Source of the DNA: TM7 phylum sp. oral taxon 349
GTDB taxonomy: Bacteria; Patescibacteriota; Saccharimonadia; Saccharimonadales; Saccharimonadaceae
Direction: 5' to 3'
Length of the DNA: 64,000 nt
Assembly: GCA_018127705.1 (NCBI GenBank)
Contig: CP072328.1
Span: 186,001-250,000 of the forward strand
Shown: in pieces, positions 1-64,000 of the stretch
Position numbering within the stretch: position 1 is the first letter of the stretch
Layout of the letters: the number at the start of each line of letters is the position of its first letter
The notes under the pieces: generated by a model
Database searches by the model: none
The model's input: the letters and a program-made list of their open reading frames with translations, nothing else
What the model was told of the DNA's origin: nothing
Made by a program: the position numbers and the translations under genes

Positions 1-1
1 A

Positions 2-754
2 TTAGTGGCATTGTTGTGCGCATGGTGCGGCGTATCGTTTAGTGGTGCGCTTGTAGCTATTGCGGCGTTTGGGCTGATTGGATTCTATGGTGTAGGGTGG
101 CTGTATCGTTTGTGTCGTGGCGCTGGGCGAGTATGGAACGCAATGCTCGTGTCGAGCCTAACAGTTGCTTGTTCAGCTGGGTTATTGGCATCGTTGTCGT
201 CGGATGTAGCTATCGTAGTGGGTGCGGCGGTAATTTTGGTCGGTGCTGGGGTCGTATTTAGTGTGCAGAGCTATGAAATGAAACGGCTGGAATTTGCAGA
301 GTGCGGTGTGGTTATTGCGATGCTTGGTGCGCAGCGTTTGCTGTGTATAGCATTTCCTGACACACATGCGCTCGTGTACACGCATCTTTGGGTGCTTGTT
401 GCAGTGGCATTGTATGCTGGATATCATATATGTAAACGTCCAATAGAAAGTATATGCCACCTGGTGATACTGCTGTGTCTCGTGACGATTCCAGGTTTAG
501 CTGCTGCGTTTATTGATGGCGGCTGGTACCAATTATTATTTCTCGTTGAACACACGGCGGTCGTTATTGTAGGCGTAGTGACTGCGCGTAAGCTTACGTC
601 GGTCTGGGGTGCGGTCGGTGTGACAGTGGCGATCCTCTACATGCTGCGTGAGTTCCAGGCACTCTTAAATATCATGATCGGTCTGCTTGTGTTAGTGGCT
701 GTAGTGTTTGCGATCGTGCGTGCGAATCGTAAAAACGTCCGTATACGGAAATGA
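2..754 (+). CDS. Polytopic membrane protein, 5' end probably outside window
   Basis: About 250 residues made almost wholly of hydrophobic helices, roughly eight predicted membrane segments, ending in a short basic tail (RANRKNVRIRK). The frame is open to the left edge, so the GTG at 5 need not be the real start and the gene is probably partial. No catalytic motif or known family is visible. It lies 49 bp upstream of the rimB-like gene on the same strand. Function unknown. Confidence 0.55.
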   Translation, partial: LVALLCAWCGVSFSGALVAIAAFGLIGFYGVGWLYRLCRGAGRVWNAMLVSSLTVACSAGLLASLSSDVAIVVGAAVILVGAGVVFSVQSYEMKRLEFAECGVVIAMLGAQRLLCIAFPDTHALVYTHLWVLVAVALYAGYHICKRPIESICHLVILLCLVTIPGLAAAFIDGGWYQLLFLVEHTAVVIVGVVTARKLTSVWGAVGVTVAILYMLREFQALLNIMIGLLVLVAVVFAIVRANRKNVRIRK

Positions 755-802
755 TGCAGCGGTATAATTGACACAAAGCGAATAGAATTATAAAGTAGCG
801 TT

Positions 803-1315
803 ATGAGCGATAAAAAAGTCATCATCGGGCGGACAGAACATATTGTTATTCCGAGCGAGGGCGCACGTAGCATTCGTGTGAAAATTGATACGGGTGCGGA
901 TCGGTCGTCAATCTGGGCGTCGAATATTACTATGAGCGACGACGGAAAGCTTTCGTTTACACTTTTTGCGCCGGAATCAAAATATTATAGCGGCACAGTG
1001 TACCGAACGAAAAACTTTGAGGCAAGCAGGGTGCGCAGTGCGCACGGCGGCTTGCAGGTGAGATTTCGTATACATCTGACGATAATTTTAGGCGGTAAGA
1101 AAATTCGCGGTACGTTTACGCTTGCCGATCGGTCGAAGAATAAATATCCGGCGCTGATTGGCTGTAAAATCTTGAACAAGAAATTTCTGGTAGACGTGTC
1201 GAAGGGGCTTATCCGGGAGAATAGAACAGATGAACTTACTCAAGAATTGAAATGTGATCCGAAAGCGTTTTTCGAAAAATATTACCACAATAATCCGAGA
1301 GGAGATGTTATCTGA
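803..1315 (+). CDS. RimB-like retropepsin-fold zinc protease family protein
   Basis: 170 residues. The N-terminal part carries a D-T-G-A motif (KIDTGADRSS, about residue 29), as in the aspartic-protease-like family annotated as putative ATP-dependent zinc protease (PF05618, RimB). In gamma-proteobacteria RimB works with RimK on glutamate tails of ribosomal protein S6. The stop codon overlaps the start of the following rimK (TGATG at 1313-1317), so the two are translationally coupled, which supports the pairing. Whether it acts as a protease or binds zinc cannot be read from the sequence. Confidence 0.8.
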   Translation: MSDKKVIIGRTEHIVIPSEGARSIRVKIDTGADRSSIWASNITMSDDGKLSFTLFAPESKYYSGTVYRTKNFEASRVRSAHGGLQVRFRIHLTIILGGKKIRGTFTLADRSKNKYPALIGCKILNKKFLVDVSKGLIRENRTDELTQELKCDPKAFFEKYYHNNPRGDVI

Positions 1316-2226
1316 TGAAAATTGCTATCTTATCTAATGGTTCCGGAAACTATTCGACGAAGCGACTCAGAGAAGTTGCGAAAGCGCGTGGGCACACGGT
1401 ACGTGTAGTTAAATACAAAGAGTGCTATGCTTCAATTGAACAAAATAATCCGGTCGTGAGCTATCGCGGTGAGGACTTAAGTGGTTACGATGCAATAATT
1501 CCGCGCATTGCTAGCTACATGACGCGTTACGGCACAGCGATTGTTCGCCAGATGGAAATGCAAGGCGTATGGACAATTTCTAGTTCCATCGCTATTACGC
1601 GTAGTCGCGACAAACTACGTTCAACGCAGTTGCTTGCTCGAGCAGGTGTAGGAATCCCGAAAACGGTGTTTAGTCGTAACTCGACCGATATTGACGATTT
1701 GCTTGAAAAGCTTGGTGGTACGCCAGTAATTATCAAACTAGCTCGTGGTACGCATGGTAACGGTGTTGTACTTGCGGAAAGCAAAAAGGCGGCGAAATCG
1801 GTATTACAGGCTTTTTATCTTACAAATGAAGATGGCACAAACGTATTGTTGCAAGAGTTTGTAAAGGAGTCAGCGGGAACGGACATTCGAGCGTTTGTTG
1901 TTGGCAGCCGTGTAGTGGCAAGCATGCGACGCCAGAGTTTGGATGACGATTTCCGCAGTAATTTACACAAGGGCGGTGCTGGTACAGCAATTAAATTGAC
2001 CGATGAAGAGCGTAAAATGTGCGTGAAAGCAGCGCGAGCGATGAATCTTACTGTTGCTGGCGTTGACTTCATGCGTTCGTCGCGCGGACCACTGGTGCTG
2101 GAGGTAAATGCTAGTCCAGGCTTTGGCATTGAGAAAATTACAGGACGCGATGTGGCGACACCTATCATTGAATATATTGAGCGTAATGCTAAGCGGCGAC
2201 CAAAAAAAGATAAGGTTGGAGCATAA
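1315..2226 (+). CDS. rimK: RimK-type ATP-grasp ligase (S6 glutamate ligase family)
   Basis: 303 residues, the usual RimK length. An N-terminal pre-ATP-grasp domain (PRIASYMTRYG) is followed by ATP-grasp motifs: KLARGTHGNGV around residue 143, LLQEFVKES near 180, and the metal-binding end LEVNASPGFG near 262. RimK adds glutamate to the C-terminus of ribosomal protein S6; relatives ligate other amino acids, so the substrate here is inferred. Coupled to the RimB-like gene by a 1 bp overlap. Confidence 0.88.
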   Translation: MKIAILSNGSGNYSTKRLREVAKARGHTVRVVKYKECYASIEQNNPVVSYRGEDLSGYDAIIPRIASYMTRYGTAIVRQMEMQGVWTISSSIAITRSRDKLRSTQLLARAGVGIPKTVFSRNSTDIDDLLEKLGGTPVIIKLARGTHGNGVVLAESKKAAKSVLQAFYLTNEDGTNVLLQEFVKESAGTDIRAFVVGSRVVASMRRQSLDDDFRSNLHKGGAGTAIKLTDEERKMCVKAARAMNLTVAGVDFMRSSRGPLVLEVNASPGFGIEKITGRDVATPIIEYIERNAKRRPKKDKVGA

Positions 2227-2413
2227 TAGGTTATGTTCTATCGCGGGGTTTTATATCTGCTATAAGTGGATACGAACTGGGAGAGCCGCCTTGTACTTCG
2301 TGAAGAAGGATGGATGGAAACTCACAGAAGCAGTATGACCTACTAGTGTGACAGCTCTATGTCACGATAGCTGACTCGCCTAAAACAGGTACTGCTCATG
2401 TTAAAATAGCAAT

Positions 2414-2902
2414 ATGACCTATCTCGTCATCCTAGGAGCTTATCTCGCGATTTTGTTTGCGGCGGCATGGTTGAGCCGACGAAATTTAGGCGTGCCGACG
2501 TTGGCGCTAGCGGCAGGCGCATTGCTTGCGGACGCATGGGCGGGCAGTTTAGTCCCGGTCGTGGCGCAGGCGGGACTAATTTTAACAAGACCGCCTCTGA
2601 CGAGCGTGGTAGCGGTGTCCTTGACCCTGCTGCCGTCTCTAATTGTTATGGTGCGAGCGGGGCGAGTATCGTCACGGTTGCACAATGTTGTGGGGTCACT
2701 CGTGTTCGCAATGTTTGCGGCTATACTAACGTATGGCGCATTTCACGCTGCGGTTGAGATGGACGACGCAAGTCGGCAGTATGCAGCGTACATCACGCAG
2801 TATCGCCATACTATTATCACGACATGCATTGTTTATGCGATTGTGGAAATTAGTTTTCGACGCCAACCGCATGCGAGTGTGGCAGATAAAAAGAAGAAAT
2901 AG
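2414..2902 (+). CDS. Small membrane protein, unknown
   Basis: 162 residues with five hydrophobic segments and a lysine-rich end (ADKKKK). No family recognised; topology is loosely like CvpA proteins but without convincing motifs. The start is supported by a leaderless promoter: TAAAAT at 2402-2407 ends six bases before the ATG, and a TG lies just upstream of the -10. Confidence 0.6.
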   Translation: MTYLVILGAYLAILFAAAWLSRRNLGVPTLALAAGALLADAWAGSLVPVVAQAGLILTRPPLTSVVAVSLTLLPSLIVMVRAGRVSSRLHNVVGSLVFAMFAAILTYGAFHAAVEMDDASRQYAAYITQYRHTIITTCIVYAIVEISFRRQPHASVADKKKK

Positions 2903-3143
2903 AACAAGGTAATGAATATGCGTTTTAAAAAAATATGAGCGATTTTTCAAATTCGCTAGAATCTATCACAGATCCGGCGAACCAAGCGAGCTGAAGTGAC
3001 GTAAATCTGAAGGCAATCTAGCTAAGCGACAATTTGAGTCACGCTACCTGTATTAGCAAGCCCGAACGCATCTCACCAGAAAAACTCTTTTTATATTTTT
3101 AAAGTTTCCCCGCTGGTTTTTATAACTCTTGAATTGTCAAGTC

Positions 3144-3166
3144 AAAAAAACTGGCGCATTCGCGCC
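3144..3166 (-). terminator. Terminator of tRNA-Lys
   Basis: On the minus strand a GGCGC/GCGCC stem with a 4 nt loop (3153-3166) is followed by seven T (3150-3144). It lies 23 bp past the tRNA 3' end. Confidence 0.7.
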
Positions 3167-3188
3167 GCAACTTTGAAAAACACCAAAA

Positions 3189-3265
3189 TGGAGGGTCCAG
3201 TGAGGCTTGAACTCACGACACCCTGCTTAAAAGGCAGGTGCTCTAACCAGCTGAGCTATGGACCC
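3189..3265 (-). tRNA. tRNA-Lys (TTT)
   Basis: Full cloverleaf on the minus strand. The acceptor GGGTCCA pairs with TGGACCC, the anticodon stem CCTGC/GCAGG encloses loop CTTTTAA giving anticodon TTT, and the T-loop is TTCAAGC. CCA is encoded (3191-3189). The discriminator reads T (3192), where lysine tRNAs usually carry A. Confidence 0.93.
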
Positions 3266-3317
3266 GAATAGCTTGTATTATACTGCTTGTCGACGGGTGA
3301 GTCAAGGTGCGGCCTAC

Positions 3318-4568
3318 ACCAACCCCTCAACCGCAACACTCCCCATACAAAAAGAGGCATCTTGGTTCGTCCTTTGTTAAAATTGGATCTGCGAAAACAA
3401 CCTAATTTTAGCAGAAAGGTATTCCAAAATGCCTCAAAGAGAGTATACACAACTTTCAAGCGAAGAGCGAATTGTTATTGAAGCGCTGCTTAGAAGCTCA
3501 GCCAGGGTGCGCGAGATAGCTCGCATGCTAAACCGCAGTCCCTCAACCATCTCTCGGGAGCTCAGGCGAAACCAAAATTTTGCCAAAAAGACCAGAGTTA
3601 ATAAACCTAAGGAGCTGGGACTAGACTCGAGACACTTTCGCGGTACCGCCAAAGTGCCAGTGATTCGCGAAAAGAAAGCTCGGCATAGAAGACGCCTGTG
3701 CCAATTCGAGAGAATAAACTACTTGGCTAAATCCGCCCAGCATAAGATGCTGGCTAGATGCAAGAAACAATCCCTGCTGCTCGGAGCTTTCTGGATACCA
3801 GCAAACCAGAGAGTTCGTTGAATCGCGCCTCAGGCTGCGTTGGTCTCCCGAGCAGATTGCTGGCAGGCTGCAGATAGAGATTAACAAAAGAGACAAATCT
3901 GCTAGCTTGTCTTACATCTCGCCTAAAGCAATCTGCAAATACGCCAAGAAATACAACCTCCATAAACACCTGCGGCGCCGCGGCAAGAAATACAGATGCA
4001 GCCGTATACCTGCCGTACCTGCCGGCTGGATGTCTGCCGGCAAACGCAATATTGCAGCTAGACCCGGCGTAGTGGATGAACTCGGGCGCTTAGGCGACCT
4101 AGAGGGCGATACCATCTTCGGCAAAGATAGCCGAGACAGATTGCTAACTCACGTGGAGCGAAAGACGGGGTTAGTCTCAATTAGCCTAGTGTGCGGCTAT
4201 GATGTACATAAGATACAAAAACAGACCATGCTTGATCTAGAAAGGCTCAGCAGGCACACCGGAGCCTTGCCAAAGACCATAACCTACGACAACGGCGTAG
4301 AATTTGCCGGTTGGAGACAAACCGAGAAAGACCTAGGAGCGGATATTTACTTCGCCAATCCCTACCATTCCTGGGAACGAGGCAGAAACGAAAACGCCAA
4401 CGGGCTCATCCGCGACTTCTTCCCCAAAGGCACTGACTTCAAAAAACTAACTAACCGGGATATATTAAAAGTAGAATCCATGCTTAACAACCGACCAAGA
4501 AAACGATTCCAGTGGCTAACGCCACTGGAATACGCCGCGTCTTTGGGTGTTGCGGTTGAGGGGTGGGT
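3318..4568 (+). mobile_element. IS30-family insertion sequence, probably inactive
   Basis: About 1.25 kb bounded by imperfect inverted repeats sharing the core ACCCCTCAACCGCAACAC (left 3319-3340, right complement 4545-4567). The right repeat overlaps the last transposase codons. It sits beside tRNA-Lys. I see no clear target duplication. Confidence 0.8.
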
Positions 4569-4572
4569 TTAA
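3429..4572 (+). pseudogene. IS30 transposase, frameshifted
   Basis: The first frame (3429-3821) has the IS30 N-terminal helix-turn-helix (MPQREYTQLSSEERIVIEAL, then NRSPSTISRELRRN). The second frame continues with EFVESRLRLRWSPEQIAGRL (from about 3811) and the DDE integrase core (LEGDTIFG, TYDNGVEFAG, NPYHSWERGRNENANGL). The switch from frame 3 to frame 1 falls around 3720-3800, an interval open in both frames; I see no convincing slippery site, so decay is likelier than programmed frameshifting. The DDE residues themselves look intact. Confidence 0.85.
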
Positions 4573-4779
4573 GCGGTTCTGCTGATCCGCTGACCTAAAC
4601 TAACTACAACACCTCCCAAATAGTAGAATGTAGGTTAGGAATAACGAATCTAAAATCTACGAAAGAAACTATTCCGTATGTCTAGTTTAGCGGATCGTAG
4701 ACATCGGTAGTAGAATAGAGCACTCCTGTCTGTTATAATTATAATAAATTGTGATGTAATTAAGGTAAAAGGAGTCGGT

Positions 4780-5502
4780 ATGTCAGGACATAGCAAATGG
4801 GCAACGACGCATCGTCAGAAAGCGATTGTTGATGCTAAGCGTGGGGCTATTTTCACGAAAATCGGTAATCAAATCGCGATTGCGGCACGTGGTGGTACTG
4901 ATCCGGCAACTAACTCGGCGTTAGCGTTGGCGATTGAGAAAGCAAAAGCCGCTAACATGCCAAACGCTAATATCCAGCGTGCGATTGACCGAGTAAACGA
5001 TAAAAATGCAGCAGCACTTGAAGAAGTGACGTACGAGGCGTATGGTCCAGGTGGTGTCGGCATTATAGTTGAGGCGGCGACTGATAATAAAAATCGCACG
5101 TATCCGGAAATCCGCACAGCATTGACAAAGAATGGTGGTACGATGGCAGATGCGGGTAGCGTAATGTTTCAGTTTACGCGCAGAGGTGTGATTCGCGTAG
5201 CGGCTACTGGAGAGGACGCGCTATTGCAGGTGCTTGACGCAGGTGCGGAAGATGCAGTTGAAGAGAGTGATGGGCTAACTGTTTATACTGACATGAAGGA
5301 TTTAGCTAAAGTTCGCGCAGCGCTAGTGCAGGCTGGGTTGAAGGTTGAAGATGCTGAATTGCAATATGTTGCTAATAACGACGTGCCGGTTGATGATGCC
5401 GAAACTGCGCGAAAACTAATGAAGGTGCTTGATGCAGTTGAAGAGCTTGATGACGTTACGAACGTCCATACAAATGCCGACATCACAGTTGATGTCAACT
5501 AG
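4780..5502 (+). CDS. yebC: YebC/PmpR (TACO1) family protein
   Basis: 240 residues, full length for the family, with the signature start MSGHSKWATTHRQKAIVDAK and the GPGGVGIIVEAATDN block. Family members were first described as transcription regulators and more recently as factors helping ribosomes through proline stretches. A clear AAAGGAG lies 7 bp before the ATG. Like many bacterial yebC genes it is near ruvC and ruvA. Confidence 0.95.
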   Translation: MSGHSKWATTHRQKAIVDAKRGAIFTKIGNQIAIAARGGTDPATNSALALAIEKAKAANMPNANIQRAIDRVNDKNAAALEEVTYEAYGPGGVGIIVEAATDNKNRTYPEIRTALTKNGGTMADAGSVMFQFTRRGVIRVAATGEDALLQVLDAGAEDAVEESDGLTVYTDMKDLAKVRAALVQAGLKVEDAELQYVANNDVPVDDAETARKLMKVLDAVEELDDVTNVHTNADITVDVN

Positions 5503-5532
5503 TAGCTCTGTATACTGTAACGGGTATTGTCT

Positions 5533-5862
5533 ATGGTTCTGATTGCTAGATTGGTATCTTTTAGCGCCGGTGTTGATGTGAGGATTCTTGTCGTAAAAGT
5601 AAAAAATAGTATTGGCATAGAAGAATTTGTTAAATTGTATAACATGAGCAGCTATATGATGATTCTAAAAGTTTGGCGATTACAATTTCTGGAAGAAGAT
5701 TTATTGGGTAGCGCAAGTAAACAGATTCAAAGGCGACATATCATTGGAGCTAGAAAGTTTTACGCAGTGTATCATGACAAAATAATGCATATATCGGCGT
5801 TCGTTCATTATACATTTGGTCATAATTATAAAAAAGAATCTTGCCTGTCTGCGGTGAAATAG
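5533..5862 (+). CDS. Doubtful ORF between yebC and ruvC
   Basis: 109 codons from an ATG at 5533 (a TTG lies at 5527), ending 3 bp before ruvC. No family, no ribosome-binding site, no -10 box at the leaderless distance, and a composition unlike its neighbours. It fills the yebC-ruvC gap in the right orientation, the main argument that it may be real. Equally it could be a decayed or spurious frame. Confidence 0.25.
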   Translation: MVLIARLVSFSAGVDVRILVVKVKNSIGIEEFVKLYNMSSYMMILKVWRLQFLEEDLLGSASKQIQRRHIIGARKFYAVYHDKIMHISAFVHYTFGHNYKKESCLSAVK

Positions 5863-5865
5863 AAT

Positions 5866-6348
5866 ATGCGTATAATCGGTATTGATCCTGGTACAGGTAT
5901 TCTCGGATTCGGTGTGATTGACGCTGTGGGCGGGCGTGTGAAATTAGTGACGGCGGGCGTAGTGACAACACCGGCGTATACACCGTTGCCGGAGCGGCTT
6001 GAGGAGATTTATAATAGTTTGACGGAAATTATCGCCGAGACTAAGCCGCAACATATGGCGATTGAAAAACTATTTTTCACAAAAAACATCACGACAGCAA
6101 TTAGCGTGGCAGAAGCGCGTGGCGTGGCGACGCTTACGGGGCAACAAGCGAATCTTGGAATCTACGAGTATACGCCGAATGAAATCAAAAAAACAATCAC
6201 GGGCTATGGTTCAGCAAAGAAGCCGCAAATGCAGGAAATGGTGCGACTGCAGTTAGAATTAACAGAAGTACCAAAGCCAGATGATTGCGCCGATGCGCTA
6301 GCTGCGGCGCTGACGCACGCTTTCATGTGGCGCGGACGCGCGGTATAA
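5866..6348 (+). CDS. ruvC: Holliday junction endonuclease RuvC
   Basis: 160 residues, normal RuvC length. The RNase H-like metal-binding acids are present: D7 in IGIDPGTG, E67 in AIEKLFF, and D140/D143 in KPDDCADALA. RuvC resolves Holliday junctions after RuvAB branch migration. ruvA follows downstream across the PBP gene; ruvB is 5.6 kb away. Confidence 0.96.
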   Translation: MRIIGIDPGTGILGFGVIDAVGGRVKLVTAGVVTTPAYTPLPERLEEIYNSLTEIIAETKPQHMAIEKLFFTKNITTAISVAEARGVATLTGQQANLGIYEYTPNEIKKTITGYGSAKKPQMQEMVRLQLELTEVPKPDDCADALAAALTHAFMWRGRAV

Positions 6349-6356
6349 TAAAAATA

Positions 6357-8855
6357 GTGAGTAGTTTATTGTCAAAGAAGAAGCAGTCAAAAATGAAACC
6401 AGCACGCATGGGGCGCTATGCAAATCTAGGGCGGCAAAAATCGCCACGCCATCGTTCAAAGTGGACACCACCAGGTAAGTTTGGTGAATTTGTGACGTGG
6501 TGGCGCGGACTTCCGCTAAAGAAAAAAATAGCATTTATCACATTGCCGATTCTCGTCTTTTTGATTGTTGTACCGATCGTTACCTATGTTATGCTCGCAA
6601 ACGATATTAAGGATCCAGAACGGTTGATGAACCGTAATAATACTGGTATTGTGCTGCAAGATGTGAACGGCAAATCATTTTATAGCGTGGGGCGGGCGGA
6701 GCATCGTAATGATGTAGCACTTGCAAACATTTCCGATAGTATGAAAAAAGCGTTGATTGCCAGCGAAGACAAAGATTTCTATAAACACGGCGGTTTTAAT
6801 CCGCTGAGCATCTTGCGCGCGCTGGTGACACGAACGGGCGGCGGCTCAACACTGACGCAACAGCTCGTGAAAAACACTCTGCTGAGCGATGAGCGCAGTT
6901 ACTTCCGCAAGTATCAGGAGCTCTTTATGGCAATCGCCGTAGAACAAAATTACTCGAAAGATCAGATTTTGGCAATGTATTTAAATTCAGTATACTTTGG
7001 AGAGAATGCGTTTGGTATTGAAGAAGCTGCAAAAGTGTATTTTAATACGACGCCAGATAAACTTGATATAGCGCAAAGCGCGATGCTCATCGGGTTGCTG
7101 CCTGCGCCGACCGCGTATTCGCCAATTAGCGGCAATAAAAATTACGCGAAAGAGCGTCAAAATACCGTGCTGTCGCGTATGGTAAAAAACGGTTTTATCA
7201 CGGAGGATCAGAAAAATGCTGCTGCTGCCCAAGAACTTGTGTACGGCGCAGGTGCGAAGAAAAACGAAACGTCAATCGCGCCGCATTTCGCGGAAATGGT
7301 AATTAACCAACTGAGTAAAAAGTACGGTTACGAAAAAGTCATGCGTTCGGGCTATCAGGTAAAAACAACGCTTGATTTATCGGCGCAGAAAACACTAACG
7401 GATAACATTGTTGCGCAAATGAAATATATTAACCGCATGGGCGGCAGTAATGCGAGCGGTGTTGTCGTTGACCCGACAAACGGCGAGATTCGCGCCTTGG
7501 TTGGCAGCGCTGATTACGGCAACGAAAAGTGGGGCAAGGTCAATATGGTAACGACAGCCCGACAAACGGGGTCAAGTTTTAAGCCGATCTATTACGCAAA
7601 TGCTCTTGCTGATGGCGTTATTACGCCCGCAACTGTATTTGACGATAAAGTGAAAGATTTTGGCGGTGGGTATGTGCCGCGCGATGCTGATCGCCGCGAG
7701 GCAAGCCGCGGTAAGGCATCGGTGCGCCAGGCGCTCAATTGGTCTCTCAATATTCCGAGCGTAGAGGTTATGCAGAAATACGGTATTTCGAAATCAATTA
7801 GCACTGCTAAAAATCTCGGCATCACCACGCTAAGTGATAATACGAGTAGTTACGGTTTATCGCTGGCACTTGGTTCGGCGGAAGTTCCGTTGGTTGAAAT
7901 GGTGAACGCATATGCAGCGTTTGCAAACAACGGTCAGCAATACGACGTGACTATGATATCGGAGATTAACAATAAGTTCGGTAAGCAAATTTTTGCACGT
8001 GAGCATAAGGGTAAACAGGCGATTAGCCAGCAGGGAGCATACTTGATTTCAAATGTACTAAGTGACGCTGCGACGCGTGCTCGGATTTTCGGCTCATCAA
8101 TTACAGTACCTGGCAACCGTACGGTAGCGGTCAAGACCGGTACAACGAACGACAACCGCGATGCTTGGACTATTGGCTACAATCCGCAATATGTCGTCGG
8201 CGTATGGGTTGGTAATAACGACAATACTGTGATGCGTAGTGGGGGCAGCGACATGGCGGGCCCGATTTTCAAAGGTACGATGTCGGCATTATTGAAAGGT
8301 AAGGCTGATGTAAAATTTAATATACCAAATGGTATAGTGCAGCGCGCTGTTTGCCGTGAGAACGGTGGGTTGGCGGTAAAAGCGGGCGGTAATACCTACA
8401 ACGAATATTTCATGAGCGGCGCATTGCCAACCGAAAGCTGTAACGCTGAGCCGACAACTGTAAGCGTTTGTAACCTCGCGACAGGCAAAGTCGAGTCTAT
8501 AAAAGAAGACGAATTTAATGAATCGAAATACTCAAAAGACACAGCAAACTGTAAAGCAGCGACTGAACAAGTCTGTGACCTGTCAACTGGAAAAGTCATA
8601 TCAATCAACGCAAATGAATACGATAGTACAAAGTATTCGCGCGACACTGCAGATTGCGCCAATAACCAGCGTGTCGCTGTTTGCGATACGCAAACGGGCA
8701 AGATTGTTACAATACCAAAGACGCAAGCGGTTAATTCGCGCTATTCGCGCGACACTGCAAACTGTGTTGCAAAAGAAAAGGATGATAACTCTAATGATAA
8801 TACCGGAGGTAATGAAGATAATAATAGCGGCAACACGGCGCCAACTAATCCGTAG
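6357..8855 (+). CDS. Class A penicillin-binding protein (PBP1-type) with C-terminal cysteine repeats
   Basis: 832 residues from the GTG at 6357, 8 bp after the ruvC stop; the longer frame upstream overlaps ruvC and is not believed. A basic cytoplasmic N-terminus and one membrane helix (FITLPILVFLIVVPIVTYVM) precede the glycosyltransferase-51 domain (EDKDFYKHGG near 137, GGGSTLTQQLVKN) and the transpeptidase with SSFKP near 407, SLN near 465 and KTGT near 592. Beyond the catalytic part lie three tandem modules beginning VCxxxTGK at 8466, 8571 and 8679, each ending Y-S-(K/R)-D-T-A-(N/D)-C, then an Asn/Asp-rich tail. It polymerises and cross-links peptidoglycan outside the membrane. Confidence 0.93.
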   Translation: MSSLLSKKKQSKMKPARMGRYANLGRQKSPRHRSKWTPPGKFGEFVTWWRGLPLKKKIAFITLPILVFLIVVPIVTYVMLANDIKDPERLMNRNNTGIVLQDVNGKSFYSVGRAEHRNDVALANISDSMKKALIASEDKDFYKHGGFNPLSILRALVTRTGGGSTLTQQLVKNTLLSDERSYFRKYQELFMAIAVEQNYSKDQILAMYLNSVYFGENAFGIEEAAKVYFNTTPDKLDIAQSAMLIGLLPAPTAYSPISGNKNYAKERQNTVLSRMVKNGFITEDQKNAAAAQELVYGAGAKKNETSIAPHFAEMVINQLSKKYGYEKVMRSGYQVKTTLDLSAQKTLTDNIVAQMKYINRMGGSNASGVVVDPTNGEIRALVGSADYGNEKWGKVNMVTTARQTGSSFKPIYYANALADGVITPATVFDDKVKDFGGGYVPRDADRREASRGKASVRQALNWSLNIPSVEVMQKYGISKSISTAKNLGITTLSDNTSSYGLSLALGSAEVPLVEMVNAYAAFANNGQQYDVTMISEINNKFGKQIFAREHKGKQAISQQGAYLISNVLSDAATRARIFGSSITVPGNRTVAVKTGTTNDNRDAWTIGYNPQYVVGVWVGNNDNTVMRSGGSDMAGPIFKGTMSALLKGKADVKFNIPNGIVQRAVCRENGGLAVKAGGNTYNEYFMSGALPTESCNAEPTTVSVCNLATGKVESIKEDEFNESKYSKDTANCKAATEQVCDLSTGKVISINANEYDSTKYSRDTADCANNQRVAVCDTQTGKIVTIPKTQAVNSRYSRDTANCVAKEKDDNSNDNTGGNEDNNSGNTAPTNP

Positions 8856-8864
8856 GACGAGATT

Positions 8865-9440
8865 ATGATAGCGCATGTGTTTGGCACGGTTGCGGAAAAA
8901 TTTAATGATAGTATTGTTGTTGATGCTGGCGGTGTTGGCTATGAGGTATACGTGGCGGCAGGTGATTTCGAGCGCTTTAATGTGGGCAGTGAAGCGAAAA
9001 TCTACACGTATCACCACGTACGCGAGCAGGCTGAAGAGCTCTTTGGGTTTTCATCGCTGGCGGCAAAAAAGTTATTTCAGCTACTTATCACCGTGCAGGG
9101 TGTTGGTCCGAAAGCGGCGCTTGCAATCTTGAGTCTGGGCGAGGCGGAAATTGTTCGCAATGCCATAGCTAACGCCGATCATGCTTTCATCCAAAAAGCC
9201 GCTGGCGTCGGTAAAAAAACTGCCGAGCGCGTAGTGGTTGATCTAAGCGATAAAGTTGGTTTGCCGACAGCACACAATCATTCCGATATATCGCCGCAGG
9301 TTTCGTCTAGCGCTACTGATGAAGCTCTTGAAGCCCTTGTAGCGCTTGGCTATACATTGGCAGACGCGACGCGTGCACTTGAAGGAGTTGATCCGGCGCT
9401 ACCGACAGCTGAGCGCGTGACGCGGGCACTGCGAGGATGA
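8865..9440 (+). CDS. ruvA: Holliday junction branch-migration protein RuvA
   Basis: 191 residues: N-terminal OB domain (MIAHVFGTVAEKF, GGVGYEVYV), the FGFSSLAAKKLFQLLITVQGVGP-type helix-hairpin-helix, a second HhH with GVGKKTAERVV, and a short C-terminal domain III (EALEALVALGYT) that contacts RuvB. It starts 9 bp after the PBP stop and overlaps the next gene by 4 bp, consistent with one operon from ruvC on. Confidence 0.96.
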   Translation: MIAHVFGTVAEKFNDSIVVDAGGVGYEVYVAAGDFERFNVGSEAKIYTYHHVREQAEELFGFSSLAAKKLFQLLITVQGVGPKAALAILSLGEAEIVRNAIANADHAFIQKAAGVGKKTAERVVVDLSDKVGLPTAHNHSDISPQVSSSATDEALEALVALGYTLADATRALEGVDPALPTAERVTRALRG

Positions 9441-9988
9441 TTGAGCTAAGCTTGATGAATTCTTTCCAGGAGACGCCAGGCATCACCTTGACAATAGCGA
9501 GGTATCCGTTAGCCGAGTACGTGGCTAAAAAGGTGAAAGATCACGAATCTGCTACGTTAGGTATGCTTGCACTTATTACGGCTGACATTTATGACGGCAA
9601 ATTCTTGCGTAGGTTTAACGCTGACACGCCAACTCGTCGGGTAGCGGATGGCGTGGTTGATCAAATTTCAATTTTTAGAATGGGATATGCGGTATATCGG
9701 CAACATCCAGAAGCTCAATTGCCATTAAAACTGATGGCAATGCGAGCGTTAGCTGTTGGCGCGATAAATCTAGCACATTATTTAAAAACTGGCGAAGTAA
9801 CAAAAGGCGGTAAGTGCCAGAAGATATCAAATTTGGCGATAGCAGCTTGTATCGTGTCGGCTGCGCGCGGTAGTGAAAGTCAAGTTCGCCAAGTTGGTTG
9901 GATTGCGGCTGGGATATCAGCGACAACAGGAATAGCTTCTTTAAAAGGATTTGGCAAGCAACATGATGGTAAGATACGGCAACTATAA
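9437..9988 (+). CDS. CDP-alcohol phosphotransferase-like membrane protein, divergent
   Basis: 183 residues, overlapping ruvA by 4 bp. Residues 50-75 preserve the spacing of the CDP-alcohol phosphotransferase signature D-x2-DG-x2-AR-x8-G-x3-D-x3-D: D50, D53, G54, R58, D71 and D75 are present, while the small residue before R is L57 and the middle glycine is R67. The N-terminus (GITLTIARYPLA) resembles the family's start, and hydrophobic helices follow. Family members make phosphatidyl lipids by swapping CMP for an alcohol. It may be an active lipid synthase with a relaxed motif or a decayed paralogue. Confidence 0.55.
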   Translation: MIELSLMNSFQETPGITLTIARYPLAEYVAKKVKDHESATLGMLALITADIYDGKFLRRFNADTPTRRVADGVVDQISIFRMGYAVYRQHPEAQLPLKLMAMRALAVGAINLAHYLKTGEVTKGGKCQKISNLAIAACIVSAARGSESQVRQVGWIAAGISATTGIASLKGFGKQHDGKIRQL

Positions 9989-10026
9989 GAGACGACTGTT
10001 TGTATTTGTAGGTATATAATACTTAT

Positions 10027-10680
10027 ATGGCGTTCCATTTCACATCTGATAATATTGTCAAACCAACACCTGAAGGTGCAGTTATTGCGTTATCTAAAGT
10101 ACAGTATGATCGGTTGCTCAAGCTGTTCTATGCGCGAGTAGACGAGCTTTTTTGTCGTCTTACCGCATTTTGCGGAAACAGCGTCAAGCCGTATAAATCG
10201 TATCAAATAGAACCGCTTGAATATATTGATTATACAATTGGCGTGAATACTGAATCGTCGCTTCCTCCGTTGCCGCCAATCGGCTTTGATGCTGATTTTG
10301 AGCAGTGGCTTTCTGTGAACTGGTCGCGTCGTTCCAAGTATTGTTCATACAGCATGATTGCACCGGTGCCGGCTACTTTAAGAACCGTTTCGGTAGATGA
10401 GACGCGCCAGTTGTGGCACGGATCAACGAGAATAGTTTGCGTGTCGTATCGCTCGAGGCTGGACAATGGAACTGACGTGTTTTTATTCGACGGACAAGAC
10501 GGCGAATATAGCCTGAGCATATTTTTACACAACCGCGGCGCCTATCCTGAAAAAATGAAGCGCGCGCTTACTGACCCCCATATTTGGGACGATAATCCGC
10601 GCACTGTACTCTCTGACCCGTCGGCGGTTGTTAACCGCGTTTTCCGGCGTCTCTCTTTTCCAAAGGAAACCGATAGATAG
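10027..10680 (+). CDS. Hypothetical protein
   Basis: 217 residues, soluble, no membrane helix or signal peptide, no motif I recognise. The start is supported by a leaderless promoter: TATAAT at 10015-10020, six bases before the ATG. It ends just before the probable RNase P RNA. Confidence 0.6.
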   Translation: MAFHFTSDNIVKPTPEGAVIALSKVQYDRLLKLFYARVDELFCRLTAFCGNSVKPYKSYQIEPLEYIDYTIGVNTESSLPPLPPIGFDADFEQWLSVNWSRRSKYCSYSMIAPVPATLRTVSVDETRQLWHGSTRIVCVSYRSRLDNGTDVFLFDGQDGEYSLSIFLHNRGAYPEKMKRALTDPHIWDDNPRTVLSDPSAVVNRVFRRLSFPKETDR

Positions 10681-10683
10681 CAT

Positions 10684-10915
10684 GGGAGGTGGCGGCGCCA
10701 GAATAGGAAAGTCTCGGGCGTAAACTCGGGCGAGAGAGCCAAGACATCCTTAATGACAATCGGAGGATCGGATAGGGGCTACTTAAGCGTCAGGGGAAGA
10801 AGAAAGGAGACAAGGACATGGAGCTCGCCGGGGTTAGTGCGCTTGGAGACCGGATATTTAGCGGAATATTATCAAACAGAAGCGCTAACGCCGGCTTACG
10901 CCTAGGGTTGATTTT
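10684..10915 (+). ncRNA. rnpB: Probable RNase P RNA, compact
   Basis: The gene-free stretch after 10680 holds the two strands of the universal RNase P P4 core in order: AGGAAAGTC near 10704 (family: GAGGAAAGTCC) and, about 190 nt later, ACAGAA followed by GGCTTA (10880-10902). AAG pairs with CTT around a bulged T as in the family; pairing then continues with small bulges (CGT with ACG). GAGAGAGC and an A/G-rich stretch resembling CR-II/III lie between. Oddities are the total of about 230 nt against 350-400 usually, and extra bases between ACAGAA and GGCTTA. Ends are approximate; I could not place P1 with confidence. Confidence 0.5.
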
Positions 10916-11927
10916 AAACACAGGCGCGGGATTGCTATACGTATCGTATTCTTGAAAAATTTCGGGGATGGCGGCAGTATAGTGAAGGGTTTTTCAGTGT
11001 ACTCAGAGTGAGGGTGTAAAATAGTGTTGTCAGTCATGACAACGATGAAGCCGAGCTTGACGGCTATAGTGGCAATAGGAGACACTGCGTCTCATTCTCT
11101 TTTTTCTCTCAATGCCCCGCTTCTTGCAGGGTAGCGAAAGGATACAAGCAGGTATTTAGGATGAAGCTTTTCTAGAGAGTACTGTTGCCGGGGAATATAG
11201 CTCTGCTTCAGGCGACCGACTCATGGTGGAGTTGCTTATCAAGAAAGAATATAGCAAACAATATCCTATATACCGAAGAGCTATTCTAAAAGCAAAGAGC
11301 CATATTCCAGGCGACGAGGCTGAATAAATGGAAATGTGGTAGCCCCGTAGAGTACATATACAGCATATATGTACTCTACGGGTAGAAAAACTCGCCCCCA
11401 TTCCTGGAGGCGAGAGAAAGTTCGCTTGATGGCTAAACCAAGCAGATAATATTATACGTTATTTATCTATCGCTTAGCAATGCTAGTTACTACTGCTTTC
11501 TTGATATGCTCATAGTGCTGTTCAGGCGGTTATGCTATCTCTTGATAAGTATTGTCCGCTCACAGACCTATTAGTGTCAATTACGGCGTTAATGCAATCG
11601 ATAATATGGCTTTGTTAGCTTCTTCAAGACGCGCGCCTTGGCGGGTTTGGAAAGACGAATGACAACGAAGCAGCCGACAATGAAAGAGGTGGTAGCAGCA
11701 CGTCAGTTCATGCGGGATGCTATCAAGCAAGAGGAATTAAGCTACTGTAAGCTACTTTTAACTAGATTATGGACGTACAAGTTATTGGTAATATGTTTAT
11801 TGTTATGATGCGATTAAACATAAGGTTCAGGGAGAAAAACATCGTACGAAACATTATATTCTTTAACAATTTGAGAAACTACGGTTTATGAAGTGATTTA
11901 CGGATTATTTTTATATATACTATACTT
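10916..11927 (+). other. Gene desert before ruvB
   Basis: One kilobase without a credible gene on either strand. The frames present have no starts with signals and no family likeness. The one clear structure is the perfect hairpin at 11344-11382. The rest may be decayed genes or unrecognised RNA. Confidence 0.6.
11344..11382. other. Perfect 17 bp hairpin
   Basis: Arms 11344-11360 (CCCGTAGAGTACATATA) and 11366-11382 are exactly complementary around a 5 nt loop. A second short stem, CTCGCC/GGCGAG, follows at about 11391-11413. No T-run follows on either strand, so a standard terminator is not supported. Confidence 0.7.
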
Positions 11928-12926
11928 ATGACAGTTGAGCGAATCGTTGATACTAGTGCGCATGATGAAGATGGCGCGGAGCAGCAGATTGAAGTAACCT
12001 TGCGTCCGCAGGCATTTGACGAATACGTTGGACAGGAGCGGTTGAAGCGTAATTTGCGTTTGGCGATTGAGGCGGCGAAAAAACGCGGTGAACCGATTGA
12101 CCATGTGTTGCTGTATGGGCCTCCGGGTCTTGGCAAGACAACAATGGCAGGTGTCATCGCGCACGAAATGGGTGCTAGATTGCGTGTGACTAGCGGACCG
12201 GCGATTGAAAAGGCGGGCGATTTGGCATCTATTCTAACGAACTTGGGTGATGGAGATATCTTATTCATCGACGAGATTCATAGATTAGGCCGGGCGGTAG
12301 AGGAAGTGCTGTACTCGGCAATGGAGGACTACAAGCTGGATATCATTATCGGTAAAGGACCGGCGGCGCGCAGTGTGCGTTTGGATTTGCCGCATTTTAC
12401 TGTCATTGGTGCGACGACGCGGACGGGTAGCTTAGCGGCTCCTCTGCGTGATCGGTTCGGGCATATCTATCGGTTGGAGTTTTATACGCCAGCAGATATT
12501 GCGCAGATTATACGGCGTAGTGCTGCTATTTTAACGACGGAGATTGATAAAAATGCCGCGGAGTTGCTGAGCACCCGGGCGCGCTTGACGCCGCGGATTG
12601 CTAACCGATTGCTCAGGCGAGTGCGTGATTACGCTGACGTGAACGGTGACGGTATTATTGATATGCCAACAGCCCAACAAGCGTTGCAGATGTTAGAAGT
12701 AGATAATTTAGGACTTGATCCCGCTGATCGGCAACTGCTAAGTGCAATGCTTAAAAATTATGGCGACAATCCAGTAGGCTTGACTACTATAGCGGCACTG
12801 ACCGGGGATGAGGCAAGTACAATTGAAGACTTCTACGAGCCGTATCTATTGCAGATCGGTTTCATTGAGCGCACACCGCGCGGTCGGCGCGTAACGCTGC
12901 GGGCGCGCAAACATTTGAACTTGTAG
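11928..12926 (+). CDS. ruvB: Holliday junction helicase RuvB
   Basis: 332 residues, usual length. Walker A GPPGLGKT at 64-71, Walker B FIDEIHRL at about 113-120, sensor [18 protein letters not shown], arginine finger region and a C-terminal winged helix ending in [10 protein letters not shown]. It drives branch migration with RuvA. The start is leaderless: TATACT at 11916-11921 ends six bases before the ATG. Confidence 0.97.
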
Positions 12927-12964
12927 TATACTATAGGTGAGTATTAACGGCGAGGAGATGAGCG

Positions 12965-13717
12965 ATGAGCAACGACAACGCGGCGCAAAACGGACAGCAA
13001 CCAGTAGCGTATGACGCCGAGGGGCGGCCGTTGTATGCCGCGCCTGTTGAGCCAGCGCATGCACAGGTTACTGATTCTGGCAAGCAAGTTGTGCATGTCG
13101 CACGCTCGACTGAGCCAATTCCAGTACATATTTCCGAAGAAACGCGCCGTAAGCATCAAGAGTCAGTTGAGCGCTTTCCTTGGTTGAATTTAAGCCAGCA
13201 CGAATATGTTATTAGTGCTGTGACTCGCCATAGCATCGGGTTATGGACGCCAATTTTGTTATCGCTTACCGGTATCACACTGACTGCGGTATTCATGTTT
13301 TGCTATCCTGATATGGCGAGACGTGTCGGGTTGCCTCTTGCGGCATACAATCAAGTTATTATCATCGCTACGATGGTGATGGTGTTATTTGCGATTGGCG
13401 GCTATGTTGCAGTGTGGGTGTATACACAAAACCGCTTCTTTTTGACAAATGAGAGCGTAATCCAAGAAATCCAAATAAGCCTTTTCTCAAAGCGCGAGCA
13501 GACGGTGAGTCTGGCAAATATTGAGGACGCGAGTTATTCGCAACAGGGGCCGCTGCAGACGATATTTAATTACGGCTCAATTCGGTTGAGTACTGAAGGC
13601 GACGAGACGACGTACCGTTTTCACTATGTTGCAAATCCAAAGCATGAAATCGCGATTCTGAATAACGCTGTCGAGGCGTTTAAGAATGGTCGTCCAGTCG
13701 GCGAGGGTAACGATTAG
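12965..13717 (+). CDS. PH-domain (bPH2/YdbS-like) membrane protein
   Basis: 250 residues. A polar, proline-rich N-terminus of about 80 residues precedes two membrane helices (about 95-120 and 130-155), then a bacterial PH-like domain (VYTQNRFFLTNESVIQEIQI, LFSKREQTVSLANIEDASY, GSIRLSTEG). Proteins of this kind are common and functionally unassigned. GGAGATGAGCG before the ATG gives a ribosome-binding site. It ends tail-to-tail with the pilin gene, overlapping by 4 bp. Confidence 0.75.
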   Translation: MSNDNAAQNGQQPVAYDAEGRPLYAAPVEPAHAQVTDSGKQVVHVARSTEPIPVHISEETRRKHQESVERFPWLNLSQHEYVISAVTRHSIGLWTPILLSLTGITLTAVFMFCYPDMARRVGLPLAAYNQVIIIATMVMVLFAIGGYVAVWVYTQNRFFLTNESVIQEIQISLFSKREQTVSLANIEDASYSQQGPLQTIFNYGSIRLSTEGDETTYRFHYVANPKHEIAILNNAVEAFKNGRPVGEGND

Positions 13718-14112
13718 TTTTTGTGTTCGCGATTTTGCTTACGGTAGTCGCCTTCGCGTTCCATTGTGCTGAGTAGCGTGTAGCCGGTACACTTTCCGTC
13801 GGTAGAACAGCCGGTTGAGTTGTAGCTGTAGTCTGCGCCGCTTTTACCGAACTTAATACCAGTCGGGTCGGTAAATAATTCTGGATCAACCGTACGTAGC
13901 GTTTTGCTGTCAATCGTTTGCGGGTAGTAGCCGAATTTAGCGTAATAGTATTCTTCAAGACTGTAATACATTGCATTGATAGCGACTTTGCGCTGATTAT
14001 CGCGCTGGACGGCGTCTAGTTTCATCTTCTCGCTGAAAAAAAGCCAGCAACCAACGCCGAGTACGGCGATGACAACGAGCAGCTCAATAACAGTGAATCC
14101 GTTTCGTCTCAT
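13714..14112 (-). CDS. Type IV pilin-like protein (prepilin N-terminus)
   Basis: 132 residues from the ATG at 14112. The N-terminus [19 protein letters not shown] is a class III prepilin signal: a short basic leader, cleavage G/F, E at mature position 5, then a hydrophobic helix. The rest is a small pseudopilin-like globular domain with two cysteines ([10 protein letters not shown]). It presumably belongs with the pil operon at 20-26 kb, which encodes no pilin of its own. It could be major or minor. Confidence 0.85.
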
Positions 14113-14173
14113 ATCTGGTATTATATCAAAAAATATATGTCTAGGGTATAATGAGGCTACGAGAGGGGGAAGC

Positions 14174-15220
14174 ATGGCGAAGAAAACCGACGCAAAGACA
14201 CCGACACAGAAACCAACGGCAGATGAGGGCAAGTTAAAGGCATTGGGGCTTGCGATAGATCAAATTACCAAGCAATTCGGCGATGGTTCAATTATGCGGC
14301 TCGGTGAAGCGAAGAAAGTTGATGTCGAGTTGTTGCCGAGCGGTAGCTTAAGCTTAGATATTGCGCTTGGTGGCGGCTACCCGAAGGGACGGATTATTGA
14401 GATTTATGGTCCGGAGTCAAGCGGTAAAACTACGCTGACGCTTCATGCTATTGCTGAAATGCAAAAGCAGGGTGGCACGGCCGCGTTTATTGATGCAGAA
14501 CACGCGCTTGATCCAGCGTATGCTAAAAAATTAGGTGTCGATACCGATAATTTGCTCGTATCGCAGCCGGACAACGGCGAGCAGGCGCTAGAAATCTGCG
14601 AAACGCTAGTGCGTTCTAATGCAGTTGATCTTATTGTTGTGGATTCTGTAGCGGCGCTTGTACCGCAGGCGGAAATTGATGGTGATATGGGTGATTCGCA
14701 TATGGGATTACAGGCGCGGCTAATGAGCCAAGCGTTACGCAAACTGACCGGCATTATCAATAAGTCGAAGGCGACAGTAATTTTTATTAATCAGATTCGC
14801 ATGAAAATTGGTGTGATGTTCGGCAATCCTGAGACGACGACTGGTGGTAACGCACTGAAATTTTATGCGTCGGTACGTGCAGATATTCGTCGGATCGGAC
14901 AAATTAAAGAGGGTGATAATGTCATCGGTAATCGTACGCGCGTGAAGATTGTGAAGAATAAAATTGCGCCGCCGTTCCGTGTGGCAGAATTTGATATCAT
15001 GTACAATGAGGGTATTTCAAAAACTGGTGACGTACTTGATCTTGCGGTGCAGTATAACGTGGTTGGTAAGGCCGGCGCATGGTTTGACTATAATGACGCA
15101 AAGATTGGGCAGGGACGCGAGCAAACCAAAAAGTATCTAAAAGAACATCCAGATGTGTTAGCAGAGATAGATGGCAAGGTACGGGAAAAGGTGAAGGAAG
15201 CAGAAGAGATGTCTGACTAA
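14174..15220 (+). CDS. recA: Recombinase RecA
   Basis: 348 residues from the ATG at 14174, preceded by GAGAGGGGGAAG. Walker A GPESSGKT at 79-86, Walker B region [10 protein letters not shown], loop L1/L2 including [20 protein letters not shown], and an acidic C-terminus (VKEAEEMSD). Unlike most bacteria, recX is not adjacent but 3.2 kb away behind mobile elements. Confidence 0.98.
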
Positions 15221-15255
15221 TTGTGCCTAGTCGTATATTTTCGTGGTACAAAGCA

Positions 15256-15286
15256 AAGAATGCACCGAGGCTGTCGGTGCATTCTT
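15256..15286. terminator. Terminator after recA, probably bidirectional
   Basis: Twelve-base perfect arms AAGAATGCACCG / CGGTGCATTCTT around a 7 nt loop, followed by TTGCTATTTT on the plus strand. It separates recA from the convergent minus-strand gene. Confidence 0.8.
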
Positions 15287-15292
15287 GCTATT

Positions 15293-15631
15293 TTACGATC
15301 TTTGGTTAAATTTCTTTCTGCCGAAACGTATAAATTGGTCAATCGGTTTTGCGTATTCGTCCGCCCAGCCGTCATTTTCGCCGCCTTTGCTGTATCCTAA
15401 GACGGTGCCGGTATATTCCTGAAGCGCCATTCCAAGTCCGTCTACACCCTCGCCGCCCTTTTCGTGCAGCCGCACGCACAGCATACCGAAAACCGCTAAA
15501 GCTATTTCATTCGCAGATTCCAAGACGGCAGGATTGCCGAGATTGATATCAGTAAGTTCTTTTACTGATTTAATAAGTTCCCAATCGGATTGCGTGTATG
15601 TTTCAAAATCTTTATCAGTCCAGTTTGACAT
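15293..15631 (-). CDS. Hypothetical protein
   Basis: 112 residues from ATG at 15631 (an earlier ATG at 15643 is possible). Soluble, acidic, tryptophan-containing, starting MSNWTDKDFETYTQSDWELI. No family recognised. It faces recA across a shared terminator and lies next to the IS1595 element. Confidence 0.5.
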   Translation of the reverse strand: MSNWTDKDFETYTQSDWELIKSVKELTDINLGNPAVLESANEIALAVFGMLCVRLHEKGGEGVDGLGMALQEYTGTVLGYSKGGENDGWADEYAKPIDQFIRFGRKKFNQRS

Positions 15632-15735
15632 GAGTTTTCTCATATTGTTCTAGGAAAAGTGAGTAGTTTTATATCATACTCAGGATAAGACATTTTACTT
15701 GCCGTGTCTAGGGCGATGAGCAGGGTGGTACTCTA

Positions 15736-16625
15736 AACTAAAACGGAACATCCCATATACTTAGAGATGTAAAGCAACTAAGTACAGAAAGGACGCTCCG
15801 TATGTCTAACATACCAAACTTTGCCAGCAATAAGAAGTGCTGGAGGCTTATCAACAAGCTTGTCTTTGGGGAGGAGGTGTCGTGCCCGCTCTGCGGGTGC
15901 GAGCTGCAAGAAAACTACCTCTCAAGATATCTCTGGTGCAAAATATGCCGCAAAAAGCTCAGAGCCACTGCCTGGCATGGTTCCTGGCTGTATGGCATGA
16001 AGCTGTCGTCCAAACAACTATTCAAGCTAATCTGGTGCTGGCAGAATCGTAAAAGTGTTGAGGCGGCTATACTGTTTGCTGGCGTTAGTTATCCAACTGT
16101 AGCTAGATGGTTCTCCCGCTTTCGAGAGAACCTGCCAGACGCTGCAACAATGCTAGAAGGCTTAATCCAAGCCGACGAAAGCTACTTCTCAAAGCTCAAG
16201 AGTAAACAAGCTACCTACATAGTTACTGGCGCCATTGAGCAGGATACCGGGCGCTTAGCCTTGCGTATAACCGGCGGCTTCCATGACGGACGAAGCCAAG
16301 ATGTGCTTGAACAGTTCATCCAAGACAGCGTAAAACCAGGCAGCCTAATTATTACCGACAAATGGTACGGTTACGACGAATTACCGCTCCTAGGCTACGA
16401 GCATGAAAGCCACAACCACAGCAGAGGCGACTTTGCTAATACCAACAAAGCTGAGCTAATTTGGAGCGTAGCCAAACGTCATATGCGTAAGCTCTACGGA
16501 CAACGTATACTAACCCACCAACTAGAAGAACTCTGCAAAGAATGGATGGCAAGAGCCAACCGCCCCAAGCTATTCGAGAACCCGATGACTTACCTGCGCT
16601 TTACTTTGGATGTTCCGGGTTAGTT
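15736..16625 (+). mobile_element. IS1595-family element, apparently intact
   Basis: About 890 bp with inverted ends AACTAAAACGGAACATCC (15736-15753) and its near complement at 16608-16625 (2 mismatches in 18). The right end overlaps the transposase stop. I could not identify a target duplication. A decayed relative lies at 19172-20090. Confidence 0.85.
15802..16623 (+). CDS. IS1595-family transposase
   Basis: 273 residues, uninterrupted. The N-terminus is a zinc ribbon (CPLCGCEL ... WCKICRKK, residues about 28-50), then a helical part and the DDE domain: QADESYFSK, ITDKWYGYDEL and a late NKAELIWSVAKRHMRK. Open reading and matching ends suggest the element may still be mobile. Confidence 0.9.
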   Translation: MSNIPNFASNKKCWRLINKLVFGEEVSCPLCGCELQENYLSRYLWCKICRKKLRATAWHGSWLYGMKLSSKQLFKLIWCWQNRKSVEAAILFAGVSYPTVARWFSRFRENLPDAATMLEGLIQADESYFSKLKSKQATYIVTGAIEQDTGRLALRITGGFHDGRSQDVLEQFIQDSVKPGSLIITDKWYGYDELPLLGYEHESHNHSRGDFANTNKAELIWSVAKRHMRKLYGQRILTHQLEELCKEWMARANRPKLFENPMTYLRFTLDVPG

Positions 16626-16678
16626 GACTGAACCGAGCAGGGTTCAGTGACCCAGACCCGTGTACTGTCCCCGATCCT

Positions 16679-16915
16679 TCACGTTGTCGTGAGGACCGTC
16701 CCAGAGCCGTAGTGGTTGTGGTTGTTGCTCTCGTGAAACGAAAAGTGGGTTGCCCCTTCGGCAAGCTCTCCGTCCCAGCCAACGCCTTCGCTGCGGTCAC
16801 CGTCGCCAAGGAGAGTCTCTCCCTGGTTGCTGGAGCCGATTCCGAATGACACAGTGAGAGGATTCCCCTCGGCATCACAGCCACCCATAGGGTTGGTCCA
16901 GTTGCTGTCGCTCAT
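16679..16915 (-). CDS. Small hypothetical protein with structured leader
   Basis: 78 residues, polar, Gly/Ser/Asn/His-rich, starting MSDSNWTNPMGGCDAEGN and ending with a run of threonines. No helix or signal. AGGAG lies five bases before the ATG and a strong promoter precedes it. The second half has a V-x-W-D ... HF ... N pattern also visible in the small protein at 49989-50213, and both genes share a promoter-hairpin-hairpin-SD layout. Function unknown; the two may form one family. Confidence 0.65.
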   Translation of the reverse strand: MSDSNWTNPMGGCDAEGNPLTVSFGIGSSNQGETLLGDGDRSEGVGWDGELAEGATHFSFHESNNHNHYGSGTVLTTT

Positions 16916-16935
16916 AAAACTCCTAATAGAGTCGG

Positions 16936-17025
16936 GCGACGATATGATCGTCGCAGATTGTTGTGTGCGAGCCTTTGCGTGATTGCGAAAGGCTAATATA
17001 TATCAATAAATGGTTGTCGGGTCAA
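16936..17025 (-). promoter_or_regulatory. Promoter and two-hairpin 5' leader
   Basis: On the minus strand TTGACC (17025-17020) and TATATA (17002-16997) are separated by exactly 17 bp. The leader holds two stems: AGCCTTT/AAAGGCT (16970-16994) and GCGACGAT/ATCGTCGC (16936-16954), the second ending about 10 bp before the AGGAG site. Possible roles are RNA stability or translational control. Confidence 0.6.
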
Positions 17026-17030
17026 GTTAG

Positions 17031-18112
17031 CCTTACTCTCCCACAACATATCGAACACCTTTTTAACTAGATCCCTCCAACACTCGATGTAGGCAGGCAT
17101 ATGCTTAACCTCAAGGAGAGCGTATGCTGAGTAGATTCAAATGAGCTTATGAAGCTGCTACTAAAAAATGAAGGCAGAGTACGCCAGACGGCTCGTGAGG
17201 CTGGCGTCAGTCCTAGTACGGTAATATTCTGGCGCAAGCGGGCTAATCTTGGCTGCAGGGGCTTGTACCGCGCGAGCGGTTTGAAGCGCCGTTCAACCAA
17301 GCCAAAGACTACCAGAAGCACTACGCTAACCGCCAAAAAGCAGACCGAAATTAAAGCTTTGCATCGGCAATACGGCTACGGAGCTGCTAAGCTAAAGGTA
17401 CTGTCGGGCGCCGCTAAGCACGCCAATACCATTCATCGCTTTCCGGGAAAGCAAGGATTAACCGCGCCAGGCAAAACTGCCGCCGCCCGCGGTACCAAAA
17501 GGCAACGCATATGTATCTCAAGAACGTAGATAAACCAGGCAAACTACAGATGGACGTTACGTATGTCGCGCCTGAACTCTCAGGGCTAGAACATACAACC
17601 TATCTGTATGCTGTTATTGGCATCTGGAGCCGCTGGAAACAAGGCGTTATTCTGCCGGCAGCAGGCCAGGCATTAGCCATTGAAGCCTTGGGGATATTAG
17701 TGCCGCTGCTGCCGCCAATTTTGCAAGACAGAATAGACTTTATCCAAACCGGCAGCGGTCTTGAATTCCAAAAGAGGTTTCGATAGCCGTGCCGCCGCAA
17801 GACTAGGCTGGAAGTATCACTACATCCACAAAAGCAGTCCCAACGAAAACGCCGTGATTGAGCGCAGCTTTAGAACCGATGAAGAAGAGCTCTTCTGGCG
17901 TATTGACCGGCCAAAAGACCCCGTAGAACTGAACCAAATGTACCAAGACTGCCTCAACGCCTACAACGCCTTCCGCCCGCACATGGGACTAAACTACCTG
18001 ATACCGGAGGAGAAACTGCTTGAGTTTAGCGGTTAGGGTTTGAGGCCTGGGGCTAGTGTTAGGGCTTTGGTTTTATGGTTTTAGTGTTCGAGATGTTTGT
18101 GGGAGGGTAAGG
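17031..18112 (+). mobile_element. IS481/IS3-type insertion sequence, inactivated
   Basis: 1082 bp bounded by 29 bp inverted repeats starting CCTTACTCTCCCACAA (17031-17059) with their complement at 18084-18112. It lies 5 bp upstream of the -35 box of the minus-strand small gene. No target duplication is obvious. Confidence 0.8.
17149..18036 (+). pseudogene. IS481/IS3-type transposase, broken in several frames
   Basis: Pieces in three frames: an N-terminal helix-turn-helix (17149-17529; RQTAREAGVSPSTVIFWRKR), an integrase-core start (17511-17786; LQMDVTYVAPELSGLEHTTY, ending IQTGSGLEFQ) and the rest of the core (17761-18036; SPNENAVIERSFRTDEEELF, AYNAFRPHMGLNY). At least two frameshifts, so not functional. 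Confidence 0.85.
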
Positions 18113-18123
18113 ATATAAATTAA

Positions 18124-18317
18124 CTTGAGTTTCCGCAAATTTTCATGCGTCCCTAATATCGCCTATATCTAAACAAATAAATCCTTAAAAACGCCAAAAT
18201 ATATAAGGAATCCTTTTCTTTTTTTATGTTGAATTACAATATCAACATAAAAATCATTGAATTGATCCTTATAATGAATAGCATTCACACTTTTATTGCA
18301 GTTTGCGGAAACTCAAG
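18124..18317. mobile_element. 194 bp MITE with 9 bp target duplication
   Basis: Perfect 16 bp terminal inverted repeats CTTGAGTTTCCGCAAA (18124-18139) and the exact complement (18302-18317). The element is flanked by identical direct repeats ATAAATTAA at 18115-18123 and 18318-18326. The interior is AT-rich, has no gene, and contains a TATGTTGA/TCAACATA stem near 18227-18251. It fits a non-autonomous element moved by a transposase giving 9 bp duplications; none of the transposases here has matching ends. Confidence 0.85.
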
Positions 18318-18397
18318 ATAAATTAAATGTAAGGTTCTCTCATGCGGTACGAAGGAGTGTGGTACTCATTACTAGGTGAAATGCTACAATAAACACT

Positions 18398-19075
18398 ATG
18401 GAGTATGACTCGCCAAAAACGCATAAAATCACCGCGCTATCTGTTCAAACCCGTAATCCTGACCGCGTGAATGTCTCGGTTGACGGAAAATACCGGTTTA
18501 GTCTGGATATTTCGCAGGTAGCGGATCTAGGCGTGAAAGTTGGGCGGTGCGTCACGGCGGCGGAATTGGCGGAGTTAGAAGCCGAAAGCCAGTTCGGTAA
18601 ATTGTATGCGCGCACGCTTGAGTATTGTCTCGCCAGGCCGCATTCGGTGCACGAAGTGCGTGATTATCTACAACGAAAGACGGTAACACGGCGCTACAAA
18701 TCGCGGCTCACCGGACAAATAAAAGAGCGCCTTGGCGTCGATCAATCTGTAGCCGACCGCATTTTGGTGCGGCTGCGCGAAAAAGGTTACGTCAACGATG
18801 AGGCGTTTGCGCGCTGGTGGGTTGAAAATCGTAATATCATAAAAGGTGCGTCGAAGCGAAAATTATCAAGCGAGCTTGCTGCTAAAGGTGTTGACCACGC
18901 GCTTATTAAACGCATCCTTGCCGAATCGGATCGCAGTGATTTGCAGGAGCTTACTAAAATTATTATCAAAAAACGCTACCGTTACTCAGATGAACAAAAA
19001 TTTATCGCGTATTTGGCGCGGCAAGGCTTCGACTATGATGACATTAAACAAGCGCTGAGGGAGATTGATAGTTGA
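18398..19075 (+). CDS. recX: Regulatory protein RecX
   Basis: 225 residues. Three-helix RecX repeats are visible: ARTLEYCLARPHSVHEVRDY, RILVRLREKGYVNDEAFARW (the family hallmark) and KIIIKKRYRYSDEQKFIAYL. RecX limits RecA filaments. TACAAT at 18385-18390 lies seven bases before the ATG, so it is probably leaderless and has its own promoter, as expected now that recA is separated by 3 kb. Confidence 0.93.
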   Translation: MEYDSPKTHKITALSVQTRNPDRVNVSVDGKYRFSLDISQVADLGVKVGRCVTAAELAELEAESQFGKLYARTLEYCLARPHSVHEVRDYLQRKTVTRRYKSRLTGQIKERLGVDQSVADRILVRLREKGYVNDEAFARWWVENRNIIKGASKRKLSSELAAKGVDHALIKRILAESDRSDLQELTKIIIKKRYRYSDEQKFIAYLARQGFDYDDIKQALREIDS

Positions 19076-19171
19076 TTATCAAGGCGGTGAATCACTTTTC
19101 AGCATAAACGCTATTCGCGTAAATGCGCATATTTGTGAAGATTGATAGATATAGTCTATTCGGCTTCACCC

Positions 19172-20090
19172 AACTAACCCGTAAAGCCCTAGTAAACCGT
19201 AGGAATGCTATTGGGCTGGCGAGCAGTTCTGGCTGGTTAGCTCTTGCCATCCATTCTTGGCAAAGAGAGTCTAGCTGTCTCGTCAGGATTCTTCCGCCGA
19301 ACAGCTTCCCGAGCATACCGCTTTGTCACGCTCCAGACATTCTCTCCTTGGTTGGTACTGGCAAAGCACCCTTTGCTATGATTCCAACTCTCATGAGCGT
19401 AGCCAAGTAGTTCTTAGCTCGTCATACGCCCCACCATTTGTCACTCGCCACTAGGCTGCCTGCTACGATGTAATCCTGAACAAATTGTTCAAGCGATTGT
19501 CTATCCCCGGCTGCCGGTAATGCGTAGGGCAATGCGCCCAGTCGTAGTATCTTTAGCGCCAACTACGATGTGCTGAGGCTGTTTGGATCGCCTCTTGCCA
19601 AAGTAGCTTTCATCTACTTGTACCACACTCTCCAGCATGGTGGTGAGCTTGCTGCTGCCAGGCAGTTGCTTGCGGAATCGGGTAAACTAGCGCCGAACAG
19701 TAGTATAGCTTACGCTAGCTAATAGGTATGACGTTTCCGTTGAGCGTTTTGTTTGCTAGCAGTAGAGCAGGATGAACAGAGCTGCCGGGGACTTAGCTTC
19801 ATGCCGTATAACCAACTAGCCTGGTAGCTGTTAGCTGGTAGCTGTTAGCTGGTAGCTGGTAGGCCGGTATTTCTTGCGGCACAGTTTACACCACAGATAT
19901 TTGTTGCAATAGTTTTCATGAAGACCCTTATGGCAGCGAGGACAAGACACCTCATCGCCAAAGACTAGTTTGTTAAGGATCTGCCAGTATTTCTTGTTAC
20001 TGGCAAACTTTTGGTATGGTAGACATTAGGAACATCCCCTTTCACTTAGTTGCTATTCACTCCTAAGTTTATGGGAGGTTCTGGTTTAGG
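19172..20090 (-). pseudogene. Decayed IS1595-family element
   Basis: Minus-strand relic of the element at 15736. The end AACTAACCCGTAAAG (19172-19186), the transposase C-terminus (GGRILTRQLDSLCQEWMARANQPELL, about 19210-19300) and the upstream leader with its inverted end (about 20040-20090) all resemble the intact copy, but the middle is full of stops and indels. The region also has a local repeat of TAGCTGT near 19820-19860. It fills the recX to PRC-barrel gap. Confidence 0.8.
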
Positions 20091-20134
20091 TTAATGGACC
20101 TCTATTTACTGTTACTGTTAAATAATCTTTATCG

Positions 20135-20713
20135 CTATCTCTCGTTGATCGGCTGTTTAGCGGGGTTTGTTTTACGAAACGGATTTACGTAGCTACCGAC
20201 TACTTCGTGTAATTCAGGCTCGGGTACCTTGGTTTCGCTATGAACGACGATTTCGTCGTTGTTGATTTCGATAATTTGCGAACGGTGTACGAGTAGCTCT
20301 GTGTCGTTTAAGCTGCGGAACAGTGGTCGTTTAACGGTAAGCTGTTGCACTAAAAACGTATTCGTGTCAATAGTAAAGTCAATGATTTTGCCGAGTTTGT
20401 GCCGCCGCTGATCAATCACGCGCATGCCGAGCAAGTCAAATTGTAAATCGTAAATCTTCTGCAAATTTAGGACATCGCTTGGCGCAACAAACTCATCAAT
20501 CGAATCAACAATAAATCCCATACTGCTCAGCTCGCGCACGTCGGCGATGCGCATCAGTTGTGGTGCCTTCGGCAGCAACGCGCCTGTCACGGAGTAGGCG
20601 AGTACGCGCAGGTCGGCTGGGTCAATAATTGCGCGTTCCGTATGGGCAACTTCGCCGCTTGTCTGGATGCTAACGACAGGTGCATGATTGAGGTTTGATC
20701 CGAGGATAATCAT
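20135..20713 (-). CDS. PRC-barrel domain protein
   Basis: 192 residues with two PRC-barrel-like halves (residues about 1-75; 80-150 with LLGMRVIDQRRHKLGKIIDF). Last gene of the minus-strand pilus operon, 3 bp after the preceding stop. Its place in the pilus locus suggests a part in assembly or anchoring, which is inference. Confidence 0.7.
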   Translation of the reverse strand: MIILGSNLNHAPVVSIQTSGEVAHTERAIIDPADLRVLAYSVTGALLPKAPQLMRIADVRELSSMGFIVDSIDEFVAPSDVLNLQKIYDLQFDLLGMRVIDQRRHKLGKIIDFTIDTNTFLVQQLTVKRPLFRSLNDTELLVHRSQIIEINNDEIVVHSETKVPEPELHEVVGSYVNPFRKTNPAKQPINER

Positions 20714-20716
20714 AGG

Positions 20717-20989
20717 CTAAAACGGATTGATCCGTCCTGACGGTAGGTTTGGTGTGGCAGGTTGGTTGGACGAATGAAGTTTACGTAGGCGCGCAGCTGT
20801 TTTTGCGTCGAAGCTGGCAGATGTGCTCTGCTTAGCTTCTTCGGCGGGCTGAGAGATGAGCTGATAAAGCGAAAAGGTAGCAAATGATAATCCGCCGATA
20901 GCGAGTACGGTAAACAATAGCACGTGGTAGCGGTGTATAAATTGCCCGATTTTTTTGGCTGCAAGTGCGAATGCGACAGAAACTTCCAT
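20717..20989 (-). CDS. Small single-pass membrane protein of pilus operon
   Basis: 90 residues: one membrane helix (about 22-44, VLLFTVLAIGGLSFATFSLY) then a polar Ser/Lys-rich domain ending in Pro/Gly/Asn. Position after pilO matches a PilP-like inner-membrane partner, but the sequence is too short to assign. Confidence 0.65.
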   Translation of the reverse strand: MEVSVAFALAAKKIGQFIHRYHVLLFTVLAIGGLSFATFSLYQLISQPAEEAKQSTSASFDAKTAARLRKLHSSNQPATPNLPSGRINPF

Positions 20990-20993
20990 ACGA

Positions 20994-21596
20994 TTACCTC
21001 ACATAAGCGGTTACGGTTAATGCGTCGACGACGATACCGCCCGTATCTTTATTGGACGATAGTGTCAAATTGCTGATTTGCATCTGGAATAAGTTTTTCT
21101 CAATACGATAGATAAAGTCGCGCAGGCTATCGTATGCGACAGGCGTATTCAGCGTGACTGTTGCAGAGATTGATTTCGTGCCGGTTGGCGCTTTGGTTAT
21201 TGTTGCCGCGTTTGTTGATTTGCTTGCTGCACTGCTGTTGTTTGCCGAAAAATCAATTGATTTAATAACGACACCAGATGCGTTCGCGTAATTGACGAGA
21301 TCTTGTACAACTTGATCCTGGTAACTGTAATTTTTAGTGATGGAGACGATCTTTGCAGCGCGCTCAACATCTTTGTCCTGTTCTTTGAGTCGGTTTTTGA
21401 GCGTTGTCAAGGTCTGTAATTCATTTGACGATGATTCGGCGTCGGTCGTCGACTTGCGCGTTTCTTCGGCAACGGCGCTCAATTGCTGCTGTCCAAATAC
21501 AAATACGCCAATTCCGGTAGCGATCGTTAGTAGCAATGTTCCTGCTAGGATAGCTCTCGCAATAGATGGCGTTAGGGCACGCTGTTTCAATTTCAC
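20994..21596 (-). CDS. pilO: PilO-like pilus assembly protein
   Basis: 200 residues: N-terminal helix (ARAILAGTLLLTIATGIGVFVFG), a coiled coil (about 40-85) and a small alpha/beta domain (DLVNYANASGVVIKSIDF). This is the PilO/GspM-like layout. PilM-N-O form the alignment complex linking the cytoplasmic motor to the pilus base. Overlaps pilN by 4 bp. Confidence 0.75.
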   Translation of the reverse strand: MKLKQRALTPSIARAILAGTLLLTIATGIGVFVFGQQQLSAVAEETRKSTTDAESSSNELQTLTTLKNRLKEQDKDVERAAKIVSITKNYSYQDQVVQDLVNYANASGVVIKSIDFSANNSSAASKSTNAATITKAPTGTKSISATVTLNTPVAYDSLRDFIYRIEKNLFQMQISNLTLSSNKDTGGIVVDALTVTAYVR

Positions 21597-22147
21597 GGTA
21601 AAATCTCCTTTGAAAACGTGACGTTGTACGTTGCTTCGTAGTAATCGTTATAGTTTGCAACTTGGATTTTCGCGTCGGAAAAGAGTAATTTTGAATTAAC
21701 TTTGATTTTTTGCAAAATATTTTTAACGTCGACAGCTTGCTGGTATGATTGCACGCGCATTTTGATCTCGCTTGGTGTGTTGAGTTTTTGTGTGTCAATA
21801 GCAATTTGCTCGATTGACACACCTTCGGGTAGTGCCTGCGCGATAGCGGTCAGGACTGCGGTGTATGGGAATTGCGTGTCGAGAATTGATTTTGCGATGA
21901 GCAGATTCTTTTTGTACTCGTTGCCTTTCTTCTTGATATCGGCGTAGCGCGTTGCTTGCGTTTCGTTCTCGGCGATGACGCGGCGGTTATTCGTTTGTAT
22001 AGAGTTCATGAAAAAGTATACGGCGCCCATCTCGGCGATCATTGCGATAATTAGAATCGGCAAAATGACAACGTAGCGTACAAGCAGTGTATTTGTGCGC
22101 GCTGCCGCGAGCTGACGGCGATCATTAGGCGGCAGTAAGTTAATCAT
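21593..22147 (-). CDS. pilN: PilN-like pilus assembly protein
   Basis: 184 residues from the ATG at 22147, which has GGAGG seven bases upstream and overlaps the pilM stop as ATGA. The cytoplasmic N-terminus INLLPPNDRRQ is the PilN motif that binds PilM; then a membrane helix (about 27-52) and a coiled-coil plus ferredoxin-like domain. Confidence 0.85.
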   Translation of the reverse strand: MINLLPPNDRRQLAAARTNTLLVRYVVILPILIIAMIAEMGAVYFFMNSIQTNNRRVIAENETQATRYADIKKKGNEYKKNLLIAKSILDTQFPYTAVLTAIAQALPEGVSIEQIAIDTQKLNTPSEIKMRVQSYQQAVDVKNILQKIKVNSKLLFSDAKIQVANYNDYYEATYNVTFSKEILP

Positions 22148-23202
22148 TCCCATACCTCCGTGGGCGATATGCTGGCAAGTCCGGCGACTGCGATGTAGCG
22201 CGGGCGGAACTGGCGGTTTGGTTTTTGTAAATTGCCGAAATCAAAGTTCTGCCATGGACTAGCAACACGCGCCGGCATAACAAGCTCGTTTGTAAAAAAG
22301 TCGCCGATACCGGGCACGTTTGCGCCACCGCCGACGATAACGATTTGTTCAATCGTACGTTCGTCAACGAGACGTTCGCTGTAGTAGCGAATTACCTTGC
22401 GCATTTCGTTGGCGATTTTCTTGAGACTGGGCGTCAGCGCGGTTTCGATTTTCTCGCGCTGCGGACCGGACGATAAACCGTTCAGAACCTTGTACTGGTG
22501 GGCTTTTTCGAGTGAAATACCAAGTTTCGACGAGATATCGAGCGTGAATGAATTGCCGCCAACGTTTGTTGATCCGGTGATGCGAATTGCTCCTTCGTCA
22601 AGTACGGCGATGTCGGTGCTGGTAGTGCCGATATCAACGATGAGTGTTGCCAGATGACCTTCCTCAGTTGAGGTAAGAACGCGTGCTGTTGCATTGATGC
22701 TCGGCTCGACTGCGACAGGTAATAGTCCAGCGTCGCGTACGGTTTTTAGGACGCTATCAACGACTGACCTTTGTGCGGCAGCAAGTACAACGATAATCTT
22801 TTCTTTAGTTCTTTTAACGATTTGGTAGTCAATGTAGAGTGAATCAGCGGGCATCGGAATATAGCGCTCAACTTCAATTTGTACCGCACCTTTGATATGT
22901 GATTCATCATCGGTTGGCACACTGAAAGCACGCGAAAACGTACGGCTTGTTGGTATGCCGACAACGGCATGATCTGACAGCATGCTACCAACGATGTTTT
23001 GTTCAAGCAGCGAGCGTAAGCTATCAAGCAGATAATTATCATTCTCGTCGTCTAATGATGCCCGTGTTTTAGCAGGATCAAGATCAAGTGAACCATAACC
23101 CTGAATGAGCGACCGTTTTTGGTTAATTGACATCACCTTAATGCCGGTTTGGCTTACATCCAGACCGATTAGCGGCTTATTTTTATAAAATAAATGTGAC
23201 AT
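22144..23202 (-). CDS. pilM: PilM-type pilus assembly ATPase
   Basis: 352 residues, actin-like fold: phosphate loop IGLDVSQTGIKVMSI near the N-terminus, second phosphate motif IVDIGTTSTDIAVL about 190-205, and adenosine motif IVIVGGGANVPGIGDF about 290. Cytoplasmic partner of PilN. Translationally coupled to pilN. Confidence 0.92.
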   Translation of the reverse strand: MSHLFYKNKPLIGLDVSQTGIKVMSINQKRSLIQGYGSLDLDPAKTRASLDDENDNYLLDSLRSLLEQNIVGSMLSDHAVVGIPTSRTFSRAFSVPTDDESHIKGAVQIEVERYIPMPADSLYIDYQIVKRTKEKIIVVLAAAQRSVVDSVLKTVRDAGLLPVAVEPSINATARVLTSTEEGHLATLIVDIGTTSTDIAVLDEGAIRITGSTNVGGNSFTLDISSKLGISLEKAHQYKVLNGLSSGPQREKIETALTPSLKKIANEMRKVIRYYSERLVDERTIEQIVIVGGGANVPGIGDFFTNELVMPARVASPWQNFDFGNLQKPNRQFRPRYIAVAGLASISPTEVWE

Positions 23203-23252
23203 ATTTGATCATTCACTCTTTTGGCTTAGTATAGCATAAGCGGCATAGTTTT

Positions 23253-24476
23253 TTAACTTTTCACGCTGGACGCTAGCCCGGCGATCGGTCCCATAACGCC
23301 GACTGCGACTAACCCGATGATGCCGCCCATAAGGACGATCATGACCGGCTCAATAATTGAGCTAATGCTATCAATTGCGACATCAACTTCTTCTTCGTAA
23401 AAATCGGCGACTTTGACGAGTACGACGTCAGTCTGACCAGTTTCTTCACCGACAGAGAGCATCTGTGCGACAATCGGCGGGAATAAATCGCTTTTTTCAA
23501 TAACGGTCGATAATTGTTTGCCGTTTTCGATTTGTTTGGCAGCATCGCGCAGTATATCCTCATATACAACATTGCCGACAGCACGCGCCGTAACCTCCAG
23601 TGCTTCTAGTACGGCAGCACCCGATCCCATTAGTGCCGAAAATGTGCGTGCAAATCGCGCGACGGCTACCTTTTTGACAATGCTGCCGACGGCAGGGATT
23701 TTTAGTACAACGTGATGAAAAATATGGCGACCTTTTGGCGTTTTGAGCCAGCGTAACAAAAGCACGATTCCAGCGATCATGACCGGTAAAATAAATAATC
23801 CGTATTTGACGATTGCGTCACTAATATTAAGCATGATTTGCGTGAGCATTGGCAACTGTTGATCGGGACCTCCTAGATCTTGCATCATTTTACCGATTTG
23901 CGGAATGACGAAAATCATCATGCCTAAAAATGCGATGATTGCAATAACAAACAAGACGATCGGATATGTCATAGCGCTTTTGATTTTCTTGCGCATGCTG
24001 GCATTTTTTTCTTGTTGCAAGGCGAGGCGTTTCAAAATATCGTCGAGAATGCCGCCCGCTTCGCCGGCGCGTACCATGTTGACGTAAACATCGTTAAAGA
24101 CTGCTGGATATTTCGCGAGTGCATCGGCGAGCGGTGCGCCGCTTTCGACGTCTTTGATAATGCCGCCGAGTACTGTTTTGAGCGCTTCGCTATCGGTATG
24201 CTTGTATTGCGACGATAAGCCGCGTAGCAATGGAACGCCGGCGGAAATCATTGCGCTTAGTTGCCGCGTAAACATGACGATGTCGTCATTTTTGACTTTT
24301 TTGCCGCCGAATGCGCTAAATCCGCGTGCCGCGTCTTCTTTCTGCTGGTTAATATCAAGCGGTGATAAGCCCTGTTTCGTCAATGTCTCGATTGCTGCGG
24401 CGCGATCGGTCGCTTCAACCGAGCCGCGCACGCTTGCATTTCGCGCGTTGGTAGCGACATAGGTAAATTTTGCCAT
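23253..24476 (-). CDS. pilC: PilC/GspF inner-membrane platform protein
   Basis: 407 residues with two repeated T2SSF domains (residues about 70-195 and 275-395) and three membrane helices (AMTYPIVLFVIAIIAFLGMM; YGLFILPVMIAGIVLLL; VMIVLMGGIIGLVAVGVMGP). Typical motifs LSAMISAGVPLLRGL and FARTFSALMGSGAAVLEAL. Starts directly at the pilB stop. Confidence 0.95.
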   Translation of the reverse strand: MAKFTYVATNARNASVRGSVEATDRAAAIETLTKQGLSPLDINQQKEDAARGFSAFGGKKVKNDDIVMFTRQLSAMISAGVPLLRGLSSQYKHTDSEALKTVLGGIIKDVESGAPLADALAKYPAVFNDVYVNMVRAGEAGGILDDILKRLALQQEKNASMRKKIKSAMTYPIVLFVIAIIAFLGMMIFVIPQIGKMMQDLGGPDQQLPMLTQIMLNISDAIVKYGLFILPVMIAGIVLLLRWLKTPKGRHIFHHVVLKIPAVGSIVKKVAVARFARTFSALMGSGAAVLEALEVTARAVGNVVYEDILRDAAKQIENGKQLSTVIEKSDLFPPIVAQMLSVGEETGQTDVVLVKVADFYEEEVDVAIDSISSIIEPVMIVLMGGIIGLVAVGVMGPIAGLASSVKS

Positions 24477-26261
24477 TTATGACTCCCTTGTGACGCGCAG
24501 CACTTCGTCGAGCGTTGTATTGCCGCGCAATGTTTTTACTAAACCGTCTGCCTGCATTGTGATCATACCTTCGCTAATCGCTTGATCCTGGATTTCGTCG
24601 CTTGTCGCATTTTTTGTGATCATCGTTTGGATTTCGCGGCTCATGTCGAGCACTTCGTAAATGCCAACGCGCCCCTTGAATCCGGTGTGACCGCACTCGT
24701 CGCAACCCTCGGGATTGGCGCGCCATAGTTGTATAATGGTTTGTTCGCTTGTACTGAGCGGCGTGTCGCCGCCGACTTTTTGCTGGATAGCTTGCAGTTC
24801 AAGTTCGTGAATGTAGGCGAATGTTTGTCCTGGTTTGAGATTGAATAATTTCACAATTTCGTTAATCTCATTTTGCTCGGGCTCGTACACTTGCCGGCAG
24901 TTCATGCACAATCGTCGCACCAGACGCTGTCCAACAACTGCTTTTACGGTGCTTGCAATCAAAAACGGTTCAATTCCCATGTCGAGCAAGCGCGGCAGAC
25001 AGGTTGCGGCGTTGTTAGTATGGAGCGTCGAAAATACTAAGTGACCGGTGAGTGCTGCTTGCACGCCGAGGTTCGCCGTTTCGCCGTCGCGAATCTCACC
25101 GACCATGATAATGTTAGGATCTTGGCGGAGTAGGGCGCGTAATCCGCTTGCGAACGTCATGCCTGCTTTGGCGTTGGTCTGCGTTTGGTTGACGCCGGGA
25201 ATTTTGTATTCGACTGGATCTTCTATCGTTGAGATATTTACATCAGGTGTATTGAGCATATTGAGTACGCTGAATAAGCTGGTTGACTTACCGCTGCCAG
25301 TTGGTCCGGTTACGAGAATCATACCGTTCGGCTGGGCGATAGCGTTGTTGATAATAGCCAGTGAACGCCCCCAATAGCCGAGCTGTTCTAGGCTAATTGC
25401 TTGGTTTGATTCGTCCAGTACACGCATAACGACTTTTTCGCCGTCAGCGATTGGCAGAGTGCTAACGCGTAGCGCGTATTGTTTGCCGGCGACTTTGATT
25501 TTGAAACGTCCATCCTGCGGTACGCGGCGTTCATCGATTTTAAGATTCGATAATATTTTTATGCGGCTAACAAGCGCGCCGAGTACGTTGCGTGGCAGTT
25601 GGTTGACTTCCTTTAATACGCCGTCAATACGATAGCGTACCTGCACGAAATTTTCGCGCGGCTCAATGTGAATATCGGATGCTTGCGAGCGAATAGCATA
25701 TTCAAGCAGCAGATTAACGGTCTGAGCGATCGGCGAGTCTTCGGCGACATCAGCTTCGGATACTTGCTGATCCGAGCCGTCGTCTTCACGCTGGACGTCG
25801 ATTACTTCGTTGAGTTCTTGATTGACGTCGCCGCGGTAATTTTCTAAACACTGCAGAATATTATCATGCGATGCAATATAAATACGGATGTTGCTGCCGA
25901 CTTGCTTCTCGATGAAATTGGTTGCCTGCACATCGTCGGGGTCGTCCATCGCCAGATGCACCAAACCGTCTTCATCAACTTGGAAAATAACGGCGTTATA
26001 TTGCCGCGCGATTCGTTCGGGAATTCGATTGAGCACTTCGCTCGGAATGTCGCGCGGGTCGATTTCGACGTACGGAATATCAGCGTAATCGGCGAATAGT
26101 TTAGTGAGCTCGGTTTCGGATACCAATTTCGCGTCAAGCACGACATCTTGCAGCGAGTGCCCTGAGCGCTCCGCCTCATCAAGCAATGGTCGCAGCTGCT
26201 CGTCGGTTGCGATGCGATAACGCTTCAAAATTTTCACGATGGTGTGATTTAAAATTCTCAT
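24477..26261 (-). CDS. pilB: PilB/GspE-type pilus extension ATPase
   Basis: 594 residues from the ATG at 26261 (a longer frame to 26297 exists but lacks support). N-terminal GspE-II domain, then the motor core with Walker A GPTGSGKST, Asp box STIEDPVEY, Walker B IIMVGEIRDGETA, His box LVFSTLHTNNA, and a tetracysteine zinc site (CMNC ... CDEC). First gene of the pil operon; it faces the tandem-repeat region. No PilT-like retraction ATPase is in the window. Confidence 0.95.
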   Translation of the reverse strand: MRILNHTIVKILKRYRIATDEQLRPLLDEAERSGHSLQDVVLDAKLVSETELTKLFADYADIPYVEIDPRDIPSEVLNRIPERIARQYNAVIFQVDEDGLVHLAMDDPDDVQATNFIEKQVGSNIRIYIASHDNILQCLENYRGDVNQELNEVIDVQREDDGSDQQVSEADVAEDSPIAQTVNLLLEYAIRSQASDIHIEPRENFVQVRYRIDGVLKEVNQLPRNVLGALVSRIKILSNLKIDERRVPQDGRFKIKVAGKQYALRVSTLPIADGEKVVMRVLDESNQAISLEQLGYWGRSLAIINNAIAQPNGMILVTGPTGSGKSTSLFSVLNMLNTPDVNISTIEDPVEYKIPGVNQTQTNAKAGMTFASGLRALLRQDPNIIMVGEIRDGETANLGVQAALTGHLVFSTLHTNNAATCLPRLLDMGIEPFLIASTVKAVVGQRLVRRLCMNCRQVYEPEQNEINEIVKLFNLKPGQTFAYIHELELQAIQQKVGGDTPLSTSEQTIIQLWRANPEGCDECGHTGFKGRVGIYEVLDMSREIQTMITKNATSDEIQDQAISEGMITMQADGLVKTLRGNTTLDEVLRVTRES

Positions 26262-26490
26262 GTTTCTTATGTTTATTGTACAGCACTTGGTGTGCAAATA
26301 CTATGATGTAAGGTACTTGGTACTTCGGTATCCTAACCCAACCCACAACACCAGCATCCCCCAAACCTACACCCATACAACCCCTCAAGTATAGCTATCT
26401 GCCCTTTCTTAAGTACTAAACGTTTATTGTTCGTCTGCTTATCTATTTGCTTACTCATCCATCCACCCATCCACTCATTCACTAACTAGC

Positions 26491-26535
26491 TTAACTTAAC
26501 TTAACTTAATTTAATTTAATTTAATTTAATTTAAT
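26491..26535. repeat. Pentamer array TTAAC/TTAAT
   Basis: Three TTAAC units then six TTAAT units with no interruption. Preceded at about 26455-26487 by looser CATC/CACC-type repeats. Confidence 0.95.
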
Positions 26536-26723
26536 TAATTCTCTTAATTCTCTTAATTCTCTTAATTCTCTTAATTCTCTTAATTCTCTTAATTCTCTTA
26601 ATTCTCTTAATTCTCTTAATTCTCTTAATTCTCTTAATTCTCTTAATTCTCTTAATTCTCTTAATTCTCTTAATTCTCTTAATTCTCTTAATTCTCTTAA
26701 TTCTCTTAATTCTCTTAATTCTC
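26535..26723. repeat. 21 perfect copies of a 9-mer
   Basis: TTAATTCTC repeated 21 times without a change. In every minus and plus frame the repeat either meets TAA or lacks a start, so it is unlikely to be translated. It lies between pilB (minus) and aspS (plus). Confidence 0.97.
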
Positions 26724-26752
26724 TCTACCTCTCTATAAGTAGTTCTTTAACA

Positions 26753-26925
26753 ACTCCTATACTCCTATACTCCTATACTCCTAACTCCTAACTCCTAACT
26801 CCTAACTCTCTATAGCTCTTTAATGACATTCTCTATAGTTCTATAGTTCTATAGTTCTATAACTCTATAACTCTATAGTTCTATAACTCTATAACTCCCA
26901 TAGTTTCATAGTTTCATAGTTCCAT
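26753..26925. repeat. Further tandem arrays of 7-8 bp
   Basis: ACTCCTAT about four times, passing into ACTCCTA about four times (26753-26807); then a degenerating 8-mer TTCTATAG/CTCTATAA (about 26835-26900) ending in TTTCATAG variants. Strand composition stays pyrimidine-rich on the plus strand through all arrays. Confidence 0.9.
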
Positions 26926-27031
26926 AATCCCATATAATTCTTCTTCTTAATTCTTACCATAATTCTCCTCTATATATTTATATATAAAAGAAGAGAAAAA
27001 AGAATAAAAGATAACAGAGGTAAAATAGATA

Positions 27032-27063
27032 AAAAATACCGGATATCGATATCCGGTATTTTT
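27032..27063. terminator. 32 bp perfect palindrome, bidirectional terminator-like
   Basis: AAAAATACCGGATATC followed by its exact complement, flanked by A-runs and T-runs, so it could end transcripts on both strands. No gene ends here from either side, which makes its role unclear. Confidence 0.75.
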
Positions 27064-27091
27064 ATATTAAGAGGATAGCTAAAATTATTGG

Positions 27092-27262
27092 ATGTTTATG
27101 GGTAAAAGTAAGGATAAAAGTAAGGGCAAGAGTGATAATGATTGGATATTTGTGAGTAAGAGCAATAGTGAGAGTAATGGCTATTCATTAGCTATTTATA
27201 CCGAGCTTCGCTCGGTATGTCTACTAAATGAGACATACGGGAGACATTCTTTCTTTGATTAG
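27092..27262 (+). CDS. Possible small protein upstream of aspS
   Basis: 56 codons, Lys/Ser-rich start (MFMGKSKDKSKGKSD) and a more ordinary end (YSLAIYTELRSVCLLNE). No ribosome-binding site at proper distance and no known relatives. A GAGC/GCTC hairpin (about 27198-27218) lies inside. May be chance. Confidence 0.2.
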   Translation: MFMGKSKDKSKGKSDNDWIFVSKSNSESNGYSLAIYTELRSVCLLNETYGRHSFFD

Positions 27263-27374
27263 TTGTTTACTATATGGCTAGAGCTAATTTTACTAGGGTG
27301 TTCCGTTTTAGTTTAATGTACCAACATGACGGCAGCTGGAAATTTATGCCCATTTCGCGTACAATAACAGAGAT

Positions 27375-29168
27375 ATGAAACGAACGCTTACTCTTAATTC
27401 TACTCAAGCAATCGGTAAACGTGTGACGGTTGCTGGCTGGGTGCATTCGCGACGCGATCATGGCGGGCTAATTTTTATTGACTTACGCGATCATACGGGG
27501 TTGCTGCAGCTAGTGTTTAATCCTGATCAGCCACAGGCGTTTGCGCTGGCGGAAGAACTGCGTGATGAATTTGTAATTTCTGCAAGCGGTATGGTGCGTG
27601 AACGCGACGAACAATTGCATAATGATAAAATTCTAACAGGGAACGTTGAGTTAGTTGTCGATGAGCTGAGGATTTTGAATCGCGCGGAGACATTACCGAT
27701 TCAACCGTTTGCTGACGATAACCAAGCCGGAGAAGAATTGCGTTTAAAGTATCGTTTTCTTGATTTGCGTCGCAACAAAGTTCAGACGATGCTAAAAAAA
27801 CGAGCTGAGATGTACAGGCTAATTCACCAGTACATGGACGAACGCGAATTTCTGGAAGTACAAACGCCGATTTTGGCAAATTCTAGCCCTGAAGGTGCGC
27901 GCGATTTTTTGATTCCATCGCGTCTGCATGAAGGTAAGTTTTACGCTTTGCCACAAGCACCGCAGCAATTCAAGCAATTACTAATGGTTGGTGGTGTGTC
28001 GCGCTATTACCAATTAGCAGCATGTTTTCGCGACGAGGATCCGCGAGCCGATCGCTTGTACGGTGAATTTTATCAACTGGACTGCGAAATGAGTTTTGTT
28101 GAAGATGGCGAAGAAGTTCGGCGGGAAGTCGAGCCGCTAATCAAGCAGCTGGTGGCCGATTTTGCCGGCAAAAAACTGCTGGGTCGGGGTATTCCGCGTA
28201 TTCCGTACGCAGAGGCAATGGAGCGCTACGGTTCTGACAAGCCGGATCTGCGCTTCGGCATGGAATTGGTTGACCTGACAAGCGTATTTAGTAGGACTGA
28301 ATTTGGCGTATTTAAGAATGCTGAGTGTATTAAAGCGATTTGCGTGTCGGGCGGCGCGAACTTGAGTCGCAAACAGATTGATACGTTTACTGCGATCGCG
28401 AAGAGCGAGGGTGCGGGTGGTTTGGCATACATTACTGTTGAGCGGTTGCCAGACTTAGGCCTTAATTCTGTTGATCCGGTTAGTGCTATGAGCGGACTGA
28501 AGTCGCCAATCCTCAAGTTTTTCTCGTCTGAGGAAGTCATGGGCGTACTTGAAGCGACTGGTGCGCAGTCGGGTGACGCTATCTTCTTCGGCGCTGATAC
28601 CCGCGTTACTGTTAACGCTGTCCTTGGTCGCTTGCGTAATGAATTTGCCACGCACTTTAATTTGAAAGATCCGAATGTTGTTGCGCTCGCCTGGATTGTT
28701 GATTTTCCGTTCTACGAGTGGGATGATGCTCGTAAGAAACTTGATTTTGGGCACAATCCGTTCAGTATGCCGCGTGGCGGTGAAGCAGCATTGGATGCGG
28801 CGACAACTGATAAGCAGCGCTTGGAGGTAGTCGCTGATCAGTTTGATATGGTAATGAACGGCTACGAAATTTGCTCAGGTGGCGTGCGCAATCACAATCC
28901 GGCAGTGCTTTACAAAGCGTTTGAGAATCTAGGCTATAATCGCGCCTATGTTGATGCTAAGTTTGGCGCAATGATTAATGCCTTTAAATATGGCGCTCCG
29001 CCACATGCTGGCTGTGCTTTCGGTGTTGACCGCATTCTAATGGAGCTGCTGAATGAAGAAAATGTTCGCGAAGTGCTTGCTTTTCCTAAAAATGGTTCGG
29101 GGCTAGATGTGATGATGAGCTCGCCAAGTGCAGTGGAGCCGGGGCAACTGCGCGAATTGGGACTATAG
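27375..29168 (+). CDS. aspS: Aspartyl-tRNA synthetase
   Basis: 597 residues, bacterial-type AspRS: OB-fold anticodon domain (VAGWVHSRRDHGGLIFIDLRD in two parts), class II motif 2 (CFRDEDPRADR), GAD insertion domain of the bacterial type (about 290-400), and motif 3 (GCAFGVDRILMELL). Without GatCAB in view, discriminating versus non-discriminating form is unknown. TACAAT lies nine bases before the ATG. Confidence 0.97.
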   Translation: MKRTLTLNSTQAIGKRVTVAGWVHSRRDHGGLIFIDLRDHTGLLQLVFNPDQPQAFALAEELRDEFVISASGMVRERDEQLHNDKILTGNVELVVDELRILNRAETLPIQPFADDNQAGEELRLKYRFLDLRRNKVQTMLKKRAEMYRLIHQYMDEREFLEVQTPILANSSPEGARDFLIPSRLHEGKFYALPQAPQQFKQLLMVGGVSRYYQLAACFRDEDPRADRLYGEFYQLDCEMSFVEDGEEVRREVEPLIKQLVADFAGKKLLGRGIPRIPYAEAMERYGSDKPDLRFGMELVDLTSVFSRTEFGVFKNAECIKAICVSGGANLSRKQIDTFTAIAKSEGAGGLAYITVERLPDLGLNSVDPVSAMSGLKSPILKFFSSEEVMGVLEATGAQSGDAIFFGADTRVTVNAVLGRLRNEFATHFNLKDPNVVALAWIVDFPFYEWDDARKKLDFGHNPFSMPRGGEAALDAATTDKQRLEVVADQFDMVMNGYEICSGGVRNHNPAVLYKAFENLGYNRAYVDAKFGAMINAFKYGAPPHAGCAFGVDRILMELLNEENVREVLAFPKNGSGLDVMMSSPSAVEPGQLRELGL

Positions 29169-29208
29169 CCTTCCCGGCGGACAATTATGAAGTTGATGTA
29201 GCTTTCAG

Positions 29209-29964
29209 ATGGATTTCCAACAACTTGTCCAGCAAAAAGGGAAACAACTCTACCGTTCCATGCCTTGGCGTGAGCGACCGACATTCTACTACGTGCTTGT
29301 CAGCGAGATTATGCTGCAACAAACCCAGGTGGGGCGCGTGCTCGCGAAATTTACTGAGTTTACGCGAACATTTCCGACTATTGATTCGCTTGCGGCGACA
29401 GACTTATCGCGCGTGCTGGCGGCGTGGCAAGGGTTAGGCTATAATCGCCGGGCAAAGTATTTGCACCAAGCAGCGCAAGCAGTGGCGGTGAATGGCACGC
29501 CGAATACGCAAATCAAACTTATGAAACTGCCGGGTGTCGGCGCAAATACGGCTGCGGCTATCCTGAATTATGCGTACGAAATTCCGACGCCGTTCGTCGA
29601 GACGAATATTCGCACGGTATACTTTCATCATTTTTTTGCTAATGAAACGCGTGTGAGCGATCAAGACGTTCTTGTAAAAGTCGCTGAAACAATAGACGCC
29701 GCCCGACCACGTGAATGGTTTTGGGCTCTGATGGACTATGGTGCGGAGCTCAAGCATCAGGGTCATGGGAGACTAAGTCAGAGCAAGCATTATACTAAGC
29801 AGTCATTGCTTGACGGCAGTATCCGTCAAATGCGCGGCGAGATCATTCGCCGTTACGTGCGTGGGCAATCAATTGCGCAGATAGCGCGTGAATTAAGTGG
29901 TGACTCACGTTTTGCAGCAGCATTACGCGGGGTGCAAAATGATGGGTTAATCAGTGAGGAATAA
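29209..29964 (+). CDS. MutY-like HhH-GPD DNA glycosylase lacking the FeS cluster
   Basis: 251 residues. MutY-type start (MPWRERPTFYYVLVSEIMLQ), catalytic glutamate in EIMLQQTQV, HhH-GPD LMKLPGVGANTAAAILNYAY and catalytic aspartate region PFVETNIRTVYFH. After MDYGAELK, where MutY has four cysteines of a 4Fe-4S cluster, there are none (KHQGHGRLSQSKHYTKQSLL), and the C-terminal NUDIX-like oxoG-recognition domain is absent. Probably an adenine glycosylase of the cluster-less type. Confidence 0.85.
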   Translation: MDFQQLVQQKGKQLYRSMPWRERPTFYYVLVSEIMLQQTQVGRVLAKFTEFTRTFPTIDSLAATDLSRVLAAWQGLGYNRRAKYLHQAAQAVAVNGTPNTQIKLMKLPGVGANTAAAILNYAYEIPTPFVETNIRTVYFHHFFANETRVSDQDVLVKVAETIDAARPREWFWALMDYGAELKHQGHGRLSQSKHYTKQSLLDGSIRQMRGEIIRRYVRGQSIAQIARELSGDSRFAAALRGVQNDGLISEE

Positions 29965-30005
29965 AGCCGTATCTAACTCTGTTATAATTTGACCATTTCG
30001 CTAAA

Positions 30006-30566
30006 ATGCGCGATAATAAAAAGCACATGAAGCGAGCATACATTCTGTTAGTGTTGGCAACTGCCTTGACGGTGAGTCCGCTTGTGAGTGCTGAAGGCTT
30101 GCAGCCGATTGTGCTTAGTAGTGCGCAACTCGCACTGATCCGAGCGAACTGCGTGTCGATTCGTTCATCCTTGCAACGGTTGCACGAGAATGACGCACTT
30201 GCGCGAGTAAATTTGGGGCGCGAATATGAAACGATTTCAAACAAGCTAATGGCGCCGATGAATAGTCGCATTGCACTTAATAAACTTGATGGTGTTATGG
30301 CTGCAAAAACGACGGTTGAGTTTGATGATGAGCTCGCGACATTTCGCTCAAGCTACCAGCGTTATGAGGAAAGCGTTGCGAGAACGATTAATATTGACTG
30401 CCAAGAGCGTCCAGTTGATTTTTATCAGATGATTGAATATGCACGTATGTACCGTGCTGAAGTTCGCCAAACCGTGATGAGAATGAGCGAATTGATAAAG
30501 AAGTACCGTATGCAAATTGATACGATTCACCAAACAAGCGACAAGAAACACGCAGGAGCAAAATGA
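30006..30566 (+). CDS. Secreted helical protein, unknown
   Basis: 186 residues with a signal peptide (MKRAYILLVLATALTVSPLV, from the ATG at 30027; likely cleavage after VSAEG) and a mostly helical mature part with two cysteines (C50, C134 approximately). Ends overlapping the next gene by 4 bp. No family recognised; probably extracytoplasmic. Confidence 0.6.
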   Translation: MRDNKKHMKRAYILLVLATALTVSPLVSAEGLQPIVLSSAQLALIRANCVSIRSSLQRLHENDALARVNLGREYETISNKLMAPMNSRIALNKLDGVMAAKTTVEFDDELATFRSSYQRYEESVARTINIDCQERPVDFYQMIEYARMYRAEVRQTVMRMSELIKKYRMQIDTIHQTSDKKHAGAK

Positions 30567-30997
30567 CAGAGGAGGTTGTTTCGCCGTATGTTAGTCTTAA
30601 CCAGGTCGCCGAGAGCCGCCGTCGGAAGATTCGCTTTGCGAGTATGATTATTTGTGTGATCGCAGTGGCATGTATACTTACGGGTATTTCGTTGTATATC
30701 TATGGCGCGAGTGGAGCGGTGCAGGTTGATTTGAGTCGCCCGGGCTATCAGTCGGTGCGCAAAGAAGCTACCGCTAATACATCAGATGAGCAGTTTGCGG
30801 CGACAGGTAATCTTGACGCAAAAGCGTATTTGCAGTTCAGCACGATGTATGACCGCCACGCTAAGCGAACTGTCGACGCGCCGAGTTTTGGTAAAGAAGC
30901 TCTAACTGACGACTCACTGCAAATCTTTACCGACACAAGTGCAAATAACGTAGCAAACCCTGCTCCAAGTCCGTCAGAAAGTCAGTCTGCGCAATGA
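30563..30997 (+). CDS. Single-pass membrane protein, unknown
   Basis: 144 residues: cytoplasmic N-terminus, one helix (about 27-50, ASMIICVIAVACILTGISLY), then a polar Ser/Asn/Ala-rich exterior domain. Overlaps both neighbours by 4 bp, so it is coupled to the secreted protein before and trmB after. Confidence 0.6.
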   Translation: MTEEVVSPYVSLNQVAESRRRKIRFASMIICVIAVACILTGISLYIYGASGAVQVDLSRPGYQSVRKEATANTSDEQFAATGNLDAKAYLQFSTMYDRHAKRTVDAPSFGKEALTDDSLQIFTDTSANNVANPAPSPSESQSAQ

Positions 30998-31647
30998 GTC
31001 AATTGCTCAACCCGAATGATTTTATCATCACTCGTAAGCGCAAAAAATACCGCTTTGCGCTATTTGCGAACTCGTCGCTTTGTTTTGAGCTTAGCGAGTG
31101 GGCGCCGCGTGCTGTTGATGTGCTAGAAATCGGCGCAGGAACAGGGCTGTTTAGCGTTGAGTTAGCGGCGCGCCATCCCGAGCAGACATTTGTCGCACTT
31201 GATGTTAAGGGCGATCGGTTGCAAAAGGGTGCATACCAGGCGGAGGCGCGTGGACTTAGGAACGTGTTTTTCGTGCGGGCGCGGGCAGATCAGTTAGCTA
31301 AACTCGTTGCTACGCGATCGCTCCGCACAATCTGGCTAACGTTTCCTGATCCGTTTCCGCGCCAGCGTTCAGCGGGTCGCCGGCTCACGCACACGCATTT
31401 TTTGCATATCTATGCTGAGTTGTTGTGTTCTGATGGCGAATTACTACTTAAACATGATAGCCTTGATTTTTTCTGCTGGAGTCTAGAGCAACTTGTTGCG
31501 GCGCAGTGGCGTGTTCAGAAACTATCGTTTGATCTGCACGAATCAAACCTGTATGATGAATATAAGATCAAGACTACCTACGAGCAACGTTGGTTGGATG
31601 AAGGGCGAAAAACGAATTTTGTCTGCGCGAAATCACCTGTAAAATAA
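30994..31647 (+). CDS. trmB: tRNA (guanine-N7-)-methyltransferase
   Basis: 217 residues. SAM-binding motif I VLEIGAGTGLFSVELA, the acidic motif FVALDVKGDRL, and the TrmB signature TIWLTFPDPFPRQRSAGRRL (LxFPDPWPKxxHxKRR in relatives), with final region TTYEQRWLDEGR. It makes m7G46 in the tRNA variable loop. Note the trp-to-phe change in FPDPW. Confidence 0.9.
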   Translation: MSQLLNPNDFIITRKRKKYRFALFANSSLCFELSEWAPRAVDVLEIGAGTGLFSVELAARHPEQTFVALDVKGDRLQKGAYQAEARGLRNVFFVRARADQLAKLVATRSLRTIWLTFPDPFPRQRSAGRRLTHTHFLHIYAELLCSDGELLLKHDSLDFFCWSLEQLVAAQWRVQKLSFDLHESNLYDEYKIKTTYEQRWLDEGRKTNFVCAKSPVK

Positions 31648-31671
31648 TTGAAAGATGAGCTGGAGAAAAAT

Positions 31672-32250
31672 ATGCCACATATTCACACGCAACCAAATCA
31701 GCACGATGCTAGCGTGACGATGTTTATCATATGTATGGACGGTAATCAGCCACAGTTGTTGATGCATATGCACCGCAAACTTGGTAAGTTGATGCCGCCG
31801 GGCGGGCATGTTGAGCTTGATGAAACGCCGTGGGCGGCGGTTAGCCACGAACTTCAAGAGGAGACGGGTTATCGGTTGACTGAATTAGATATCATGCAGC
31901 CGAAATTGCGTATGAAATCAGCACGTGACATTACGGTTCATCCGCAGCCATTCGCGAGCAATACGCATGCGGTGACGCCGGAGCATTTTCATACTGATTT
32001 AGATTACCTCTTTATCGCGCGATCAAAGCCGAGCGCGCCGCCTGCTGAGGGTGAATCAACCGACTTTCGTTGGATGAGTGCAGCAGATGTTGCAGCACTC
32101 GACGAGACGCAAACATATCCGAATATTCAGGATTTTTGCGCCTATGTGTTTGAAAAATTGTTGCCAAGCGACGTTTGGGAGACTGTGCCGGCGACGAGCT
32201 ACGACACAGCAGATACCACCGCAAAGTTTACGAGTAAGGAGGAGCTATGA
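31672..32250 (+). CDS. NUDIX hydrolase
   Basis: 192 residues from the ATG at 31672, with GAGCTGGAG upstream; the TTG at 31648 is less likely. The NUDIX box is complete: GGHVELDETPWAAVSHELQEETGY. Substrate cannot be told from sequence. The stop overlaps the MazG-like gene by 4 bp; both would cleave nucleotide pyrophosphate bonds, suggesting nucleotide sanitation. Confidence 0.85.
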   Translation: MPHIHTQPNQHDASVTMFIICMDGNQPQLLMHMHRKLGKLMPPGGHVELDETPWAAVSHELQEETGYRLTELDIMQPKLRMKSARDITVHPQPFASNTHAVTPEHFHTDLDYLFIARSKPSAPPAEGESTDFRWMSAADVAALDETQTYPNIQDFCAYVFEKLLPSDVWETVPATSYDTADTTAKFTSKEEL

Positions 32251-32588
32251 CGATTAATGATTATTCGCAGCAAGCCCTTCGTACGCTACTGGGTGAACAC
32301 GCTTATGGCGAGGTTGACGCTAAATTGATGGCGCAAGTATTGGGCTTGGGTGGTGAATCGGGCGAAGTGCTCGAAAAATTCAAGAAAATCTTGCGCGACA
32401 AACAAGGTAGGATCTCTGGTAGCGATCGCACGGCGATTGTCAAAGAGCTTGGCGACGTTCTTTGGTACGTTAATGCTATCGCTCATCTCGTTGGCTCAGA
32501 CCTTGAGGAAGTTGCACGCCTTAATAATGAAAAACTTGCTAGTCGCCAGTACCGCGGTCAACTGCAGGGCAGTGGCGATGATCGCTGA
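32247..32588 (+). CDS. MazG-like nucleotide pyrophosphohydrolase
   Basis: 113 residues. Pattern of the all-alpha NTP pyrophosphatase family: GLGGESGEVLEKFKK (E-x-x-E), then KELGDVLWYVNAIA (E-x-x-D). A single MazG-like domain. AGGAGGAGC precedes the start. Confidence 0.85.
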   Translation: MTINDYSQQALRTLLGEHAYGEVDAKLMAQVLGLGGESGEVLEKFKKILRDKQGRISGSDRTAIVKELGDVLWYVNAIAHLVGSDLEEVARLNNEKLASRQYRGQLQGSGDDR

Positions 32589-32609
32589 TTCTATCAGTAA
32601 AACACGTTC

Positions 32610-33911
32610 TTATATGGTAGACGTATTGGTGTTATCAGAACTTTCCGTCGTACTCGCCGCTTTTGCTAGTTGCTCTCGCAGCCAACCATCAATCGTGCCA
32701 GCCCCCATACATAGTACTAATTTACCGTTGTGTCGTGCCATTTCAATATGTCGCCACAGCTCGTCGTTAAGCTCGGCGTAATGGACGGTGTTACGATTCG
32801 TTAGATTGTTCGCTAATTCTTGTGGCGTTAATATCGGCAACCTTGGATCTTCACGCGTTAGATATGTTGGTAGCCAATAGATCTCTTCGGCAAGTTCCAT
32901 GCAGCTGTCGTATTGATCGCGAATTTCGTGTTGGCGGACGTTTTGATGCGGCTGATAAACGAGCACGACGTGGTCTGATATCTCGCGTGCCATCTGTAGC
33001 GTGGCGGCAATTTCAACCGGATGATGTCCATAGTCGCTATATAAATTATCCGCTAACTTCTCAAAGCGCCGTGACGTGCCAGGGAAACTTGATAACGCTG
33101 TCAGCACGGCATGCTGTTGCCCGAGCTTTAGGTATTCAAAGGCTTTTACAATGAGTGTTGCGTTGGCGCGGTTGTGCGCGCCTGCTAGCTGGAGCGGTAT
33201 AACCTCGCTATCTTTGAGCAACCACGTGCTCTTCGGTGTTTTCAAACCAGAGAACGTGTCGCGTAGCCACATGACAGTTTGTTTTGACTGCGTTAAAAAG
33301 CGTTCAAACGCGGCACGATAGTCGCTTTCGGTTGGATAGGTGTCCGGATGGTCATAATCAAGCGACGTGATGATTGAAATGTCAGGCTCGAAATGTAAAA
33401 AATTATAATCAAACTCGTCGCATTCGTATACAAAGTAGCGCGAATTCGGATCGAAATACCCGGAAGGAGCAAACGACGTCGTTGCTCCGATCGAAAAGCT
33501 CACTGGTATATTCAGCTGGCGGAATACCCACACCATCATTGCTGTGGTGGTAGTTTTGCCGTGTGTACCGGCGATAGCAATGAGCTTGAGTCCCTTTTCA
33601 CCGATGATGTAATTGATTAGTTCATCGCGTTTCGCCAGATGCAGTCCCAACTCGCGTGCTTTAAGCAGTTCCGGATGATCACTCGGCAAACCGGCGGTGT
33701 ATACAAACCAGTCAATTGATTGTTGCCGGTGACAGTACATTAAGTAGTCGCCTGTTTGATCGGTACTCACGGGAATGCCACGTTCTTGCAGCTCGCGCGT
33801 TGTGAGACTCTCCTGCATATCACTGCCGTGCACAATATGACCGGCGTCGTGTGCGATTTCTGCAAGCGGTCCCAGTCCAACGCCGCCAATACCCGAGAAG
33901 TAGATGTTCAT
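32610..33911 (-). CDS. murC: UDP-N-acetylmuramate--L-alanine ligase
   Basis: 433 residues from the ATG at 33911, the start that puts the Rossmann motif FSGIGGVGLGPLAEIAHDAG at the N-terminus. ATP loop AGTHGKTTTTAMM, central EYDEFD-like YECDEFDYNF, and a C-terminal domain with YGHHPVEIAATL. First Mur ligase step of peptidoglycan precursor synthesis. Faces the mazG-like gene tail to tail. Confidence 0.93.
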   Translation of the reverse strand: MNIYFSGIGGVGLGPLAEIAHDAGHIVHGSDMQESLTTRELQERGIPVSTDQTGDYLMYCHRQQSIDWFVYTAGLPSDHPELLKARELGLHLAKRDELINYIIGEKGLKLIAIAGTHGKTTTTAMMVWVFRQLNIPVSFSIGATTSFAPSGYFDPNSRYFVYECDEFDYNFLHFEPDISIITSLDYDHPDTYPTESDYRAAFERFLTQSKQTVMWLRDTFSGLKTPKSTWLLKDSEVIPLQLAGAHNRANATLIVKAFEYLKLGQQHAVLTALSSFPGTSRRFEKLADNLYSDYGHHPVEIAATLQMAREISDHVVLVYQPHQNVRQHEIRDQYDSCMELAEEIYWLPTYLTREDPRLPILTPQELANNLTNRNTVHYAELNDELWRHIEMARHNGKLVLCMGAGTIDGWLREQLAKAASTTESSDNTNTSTI

Positions 33912-33979
33912 ATCTTTTAGTATAGCATGCTCGGTGCTTATGGTATGGTATACTAATAGGGTATGAAGGTGGGGCGATA

Positions 33980-34606
33980 ATGGCAGATAAACGCTCAATT
34001 CGGCGCGATATTAAGAAATTGCAGCGCGTCAAAACGTGGCAACTATTAATTCTACTGATTTTGGCGGGGTTTCTATCAGCGACATTCTTACGCTTAAATA
34101 ACACAGGCATGGTGCAGCGCCGTAATGCTGTCACCGCCGCCGATAAGGTAGGTGGTGCGCAGCAAATCGCTGAGCGGATAGCGGAATTACAGCGATACTC
34201 AACTGCACACATGAATGCAAGCAGCGGTGTAATTTATTTGCAACATCAATATGATCGCGACGCGCAGGCAGCAATTAAAGCGGTATCAAATACTTCATCG
34301 GAAGGCGCTACCGCTAATGCTCGCGCCGAAGCTGTCTGTCATCCGCAGTACTCTGGCTGGTCGACGGCGTATATGCAGTGCGTTTTGGCGGAGCTTGCAA
34401 AGTACCCGACGTCAGATAAGCTTGCCGAGCCAAAGTTGCCAAATACCGAATTGTACCGATACGAATTTATATCGCCATTGTGGTCGCCCGACTTTGCTGG
34501 GTTTAGTTTGCTCTTGGTTGGGTTTTTAGTTTTTATCATTATCGTGCGGTTGATCAGCATGGGTATTTTACAAATCCTGCTGCGTCGTCATTACCGCTCT
34601 ATTTAG
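33980..34606 (+). CDS. Two-helix membrane protein, unknown
   Basis: 208 residues: basic N-terminus, helix at about 20-38, an extracytoplasmic domain of about 130 residues with two cysteines (C122, C138 approximately), then a second helix (FSLLLVGFLVFIIIVRLISM). GGTGGGGCGATA precedes the ATG. No family recognised. Confidence 0.6.
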   Translation: MADKRSIRRDIKKLQRVKTWQLLILLILAGFLSATFLRLNNTGMVQRRNAVTAADKVGGAQQIAERIAELQRYSTAHMNASSGVIYLQHQYDRDAQAAIKAVSNTSSEGATANARAEAVCHPQYSGWSTAYMQCVLAELAKYPTSDKLAEPKLPNTELYRYEFISPLWSPDFAGFSLLLVGFLVFIIIVRLISMGILQILLRRHYRSI

Positions 34607-34706
34607 CTCATGCGCTTCAGGGGTCGCTCAGGGGTGTTGACATGGCTATATAGTATGCGCTAAGCTAACAGGTGTAACTTAGACACTTAAATAGGAGGTA
34701 TCACTT

Positions 34707-34931
34707 ATGGCGTATCAGCACACGAATTCGAAAGGCGTTACATATTACTTACACAAAACTGAGTCTGTTCTGCGTGGTGGCAAGCATCAGATTATTTACT
34801 TTTTTGCTAAAGTAGCGAAGAATAAAAAAGGCACGCCGTGCGATTTGCCGGAAGACCGTTTTGTTAAAGAAAATCCGCGCAATGGCTTTTTGACTGTCTC
34901 GAAGAAGAAGGGCGGCGAGAAAGCGGAATAG
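34707..34931 (+). CDS. Small basic conserved-type protein
   Basis: 74 residues, start MAYQHTNSKGVTYYLHKTES, lysine-rich. A strong AGGAGGT eight bases before the ATG and a terminator right after indicate a well-expressed single gene. The sequence resembles a short protein I associate with Saccharibacteria; function unknown. Confidence 0.75.
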   Translation: MAYQHTNSKGVTYYLHKTESVLRGGKHQIIYFFAKVAKNKKGTPCDLPEDRFVKENPRNGFLTVSKKKGGEKAE

Positions 34932-34944
34932 AATATATTTTTAG

Positions 34945-34983
34945 AATAGCCTCGCCTTAGGAATAAGGGCGGGGCTATTTTAT
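34945..34983 (+). terminator. Terminator of the 74-residue gene
   Basis: AATAGCCTCGCC pairs with GGCGGGGCTATT around a 10 nt loop, followed by TTTTATT. Confidence 0.85.
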
Positions 34984-35034
34984 TGGGTAGTTTGAGCGGT
35001 ATGGCTATAGGAAAAGAGCGTATGACGGCACGAT

Positions 35035-35280
35035 ATGGCGATAATATTATTGGCACTATTAAGTTCACTGCTCGCAGCATTATATTTAAAGACTATAATG
35101 ATTTCTCTTGGGTTATATATTGAGAGATATAGAAGAAAAGATGACGTTACGAGCTATTGCGCGCAAGCTGCGATTGACATGAAGCGTCTAAAGGCGGAGA
35201 GAGTCTCGCGTATCTTGAACACAAATATTACAATAATAAGTGCTTGCGCTTTTTCTCGAAACACGATATGCTACGTATAG
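35035..35280 (+). CDS. Possible small membrane protein
   Basis: 81 codons with a hydrophobic N-terminal half (MAIILLALLSSLLAALYL). No clear ribosome-binding site; an intrinsic terminator 22 bp later shows that something is transcribed. Could instead be a small RNA or a decayed gene. Confidence 0.3.
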   Translation: MAIILLALLSSLLAALYLKTIMISLGLYIERYRRKDDVTSYCAQAAIDMKRLKAERVSRILNTNITIISACAFSRNTICYV

Positions 35281-35301
35281 AAACAAACAGGTGCCAAATT
35301 T

Positions 35302-35330
35302 GCCCTCCGTTCCCCGACGGAGGGCTTTTT
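35302..35330 (+). terminator. Intrinsic terminator
   Basis: GCCCTCCGT / ACGGAGGGC perfect 9 bp stem, 6 nt loop, five T. Confidence 0.88.
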
Positions 35331-35475
35331 GTTGGACGCTGCATCGCTGCATTGATTTTTATCTGTATAAAGTCTCGGTAGGGGTTAGTAGTTTCAACCC
35401 CGCATGCGCTTTCATTGCTGTAGATTTTAGCCCACAAATATTGTTTTATAATAAAAATGTTTCATAATATAGAGT

Positions 35476-36081
35476 ATGAATAATCATAGACATTTTGGAA
35501 ATTTTATGCCGTCGATATCACTTGACCAGCCCCTTACGGGAATAGACGATATGTTGGAGGCGTGTCAGCGTCAGAGCCAGAGCGATAATATTGATTTAAT
35601 GAGCTTGCATGAGTGTTCGCGAAAGTGGGAAGATTTACTCGCTATGGCGATTGAAGAAAAAACTCTAAAGGCGAAAATTGATGCAAAACGCCGCGATAGC
35701 GCAGGAAAACGTGCGCTTATTGCGCAGTGGCGCGAACACAACTATGAACTCTACCAAGCACTCGCAGAGCGCGAGGGCATTAACCCTGAATCGATCGTTT
35801 CAAGAAACTCGAAAACAGGCGAGATTACGTATCATACAGAAGCGGATGGCTATATTGCGGTACTGACGGCGCGGCGCAAGCTGTACGATGATATCGTCCG
35901 CGAACAAGAAGCGCAAAAAATAACAACGCTGCAGGCACGACGTGAAAGTGTGTCCGTGCGACAACAAAAGTCTGCGAGCAGGCTAGGGCGATGCATAGTT
36001 GCAGATACTGCTAATTTGCGTCGCTGGGAGGAATCTGACCACGCTGAGCGCGCTAGCGGCGCATATCTTGAGCGCGATTAA
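35476..36081 (+). CDS. Helical hypothetical protein
   Basis: 201 residues, highly charged, largely coiled-coil-like from residue 40 on, no membrane segment or signal. A run GINPESIVSRNSKTGEITYH interrupts the helices. Low-GC start region then normal composition. No family recognised. Confidence 0.55.
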   Translation: MNNHRHFGNFMPSISLDQPLTGIDDMLEACQRQSQSDNIDLMSLHECSRKWEDLLAMAIEEKTLKAKIDAKRRDSAGKRALIAQWREHNYELYQALAEREGINPESIVSRNSKTGEITYHTEADGYIAVLTARRKLYDDIVREQEAQKITTLQARRESVSVRQQKSASRLGRCIVADTANLRRWEESDHAERASGAYLERD

Positions 36082-36104
36082 TCAATGCTTATGTAATAAT
36101 TCCG

Positions 36105-36180
36105 TGGTGGGGGCGGCTGGACTTGAACCAGCGACCAACAGGTTATGAGCCCGCTGCTCTAACCACTGAGCTACGCCCCC
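36105..36180 (-). tRNA. tRNA (CAT), probably tRNA-Ile2
   Basis: Minus-strand cloverleaf: acceptor GGGGGCG/CGCCCCC, anticodon loop CTCATAA, T-loop TTCAAGT, A73, CCA encoded. Apart from acceptor and anticodon stems it closely follows E. coli tRNA-Ile2 (AGTGGTTAGAGC; TTGGTCGCTGGTTCAAGTCC), whereas the CAT tRNA at 41340 looks like elongator Met. If so, C34 would be changed to lysidine by the tilS product at 44072. The Ile/Met choice is inferred. Confidence 0.85.
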
Positions 36181-36229
36181 GCCCGATGCTATTATAGCCG
36201 ATTTTGTCCTGTTCGGCTATAATAAAATC

Positions 36230-36691
36230 ATGATATCGCTTATGCGTTCGAAACAATTCATGCGCTACATATGGCATCGTTACGCGACATTTAATACGGG
36301 TATCACGATCGTAGCAGGGTTTGTAGTGCTGAGTTGGGCGTGGGGCGCGGCATCAACGATTCAGGCGAATTTTGAAGCGCAAAAAGTCGTTGAGGAGCGG
36401 CAGCGCGAGCGTGATGTACTGGAGCTTGAGGTGGCAACGTTGCGCTATCAGCAGAATTACTATCGTAGCGATGAATTTAAAGACTTAGAAACACGTTCAA
36501 AATTAGGTTTGGCAAGTCCTGGTGAAAAAGTATTAATTTTGCCACCTAACAGCGAGCGAGCCCACCAACAGGACGAGCGAGACCAAAAACTCAAAACAGC
36601 AACATCGGCAAAAATAACCGCATCTGGGTCGAATTTTCAGCAGTGGATTAATTTTTTGTCGGGCAAAAGTGCTTCACAGTTGCAAAAGTAG
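36230..36691 (+). CDS. FtsB/DivIC-like septum formation initiator
   Basis: 153 residues: N-terminal membrane helix (about 20-38, ITIVAGFVVLSWAWGAAS), coiled coil (45-80), then the DivIC/FtsB-type segment YYRSDEFKDLETRSKLGLAS with PGEKVLILP. The charged C-terminal tail is extra. Leaderless: TATAAT at 36218-36223, six bases before ATG. Confidence 0.75.
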   Translation: MISLMRSKQFMRYIWHRYATFNTGITIVAGFVVLSWAWGAASTIQANFEAQKVVEERQRERDVLELEVATLRYQQNYYRSDEFKDLETRSKLGLASPGEKVLILPPNSERAHQQDERDQKLKTATSAKITASGSNFQQWINFLSGKSASQLQK

Positions 36692-36719
36692 TTATCCATG
36701 TGTATAATGACAACTGTAT

Positions 36720-36797
36720 CGCGGGGTGGAGCAGCCTGGTCAGCTCGGTTGGCTCATAACCAACAGGTCGCTGGTTCAAATCCAGCCCCCGCTACCA
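36720..36797 (+). tRNA. Initiator tRNA-fMet (CAT)
   Basis: Starts CGCGGGGTGGAGCAGCCTGG as bacterial initiators do, with an unpaired first base pair (C1 against T72; A in E. coli). Anticodon stem GTTGG/CCAAC: the usual three G:C pairs next to the loop are reduced to two because pair 29:41 is T:A. The D-loop is one base longer than in E. coli. CCA encoded. Confidence 0.93.
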
Positions 36798-36832
36798 AAA
36801 AAGACGTTTCAGGTTCTGAAAGGTCTTTTTTT
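36798..36832 (+). terminator. Terminator of tRNA-fMet
   Basis: AAAGAC-GTTTCAG / CTGAAAG-GTCTTT stem with 3 nt loop and seven T, directly after CCA. Confidence 0.88.
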
Positions 36833-36909
36833 GTTTGGAGTTTTTACATAGTACCCAAAACGTGATGCGGATTTGTTGTATACACTCTTTAGAGTGCTGC
36901 AGCAACTAG

Positions 36910-38289
36910 CTAGCTGGTCGCTAATTTACTCGCAGCGACACGTACAACTTCGCTCCAACTGAGAAATGCATGCTGTGTGTTGGCTATATCACGTGCGGAT
37001 AATCCGAGTCGAACGGCAAGGGCTAGCTCATGAATAATTTCGCCCGCGTCCGGTGCGACGACAGTTGCACCCAAGATGGTACCTTTCTTGTCGGCAATAA
37101 TTTTGGCGAATCCATCACGGAAATCGCTGGTATTGGCGCGCGCGACGATGGTGAGCGGTGCCAAGGCTTTATTGACCTTCAGGTCGCGCTTGATACAATC
37201 GTCTTCGGTTAGCCCGACTGATGCAACACTCGGCATCGTGAAAGTGACGCGTGGCGTAGCGGTATAATCCGGTGCAAGCTGACCTTTGCTGAATATATTG
37301 TGCGCTGCGATTTGTGACTCCAACAGGGCAGTATGCGTGTGTTCGGCATGCCCGACGACGTCGCCCGCAGCGTAAATATGTCGAGCGCTCGTTTGTAAAT
37401 ATTCATTTGTTTTTATGCCGGTCGGGTCATATTCAACGTGTGCGTTTTCGAGACCTAAGTCAACATTTGGTACGCGTCCTGCAGCCACTAAAACCTCTTC
37501 AACGCGAATCGTTTTTTCGACGCCGCCACGCAGAAAGCTAACGCGGTATCCAAGTCCATCTTTCGCGATAGCAACGGTGCGGGTCTGCGTGAGCGCTGTG
37601 ACACCCTTATGGTCTTTCAGGTAGGGCTCAAGCAGTCTGCCGACTTCCTCTTCCTCTTTCGGCAAGATACGTGCCGCGATCTCTGCTAAGTATACTTTCG
37701 TACCGAAAATCGCCATTAGCTGCGCAATCTCTACGCCAATAGAATCTGCACCAATAATGTATAAACTTTTTGGTGGACGGATTGTTTCAAGCATTGTTCG
37801 CGGCGTCAGGTATGCAATATCAGTTAGTCCTGGAATGTCTGGTGCAATCCAACGCGAGCCAGTCGCGATTAAGAAATGTCCGGCGCTGATATGCTTGCGA
37901 TTGATGGAGATCTCGTTTGGCGACAAAAATTGCGCGTGCCCGGCGTAGGTATCAATATTGTGCGACTCGTAAAATTTACGATTGCCAGCGGCACCAGTGC
38001 GCTTGACTGCTAAATCTTTCCAGGCGCGTAGGCTCGGATAATTATAGCTCAGTGTACCGGAACGCAGCCCAAACTTTGTGCCGTGTCGCGCTTCGTCATA
38101 TAAATGTGCTGCGTGTAACAAGGCTTTTGTTGGGATGTCACTCCAGTTTGGCGAGTCACCACCGAAAGTATCCTCTTCAATGATAGCAACGCGCTTATTG
38201 GCGCGCGCTGCGATAGTGGCCGCCGCCGATCCGCCTGCGCCGCTGCCGATAACGATAAGATCATAATCAAAATGATTTTTTTTAGCCAT
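36910..38289 (-). CDS. Flavin disulfide-reductase homologue without redox cysteines
   Basis: 459 residues, full length for the dihydrolipoamide dehydrogenase/mercuric reductase family: FAD motif VIGSGAGGSAAATIAARANK, NAD(P) motif IIGADSIGVEIAQLMAIFG, second FAD motif HIYAAGDV, and the dimerisation domain. The redox-active motif, normally GGTCxNxGCIPSK, reads GGDSPNWSDIPTK at 43-55, so both cysteines are gone (S46, D51), and the C-terminal H-P-T-x-x-E is QHAFLSWSE. It can still bind flavin and nicotinamide but cannot use the classic dithiol chemistry. Third gene of an operon with an ATP-cone and a membrane protein. Confidence 0.85.
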   Translation of the reverse strand: MAKKNHFDYDLIVIGSGAGGSAAATIAARANKRVAIIEEDTFGGDSPNWSDIPTKALLHAAHLYDEARHGTKFGLRSGTLSYNYPSLRAWKDLAVKRTGAAGNRKFYESHNIDTYAGHAQFLSPNEISINRKHISAGHFLIATGSRWIAPDIPGLTDIAYLTPRTMLETIRPPKSLYIIGADSIGVEIAQLMAIFGTKVYLAEIAARILPKEEEEVGRLLEPYLKDHKGVTALTQTRTVAIAKDGLGYRVSFLRGGVEKTIRVEEVLVAAGRVPNVDLGLENAHVEYDPTGIKTNEYLQTSARHIYAAGDVVGHAEHTHTALLESQIAAHNIFSKGQLAPDYTATPRVTFTMPSVASVGLTEDDCIKRDLKVNKALAPLTIVARANTSDFRDGFAKIIADKKGTILGATVVAPDAGEIIHELALAVRLGLSARDIANTQHAFLSWSEVVRVAASKLATS

Positions 38290-38297
38290 AAAGCCTC

Positions 38298-38585
38298 CTA
38301 CATGATTGTTTTGTGGTGTTTATATAAATATGCTGCGTCGGGGTGAAACGCCTTGAGTGCTAGCGCCGCCTGCGTACGTATATCAGTGGTGGTGATTTCG
38401 GGCTTATTTGTGCACCAGGCGACGACGGTATTGCAGGTAGTGGTTGCGGCGTCGTGGGCGAGTCCGTCCGGACTGCCGGTACTAATACAGACGGCGTAAA
38501 TGCTGGCATATAACTTGCCGGGGTCAAACGGTTCGTTTGGTCGCTTACCTTGGCGTTTCACGACGTCAACAGAGAGATCACTCAT
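38298..38585 (-). CDS. Stand-alone ATP-cone domain protein
   Basis: 95 residues that are little more than one ATP-cone: VVKRQGKRPNEPFDPGKLYASI at the start, ITTTDIRTQAALAL in the middle and PDAAYLYKHHK at the end, as in NrdR and ribonucleotide reductases. There is no zinc ribbon, so it is not NrdR. An ATP/dATP sensor function is inferred. Overlaps the membrane gene before it by 4 bp. Confidence 0.78.
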   Translation of the reverse strand: MSDLSVDVVKRQGKRPNEPFDPGKLYASIYAVCISTGSPDGLAHDAATTTCNTVVAWCTNKPEITTTDIRTQAALALKAFHPDAAYLYKHHKTIM

Positions 38586-39301
38586 AAGCCCGCTGCCTTT
38601 ACGGTGACATCAGCGACTTGGTTCGCGTATAAATAGAGTCCGAGTACGATGAGCCCCGTGCCGGCGGCAAACTGTAGAAAGTGCTTATTGCGCTCACGCC
38701 AACGCTGGATGCTGCTTAACGAGTGTCCGCTACCGATAAGAACAGTAACGAGCAATGTGCCAAGCGACGCGATGATTGTATATAGCGTAATGCCAGCGAT
38801 TTGCCATTGGAGCGGCAATGTGGCGAGCGAGATTGCCGCAGCGGTAGCGGGTACTGCAACGAATAATAACTCAGACGCAACGCTTGCCAGCCCAAGGCTA
38901 TACGCTTCGGTAGCCAGTGAGGCTTGAGCTATGCGCTGCTGTAAAAACCGCGAAAAACCGCGCGGAATCCATAAGCTCGTGCCGTCGCCGCGGCGGTAGT
39001 ATAATAACCATACAAACACGCCGATGCTTGCGAGTAGAATGGCAATAATCGTCCACGCTTGCGGTGTTGATACGCTGTGGTAGAAGCCGCTTGCGATACA
39101 GCCGGCGAGCGATACGGTTAGCAATGTCATCGTCATAACACCGCCTAAAAACCCGCCGGTTAGACGCTGCAGCGTCTTGTTCGGCGCTTTCCGTCCGCGC
39201 GCATAGCTTGAAAGTGCTGTAATAATACTGACGCCCAGCTGAAAACTGGCGTGAATAAGCGCAGCGAGCGCGACGACACTGAGGGCGGTTAGGGTATCCA
39301 T
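38582..39301 (-). CDS. Polytopic membrane protein, unknown
   Basis: 239 residues from the ATG at 39301, about six to seven membrane helices, with an internal charged loop (YYRRGDGTSLW). Layout recalls LysE/cytochrome-biogenesis DsbD-like transporters, but no motif confirms that. First gene of the operon with the ATP-cone protein and the flavoprotein. Confidence 0.6.
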   Translation of the reverse strand: MDTLTALSVVALAALIHASFQLGVSIITALSSYARGRKAPNKTLQRLTGGFLGGVMTMTLLTVSLAGCIASGFYHSVSTPQAWTIIAILLASIGVFVWLLYYRRGDGTSLWIPRGFSRFLQQRIAQASLATEAYSLGLASVASELLFVAVPATAAAISLATLPLQWQIAGITLYTIIASLGTLLVTVLIGSGHSLSSIQRWRERNKHFLQFAAGTGLIVLGLYLYANQVADVTVKAAGL

Positions 39302-39448
39302 GTTTGTCTTCGTAAATCCTCTCATAATATTATAGCGTAAGCGGTGTAAGTATGTAAAGATTTTTTGTAAAACTATTGCGTTTATGGTGAGTTTATGATA
39401 TTATAAAAGTATTGATACTAATAACAAAAAGAAAGAAGCAACAGCAAC

Positions 39449-39589
39449 ATGAAAATCATCGCCGGCAAATTAGCTAACAATTTTACTAATAATGACGCCA
39501 CTTGGAATCGTTCGCGCTCGCTTGCTGAGCTGCGCGCATTCGTTGCGGCGCACGATGAAGCGCTTGAGGTTGAAGATTTTGAACTGTAG
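39449..39589 (+). CDS. 46-residue acidic protein
   Basis: ATG at 39449 to TAG at 39587-39589, with AAAGAAAGAAG about 10 bases upstream. Sequence starts MKIIAGKLANNFTNND and ends in an acidic tail (EALEVEDFEL). It fills the gap before rdgB; codon use is like the neighbours. Unknown function. Confidence 0.5.
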   Translation: MKIIAGKLANNFTNNDATWNRSRSLAELRAFVAAHDEALEVEDFEL

Positions 39590-39619
39590 GCGCTAACTTA
39601 TTTTATGTAAAATGATTGT

Positions 39620-40258
39620 ATGGCACGTGAAAAACACGGCATATTATTTGCCACAAAAAATCCCGGAAAATTAGCTGAGTTCAAAGAAACTTTCAATAAG
39701 TTCAGCACTGATTACGAGATAATATCATTTCGCGACCTTACTTACGACATTCCAGATTGTGACGAAACGGGCACAACATTTAGAGAGAATGCACGCTTGA
39801 AGGTTCGTAATGCGCGGCGGCATCTGCGGGGAGATGATAAAAATTTAATTGTCGTCGGCGATGATTCTGGTATGCGGATATCGTATCTAAATGGAGAGCC
39901 GGGCGTCTACACGCGCCGTTGGAATGGAAGCGAGATGACCGACGAAGCCATTATCGCTTATTGCCTTGACAAGATGCGTGGAGCGAATAATCGCTCGGCA
40001 AAGTATGTTACGTATTTTGCAGTTTCGGTTCCTGATGATGATATAGCAATAATAAGCGGCGAGAATCGCGGCGTTATTCTTGAACGCCCGCGGTGCAGTT
40101 CGCTGCTACCAGGGCTGCCATTTCGAGCGTTATTTTTCGTACCAGAATTAAATCTGATGTTTCATGAAGTTAGAGAGCTTTCTGCCGAAAAACGAAAGGA
40201 CTACATTCTCGGGCATGAGCAGGCGATACGACAAATCGTTAATTATTTAGATAAATAA
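39620..40258 (+). CDS. rdgB: RdgB/HAM1-family non-canonical purine NTP pyrophosphatase
   Basis: 212 residues. Substrate loop FATKNPGKLAEFKE at the start, catalytic GDDSGMRISYLNGEPGVYTRR at about 75-96. It removes ITP/XTP-type nucleotides. Leaderless promoter TAAAAT at 39608-39613. Its last 39 bp recur 1047 bp downstream. Confidence 0.88.
   Translation: MAREKHGILFATKNPGKLAEFKETFNKFSTDYEIISFRDLTYDIPDCDETGTTFRENARLKVRNARRHLRGDDKNLIVVGDDSGMRISYLNGEPGVYTRRWNGSEMTDEAIIAYCLDKMRGANNRSAKYVTYFAVSVPDDDIAIISGENRGVILERPRCSSLLPGLPFRALFFVPELNLMFHEVRELSAEKRKDYILGHEQAIRQIVNYLDK
40220..40258 (+). repeat. Direct repeat, copy A (3' end of rdgB)
   Basis: 39 bp including the last 12 codons and stop of rdgB, nearly repeated at 41267-41305 (37/39 identical; the two changes are adjacent, CG to TA). 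Looks like an attachment-site pair or a tandem duplication. Confidence 0.9.
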
Positions 40259-40615
40259 TCGGCGGAAAGTTCTAATAGCTTGTGTGAGAAAGATTGAAAC
40301 TAGGAAAGTAAAAAGAGGGCTAATTGATACGTTGTTTATGTGATATGTATACTATCCATATAAAACGGCGATAGCACCGTATGGAATTATATACTTAAAA
40401 GCCGATCTGTTGTTTTTAAGACATAGCTAGTGCATAATAAAGGTGTTCTACGCTTTACATATTTGAGCTGCGATCTTTTTTCCTCGCACGGTTAAGACCA
40501 GAAATGGAACACAGTGTGAAACAAATGGGCTTAACGCTCAAATGTGGATGAAAGGCGTAGAACGCCGATGTACGATGTTTCTTTTGTTTGGAACGCAAAA
40601 AGAAAGGATAAAGTG
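40259..40615 (+). other. AT-rich stretch without gene
   Basis: Only a weak stem CCATA..CGG / CCG..TATGG near 40356-40383 is visible. Composition is richer in A+T than rdgB, matching the following gene. Confidence 0.5.
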
Positions 40616-41131
40616 ATGATACCAGGATCAGTAATCATGTGCCTGATTGTATACTGGCTGAGTAGTAGAGGCGAAAAGAAGAGGAAAGAACAGAGGGCAC
40701 AGGCTGAACGCGATAGATTAAATAAAATCCGGATGGATACGCGCGAAGTGATACGCTCGCGCGCAAAAGCTGAGTTCAATGTGGATTATGCAGACGATGA
40801 ACTTAACTGGCTTATAAAAACAATAGAAGCCGAGGATGGCGAAGAAGGTATTGTCAACCTCGGTCTCGTATTCGCGAAAGATTCAAAGGAAAATATTGAA
40901 AAGTATATAGTGATGATTGAGGTGACATATCATAAGCACTTGCTGAAACAGCAGTTTGCTCAAGTAGCTGCTGAGGATGAAAAAAGATTGCAAGAAATAC
41001 TAGAGGACTTTAAGAGACTTAATCCCGATCAGCGGAAGCTGCATTTTGCATATATAAAAAAGCATTATGCAGATGTGTTGACAAGAGAGCAACTGCATAT
41101 ACTTGAACTAGCTAGTTTAAGGCAAGACTGA
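40616..41131 (+). CDS. Membrane-anchored coiled-coil protein, unknown
   Basis: 171 residues from the ATG at 40616, which has AAGAAAGGA eight bases upstream; an ATG at 40544 is possible. A short N-terminal helix (MIPGSVIMCLIVYWL) is followed by a highly charged helical body. AT-rich codon use. It is the only gene inside the segment bounded by the rdgB 3'-end repeat. Confidence 0.55.
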   Translation: MIPGSVIMCLIVYWLSSRGEKKRKEQRAQAERDRLNKIRMDTREVIRSRAKAEFNVDYADDELNWLIKTIEAEDGEEGIVNLGLVFAKDSKENIEKYIVMIEVTYHKHLLKQQFAQVAAEDEKRLQEILEDFKRLNPDQRKLHFAYIKKHYADVLTREQLHILELASLRQD

Positions 41132-41266
41132 TACAATGTCAAAGTTAAAATGATTACCTGGTTTTGAAAGAAGAGTGGGGCTAAAGCGCTACGAATTGAA
41201 CTGCGAATGCTCTTATTAGTGCGATGTTATTTATAACTTGACTCTAAATGAAAGATCATGGAATCG

Positions 41267-41305
41267 CAGGCGATATAACAAATCGTTAATTATTTAGATA
41301 AATAA
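41267..41305 (+). repeat. Direct repeat, copy B (rdgB 3' end duplicate)
   Basis: Second copy of the 39 bp repeat, non-coding here. It is followed by a complete GGCGGA/TCCGCC terminator stem, whereas copy A is followed only by the first arm of the same stem (40262-40267). Confidence 0.9.
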
Positions 41306-41328
41306 AAAATTGGCGGAAAATCCGCCGA
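41304..41328 (-). terminator. Terminator of tRNA-Met
   Basis: Minus-strand stem TCGGCGGA / TCCGCCAA (41328-41310) followed by six T (41309-41304). Located just downstream of the minus-strand tRNA. Confidence 0.8.
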
Positions 41329-41339
41329 AAAAATTAGTT

Positions 41340-41416
41340 TGGTAGCACTGACTGGGATCGAACCAGTGACCTTAGGCTTATGAGTCCTACGCTCTAACCA
41401 ACTGAGCTACAGTGCC
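41340..41416 (-). tRNA. tRNA-Met (CAT), elongator type
   Basis: Minus-strand cloverleaf GGCACTGTAGCTCAGTTGGT..., acceptor GGCACTG/CAGTGCT (first pair G:T), loop CTCATAA, T-loop TTCGATC, A73, CCA encoded. D-arm and acceptor resemble elongator Met rather than Ile2. Anticodon stem TAGGA/GCCTA has an A:G at its last pair. Confidence 0.85.
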
Positions 41417-41608
41417 ATAGCGCTATAATTATACCAGACATACGCATGGATTTCTAGCAGTTTCGACGTTGGGTGCGGCCGTTTAGTTCAGAACAGCTAT
41501 AAATTTACTCGCGCTTTACGCTTGCTCTATGACATTTGGCGTATCCGATGCCTAGTGTAACTTGAGGCAGAATCTATTTGGCGAAGCGTAAATACTATGA
41601 AACTTTGC

Positions 41609-42445
41609 TTAGTGTCCTGCTAGATCGACGACCTTGCGCCACATCTTTTTAGCCCTCTTCAAATTCGCTTCGTACTCCGCTGGTATATATCCGTGTAGTT
41701 TCGTGAGAGAGTTTAGAGGACCTGCCATAAATCCGTTGCGAAGCATTTCGTTTTGAGCGGCATGGTAGTCGTCTTTGGTCAAAAGTACTCCCTGTATATG
41801 AGCTGAATCAATTGCTCCCTTGTGTTTAATCTCTCCAGTATTGAGCTTTGTATGAGATATGACTGGTACGGTTCCCTTCAGAGCGATTTCTAACGCATTT
41901 CGAGCCGTTATCTCAAGCCAGCGTTCTCCCGTAACCAGTGTTTGCAAGTATGCCTCTAAATGTTCGGTATCCGTTTTATTTAATTCATCGTACGGAAAAT
42001 TAGTTCCCGCGCCAATATGAAGCGTAATATCGTATGGACTGGCAATTGTTTCGTCTGACAATAATATTTTTTCCGTGCATAATAATAGCGTAGAAGACCC
42101 GTATATAGAATGCCTGTGCATATCGCCCCAGCTTGTGAACGCATATTCATCTAAGCCTAGCGATTCATCAAGAGGCAGCGTGTGAGTGGACTTGTTTTTC
42201 GACAAGGCTTTTGCTGGCATGATGGCACTGTTTTGAATAGAATTCAGGTTCTCGGATTCTGTCTTGTGGGTGAGTGGAAACCCGTCTAGCATCATCTCTT
42301 TAATTCTGCCGAGGGCACGCTCTTCTTTCCTGGTTGTTGGCCGCTGGAGTACTTTATAGTTGCGAGCGTTCTCTTCTAAATCAACTTTGTCAAGCAACTT
42401 CCAGGACAAGCATGAGAGATAGGTGAGATTTTCTGGTGTTGGCAT
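41609..42445 (-). CDS. Hypothetical protein beside the inverted-repeat island
   Basis: 278 residues from the ATG at 42445 (a TTG at 42496 would lie inside the inverted repeat). Soluble. The segment LTHKTESENLNSIQNSAIM near residue 57 and a later SIYGSSTLLLC recall, loosely, ADP-ribosyltransferase-like folds (H-x-T ... N-L-x-S-I), but I cannot find the full set of catalytic residues. Unknown. Confidence 0.55.
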   Translation of the reverse strand: MPTPENLTYLSCLSWKLLDKVDLEENARNYKVLQRPTTRKEERALGRIKEMMLDGFPLTHKTESENLNSIQNSAIMPAKALSKNKSTHTLPLDESLGLDEYAFTSWGDMHRHSIYGSSTLLLCTEKILLSDETIASPYDITLHIGAGTNFPYDELNKTDTEHLEAYLQTLVTGERWLEITARNALEIALKGTVPVISHTKLNTGEIKHKGAIDSAHIQGVLLTKDDYHAAQNEMLRNGFMAGPLNSLTKLHGYIPAEYEANLKRAKKMWRKVVDLAGH

Positions 42446-42486
42446 GCATAAAATTATGCCATGTTTTAATAAAAATGCAATATACT

Positions 42487-42517
42487 GCGGTGGCAATTAT
42501 CCCATTGAAACAAGTGT
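42487..42517 (+). repeat. 31 bp inverted repeat, left arm
   Basis: Begins GCGGTGGCAATTATCCC; its complement is at 43982-44012 with 29 of 31 bases matching (AA here against GG). The pair bounds a 1526 bp segment. Confidence 0.93.
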
Positions 42518-42583
42518 ATGGGCGTCTAAGCGTAAATGCTTATGATTTGCTATTGGATTAGTTGATATTATAATTTTTAGTAT

Positions 42584-43018
42584 ATGGATGAAAATGAGCA
42601 AATAGAGATATTGAAATCAACGCTCGCTGAGCAGCAACGTTTTCACGACGAACTAACGAATTCGTTTGACGACACAAAAAATAGAATTGTTGTTTATATC
42701 GGTGCTATTCTGGCGGGACTTGCTTTTTTATACTCTGGTGCAATAGATACATCAAAAGGCGTTCGGGAGCGCTTGTTTATTCCGGAAGAGCTATACGGTA
42801 TTATATTCTACTTTTTTGGACTAACGTGCATCCTATACGCGCTTTTTGTACTAATTCGTGCGATGAAGATGGATACTCAATGGGAGGTATATACTGACAC
42901 TTCTGACCGTAGAATTATAGGTAGTATAGATGATCGGCTTACAAAGCGAGAGTATCTTCAGGAGATGGTCAATGGTTATGAGGATGCGAGTGAAAAAATC
43001 TCAAATCCCATAAAATAA
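42584..43018 (+). CDS. Two-helix membrane protein, unknown
   Basis: 144 residues: a charged helical N-terminus (about 1-28), two membrane helices (about 31-50 and 68-92) joined by a short loop, and a cytoplasmic C-terminus with coiled-coil character. TATAAT lies about 9 bases before the ATG. Size and layout resemble small effector or holin-like proteins of defence loci, which is only analogy. Confidence 0.6.
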   Translation: MDENEQIEILKSTLAEQQRFHDELTNSFDDTKNRIVVYIGAILAGLAFLYSGAIDTSKGVRERLFIPEELYGIIFYFFGLTCILYALFVLIRAMKMDTQWEVYTDTSDRRIIGSIDDRLTKREYLQEMVNGYEDASEKISNPIK

Positions 43019-43061
43019 AATATCTAGCTGTTCAAAATGCTTTTCTCCCAATGATTGCTGG

Positions 43062-43199
43062 TGCTATAATATTAGTAGTGCTAAGGTTCTTTCAATAAAG
43101 CACTAGGAAGGGTATACTAGTAACTATGAAAAAAACCTACGGAGCCGGCGCTTAATTAGCGTTCATTGTCGCAAAAGCCCCATTCATTGGGGCTTTTTT
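43062..43199 (+). ncRNA. Short terminated transcript with possible 9-residue peptide
   Basis: Extended -10 TGCTATAAT (43062-43070) would start a transcript near 43077. It opens with a TAGTGCT/AGCACTA hairpin (43076-43105), contains a second TATACT just before ATG 43126 of a 9-codon frame (MKKTYGAGA, 43126-43155), and ends at a clear terminator, AAAGCCCC/GGGGCTTT plus T6 (43174-43198). Small RNA or leader peptide; no downstream gene explains it. Confidence 0.5.
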
Positions 43200-43216
43200 A
43201 TGCTAAAATACTAATT

Positions 43217-43311
43217 GTCTAGATCCATAATGAGGCTCATTTTTTATCCCGAGAAATGGGCAGCCATTTGCACTAAAGCAATAGGGATAAAACCTTGTTG
43301 TGGGTCTAGAC
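43217..43311 (+). ncRNA. 95 nt long-hairpin RNA, novel
   Basis: An extended -10 TGCTAAAAT (43201-43209) puts the start at 43216-43217, exactly the first base of a nested fold: GTCTAGA-t-CC with GG-g-TCTAGAC, then AATGAGG with CCTTGTT, then TTTTATCCC with GGGATAAAA, and at the tip AAATGG-gcag-CCATTT beside an unpaired stretch. It is not SRP RNA (no GGAAGCAGC). The one-long-stem shape recalls 6S RNA, but it is half the size. Confidence 0.6.
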
Positions 43312-43431
43312 AGCTTATCGTGTAGTATTATACAATCTATAATCATTTTATGCAAGTCTATTATGCATACAGTTAATAATCCCTTTTTCGTTTAAAGGGG
43401 TAGCGCAAAGAATTGTCACTTGCTATAATTA

Positions 43432-43480
43432 GAAGTGACAAGATCGCCTACCCGCTATACATCAGCGGGTATTTCTTTTA
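43432..43480 (+). ncRNA. ~45 nt RNA, 5' half antisense to the adjacent tRNA-like anticodon arm
   Basis: Extended -10 TGCTATAAT at 43421-43429 predicts a start at about 43436. The 5' part lies in GAAGTGACAAGATCGCC (43432-43448), identical to 43541-43557, which is the non-template face of the anticodon arm of the minus-strand tRNA-like gene, so this RNA would be its perfect complement. It ends in a perfect terminator TACCCGCT/AGCGGGTA (43449-43471) and TTTCTTTT. It may instead be the relic of an attachment site. Confidence 0.5.
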
Positions 43481-43506
43481 CCGTCTTTTGTTTTAGCTGT
43501 ATGTTT

Positions 43507-43581
43507 TGGTGGAAATGCGGGGAGTTGAACCCCGATCCGCGAAGTGACAAGATCGCCATTTTACCGTTAAACTACATCCCC
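43507..43581 (-). tRNA. tRNA-like gene with expanded anticodon loop
   Basis: 75 nt on the minus strand with acceptor GGGGATG/CATTTCC, D-arm GTTTAACGGTAAAAT, T-arm CGGGG-TTCAACT-CCCCG, A73 and encoded CCA. The anticodon arm is 18 nt: GCGA/TCGC pair, then a T:T opposition, leaving an 8 nt loop CTTGTCAC (10 nt if T:T is open). Read from the 3' side the anticodon is GTC (Asp) followed by A37, but Asp tRNAs have G73; read from the 5' side it is TGT. Functional identity uncertain; may be a pseudo-tRNA. Confidence 0.6.
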
Positions 43582-43599
43582 ATACGTTACAGCCTTAAC

Positions 43600-43648
43600 A
43601 AAAAAGGCACGGATGATACGCCCTTCTCAGGGTATAGACATCCGTGCC
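43600..43648 (-). terminator. Terminator or attenuator just upstream of the tRNA-like gene
   Basis: Minus strand: GGCACGGATG / CATCCGTGCC perfect 10 bp outer stem (43648-43606) with an inner ATACCC/GGG-g-TAT stem, then six T (43605-43600). Only 18 nt separate it from the tRNA 5' end, too little for a promoter. A TATAAT at 43699-43694 could start a leader near 43687. Confidence 0.7.
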
Positions 43649-43771
43649 GTACACGTAAATTTCCGGTTACCGATTTATTAAAATACTTATCCTATTATAC
43701 ATCTTTTCTATGCTTTGCGGATGGCTATTTCTTAATTGTTATAATTAGTATAGATGTAATAAGGAGTTTAT

Positions 43772-43981
43772 ATGCAAAAATTGTACGTAACGAGCGTGTC
43801 ACAAAACGGAAGTAATTATAATCTTGGTATCAAAGTACCAGAGTCAACGGACAAAGATAGTACAGAAGGGTTTGCGATGGGTGTAGATTTTGTTCTGCAA
43901 GCTTTTGAAGCAAATCCTAGACTCCAAAATCAAATTATTCAAACGCTGAGAGATAGCGATATCATCCAAGTTCTAGATTAG
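43772..43981 (+). CDS. 69-residue acidic protein
   Basis: AAGGAG seven bases before the ATG and an extended -10 (TGTTATAAT, about 43736-43744). Starts MQKLYVTSVSQNGSNYNLGI; no helix or signal; an amphipathic C-terminal half. The stop codon abuts the right inverted repeat. Unknown. Confidence 0.65.
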   Translation: MQKLYVTSVSQNGSNYNLGIKVPESTDKDSTEGFAMGVDFVLQAFEANPRLQNQIIQTLRDSDIIQVLD

Positions 43982-44012
43982 ACACTTGTCCCAATGGGAT
44001 AATTGCCACCGC
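43982..44012 (-). repeat. 31 bp inverted repeat, right arm
   Basis: Complement of 42487-42517 with two mismatches. On its outer side the bases CCACCGCGGTGG (44007-44018) form a 12 bp palindrome. Confidence 0.93.
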
Positions 44013-44071
44013 GGTGGTAGCTATCGGGCGCTGAGCAATAATGCGATACCGCTATGCGCTATACTGGATAC

Positions 44072-44938
44072 GTGAAAGCAAGAAGCAGCGGCAACCATAT
44101 CTTAGCGGTGAGCGGCGGCGTTGATTCGGTGGTAATGCTCGATATGGCGCACTGTCGCTACGGTGCAGCGCGGCTGATCGTGGCGCATTTCGACCACGGT
44201 ATCCGTCCGGAATCGGCAGCGGATGCGCGGTTTGCGGCAGCGCTGGCGACACGATACGGCTGTGTATTTCGGACGCAGCGGGCGGAGCTGGGCGCGCGTG
44301 CGGGAGAGGATGCAGCGCGGCGGGCGCGGTATGATTTTTTGTACGCTGCGGCGCGGGATTTTCAGGCTGATATTTGGCTTGCGCACCATCAAGAAGACGC
44401 GGTGGAGTCAGTGGCGGTGAATCTGACGCGCGGCACGGGCTGGCGCGGGCTGGCGGTGATGGATCGTCCGGGGCTGTATCGCCCGTTGCTGCACATGACG
44501 AAGCGGGAAATTTACGCGTACGCATGCCGGTATCGCTTGGAATGGGTTGAAGATGAGAGTAATCAAGAAGATAGTTATTTGCGGAATCGCTTACGTCGCA
44601 AAATATCAAAATTGTTATCAAATGACGACCAGGCGCGTATCGTACAGCTGCGCAACAAACAGATTGCCATAAAGCATAAAATGATTGCCGAAACGGCTTC
44701 CCTATTGCCGAATACGCGGCAGGCGCGTTATTTTTTGACGCAAATTCCGCGCGCTATCGCCGAAGAGATGGTACGGATCGTCATTGAGCGGGAAACGGGC
44801 GTACTGGTGGCGCGCCCGCATGCTGCGCGGGCGCTTGCAGCGATTCAGACGCTGCGTATTGGCGCAGTCCACCAGGTGGCGGATGGCGTATATCTAACGA
44901 TGACGAAAAAAGGGTTCACGATTGGGCGGCAAGCGTAA
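44072..44938 (+). CDS. tilS: tRNA(Ile)-lysidine synthase
   Basis: 288 residues from the GTG at 44072. This start is chosen because TATACT (44060-44065) lies exactly six bases upstream, the pattern used by other genes here; the ATG at 44054 would lie before the -10. PP-loop AVSGGVDSVVMLD near the N-terminus, LIVAHFDHGIRPES, AHHQEDAVESV and the ESNQEDSYLRNRLRRKI motif are TilS hallmarks. Modifies C34 of tRNA-Ile2, a candidate for which is at 36105. Confidence 0.93.
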   Translation: MKARSSGNHILAVSGGVDSVVMLDMAHCRYGAARLIVAHFDHGIRPESAADARFAAALATRYGCVFRTQRAELGARAGEDAARRARYDFLYAAARDFQADIWLAHHQEDAVESVAVNLTRGTGWRGLAVMDRPGLYRPLLHMTKREIYAYACRYRLEWVEDESNQEDSYLRNRLRRKISKLLSNDDQARIVQLRNKQIAIKHKMIAETASLLPNTRQARYFLTQIPRAIAEEMVRIVIERETGVLVARPHAARALAAIQTLRIGAVHQVADGVYLTMTKKGFTIGRQA

Positions 44939-45063
44939 CGCACCCGTTCGTTTATAGCTATACTTGATGATAGGCATTTGCCGTCCGAGCATAGTAAAAG
45001 CCTATCAAAAATGATATAGTAGAAAGAGTTTTTCTGATTGTTAACCGAAAGGATGAGGGTTTT

Positions 45064-46932
45064 ATGCCGACGAAGAAACCGAAACGTACGACAAGCGTTT
45101 CAAATACTATTAGGCTCAGTTTGTTTTGGGCGATCGTTATTCTGGCGGCGCTGGCAATGTGGGCGTTCTTTTCGCCGCACCAGCCGCTGAAAGAGGTGCC
45201 AGTGTCGCAGGTGATTAAAGATGCGAACGAGGGTAAATTAGCAAAGATTGAAGGTCGCGGCAATGATCTGAAAATTACTGTTAAAGATCAAGATAAGCCG
45301 ACGCAAGCATCGTATATTAACGGCGGCGTCGGGACGCTGCTGCGCGACAATACGCTGAACGGCAAAGGCAAGGCGGTAATTTCTGATAGCGCGCCGAGCG
45401 ACAACACTATAATGTGGAATCTCTTGACGATCGTACTGCCGGTGGTACTGATCGGGGTACTGTTTATGTTTATGATGCGCCAGGCGCAGGGGCAAAATAG
45501 TCAAGCGATGAGTTTTGGTAAGAGTAAGGCAAAATTGTACGGACTTGATAAAGAACGCATCAAATTTGAAGACATTGCTGGTAATGATAGTGCAAAGCAA
45601 GATTTAGAAGAAGTGGTAGATTTTTTGAAACACCCAAAAAAATACCAGGGATTGGGGGCGAAGATACCAAAAGGCGTGCTGTTGGTCGGTAGTCCAGGTA
45701 CGGGTAAAACGATGCTGGCGCGCGCGGTTGCGGGCGAGGCGAACGTACCATTTTTCAGCATTTCCGGGTCAGAATTTGTCGAGATGTTTGTGGGCGTCGG
45801 CGCGAGTCGTGTACGCGATCTATTCCAAAAAGCGAAAAAGAATTCGCCGGCGATTATTTTTATAGACGAAATTGATGCGGTAGGGCGTAAACGCGGTAGT
45901 GGCATGGGCGGCGGTCATGATGAGCGCGAGCAGACGTTGAACCAGATTCTCGTCGAGATGGATGGGTTTGATTCGGATACAAATGTGATTGTTATCGCAG
46001 CGACGAACCGCGCTGATGTGCTTGATCCTGCCCTGCTTCGCCCCGGACGTTTTGACCGCCACGTGACGATTAGCTTGCCGGAGCGTAAAGACCGCGAAGC
46101 GATTTTGAAAGTTCATTTCAAAAACAAACCGACGGACGATTCAGTTGATTTGGATAAATTAGCGGCAAAAACTGCTGGTTCAAGTGGTGCAGATTTAGCA
46201 AATATGGCGAACGAAGCGGCAATTATTGCAGCGCGGCGTGATTCGAAAGTGATTACGAATGATGACTTAACTGAGGCGTTTGAGAAGGTTGCAATCGGTC
46301 CGGAGCGTAAAGCTAAGGTAATGAACGATCATGAAAAGGAGTTAACGGCATATCACGAAGCGGGGCATGCGATCGTCGGGCATGTGTTGCCGGATAGCGA
46401 TCCGGTGCACAAAATTACAATTATTCCGCGCGGCGGTACAGGCGGCGTGACGTGGTTTTTGCCACCGGAAGACAAAAGCTATACAAGTGTGTACGAATAC
46501 AAAGACATTCTAGCTCGTGCTATGGGCGGTCGTATCGCTGAGAAGCTAAAATATGGTGATGATGGTGTGACGACGGGCGCAGGCAGTGATTTGCGCAGTG
46601 CAACACAGATTGCACGCGATATGATTATTGAGCAGGGTATGGGCAGTAAGCTTCGTAATCAAGTTTTTCATGAAGATAACGGCGGGTTGATGTTTGATAA
46701 GATGACACGCGAACGTCCATATAGCGATGCGACAGCGAATGAAATAGATAAGGAAGTTGAGGCGCTTATCACCGAAGCAGCGCGGCGTGCCGAGCTGGTG
46801 ATATCACATAATATGCCGGTTCTTGAGAAACTGAAGGATGCGCTGCTCGAACATGAAACGCTTGAGGAGGATGCAGCGTCGAAATATATGGCAAAAGCAG
46901 TGTTGCCGAAGGAGGCGGCACTCCACAAGTAG
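45064..46932 (+). CDS. ftsH: ATP-dependent zinc metalloprotease FtsH
   Basis: 622 residues: two membrane helices (about 18-38 and 118-140) around an exterior domain, AAA module with Walker A GSPGTGKT near 209, Walker [13 protein letters not shown], second region of homology [20 protein letters not shown], and protease motif HEAGH near 430. Membrane protein quality control. GAAAGGATGAGG upstream. Confidence 0.97.
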
Positions 46933-46937
46933 TAGCT

Positions 46938-48572
46938 ATGAGAGGGAGGGGGCGAGTCAAGTCGGTTGTCGCACGTGCCAACAGTAAGTTGTCGGTACAG
47001 TGGGCGGCTGCGCTGCTGTCTGGTTCAACGCTGCTTTCAAGCCTGCTCGGCATATACCGCGAACGCTTGATTAACGGTATGTACTACGACACTTATAAAG
47101 TGGGTGCCGACGCGTACGTAGCGGCGTTTACTATTCCCGATTTCATGTTTTTCATTTTAGTGTCAGGTGCGCTTAGCGTGTCGTTTATTCCGGTATTTAA
47201 TCAGCGTTTAGCAACTGGCAATAAAAAGTCGGCGTGGGAATTGAGCTCAAGCTTAGTGAATTTTTTGGCGCTTATTACACTCGTGACAAGCGTGCTGATT
47301 ATCATATTCGCCGATCCGCTTGTTCGCTACGTTGTTGGTCCGGGTTTTGACGAACAAGGGCGCAGCTTGGCGGTGAGTATGATGCGCGTGATTGCGGTGA
47401 ATCCGTTTCTGTTTGCAGTTGCAACGGTGTTGTCAAGCATGCAGCAGGCGATTGGGCGGTTTACCTTTTTGGCACTCGCGCCGACAATATACAATATTGG
47501 TATTGTGATTGGTGCGCGCTGGTTCACGGGTGGTATCAATATTTTTGGCTGGCAGGTGTTTGAGGGCGGCATTATGGGTGTAGCGCTTGGTGTGGTGCTT
47601 GGTGCGATCTTGCAGCTCGTTGTGAGCTCGCTTGGATTGATCGGTACCGACTTTGATTATCACTGGAAAATATCGTGGAAGAACAAGGGATTTCGGCGTG
47701 TGTTGCGGTTATTGCCGCCGCGTTCGCTTGATCAGGGAATTGATTATTTCAATAGTATTGTCGAAATTAACTTGGCGTCACGTATGGCGCAAGGAGTGAT
47801 GCGCGCATATCAGCAGGCGTCAAGTTTGAGCTTGATGCCGGTGAATCTTGTCGGCGTGGCGATTAGCAATGCAGCCTTTCCACGCATGACCGAGCGGCTA
47901 GCAGAGGGGCGCCCGGACTTGTTCAAAAAGGAATTGCGTTCAGTGATGCGCTGGATTCTGTGGTTGGCGCTGCCAATTGCGGTGATTACGTATTTTGCGC
48001 GCGGTTATGTCGTGGCGTTTGTGAAGAACGGCGGCGACTTATTGATCGCGAATATTTTAGGCGCGCTTGTTGTTTCTATTTTGTTTCGTACGATTTACCA
48101 TATCATGGCGCGCTCGTTCTACGCGCAGCAGGATACGAAAACGCCGCTGTATATTTCAGTCGGGACGATTACGCTGAATATCATTCTCGCAGTAATTTTT
48201 ACGCTTGTGTTTGGTTGGGGTGTGTTCGGGCTAGCGTGGGCGCAATCAATCGTCGCAGTTGTTGAGGTGATCGTTTTATTTGTAATTTTGTGCCGTCGTA
48301 TGCCGGGAATTTTTACGCGTGATTTTATACAAGCAGCAATAAGGATGGTTTTGGCAAGCGCTGGCATGGGCGCGATTACGTATGCGACGACGCAGCTGCT
48401 GCAGTTGCAGAGCAGCGATATGAGTTTTATGTCGACCTTCCCGAAGTTTTCGATGATCGTGCTTGTGAGTTTTTGCGTGTATGTTGAGTTGAGTGTGCTA
48501 CTTAAACTGCGCGAAGCTGATCCAGTGCTTGGGCGGTTATATAAGCTCTTCTTTGGGAGATTGCGCCGGTGA
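46938..48572 (+). CDS. murJ: Lipid II flippase MurJ
   Basis: 544 residues with about 14 membrane helices, MurJ/MviN family. Family segments visible: GIYRERLINGMYYDTYKVGA, DAYVAAFTIPDFMFFILVSG, ALSVSFIPVFNQRL. Moves lipid II across the membrane. 5 bp after ftsH and overlapping lepA by 4 bp. Confidence 0.93.
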   Translation: MRGRGRVKSVVARANSKLSVQWAAALLSGSTLLSSLLGIYRERLINGMYYDTYKVGADAYVAAFTIPDFMFFILVSGALSVSFIPVFNQRLATGNKKSAWELSSSLVNFLALITLVTSVLIIIFADPLVRYVVGPGFDEQGRSLAVSMMRVIAVNPFLFAVATVLSSMQQAIGRFTFLALAPTIYNIGIVIGARWFTGGINIFGWQVFEGGIMGVALGVVLGAILQLVVSSLGLIGTDFDYHWKISWKNKGFRRVLRLLPPRSLDQGIDYFNSIVEINLASRMAQGVMRAYQQASSLSLMPVNLVGVAISNAAFPRMTERLAEGRPDLFKKELRSVMRWILWLALPIAVITYFARGYVVAFVKNGGDLLIANILGALVVSILFRTIYHIMARSFYAQQDTKTPLYISVGTITLNIILAVIFTLVFGWGVFGLAWAQSIVAVVEVIVLFVILCRRMPGIFTRDFIQAAIRMVLASAGMGAITYATTQLLQLQSSDMSFMSTFPKFSMIVLVSFCVYVELSVLLKLREADPVLGRLYKLFFGRLRR

Positions 48573-49495
48573 AGTTAGACCGCATTCGTAATTTTTGTAT
48601 TATCGCGCACATTGACCATGGTAAGTCGACGCTCGCCGACCGCATGATGGAGATGACGGGGACGGTAGCGAAGCGCGAGATGAAATCGCAACTGCTGGAT
48701 AGCATGGAACTGGAGCGCGAGAAAGGGATTACCATAAAGCTGGCGCCGGTGCGGATGAAATATGAGTATCAGCTGGAGCAATCTGATATTTCACACAGCT
48801 CGGAGCGGAACAGAGCCGCTCAAACAAATTTAGATTGTATGGGCGGTATGTATGATCTTAATCTTATTGATACGCCGGGCCATGTCGATTTTAGCTATGA
48901 AGTATCGCGCAGTTTGCAGGCATGCGAAGGTGCGGTACTAGTGGTTGACGCTAGCCAGGGGATTCAAGCGCAAACGCTTGCAAATGTATATTTGGCGATG
49001 GAACAGAATTTGGTGATTATTCCCGTGCTCAATAAAGTTGATTTACCGGCTGCCGACGTGCCGCGCGTGTCTCGGCAAGTGATCAATCTGCTCGGCTGCC
49101 GCGAAGATGAAATAATTCAGATCTCAGCGAAGACAGGAAAGAATGTTGACCAGGTTCTTGCGGCAATTGTTAAACGGATTCCAGCGCCAACGGGCAACAC
49201 GCATGATAAAACGCGCGCCTTGATCTTCGATAGTTACTACGATGATTACCGCGGTGTGATTTTGTATGTGCGTGTGGTTGATGGGCAAATTAAAAAAGGC
49301 GAGGCGATAAAAATGCTCGCGACGGACGCGAATGGCTTGGCACTGGAAGTTGGCCATCTCAGCCCTGGCATGATCCCCGATCCATCGCTCGGTACCGGTG
49401 AAATTGGCTACGTCGTCACCAACCTAAAAACCACGCGCGAAGCACGAGTGGGTGATACGGTGACATTGAAGAAATATTTTGATGGCGCGAAATGA
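48569..49495 (+). CDS. lepA: LepA (EF4) N-terminal half, truncated by insertion
   Basis: 308 residues: G domain with IIAHIDHGKSTLADRM, DTPGHVDFSYEVSRSL and NKVDLPAA, and most of domain II, ending VGDTVTLKKYFDGAK. Full LepA is about 600 residues; the frame stops just where relatives continue into the (L)PGYKEIQPFVYAG part. The rest is encoded at 50356-51342 in another frame. Whether the two parts act together is unknown. Confidence 0.9.
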   Translation: MKLDRIRNFCIIAHIDHGKSTLADRMMEMTGTVAKREMKSQLLDSMELEREKGITIKLAPVRMKYEYQLEQSDISHSSERNRAAQTNLDCMGGMYDLNLIDTPGHVDFSYEVSRSLQACEGAVLVVDASQGIQAQTLANVYLAMEQNLVIIPVLNKVDLPAADVPRVSRQVINLLGCREDEIIQISAKTGKNVDQVLAAIVKRIPAPTGNTHDKTRALIFDSYYDDYRGVILYVRVVDGQIKKGEAIKMLATDANGLALEVGHLSPGMIPDPSLGTGEIGYVVTNLKTTREARVGDTVTLKKYFDGAK

Positions 49496-49625
49496 GTGAA
49501 TTTAAAAAGTTTGAATTATTGCCGATGCGTTGAAATAGATAAAACATACTGTGATGTTTGCGAATTGAGGTAAAAACGTTGCGAATATATACGAACAAAC
49601 GGTAAGACTAAGACCGTAAATTTCA

Positions 49626-49928
49626 CTAGTTCTTGCTGCTTAGTGCTTCAATGTTCCGGATAATCTGGTGATATATCTTATCTATCGTGCCGCGCTGCGG
49701 TCGTCTTGCGCCAGTCTTGAGCGCCCAATATTCTTGGTCGAAATAAGCGAACATTTCGTCCCACATCGTTTTTTCACTGGTCGATGGCTCAAAAATCTGC
49801 GCCAATGAAAAGCAGACACGACTGAGCGACTCAGTCGTGTCGGTGTCTGGATGGCTGTAATGCAGATCAATAATTTCGCGTGCAGCGATAAGTTCATCTC
49901 TTGTGAAATGCGGATTTGTACTGTGCAT
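49626..49928 (-). CDS. Small hypothetical protein inside split lepA
   Basis: 100 residues from the ATG at 49928 (earlier ATG at 49940). Soluble, acidic N-terminal half, starts MHSTNPHFTRDELIAAREII. TATAAT lies about ten bases upstream on the minus strand. Runs opposite to lepA. No family recognised. Confidence 0.5.
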   Translation of the reverse strand: MHSTNPHFTRDELIAAREIIDLHYSHPDTDTTESLSRVCFSLAQIFEPSTSEKTMWDEMFAYFDQEYWALKTGARRPQRGTIDKIYHQIIRNIEALSSKN

Positions 49929-49988
49929 TATAAGGTACATTATAGCTGTGAAAAATGGACAGTTTAAAGACATGTCCAGGTCTTGCGA

Positions 49989-50213
49989 TCACTGACGGTG
50001 ACGCTTGGGGCGACCCCTCTTGATGTTCTGGTTGGTGAAGTGCATTGACTTCGGCTCAACGCCATCAATGGAGCCGTTAGTGTCCCACGAAACGCGGGTG
50101 TTGGTGGCGCGGTCAAACTGCGTGATGTACATAGAGGATCCGTCGAGCGGAATCTCCGTCTTCTTAACCTCGCCGCTACCGTTCCCGATGTTTCGGTCCC
50201 AGAGCAGACCCAT
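49989..50213 (-). CDS. Small hypothetical protein with structured leader
   Basis: 74 residues starting MGLLWDRNIGNGSGEVKK, ending in a basic tail (KRGRPKRHRQ). AGGAAGGA lies eight bases before the ATG. The V-S-W-D ... HF ... N pattern and leader layout resemble the gene at 16679-16915. Lies inside the split lepA on the opposite strand. Confidence 0.6.
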   Translation of the reverse strand: MGLLWDRNIGNGSGEVKKTEIPLDGSSMYITQFDRATNTRVSWDTNGSIDGVEPKSMHFTNQNIKRGRPKRHRQ

Positions 50214-50239
50214 AATAGGGTCCTTCCTGTTGTGAACGA

Positions 50240-50310
50240 AGTCGTTGAAACGACTGATCTATGGATACTCCGTAGATCCATAAATAAGTATATATATTGA
50301 TATTTGTCAA
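50240..50310 (-). promoter_or_regulatory. Two-hairpin leader and TTGACA box
   Basis: Minus strand: TTGACA at 50310-50305, then a stem ATGGAT/ATCCAT (50281-50261), then AGTCGTT/AACGACT with a 2 nt loop (50255-50240), then the ribosome-binding site. The -10 is not clear (TTATTT at 17 bp spacing). Confidence 0.5.
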
Positions 50311-50355
50311 TATATAACACTTGTATAAGAAAAAAAGGAAAGTTTCACGACCTTT

Positions 50356-51342
50356 GTGTATGATAAAATTGATACCGTGATAGATAAAATTACGATCGTC
50401 GCCCCTCTCCCCGGCTATAAAGAAATCCAGCCGTTTGTTTATGCGGGCTTTTTTCCGGTATCGAATGAGGATTATAATGATCTGAAGGAAGCGATTGAGA
50501 AGCTGAGTTTGAGTGATTCAGCATTGCAGTTTGAGCCGGAGAATTCGCCGGTGCTGGGCTATGGTGTGCGGATTGGTTTCCTCGGTTTATTACACATGGA
50601 TATCATTCGCGAGCGGCTGGAGCGCGAGTACAATCTGGACCTGATTGTCACCAATCCGAGTACTGATTACCAAGTCAGTCTAACCAATGGCGAGGAGTTG
50701 GATATCAAGTCAGCCAGCGAATTGCCCGATCCAGCACAAATTATCGAGGTTCGCGAGCCGTGGATCGACGGCGAAATCGTGGTGCCGCAGGATTACATCG
50801 GTGCGGTGATTCAGCTGATTGTCGCCAAGCGTGGTCGGCAGAAAAACCTCAGTTACATCGACGAGCGGGCACTGATTTCGTTTACGGCACCGCTGGCTAA
50901 TTTGCTGACGGATTTTTATGATCAATTGAAGTCGGTAACTAGCGGTTACGGTTCGTTTAATTATGAGCTGGCCGGTTATCAGCCGGAAGATTTGGTGCGG
51001 GTGGATTTTTATGTGGCGGGCGAAATGGTTGATGCGCTGAGCGTGATGTGCCACCGCTCAGAAGCTCCAGGCTTGGGTCGGGAAATTGTCAAGAAACTCA
51101 AAGAAGTGGTGCCGCGTCAGAGCTTTGAGGTGGCACTTCAAGCGGCGATTGGCGGCAGGTTTATCGCCCGCGAAAACATCGGCGCCTACCGCAAGGACGT
51201 AACCGGCTATCTCTATGGTGGCGACGTCTCGCGCAAGAAAAAACTCCTCGCCAAGCAAGCCCGTGGCAAAAAACGCATGAAGCGCTTCGGCAAGGTTGAC
51301 ATTCCGAGTGAAGCGTTTATGGTGATGTTAAAGAGGGATTGA
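50356..51342 (+). CDS. lepA: LepA (EF4) C-terminal half as a separate frame
   Basis: 328 residues from a GTG, covering the end of domain II through domains III, V and the LepA C-terminal domain: LPGYKEIQPFVYAGFFPVS, RIGFLGLLHMDIIRERLERE, then [20 protein letters not shown] and the typical end [24 protein letters not shown] lies about 17 bases upstream, rather far. Together with 48569-49495 it would rebuild a whole LepA. Its C-terminal part differs from the remnant at 54863, so it probably came from another strain. Confidence 0.88.
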   Translation: MYDKIDTVIDKITIVAPLPGYKEIQPFVYAGFFPVSNEDYNDLKEAIEKLSLSDSALQFEPENSPVLGYGVRIGFLGLLHMDIIRERLEREYNLDLIVTNPSTDYQVSLTNGEELDIKSASELPDPAQIIEVREPWIDGEIVVPQDYIGAVIQLIVAKRGRQKNLSYIDERALISFTAPLANLLTDFYDQLKSVTSGYGSFNYELAGYQPEDLVRVDFYVAGEMVDALSVMCHRSEAPGLGREIVKKLKEVVPRQSFEVALQAAIGGRFIARENIGAYRKDVTGYLYGGDVSRKKKLLAKQARGKKRMKRFGKVDIPSEAFMVMLKRD

Positions 51343-51473
51343 TACGCATAGGGTTCTTAGCTGCCTTAACGACGTCCTGATGTACTGTGCCAAACTCATT
51401 AATCACATCTATCTGAATTCAAGTGACGATCTGGCAACTTTGATTCTATATATTTTTCTTATATAATACAAAT

Positions 51474-52700
51474 ATGGAATTGAAAAAAATTCAAGAAAAT
51501 GGAATAGAGGCTACTAGATATCTAGAGCGATACGTAAATAATATTAAAGGTGATCATGAAATATATTCAGATACGTTATCAATATATAGTCCTCATGAAG
51601 GTGTGGATAGTTTTCCAGCACCAGTATTCAATTTACCTCGAGAAGTTGTAAATATTATTCAAGCAGATCCGGATCCTAGATTATTGCGCGAGATTATAGG
51701 TGCTGATGTAAAATTTGTTATACATCCTAATATGCTTGAAGACCAGGAGTATTTAGATCGTACGGGATTAAGTGAGTATACTTCAGAGCAAAGCTACATT
51801 GTATCACCTACATCATCAACAAGAACTCTTCTAACATACGATCAACCATATACTTTTATGGTAAAAACAGATCTTGAGAAGAGACATTATAAATTTATTC
51901 GTAGACTGAAGGGTACTTCTGTTGAGCATAGTATTGCCATGTCATCGGAACTAGGCTCTATTTGTAAAGACGAAGCGCTGTCTGAGTTTGCATACCTGCC
52001 AGAGTCAATAGGGATAATTTTTGGTGATGAGAAAACGGGCGCCGGAGTGCTGTTTAGAGAGATTGTCCCGCGACCTTTAGTAGACGATACTCGCACGTTA
52101 GTTCCTTACTTCTCTTTATACGCTAATGACATAAGGAATCCAGAAGATCGAGCGCTATTAAGCCAATTAATTGATTTACACTCTACCAAAGGTCAGGAGC
52201 TTGCATATTTTACAGAGGTTATTTTAGGAAAGATTATTAGAAACTGGACCACTTTGGCGCGTGATTATGGTATCTTGCCGGAGCTTCATGGACAGAATAC
52301 GCTACTAGAGCTTAACGACAATTTGGAGCCAGAGCGGATAGTGTATAGAGATTTTCAAGGCACATATGTGGACGCTAAGATTAGAGAAGAAAAAGGTCTC
52401 AAACTACCGTTTACCAAGCATCTTGCCGGCGAAGAATCAGGTACAGATAGGGCTAAGCAATTTAGTCATATCTACGATCATAATGTAGGGCACTTGCTTT
52501 TGGAGCGACTTACAAATACTTTTATTAGAGACTATCCTCAATACAAATATGAGCAGGTTACGTCTGAAGTGGCGACTATGTTCAACAGTCTTTTTCCGGA
52601 AGCTAAAGATATTTTTCCGAAGGAAACTTATAAGGTTGGTAAAGTTGTCAATAACGAGGTTGTGATGGAGAAAACTCATGATAACCTAATGTTTAGGTAG
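51474..52700 (+). CDS. Short IucA/IucC (NIS synthetase)-like protein
   Basis: 408 residues. The order of motifs follows the ATP-binding core of NRPS-independent siderophore synthetases: IHP at 83-85 (the HPWQ position), PTSSTRT at 112-118 (phosphate loop S-x-R-T), K131, FIRRL at 141-145, ELHGQN at 270-275 and YRDFQG at 291-296. The family's N-terminal part with HPxHPxxKxRxG is missing, so it is about 180 residues shorter. Leaderless (TATAAT 51462-51467). Much more AT-rich than flanking lepA. Likely an ATP-dependent ligase or a degenerate relative. Confidence 0.62.
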   Translation: MELKKIQENGIEATRYLERYVNNIKGDHEIYSDTLSIYSPHEGVDSFPAPVFNLPREVVNIIQADPDPRLLREIIGADVKFVIHPNMLEDQEYLDRTGLSEYTSEQSYIVSPTSSTRTLLTYDQPYTFMVKTDLEKRHYKFIRRLKGTSVEHSIAMSSELGSICKDEALSEFAYLPESIGIIFGDEKTGAGVLFREIVPRPLVDDTRTLVPYFSLYANDIRNPEDRALLSQLIDLHSTKGQELAYFTEVILGKIIRNWTTLARDYGILPELHGQNTLLELNDNLEPERIVYRDFQGTYVDAKIREEKGLKLPFTKHLAGEESGTDRAKQFSHIYDHNVGHLLLERLTNTFIRDYPQYKYEQVTSEVATMFNSLFPEAKDIFPKETYKVGKVVNNEVVMEKTHDNLMFR

Positions 52701-52705
52701 GCAAT

Positions 52706-53611
52706 ATGGAGAGAATAGCTCCTATAACATCTCGCGATTCCATTGATAGCATAGAGCCCCATAGTAGCGTGGAAGCTGATCTTATTGAGCGAGAGATTAG
52801 AGATTTTGTGCATAGCTACAATTTTGACACATTCTCTTTTATGTTTGAGTTGTTGGATTATGCAAAGGATGATAGGGGTTGTATTGAGGATTTGTACAGA
52901 GATTTTTCTGTTGATTCCATTGCATTAGCTGAGAAATACAAAGGCTCGAATTGTGCAGGACTTTCGTTGTTATTTCAAAATAATACAAATGATTATGCTG
53001 AGAGTGTTTTAATACCGAGCTTTGGTCATTATATGCCTACTCAAGAGGCTAGTGATTATGCTGGAGTGAGAACTGTAGGGCTTATCTTAAAAAACAAAGA
53101 AGATGGATACAGTGCATTATTTCCCGGACTAACTATTGATAAGTTGGTGTCTATTGACAATGGATATGACTTTGAGAGTATGGGTACAGCATATCGGATC
53201 AGTGGTGTAACAGAGTCTACTTTTGAACTTCATGCGGCAAAAACTAACGGGGAATTAATTCAGAGAAAGTTTTACATTACGGAGCTGACAAACCCTGATC
53301 AGTCTATGCAAAAAAACTTATTCAAAGTTAGAACGAAATACCAGGTATCACATGTAGATAACAATGTTAGAAACAAGCTTTCTTACTATATTTTTGGAGA
53401 TACTTTTAGATTGCGAGTACCATCTGAAAATCTATCATTAGATATGGACAGTACTCAGTTTCTAAAATTTATATCATCTGAAGATTCTTTAGTTGTTGAA
53501 GCTTTTGATAGCCCAAATTTAGTCGAGAATTTAGATATTTTTATAGAGAATCGCAGTCTAGTTCAAACGTTGATATTACCATCACTAAAAAAATATATGG
53601 AGGCACGATGA
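52706..53611 (+). CDS. Hypothetical protein of the NIS-like operon
   Basis: 301 residues, AT-rich like the gene before it. No membrane helix. An isolated C83 in KGSNCAGLSLLF followed by H108 in PSFGHYMP is reminiscent of cysteine-histidine enzymes (NAT or transglutaminase type), but this is a guess from two residues. 5 bp after the IucA-like gene and overlapping the hydrolase by 4 bp, so one operon. Confidence 0.6.
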   Translation: MERIAPITSRDSIDSIEPHSSVEADLIEREIRDFVHSYNFDTFSFMFELLDYAKDDRGCIEDLYRDFSVDSIALAEKYKGSNCAGLSLLFQNNTNDYAESVLIPSFGHYMPTQEASDYAGVRTVGLILKNKEDGYSALFPGLTIDKLVSIDNGYDFESMGTAYRISGVTESTFELHAAKTNGELIQRKFYITELTNPDQSMQKNLFKVRTKYQVSHVDNNVRNKLSYYIFGDTFRLRVPSENLSLDMDSTQFLKFISSEDSLVVEAFDSPNLVENLDIFIENRSLVQTLILPSLKKYMEAR

Positions 53612-54348
53612 TATTTCACACCCCAGGAAATTATCGTAAAAATCACAGCATCATTAAGTTTGCGAAGAGCGCAATTGAGACGGATTTGACGGTCGTGTTC
53701 ATTCACGGTCTTTACGGCACGGCGGGCGATAGGGGCTCGAAGTCGTACATTTTGGGCGAGAAAATTCGCTGTTTGGGCGTAGCGAATGTGGCTTATCTTA
53801 ATTCGTCGCGGGATTGGAAAATTTATAAATCGGGCGATGAAAAGAAGGCTTTTTGCGAGAAAACTTTCGACGAGGAGCGCCGCGATATTTTGGATATGTT
53901 TCGCGTTTTAAATGAGCGCGCGCCGGAAGTTTTTGGCGCGTGGCAAAAGCGTTATCAAATCGTGGCGAATTCTATGGGCGGCACTATGGCGAGTACGCTG
54001 CGCGAGGTTTTTTCGCGTGTCGAGAAAATTGTTTTGTGCGGTTCGGGCACCGGCGCTAGTTCGGCGACGAAACCGATTCTTTCGACTTATCCGTCCAAGC
54101 GTTACGTCACCAGCGCGGCGGCGACTTTCACGGGCGATGTGCTGCTGCTTCAGGGCGAAAAGGACGCGGTCGTGCCGCTGTGGTCGCAGGACGAATTGTT
54201 GGCGGCGTACAGCTCGGCGAGGCTTGCTGTCAAAAAGATAGTCCCCGGCGCAAATCATAATTTTTCGAAAATTGATGGCGGTAATCAGCCATTGGCGTAC
54301 GAGTTGTACGTTAGTGTGATTTTTAGTTTTTTGATGGGCGTTGAGTAA
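53608..54348 (+). CDS. Alpha/beta hydrolase
   Basis: 246 residues. HG-type oxyanion segment VVFIHGLYGTAG at about 30, nucleophile elbow NSMGGT at about 127-132, acid LLQGEKDAVVPLW and His in GANHNFSK. Start ATG overlaps the previous stop (ATGA). Higher GC than its two partners. A thioesterase or esterase role in the same small pathway is possible. Confidence 0.82.
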   Translation: MIFHTPGNYRKNHSIIKFAKSAIETDLTVVFIHGLYGTAGDRGSKSYILGEKIRCLGVANVAYLNSSRDWKIYKSGDEKKAFCEKTFDEERRDILDMFRVLNERAPEVFGAWQKRYQIVANSMGGTMASTLREVFSRVEKIVLCGSGTGASSATKPILSTYPSKRYVTSAAATFTGDVLLLQGEKDAVVPLWSQDELLAAYSSARLAVKKIVPGANHNFSKIDGGNQPLAYELYVSVIFSFLMGVE

Positions 54349-54431
54349 GCTTGGGCGAGCGAGAGTGTTGCGGCTGTGGCTTTAGACCGGCGCGAATTTT
54401 TCATCGCGTCTGCCGGGTGTTATAGTTAAGT

Positions 54432-54862
54432 ATGCTTGAAAATAACCTAAAAAATCTGATCAAAAACTACCAACCGAACCAAGCAGCCAGTGATGTGGTG
54501 CAGCGAACTAAAATCGTGCTGTTGGTCGGTATTTCTGGCGCGGGCAAGGACACTGTGAAGCGCCGTTTGCTTGAAGATAACGAGTTTGCTGACATCGTGT
54601 CCTACACCACGCGGCAGCCGCGGCAAAACGCTGGCGTATTGGAAACGCCGGGTGTTGATTATCATTTTATTGATGAGGCGGCGGTGGTGAATATGCTGGA
54701 AAATCACGAGTTTATCGAGGCGAAATTCGTGCACGGCACGGTTTATGGCACCGGCGCGAAGGAAATTCAGGCGATCGCCGAGGCGGGCAAAATCGCCGTG
54801 ACCGACATCGATGTGCAGGGCGTGAGCGAATATAAAAAGCTGTCCGGGGACGTGGTGGCGAG
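54432..54862 (+). pseudogene. Truncated guanylate kinase, joined to lepA remnant
   Basis: N-terminal about 143 residues of a Gmk-type protein ([57 protein letters not shown]) closely similar to the intact gmk at 56553. At about 54858 the sequence changes to lepA, and the frame runs on as nonsense to 54926. The lid and C-terminal part are missing, so it should be inactive. Confidence 0.85.
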
Positions 54863-55180
54863 ATGGTTGATGCGCTCAGTGTCATGTGTCACCGTTCAGA
54901 GGCGCAGAATCTGGGTAGAGAGGTAACGGCAAAACTCAAAGACGTCGTACCGCGCCAAAGCTTTGAAGTCAGCTTGCAGGCGGCAATTGGCGGTAAATTT
55001 ATCGCCCGCGAAAACATCGGCGCCTACCGCAAAGATGTTACCGGCTATCTGTACGGCGGCGATGTTTCGCGTAAGAAAAAGCTGCTCGCCAAGCAAGCTC
55101 GCGGTAAAAAACGCATGAAGCGTTTTGGAAAAGTTGATATTCCGAGCGAGGCGTTTACGGTGATGTTGAAGCGAGATTGA
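54863..55180 (+). pseudogene. Left-over 3' end of lepA
   Basis: 105 codons, [20 protein letters not shown] through [15 protein letters not shown], about 90 percent identical to the end of 50356-51342. It has an in-frame ATG but no ribosome-binding site. It is most simply the original chromosomal lepA tail, cut off when the block at 49.5-54.86 kb was inserted. Confidence 0.85.
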
Positions 55181-55400
55181 ACGTCGTTTTCTTTTAATTT
55201 TTCCTATTGATAGTCAGCTAAAGAATGATATAGATGAATTTTCTGGGCGGAATATTCATTTTGGTTCGCCAGATTTTCTGATTGGCGAGATCTATAACTG
55301 ACAAGTCATAACAGAGACGTGCTATTCTATGCTAGAATAATATGTGTAAGTAGTCTATATGAAATTGCGTGACGCTTAAAATCAATAAAGGGGCTTAAAA

Positions 55401-56441
55401 ATGGCTAAAAAACTAAAACGAATTAGTCTTGTACTACTTAGTATTATCGCTGCGATTGCATTGCTTATCGTTGGTGTGCGGGCATACAACGACCATGTGT
55501 ATGGTGGCAAAGCATACAAATTTGATGCGCCGGCGTATTTTCGCGATCCGGCGAATTTATCACTCTACCCAACTAATATTGATGGAGTGGATGTGCGACG
55601 CGTTGATGACGGTGCGGCGCAGGGATTCCATCTCGTACCGCGCGAAATTAAGCATAAAGGTATAATCATCGTTTACGGCGGATCGGATGGTACACCGAAT
55701 TACGCACAGGCGGTTGACTTTGCAAAGAATGGTTACGAGGTATTATCGTTGTTTATGTTTGGGCAGAAAAATCAGCCAAAAACATTGGCGCGCGTACCAC
55801 TTGAGCAGTTTGAAAGGGTACTGCGTTATGTAGAAGCGCACGCTAGGAGCACATCGCCATTGACAGTGATGGGTACGTCGAAAGGCGCGGAATATGTACT
55901 TAACCTCACGTCGAAATATCCGCAAATCAATAATGCGATCTTGGCGGCACCATCAGCATATAATTTCAACGGGCTTGATTTTGAAAATTATGGTTCGTCG
56001 TGGACGTGGCAAGGTAAGGAGCTGCCGTATGTTGATATCCAAAAAACAAGTTTCGGACATTTTATTGGTGATATGATAGTTCCGATGATAGCAAAAGCGC
56101 CGGTTACATATAAAAACGCGTACCAAGCGGCGGTTGATATGGATGAGAACAATGAGAGCAAGAAGATTCCGCTCAATACCAAAGCGAACCTATTGATTAT
56201 TGCGGGCAGCGATGATCAAATGTGGAACAGCGCCAGCATGGGTAAAAGCATTAAAGACCAGCGACCGCAGAATACTGATCTGGCGATATACGGTGGGGCG
56301 GGGCATGTGTTTGCGGGTAACGGTGTATTGTCAACGAAGTCAATACGCATGAACGTTGGCGGCACGACGGACGCAAATACGCGGGCAGCGCGCGAAAGCC
56401 GCAAGCTGATGTACGATAGACTGCAGATATGGCATCCGTAG
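55401..56441 (+). CDS. Membrane-anchored alpha/beta hydrolase (acyl-CoA thioester hydrolase/BAAT-like)
   Basis: 346 residues. An N-terminal helix (about 9-27) is followed by a hydrolase domain: IIIVYGGSDGTPNYAQAVDF, nucleophile LTVMGTSKGAEYV at about 155-160, acid IAGSDDQMWNS and histidine YGGAGHVFA. Pattern of BAAT C-terminal-type hydrolases. Probably faces outward on the anchor. ATAAAGGGGC upstream. Confidence 0.8.
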   Translation: MAKKLKRISLVLLSIIAAIALLIVGVRAYNDHVYGGKAYKFDAPAYFRDPANLSLYPTNIDGVDVRRVDDGAAQGFHLVPREIKHKGIIIVYGGSDGTPNYAQAVDFAKNGYEVLSLFMFGQKNQPKTLARVPLEQFERVLRYVEAHARSTSPLTVMGTSKGAEYVLNLTSKYPQINNAILAAPSAYNFNGLDFENYGSSWTWQGKELPYVDIQKTSFGHFIGDMIVPMIAKAPVTYKNAYQAAVDMDENNESKKIPLNTKANLLIIAGSDDQMWNSASMGKSIKDQRPQNTDLAIYGGAGHVFAGNGVLSTKSIRMNVGGTTDANTRAARESRKLMYDRLQIWHP

Positions 56442-56552
56442 CGTGAACTTTGGGCAGCGTGTAGTTCCGGCGGTTTAGTAAGTGCGCTGATGTTGGCTGC
56501 ATATTTGACTCGGCGTTAAGTATCGTCAAGATGCCATGTGGTACAATAGGGC

Positions 56553-57278
56553 ATGGATTTAGCACAAAAAATTGCCGCCTACCAGCCGAATGGCGGCGTG
56601 CGGCAGCTTGTCGCAGATACGAAACTTGTTTTATTGGTGGGAATTTCCGGCGCAGGCAAGGACACGACAAAGCAGCGGCTGTTGCAAGACTCGGAGTTTG
56701 CAGATATTGTGTCATATACGACGCGCCCGCCGCGGCGAAATGCTGGCGTGCAAGAGCGCGATGGCGTCGATTATCATTTCATTGACGAGGCGACGGCAGA
56801 AAAAATGCTTGATGCTCATGACTTTATTGAGGCGAAGTTCGTGCACGGTACAGTTTATGGCACGGGCGTAGCGGAGATTCAGGCGATTCACGATGCGGGC
56901 AGAATTGCTATTACCGATATTGATGTGCAGGGTGTGGATGAATATAAAAACCTATCGCAAACAGTTGTTGCAATTTTTTTATTACCGCCAAATTACGATG
57001 AGTGGCGCCGCCGGCTGCAGACGCGTTATGCGAGTGTTGAGGAATTTGAAGCCGAATGGCCGAAACGTTTCGCGAGCGCTATCAAAGAGTTGACGCATGC
57101 TTTGGAAGTGCCGTACTATCACTTTATTATTAACGACAATTTGGACGAAACAGTGCGTATCGCAGGTGATATCGCGCGAAAACCGGATGCATATAACCGC
57201 AAAGACGATGAAGCGCGACTAGTGGCGCGGGATCTACTTGAGGAACTGCAAGGGTTGGCACAGCCGCGCCGCGGATAG
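56553..57278 (+). CDS. gmk: Guanylate kinase
   Basis: 241 residues, somewhat longer than the usual 205. P-loop LLVGISGAGKDTTKQRLL (K-D replaces the common K-S), GMP-binding SYTTRPPRRNA and VDYHFIDEAT, and IDVQGVDEY. Makes GDP from GMP. TACAAT five bases before the ATG. A truncated second copy lies at 54432. Confidence 0.88.
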   Translation: MDLAQKIAAYQPNGGVRQLVADTKLVLLVGISGAGKDTTKQRLLQDSEFADIVSYTTRPPRRNAGVQERDGVDYHFIDEATAEKMLDAHDFIEAKFVHGTVYGTGVAEIQAIHDAGRIAITDIDVQGVDEYKNLSQTVVAIFLLPPNYDEWRRRLQTRYASVEEFEAEWPKRFASAIKELTHALEVPYYHFIINDNLDETVRIAGDIARKPDAYNRKDDEARLVARDLLEELQGLAQPRRG

Positions 57279-57311
57279 GGTTTGTTGTGACGGTTATGTA
57301 GTGCCGACGAT

Positions 57312-57338
57312 TTAGCACTCGCCTTGCATGAGTGCTAA
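57312..57338 (+). promoter_or_regulatory. CIRCE operator of hrcA-grpE
   Basis: TTAGCACTC-N9-GAGTGCTAA, a perfect CIRCE. The -35 box (TTGCAT, 57324-57329) lies in its spacer, with TACAAT 17 bp later at 57347-57352, so HrcA binding would block RNA polymerase directly. Confidence 0.96.
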
Positions 57339-57358
57339 ATATGCGTTACAATATAGCC

Positions 57359-58069
57359 ATGACCGACCGCCAACAAGCGATTTTAGCAGCGATTATTGAA
57401 CAATACGCCGAGATTGCGGCGCCCGTAGGCAGCGTTACGCTAGCGAAACTTTTTGGCGTAAGCAGTGCGACGATTCGCAGCGAAATGGCGAAACTTGAAG
57501 ATATGGGATTTATTGAAGCGCCGCATACGAGCGCGGGGCGTATTCCGACCGACAAAGGTTATCGGTTTTATGTGAATGGTATCACCGAAGCGACGATGAC
57601 GGAGTTGCCGAGCGGCATTGACCGCAGTGCGCGAGCGATTGAGGCTCATGTCAGTTCGCACATCAACAAGGCTGATCGGGCAATTCGTTCGGCAGTTGAT
57701 AGTCTGGTGGATTTGACGGGAAATTTTGGATTTGCGACGATTGGCAGCGAGCTGTATATGAACGGTATCGCGAATTTGTTTAGCCACCCGGAGTTTCGCG
57801 AAGGCGACCATGTGCGCGCCGTTGCGACATTGATTGACAATATTGAGCCGTGGCTGAGCGAGGCACAGCCAAATGAGCCGCTCAATGTCTTTATTGGCAG
57901 CGAAAATCCGATCGGCAAATCAAGCGGCGCAACACTTATTATTAGCCGGTTCCGCTCGCCATTCAGCGATCGCAGCTACATTGGCATTATTGGTCCAACA
58001 CGCCAGCATTATCGCCGTACGATGGAATTGGTCCGACGCGCCGGAACGATGTTAGAGGAGGTTTTATAG
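57359..58069 (+). CDS. hrcA: Heat-inducible transcription repressor HrcA
   Basis: 236 residues from the ATG at 57359, six bases after the -10 TACAAT (leaderless). Winged helix with [20 protein letters not shown] and the HrcA signature [18 protein letters not shown], then a reduced effector domain; typical HrcA is about 340. Binds CIRCE. Followed without gap by grpE. Confidence 0.93.
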
Positions 58070-58534
58070 ATGACAAAGCAAAAAAAAGCAGAAGAGTATG
58101 AGCAATTAATTGGTGAGTTGACGCAGGACTTGCAGCGTACGCGGGCGGATTTTGAAAATTATCGCAAGCGCATGGAAAGTGAAAAACAAGCGGCGCGCCA
58201 GGCGGGTGAAACGAAGGCGATTTTGAAGTTGCTCGCAGTAATAGATACAATTGAGCGGGCAGTGGCGAATGTACCGGCGGACTTAGCAAATAATCCATGG
58301 GCAAAAGGCATTGCGGGCATTGATAAGCAGCTCGCGAAACAGCTTGAGGCGCTCGGTGTGAAAAAAATTGCCGCTGCGCCGGGTACGATGTTTAATCCGG
58401 AATTGCACCAGGCAGTGCAATTTGACGAAGAATCTGAAGGTGACAGCGAAGTTATCGCTGAGGAAATGCAAGCTGGCTACACGTTAAATGGTGTACCAAT
58501 TCGCCATGCGATGGTGCGTGTCGTACGGAAATGA
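58070..58534 (+). CDS. grpE: Nucleotide exchange factor GrpE
   Basis: 154 residues: N-terminal coiled coil (LTQDLQRTRADFENYRKRME) and the beta domain with EALGVKKIAAAPGTMFNPEL and GYTLNGVPIRHAMVRVVRK. Releases ADP from DnaK. The ATG follows the hrcA stop directly (AGAGGAGG upstream within hrcA). Confidence 0.95.
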   Translation: MTKQKKAEEYEQLIGELTQDLQRTRADFENYRKRMESEKQAARQAGETKAILKLLAVIDTIERAVANVPADLANNPWAKGIAGIDKQLAKQLEALGVKKIAAAPGTMFNPELHQAVQFDEESEGDSEVIAEEMQAGYTLNGVPIRHAMVRVVRK

Positions 58535-58555
58535 TGAAGTATCCAAAGACATGAA

Positions 58556-58627
58556 TTAGCACTCTTGACATGAGAGTGCTAATTTTCTATACTGAATATA
58601 TTGGCACTCACTAGCAAAGAGTGCTAA
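58556..58627 (+). promoter_or_regulatory. Two tandem CIRCE operators and dnaK promoter
   Basis: First CIRCE 58556-58582 is perfect; its spacer contains the -35 TTGACA (58565-58570), with TATACT at 58588-58593 exactly 17 bp later. Second CIRCE 58601-58627 has one change (TTGGCACTC) and covers the expected transcription start. Confidence 0.95.
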
Positions 58628-58679
58628 AATAGCAGTAAGACAATTTGACCTACTAATAATTTAACGAAAGGGGAATAAA

Positions 58680-60578
58680 ATGGGTAAAATTATCGGTATT
58701 GACCTTGGCACGACCAACAGCGCGTTTGCATATTTGGTGGCGGGTAAACCGGAGGTTATCACAAATGCAGAAGGTAATCGAACAACGCCGTCGGTCGTAG
58801 CGATTAATAAAAAAGGCGAGCGCCTTGTTGGGCAGGTGGCGCAGCGCCAGCGCGTGACGAACGCAAAAAACACGATTTATGGCGTGAAGCGTCTGATTGG
58901 CCGTAAATTTAGCGATAAAGAAGTCCAAAAAGATCTAGACATCATGCCGTACAAGATTGTCAAAAAAGGTAGCGGCGTAGCGGTCGAGATGGGCGGCAAG
59001 GAATACACGCCAGAAGAAGTTTCGGCGATGATTTTGAGCAAAATTAAAGCTGATGCCGAGGCATTTCTTGGCGAAAAGGTGACCGAAGCGGTTATCACTG
59101 TGCCAGCGTACTTTGATGATTCGCAGCGCCAGGCGACGAAGGATGCCGGCAAGATCGCCGGCTTGGAAGTCAAGCGTATTATCAACGAACCGACAGCTGC
59201 GGCTTTGGCATACGGTTTGGAAAAAGGTAAGAATGATGAAACGATCGTTGTGTTTGATCTTGGTGGGGGTACCTTTGATGTTAGTGTTTTGGAGCTGGGC
59301 GACGGTGTGTTTGAAGTAAAAAGTACGAATGGCGACACGCACCTCGGCGGCGAGGACTTCGACAATGCGATCGTGAATTATTTCCTTGACGATTTCAAAT
59401 CCAAAGAGGGAATTGATCTACGTAAAGATAACGCAGCGATGCAACGCCTGAAGGATGAGGCAGAAAAAGCTAAGAAAGAGTTGTCGTCGACTACGGAGTA
59501 TGAAGTAAACATTCCGTTTATTACCGCCGACGCCGACGGTCCAAAACATTTTGAGCTTAGTCTGACGCGCGCGAAGCTGGAAGATCTTGTGAAAGATTTG
59601 CTTGACCGCTTGGATGGTCCGGTTGAAAAAGCGCTCAAAGATGCGAAGCTATCAAAATCAGACATTAATAATATCGTGATGGTTGGTGGCATGACGCGCA
59701 TGCCGGCAGTCGTTGAGCGGGTGAAAAAACTATTTGGTAAAGACCCGATGCAAGGTGTTAATCCGGACGAGGTTGTGGCGGTTGGAGCGGCGATCCAGGG
59801 CGGCGTGCTAGCGGGCGACGTGAAAGATGTGCTGCTGCTTGACGTGACGCCGCTAAGTCTTGGCATCGAAACGATGGGCGGCGTGTCGACGAAGCTGATT
59901 GAGCGCAACACCACCGTGCCAACCAGCAAATCGGAAGTTTTCTCGACGGCAAGCGATAACCAGCCGCAAGTGGAAATCCATGTTCTGCAGGGCGAACGCG
60001 AATTTGCAAACGATAATAAAAGCTTAGGGCGCTTTATTCTAGATGGTATCGCACCGGCGCCACGCGGCGTACCACAGATTGAGGTAACGTTTAATATTGA
60101 TGCGAACGGTATTTTGAATGTAACAGCGAAAGATAAAGGTACAGGCAAAGAGCAGTCTATTACTATTCAGAACTCTGGCAACATGAGTAAGGAGGATATT
60201 GAAAAAGCGCAAAAAGAAGCCGAGTTGCACGCTGACGAGGATAAGAAAAAGCGCGAAGCAATTGACGCGAAGAATCAGCTTGAGAACGCGATTTATCAGG
60301 CGAAAAAAATGCCGGACGAGTATAAAGACAAAATCTCTGACGATGACAAAAAAGCGATTGAAGACGCTGTAAAAGAAGCTGAAAAACATAAGGAGTCGGA
60401 AGATAAAGATGAGCTAGAGGTGGCTTTGAAAGCACTGAATGACGCCATTATGCCGATCGGAGCAAAGATGTATCAGCAAGCTGCTAACGACAAAAAAGCT
60501 GACGAGTCAAAATCGGACGATAAAAAATCCGATAAGGACGAACCGGTTGAGGGTGAGGTGGTTGACGAGAAAAAGTAA
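58680..60578 (+). CDS. dnaK: Chaperone DnaK (Hsp70)
   Basis: 632 residues, full length: [44 protein letters not shown], linker [19 protein letters not shown] and lid, ending in a charged tail ([12 protein letters not shown]). GAAAGGGGA upstream. dnaJ is not next to it. Confidence 0.98.
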
Positions 60579-60617
60579 TTTTCTACGATAAGGCTATTGA
60601 ACCGTTGTTAGCACACG

Positions 60618-60651
60618 AAAGAATCCTTGCTCGTTAGAGTAAGGATTCTTT
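60618..60651 (+). terminator. Terminator of dnaK
   Basis: AAAGAATCCTT / AAGGATTCTTT perfect 11 bp stem with a 12 nt loop. The right arm almost touches the -10 box of the next gene. Confidence 0.85.
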
Positions 60652-60665
60652 GCTATGATAGGGGT

Positions 60666-61385
60666 ATGGTAAAAGCATTCCCAAATATATTACTCATTGG
60701 CGCAAGTCACGGCAACGAGCTGCTTGGTCCAAAGTTATTTAGCCACTTATTGCAGCACAGGAAAGAAGTGCTAGAGTATGTTGATATACTCATCGGTAAC
60801 CCGCGGGCATTTGCAGCATGTAAACGGTATATTGAATCGGATATAAATCGGAGTTACAACACAGCACTTGATACGTATGAATCTCGGCGGGCGGATTATA
60901 TAAAGAATTATATCGCGGTGAATAAACCTGATTTGGTAATTGATTTTCATACGACAACTGCAATACAGCCAAATTGTTTGATAGTCTCAACGATCAACGA
61001 TAGTGAAGTACGGCGGTATATGAGAGCGAGCCATGTAAATAATGTCATCGTCGTACATCCACTGCACGATATTACAGAAGTTGCACCACACTTTATCGCC
61101 TACGAAATTCCAAATGACAATATCAATACGGCTCTACTGGATGCAATTTGTGATGATATAATGCGTTTTGTTCGCAGTGAAGTGGCAAGCAATAACAAAG
61201 TCGTCTATCAAATGCAAGGTAAAATACTGACTAACAACGATAGTGATATATTGAGCAGTAGAGATAACTTTGTCTACCGAAAAGACTTACGTTATACACC
61301 GTCATTTATCGGAGAGAAAGCATACAAAGAGGACGGAACATACATCGGGTTTACGTTGAGCGAACCGAGAGAAATTAGTTTATAG
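60666..61385 (+). CDS. Aspartoacylase/succinylglutamate desuccinylase-like zinc hydrolase
   Basis: 239 residues from the ATG at 60666, six bases after TATGAT (60654-60659); the longer frame from 60627 runs through the terminator and is rejected. Zinc ligands of the M14-like family: H and E in GASHGNELLG, NPRAFAACKRYIESDINRSY, and H in VIDFHTTTAIQP. Removes an acyl group from an amino acid or peptide; substrate unknown. Confidence 0.82.
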   Translation: MVKAFPNILLIGASHGNELLGPKLFSHLLQHRKEVLEYVDILIGNPRAFAACKRYIESDINRSYNTALDTYESRRADYIKNYIAVNKPDLVIDFHTTTAIQPNCLIVSTINDSEVRRYMRASHVNNVIVVHPLHDITEVAPHFIAYEIPNDNINTALLDAICDDIMRFVRSEVASNNKVVYQMQGKILTNNDSDILSSRDNFVYRKDLRYTPSFIGEKAYKEDGTYIGFTLSEPREISL

Positions 61386-61522
61386 CCAAAAGCCCTTCAA
61401 CTACACGCCTTTGCGTGCTGATAGAGAAGAGTATACGAGAAGTAGTGGTTTATATAACAGAAGAGTGCTATAGTGGTGCAGATATTATAAAAAGTAAGTA
61501 CGCATACTAGCGGGAGCAATAA

Positions 61523-61954
61523 ATGTATCGGACACGCAAAACTGAAAAACGCTACGCGCTGCAGCGCAAGCAGGCAAAAGCAGCGGGGATTTGCTGTGAT
61601 TTTTGCGAGTTTACCTCGACGCACCCACAGGTCAAAGAGGAGTTTTCGTATTTTTGGGTTGCTCGGAATAATTTTCCCTATAGCGTATGGGATGGCTGCG
61701 ATGTTGCTGATCATGTAATGATCGTGCCAAAACGCCATATCGAGGGTGTTCATGTCTTTACAGCAGCAGAGCGCCAGGAATTTATCAATATTATCGCAGC
61801 GTACGAAGTGCGCGGCTATTCGTTTTATGCTCGTCCGCCGAAAAGCGCACAGAAATCGGTTGCACATCAGCACACGCATCTAATAAAAAACTATGGTGCG
61901 CCAAAAAAAGTCCAGCTCAGTGTTGAGAAACCGTATATTATGATCGCAAAATAA
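61523..61954 (+). CDS. HIT-family protein
   Basis: 143 residues. Cys pair ICCDFC near the N-terminus, DHVMIVPKRHIEGV in the middle and the histidine triad variant HQHTHLIKNYG. Nucleotide hydrolase or transferase. Preceded by GCGGGAGCA. Confidence 0.85.
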   Translation: MYRTRKTEKRYALQRKQAKAAGICCDFCEFTSTHPQVKEEFSYFWVARNNFPYSVWDGCDVADHVMIVPKRHIEGVHVFTAAERQEFINIIAAYEVRGYSFYARPPKSAQKSVAHQHTHLIKNYGAPKKVQLSVEKPYIMIAK

Positions 61955-62046
61955 AAAGAAACGGAGAATTGCGTGGTTGATTCACGCGGACGTGCTTTAA
62001 TGCTGTAATATTGTATTGCAAAAAAATAATATTTGTTGTATAATTT

Positions 62047-63762
62047 ATGTCCGTGATGAATGGCGGATTAATAAATAAGAGCAAAAAAGTTGGATTCACG
62101 ATAGATGAGTCGCTGCTTGACAATCCACGTAGCAGCGCAGGTGGAGAGGTGGATGGTGATGAGTTGTATATTGTAGAAGGTGCCCGTTGTGCAACTCAAG
62201 AATATGTAGCGTCTGTTGAAGATGGATTTGAACGTTCCGATTTCGTTAAGCATGGCGAACGTGTAGCAGGGTTGTTGTCGGCGTTTGTTGGCAGCGAAGT
62301 GCCGCAGGCGGCGATTGCGTCTGCTTTTATGCATGACCTCTCAGAACGTGCGCTTAATACGAATAATCCTCGGTATAATGAAGAGCGCGCTGAAGCAGCG
62401 CGGATTACGTTGCTCAACTTCTTGACAGACCCGCGGCTCAGCGACGAGGAGACGACATATATAAGCGAGTTGCTACGCGATATGCTTCTGGTTGATGGCG
62501 CCGCTGGCGAACATCGTTGCCGTATGGCTGATCATTCAACGAATCGCGGCAAACCGCTTGATCCGCAAATACAAAAAATGCTGAAAAGTCGATACAGGGG
62601 AGGTATTCCGTCGGAAGCGTGGGCGACAATTGAACCTATGATAGATCCGGAACATATTAGCGGTTTTCTAAAACAGGTTAATTTAGAGTCGGTGTTGATA
62701 AAAGCTTGTGAGGTACTTGATAATCTTATATACCCATCGTCAGATCGAGAGTCGGCGCGATTGCAAGACTTGATGGAAGCTGAGTCGTTCTATTCTCCGC
62801 TCTGTGAAGTTTTGGGCTACGAAGCATTGGCGGCGGCACTATCAAACGAAGCAAAACGTATTCGTTTAGAAAAACAAGGAAAGATTGATTCTCTCGCTGA
62901 AGCGGAGGACTTTGTGCGTGCTATTTCTACGTTGGATACGAGCAAATTGATAGGCGCAGCGCTTGGTGCAAGTGGAGCGATGGATTACGTATCAGTTGTG
63001 GGCGTAGATTCTGCAGGTAAATTTCCTGTTTGTATGGGCGAAGTCCCAGTGGGTAATGATAATGATCTTCGTGTTAAATTTCGTATTAAAAGTGTTGGAT
63101 CGCTCGCGAACAAAATTGACGGCAGTAAGAAGAGAAATGGCGACAACTACATGCCTATGGATATTCTAGGGATTACTGTTATATCAAATGATGAGGAGTC
63201 GTCGGCAATCAGCTTTGCGACGTTTTTAGCGGAAGATATTCTGAGGCGGGGAAGTGATAGTGCGTCGAGTATTATCCTAAAAGCAGCGCCAAGTAAACAA
63301 AGAGCTATCCATATTCAGGGCACAGAATCGTACGTCGAAACAGTCTGTTGTCAGCTTGACAAGCTTGGCATTGATCCTGATTTATATGCGTGTAAGATTG
63401 AGTCTGCGGATGACATTGAGCGTAGAGGCGTCAAGCGGCTCGAGGTGGCAAAAGTGACATACCTTTTACGCCAAACATTAGATGAGGACGACACGAGTGT
63501 TATATATGTGCCGACGGAAGTGCAATTTATCACGAAAGCTGAACGAGAACGCATGCGTCTTGGCGATATTGCCCACGTTATTTATAAATCCTTCAACCAG
63601 ACAAACTACACGTTTGATGAACAGAAAGAAGCTCGGAGACAATTCATAGAATTAATGACAACAATATACGGCCGAAAAAGCCGGTTAAATCCAAACAGTC
63701 TTGACACGAATGGACAGTCAGACGTGCGCGGACACGAATTTACCGAGTGGTTAACGCAATAA
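62047..63762 (+). CDS. Divergent RelA/SpoT-like protein with HD domain
   Basis: 571 residues. An HD phosphohydrolase-type domain with H69 (FVKHGERV) and H96-D97 (SAFMHDLSE), a further aspartate in CEVLDNLIYPSSD, then a region resembling the synthetase domain: FRIKSVGSLANKI, MDILGITVIS (D-x-x-G-x-R-x in relatives) and TEVQFITKAE ... AHVIYK (E-x-Q-x-x-T, H-x-x-Y-K). Spread and order fit a bifunctional (p)ppGpp enzyme, but several landmarks are altered, for example the arginine after the glycine is missing. No TGS or ACT domain. Confidence 0.55.
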   Translation: MSVMNGGLINKSKKVGFTIDESLLDNPRSSAGGEVDGDELYIVEGARCATQEYVASVEDGFERSDFVKHGERVAGLLSAFVGSEVPQAAIASAFMHDLSERALNTNNPRYNEERAEAARITLLNFLTDPRLSDEETTYISELLRDMLLVDGAAGEHRCRMADHSTNRGKPLDPQIQKMLKSRYRGGIPSEAWATIEPMIDPEHISGFLKQVNLESVLIKACEVLDNLIYPSSDRESARLQDLMEAESFYSPLCEVLGYEALAAALSNEAKRIRLEKQGKIDSLAEAEDFVRAISTLDTSKLIGAALGASGAMDYVSVVGVDSAGKFPVCMGEVPVGNDNDLRVKFRIKSVGSLANKIDGSKKRNGDNYMPMDILGITVISNDEESSAISFATFLAEDILRRGSDSASSIILKAAPSKQRAIHIQGTESYVETVCCQLDKLGIDPDLYACKIESADDIERRGVKRLEVAKVTYLLRQTLDEDDTSVIYVPTEVQFITKAERERMRLGDIAHVIYKSFNQTNYTFDEQKEARRQFIELMTTIYGRKSRLNPNSLDTNGQSDVRGHEFTEWLTQ

Positions 63763-63857
63763 AGAGACAATTGACTAGAGGCTTACGTATAGTGAAGATT
63801 GTCTTTATGGGCGTATCATTCTGGCGCACCGACTAGCCACAATGTTATACTAAGCAC

Positions 63858-64000
63858 ATGACACACGAGGTAGTCGTACAAACGGTAGATGAGCTGATAG
63901 CGCTTGGTGAGCGTATAGGCGCGCGACTTGCGGGCGGCGAGACGATTGAATTGGTCGGTGATATTGGCGCGGGCAAAACAATGCTGACGAAGGGGTTGGC
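63858..64000 (+). CDS. tsaE: TsaE (tRNA t6A synthesis ATPase), 3' end outside window
   Basis: First 47 codons only. MTHEVVVQTVDELIALGERI then P-loop LVGDIGAGKTMLTKGL is the TsaE pattern. Leaderless: TATACT at 63846-63851, six bases before the ATG. Works with TsaB/C/D in making t6A37 of ANN-decoding tRNAs. Confidence 0.9.
   Translation, partial: MTHEVVVQTVDELIALGERIGARLAGGETIELVGDIGAGKTMLTKGL

Follow-up and report, generated by a model that had tools for sequence, protein, structure and literature searches.

Organization of the island

The island encodes a membrane protein, a structured RNA that we call RNA1, a predicted small antisense RNA (sRNA), a tRNA, and a 69-residue protein between two inverted ends. 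It lies in the 64,000-nucleotide stretch that was analyzed (the window), in a genome designated G000; comparison genomes and loci carry G and L numbers. A repeat search placed the inverted arms at positions 42484–42517 and 43982–44015 (34 nt, 91% complementary, spaced by 1,464 nt), with a chance expectation for such a pair of about 1e-8 per 5 kb. The 31-bp arms described in the initial annotation are thus present, and the true terminal inverted repeats (TIRs) within them occupy 42492–42517 on the plus strand (GGCAATTATCCCATTGAAACAAGTGT) and, as its inverted partner, 43982–44007 on the minus strand. The outer 8 nt of each arm are a target duplication outside the TIRs, with a left copy at 42484–42491 (ACTGCGGT) that is identical in 7/8 positions to the right copy at 44008–44015 (ACCGCGGT). 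Because ACCGCGGT is its own reverse complement, the duplication could pass for a continuation of the arms. Measured from TIR to TIR, the element is 1,516 bp long and non-autonomous.

The membrane-protein gene, at 42584–43018 on the plus strand, is an ORF of 144 codons with two transmembrane helices, as initially proposed. In a single pairwise comparison, its product aligned with a 162-residue protein of L236 (31% identity, 134 aligned columns, E = 4e-13), whose gene adjoins an IS1595 transposase gene on an IMG/VR viral contig. The 144-residue protein had no Pfam or PADLOC match and weak matches in NCBIfam and PHROGs, and a pattern search of viral contigs gave no relatives. Directly downstream, an out-of-frame remnant (43019–43098, plus strand) aligns to the C terminus of the L236 protein and corresponds to a third transmembrane helix of the same protein; the BLOSUM62 score is 55 for the remnant frame and 10–26 for the other two. 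Three short transcripts had been predicted in the island, and the −10-like sequence of the first (TGCTATAAT, 43062–43070) sits inside this coding remnant, so that transcript 1 as a small RNA is probably an artifact. The other two −10 sequences precede the predicted RNA1 and the antisense sRNA described below. A possible nine-codon micro-ORF, MKKTYGAGA (43126–43155, plus strand), was noted by eye and has an 11-codon counterpart at the same place in L236. The intrinsic terminator 3′ of the membrane-protein gene (43173–43199, plus strand) is apparent in the sequence and forms a hairpin in the fold.

The ORF for the 69-residue protein, also part of the initial annotation, is located at 43772–43981 on the plus strand, directly downstream of a promoter-like sequence (TGTTATAAT). 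Sequence, Pfam, PADLOC, NCBIfam, and PHROGs searches returned no relatives of this protein.

The island as a mobile-element insertion

The TIR motif GGCAATTATCCCAT occurs at both ends of the element in the window and of L010, whereas in L044 and L045 one copy or both deviate by a single mismatch; this type of TIR is common to these and other elements. Ends of this form, GGCAATTATCCCAT...CAAGT, also bound L010, a 2.8-kb element in the same-genus genome G009 that is flanked by a perfect duplication (TAAGGTGT). Target duplications matching at 8/8 positions flank L010, L044, L067, L072, L077, L142, L163, L196, L213, and L237, compared with 7/8 in the window; no matching duplication was found at the ends of L045. 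Duplications of 8 bp usually flank IS1595 members, according to one report (PMC8101967), and a second describes the same for ISApl4 (PMC12561309).

G009 also contains the empty site. The joined flanks of the window element align there over 400 bp without a gap, the target is present in a single copy (ACTGCGGC), and the matches to tilS and to the neighboring ORF lie 90 bp apart. Fixed, syntenic sequence in relatives would have spoken against mobility; at this site, the relative has none of the island. We regard the island as an insertion of a mobile element with near certainty, and the non-autonomous mobile element suggested at the outset is borne out by its IS1595 TIRs, its 8-bp duplication, its transposase-bearing relatives, and the clean empty site. 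An invertible segment, or a chance inverted repeat, had been a competing view. The length of the arms would suit either, but the duplication, the IS1595 relatives, and the empty site speak against it, the ends being transposon TIRs with no invertase or other recombinase ORF between them, and we give this view practically no weight.

The transposase of L010 scored 109.7 bits against Pfam DDE_Tnp_IS1595 and 175 bits in NCBIfam, where IS1595 transposases of the relatives reached 175 and 189 bits (cut-off 75). IS1595-type transposases also lie inside such ends in L044, L045, L067, L072, L142, L163, L196, and L213. Neither the ORF list nor Pfam revealed a transposase or recombinase between the ends of the window element, where the lack of a transposase had been noted before, and elsewhere in G000 there was no transposase relative at E ≤ 1e-20 among the five of 20 candidates that were scored. 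Since it lacks an IS1595 DDE transposase, the window element is a non-autonomous derivative of an IS1595-family transposon rather than an IS in itself. With that family, it shares TIRs, 8-bp duplications, a zinc-ribbon IS1595 transposase in relatives, and extra genes between the ends; it differs in lacking a transposase and in having RNA modules, which were not seen in any of the publications consulted.

A probable route to the loss of the transposase is suggested by L045, which has two copies of the 11-nt sequence GTCTAGACAGC. One is at the RNA1 end (3678) and the other is in the leader of the transposase (4885); the transposase, two small ORFs, and the RNA1 terminator lie between them. In the window, GTCTAGACAGC occurs once, at 43304, and the 29 nt from there (43304–43332, minus strand) match the transposase leader of L045 at every position, forming a leader remnant joined to RNA1. 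The simplest account is that the transposase was probably lost through a deletion between the 11-bp repeats.

RNA1, a predicted structured leader

RNA1 (43214–43314, plus strand) is preceded by an extended −10 sequence (TGCTAAAAT, 43201–43209) and is defined by its fold, a covariance model, and covariation. The fold has a z-score of −6.4. A covariance model built from five copies recovered these and 11 others, 16 in all, across 14 of 392 genomes of the class. Within the first ten pairs of the basal stem, 154 of 160 cells are standard, and both partners vary in six of the ten pairs; for pairs 4–10, 108 of 112 cells are standard in register, compared with 19–42 when the partner strand is slid by 1–3 nt. 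An intrinsic terminator follows RNA1 in all 15 copies other than that of the window, where it is missing. Between the apical loop (GGGC...) and the 3′ arm of the terminator, 9–10 of 10 positions are able to pair, but loops pair nearly as well with the arms of other copies (mean 8.8, compared with 9.9 for their own), because loop and arm are both conserved, which counts against covariation. The loop also resembles the 5′ arm of the terminator itself, an observation that likewise counts against a covariation reading.

The ORF 3′ of RNA1 contains a hydrophobic 19-residue segment (Kyte–Doolittle value of at least 1.6) in 13/15 cases, and the ORFs of L045 (1.5) and L068 (1.35) fall below the cut-off. 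Riboswitches and attenuators combine a basal stem with a loop that can base-pair to the 3′ arm of a terminator, and this intrinsic terminator stands ahead of a gene. RNA1 has the same parts, although the window copy has no terminator and no Rfam family other than tRNA matched at the gathering score when the window, L010, L044, L045, L067, L068, L072, and L077 were scanned. RNA1 looks like a transcription attenuator and is perhaps a riboswitch; it is a candidate for a new class of structured leaders, found mostly ahead of genes for small membrane proteins, and would add such a class to those described.

Four of the six RNA1 elements with a transposase (L010, L044, L045, and L067) have a transposase leader complementary to 10–12 nt of the RNA1 3′ strand, the complementary sequence in L067 being a different one, and the match is 5–6 nt only in L072 and L077. 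RNA1 may, by this complementarity, also pair with the transposase mRNA. A blastn search of phages with RNA1 gave no lead, and a DNA match in G084 was merely a similar terminator.

The element-borne tRNA and its predicted antisense RNA

The tRNA gene (43507–43581, minus strand) scores 51.6 bits, encodes its CCA end, and was assigned by ARAGORN an 8-nt anticodon loop with a four-nucleotide anticodon (tgtc). Among the 47 tRNAs of G000, it has the lowest score, by a margin of 0.2 bits. An Rfam match to tmRNA was below threshold (30.7 bits, gathering score 47). The tRNA leader, at 43600–43699 on the same strand, comprises a −10-like TATAAT (43694–43699), a recurrent motif, and a terminator-like hairpin (43600–43648), in agreement with the tRNA-like gene behind a terminator that had been proposed. 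Similar leaders were seen by eye in L010, L045, and L142a, and in L044 without a tRNA.

The right-end module of the window contains a single direct repeat of at least 11 nt. It is 17 nt long and links the tRNA anticodon arm (43541–43557, minus strand) with a segment at 43432–43448 which, read on the plus strand, is a perfect complement of that arm (duplex energy −34.7 kcal/mol). This segment, the guide, follows an extended −10 (TGCTATAAT, 43421–43429) and is itself followed by an intrinsic terminator consisting of a hairpin and U-tract (43449–43480), all on the plus strand. These features predict an sRNA gene of about 45 nt, convergent with the tRNA gene; the first few nucleotides of the guide may precede the transcript start. 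In Rfam, Trp_leader weakly matched the sRNA region (22.7 bits, gathering score 41, E = 0.034), which we attribute to chance. In L010 (13 nt) and L045 (14 nt), a corresponding repeat of different sequence is likewise the sole one of this length in the module, and such repeats measure 14 nt in L067 and 11 nt in L072.

To survey such modules, 316 partly overlapping records (1.9 Mb) were scanned, which had been gathered through RNA1, TIR, transposase, or tRNA matches and are therefore not a random sample. In this set, 12 of 103 distinct ARAGORN tRNAs have a same-strand copy of 11–17 nt of their anticodon arm 39–63 nt downstream. They come from 11 records: the window, L010, L045, L067, L072, L142 (two modules, L142a and L142b), L163, L196, L213, L236, and L237. 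By ARAGORN placement, the anticodon is inside the copied segment in 12/12 modules, and by eye a terminator hairpin on the opposite strand begins 0–11 nt after the copy in 12/12. The extended −10 TGnTAnnnT stands 2–7 nt before the guide in 11/12, L237 being the exception, and the predicted sRNA gene lies on the strand opposite the tRNA, 39–63 nt away, in every case. The suggestion of a compact RNA–protein system is thus upheld for the RNA–RNA pair, which recurs at 12 loci; on the protein side, a relative exists for the membrane protein only, in L236.

Other copies of at least 11 nt are confined to the L101 tRNA cluster (one downstream, one upstream) and L071 (one upstream). When whole tRNAs were compared, 7 of 62 non-module tRNAs had downstream repeats of 10–15 nt, of which five lie in tRNA clusters and two (L046 and L113, 10 nt each) have no such neighbor in view. 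Pattern searches for further module tRNAs yielded no new module, and there was no lead from blastn searches of phages and plasmids with the window module, from those of phages with the L067 module, or from exact-pattern searches in viral contigs.

tRNA genes are common integration sites, and the repeated segment could be an attachment site or a tRNA-fragment scar of past integration with no RNA function. A 23-nt repeat of a tRNA 5′ end in L071 and a second tRNA-like 3′ fragment noted by eye in L236 would fit such an origin. A scar would explain neither the regular position of promoter and terminator around the copy nor the spacing with the anticodon covered, and the two copies have only ~100 bp between them; we judge this origin to be very unlikely. 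A general operator palindrome at the sRNA −10 was likewise discarded: the observed score was reached by no more than 7 of 200 mononucleotide shuffles in 5/12 modules only and by 47–200 of 200 in the remaining seven.

TIRs enclose nine modules (window, L010, L045, L067, L072, L142a, L163, L196, and L213). L142b and L237 lie outside the TIRs that were found, the ends of L236 could not be placed, and L236 and L237 are on IMG/VR viral contigs, as would be expected of a self-standing module. Conversely, no module is present in the TIR-bound L044 and L077 or in nine simpler IS1595 elements. Of 20 transposase loci retrieved by similarity, nine are elements with ends and no module, one (L142) has ends and a module, and ten have no clear ends.

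Module tRNAs and specificity of pairing

All 12 module tRNAs encode CCA. Two types of body are found repeatedly among them, one with the D-loop GGATAGAG and one, noted by eye, starting with GGGG; the GGATAGAG D-loop is found in 6/12 module tRNAs and in 6/91 other tRNAs, four of which are tRNA-Arg, and the module tRNAs that have it do not carry anticodons of Arg. For six module tRNAs, ARAGORN gave non-triplet anticodons (tgtc, gt, agtc, agcg, gg, and gc), and the remaining six have ggc, agc, atc, cga, gct, and gtc. When 7 of the 12 were compared with 67 other tRNAs, the best-match alignment scores were 18–24 for six and 35 for L142b.

These data bear on the idea that the tRNA serves anti-defence, as a decoy that survives or absorbs anticodon nucleases, with the sRNA shielding or storing it until it is needed. 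According to PMC12409363, there are viruses whose own tRNAs counter host defence by tRNA cleavage. The non-standard anticodons and the presence of 2/12 modules on viral contigs agree with this idea. A decoy should, however, retain the anticodon loop of the host, which the seven module tRNAs compared do not, and we find such a role quite unlikely.

Duplex energies were calculated for all combinations of the 12 sRNAs and tRNAs. The own tRNA gave the best duplex for 12/12 sRNAs (mean −26.3 kcal/mol, compared with −12.8 kcal/mol), a result that is no independent proof of pairing because matching to the own tRNA was how the guides had been selected. The best off-diagonal duplex, −31.1 kcal/mol, involves two close relatives, L045 and the window. 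Against 91 other tRNAs, the own tRNA was best for 11/12, with L142a tying with a tRNA-Thr of another genome. In G000, every one of the 47 tRNAs except the element's own has more than two mismatches to the 14-nt guide core, and host tRNAs were accordingly dropped as sRNA targets in that genome. The energies show that the predicted guides are not interchangeable, and, at the level of sequence, complementarity is seen to be kept while the sequence itself differs between elements. Cognate antisense pairing is very likely to occur in vivo.

Proposed function

The anatomy of the pair suggests antisense silencing of the cognate tRNA. By binding the anticodon arm, the sRNA would keep the tRNA out of translation. 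The tRNA has a foreign body and, in many cases, a non-standard anticodon loop; when free, it would be harmful through misreading of codons or shifting of the reading frame, and if it is, the pair would act as an RNA-only addiction module resembling a toxin–antitoxin system: once the element is lost or its transcription stops, the stable tRNA would outlive the short sRNA. RNA1 would be an attenuator-like regulator in its own right, with both proteins as cargo. We assign a probability of about 0.4 to this explanation as a whole, in which the sRNA silences an aberrant element tRNA and the two form an RNA-only addiction pair. More tentatively still, one may picture a two-RNA selfish module in Saccharibacteria elements and viruses, comprising an altered-loop tRNA as poison and a ~45-nt antisense antidote, which diversify in concert and hold a private specificity. 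Addiction explains why the tRNA is intact yet aberrant, why pairing is private, why modules occur on transposons and viral contigs, and why some lie outside TIRs.

Control of transposition is the main rival. Here, the tRNA would be the 5′ part of a transcript running toward the transposase, the antisense sRNA would limit expression in the style of IS10 RNA-OUT, and diversification would separate groups of elements that do not cross-react. This explains the constant place of the tRNA, which lies ~160–225 nt upstream of the transposase on the same strand in 8/8 module elements with a retained transposase (L010, L045, L067, L072, L142a, L163, L196, and L213; in L163, L196, and L213, the distance is that to the first position of the tblastn match). 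It also fits the terminator-like hairpin seen by eye ahead of the tRNA in 8/12 modules, which makes the tRNA dependent on read-through at that point. On the other hand, the L045 transposase has a promoter-like sequence of its own between the sRNA and the ORF, the L142b and L237 modules lie beyond the TIRs, the transposase precedes the tRNA in L236, and antisense regulation needs no full cloverleaf with CCA. We consider transposition control rather unlikely, although it and addiction may both hold.

IS10 provides the precedent of an element-borne antisense RNA (RNA-OUT) acting near the transposase start on RNA-IN. The antisense RNA is near the transposase start in both systems; in the present elements, its target is a tRNA, and a second RNA, RNA1, shares transposase-leader sequence. 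The nearest kind of system to the tRNA/sRNA pair is type VIII toxin–antitoxin, exemplified by SdsR–RyeA and CreTA, in which both partners are RNA and, for SdsR–RyeA, are encoded on opposite strands. As defined in PMC10767807, the antitoxin RNA of this type is encoded beside the toxin on the same or the opposite strand; the predicted sRNA gene adjoins the tRNA gene in this way in 12/12 modules. CreT toxins sequester tRNA, as PMC8501985 describes, whereas here the putative toxin is the tRNA itself, the putative antitoxin is a separate short antisense of the anticodon arm, and no CRISPR part was seen. In a search of the open-licence PMC literature, we found no described counterpart of a tRNA/anti-anticodon pair.

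The vehicle, an IS1595 derivative, is ordinary, and the novelty lies in the tRNA/anti-tRNA pair. If the proposal is true, bacteria with genomes of ~1 Mb would harbor a new means of controlling or weaponizing translation, a dedicated antisense RNA against the anticodon of its cognate, mobile tRNA, and private tRNA/sRNA pairs could serve as orthogonal tools for switching a tRNA on or off.

Complementarity between RNA1 and the transposase leader

The structured leader RNA, RNA1, is complementary at the end of its basal stem, over 10–12 nt, to the transposase leader in four loci of related genomes (L010, L044, L045, and L067). In L067, this complementarity is kept despite a differing sequence, GGTCTCGATAAC. 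When the 3′ strand of RNA1 was compared with the leader in L072 and L077, no complementarity of 10–12 nt was found. RNA1 may thus act as an antisense regulator of the transposase.

G009, the same-genus genome that carries L010, has a second RNA1 copy (L011, 5621–5718) with its own small membrane-protein gene; this copy adjoins a gene for a large serine recombinase, and no IS1595 element could be defined around it. A weak match to the RNA1 model (32.9 bits, E = 6.5e-5) lies near an IS1595 transposase at 2681–2747 of L158, a contig titled Acidobacteria.

Features of the tRNA/sRNA modules and of another tRNA locus

A CCGGTAA..TTACG-like motif, identified by eye, lies 5′ of the terminator preceding the tRNA in several elements, namely the window element (43648–43674, minus strand), L010, L045, and L142a, and may constitute an additional leader element. 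By the same visual inspection, the motif is also present in L044, which lacks the tRNA.

An inverted repeat of the guide start flanks the sRNA −10 in the modules of the window, L010, L045, L067, and L142b; as it was seen in only 5 of the 12 modules, it was rejected as a common module trait. The viral contig L236 has, beside the sRNA promoter, a second, partial tRNA-like 3′ end (2020–2046) similar to that of L213; modules may recombine among themselves. In L071, a 23-nt repeat of the 5′ end of a tRNA-Gln (4003–4077) is located upstream of this gene, a sequence pattern resembling that left after element integration at tRNA-Gln.

Cargo genes and flanking regions

Possible micro-ORFs of 9 codons (MKKTYGAGA; window 43126–43155) and 11 codons (MTKLNGTSVGA; L236 721–756) are located immediately 3′ of related membrane-protein genes and are followed by a terminator. 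The cargo of L010, a transposase-bearing relative of the window element, includes, at 7198–8240, an antitoxin-like gene with a SocA/Panacea domain (37.1 bits) and a putative partner gene, a candidate protein toxin–antitoxin pair in the same transposon family.

At the empty site in G009 (G009:C1:704168–705000; L329 and L330), the match between the adjoining ORF and the ORF that neighbours the window element is split into two overlapping segments, as a frameshift in G009 would produce. Outside the window element, a 36-nt inverted repeat (41490–41525/44929–44964) is 75% complementary, probably by chance.
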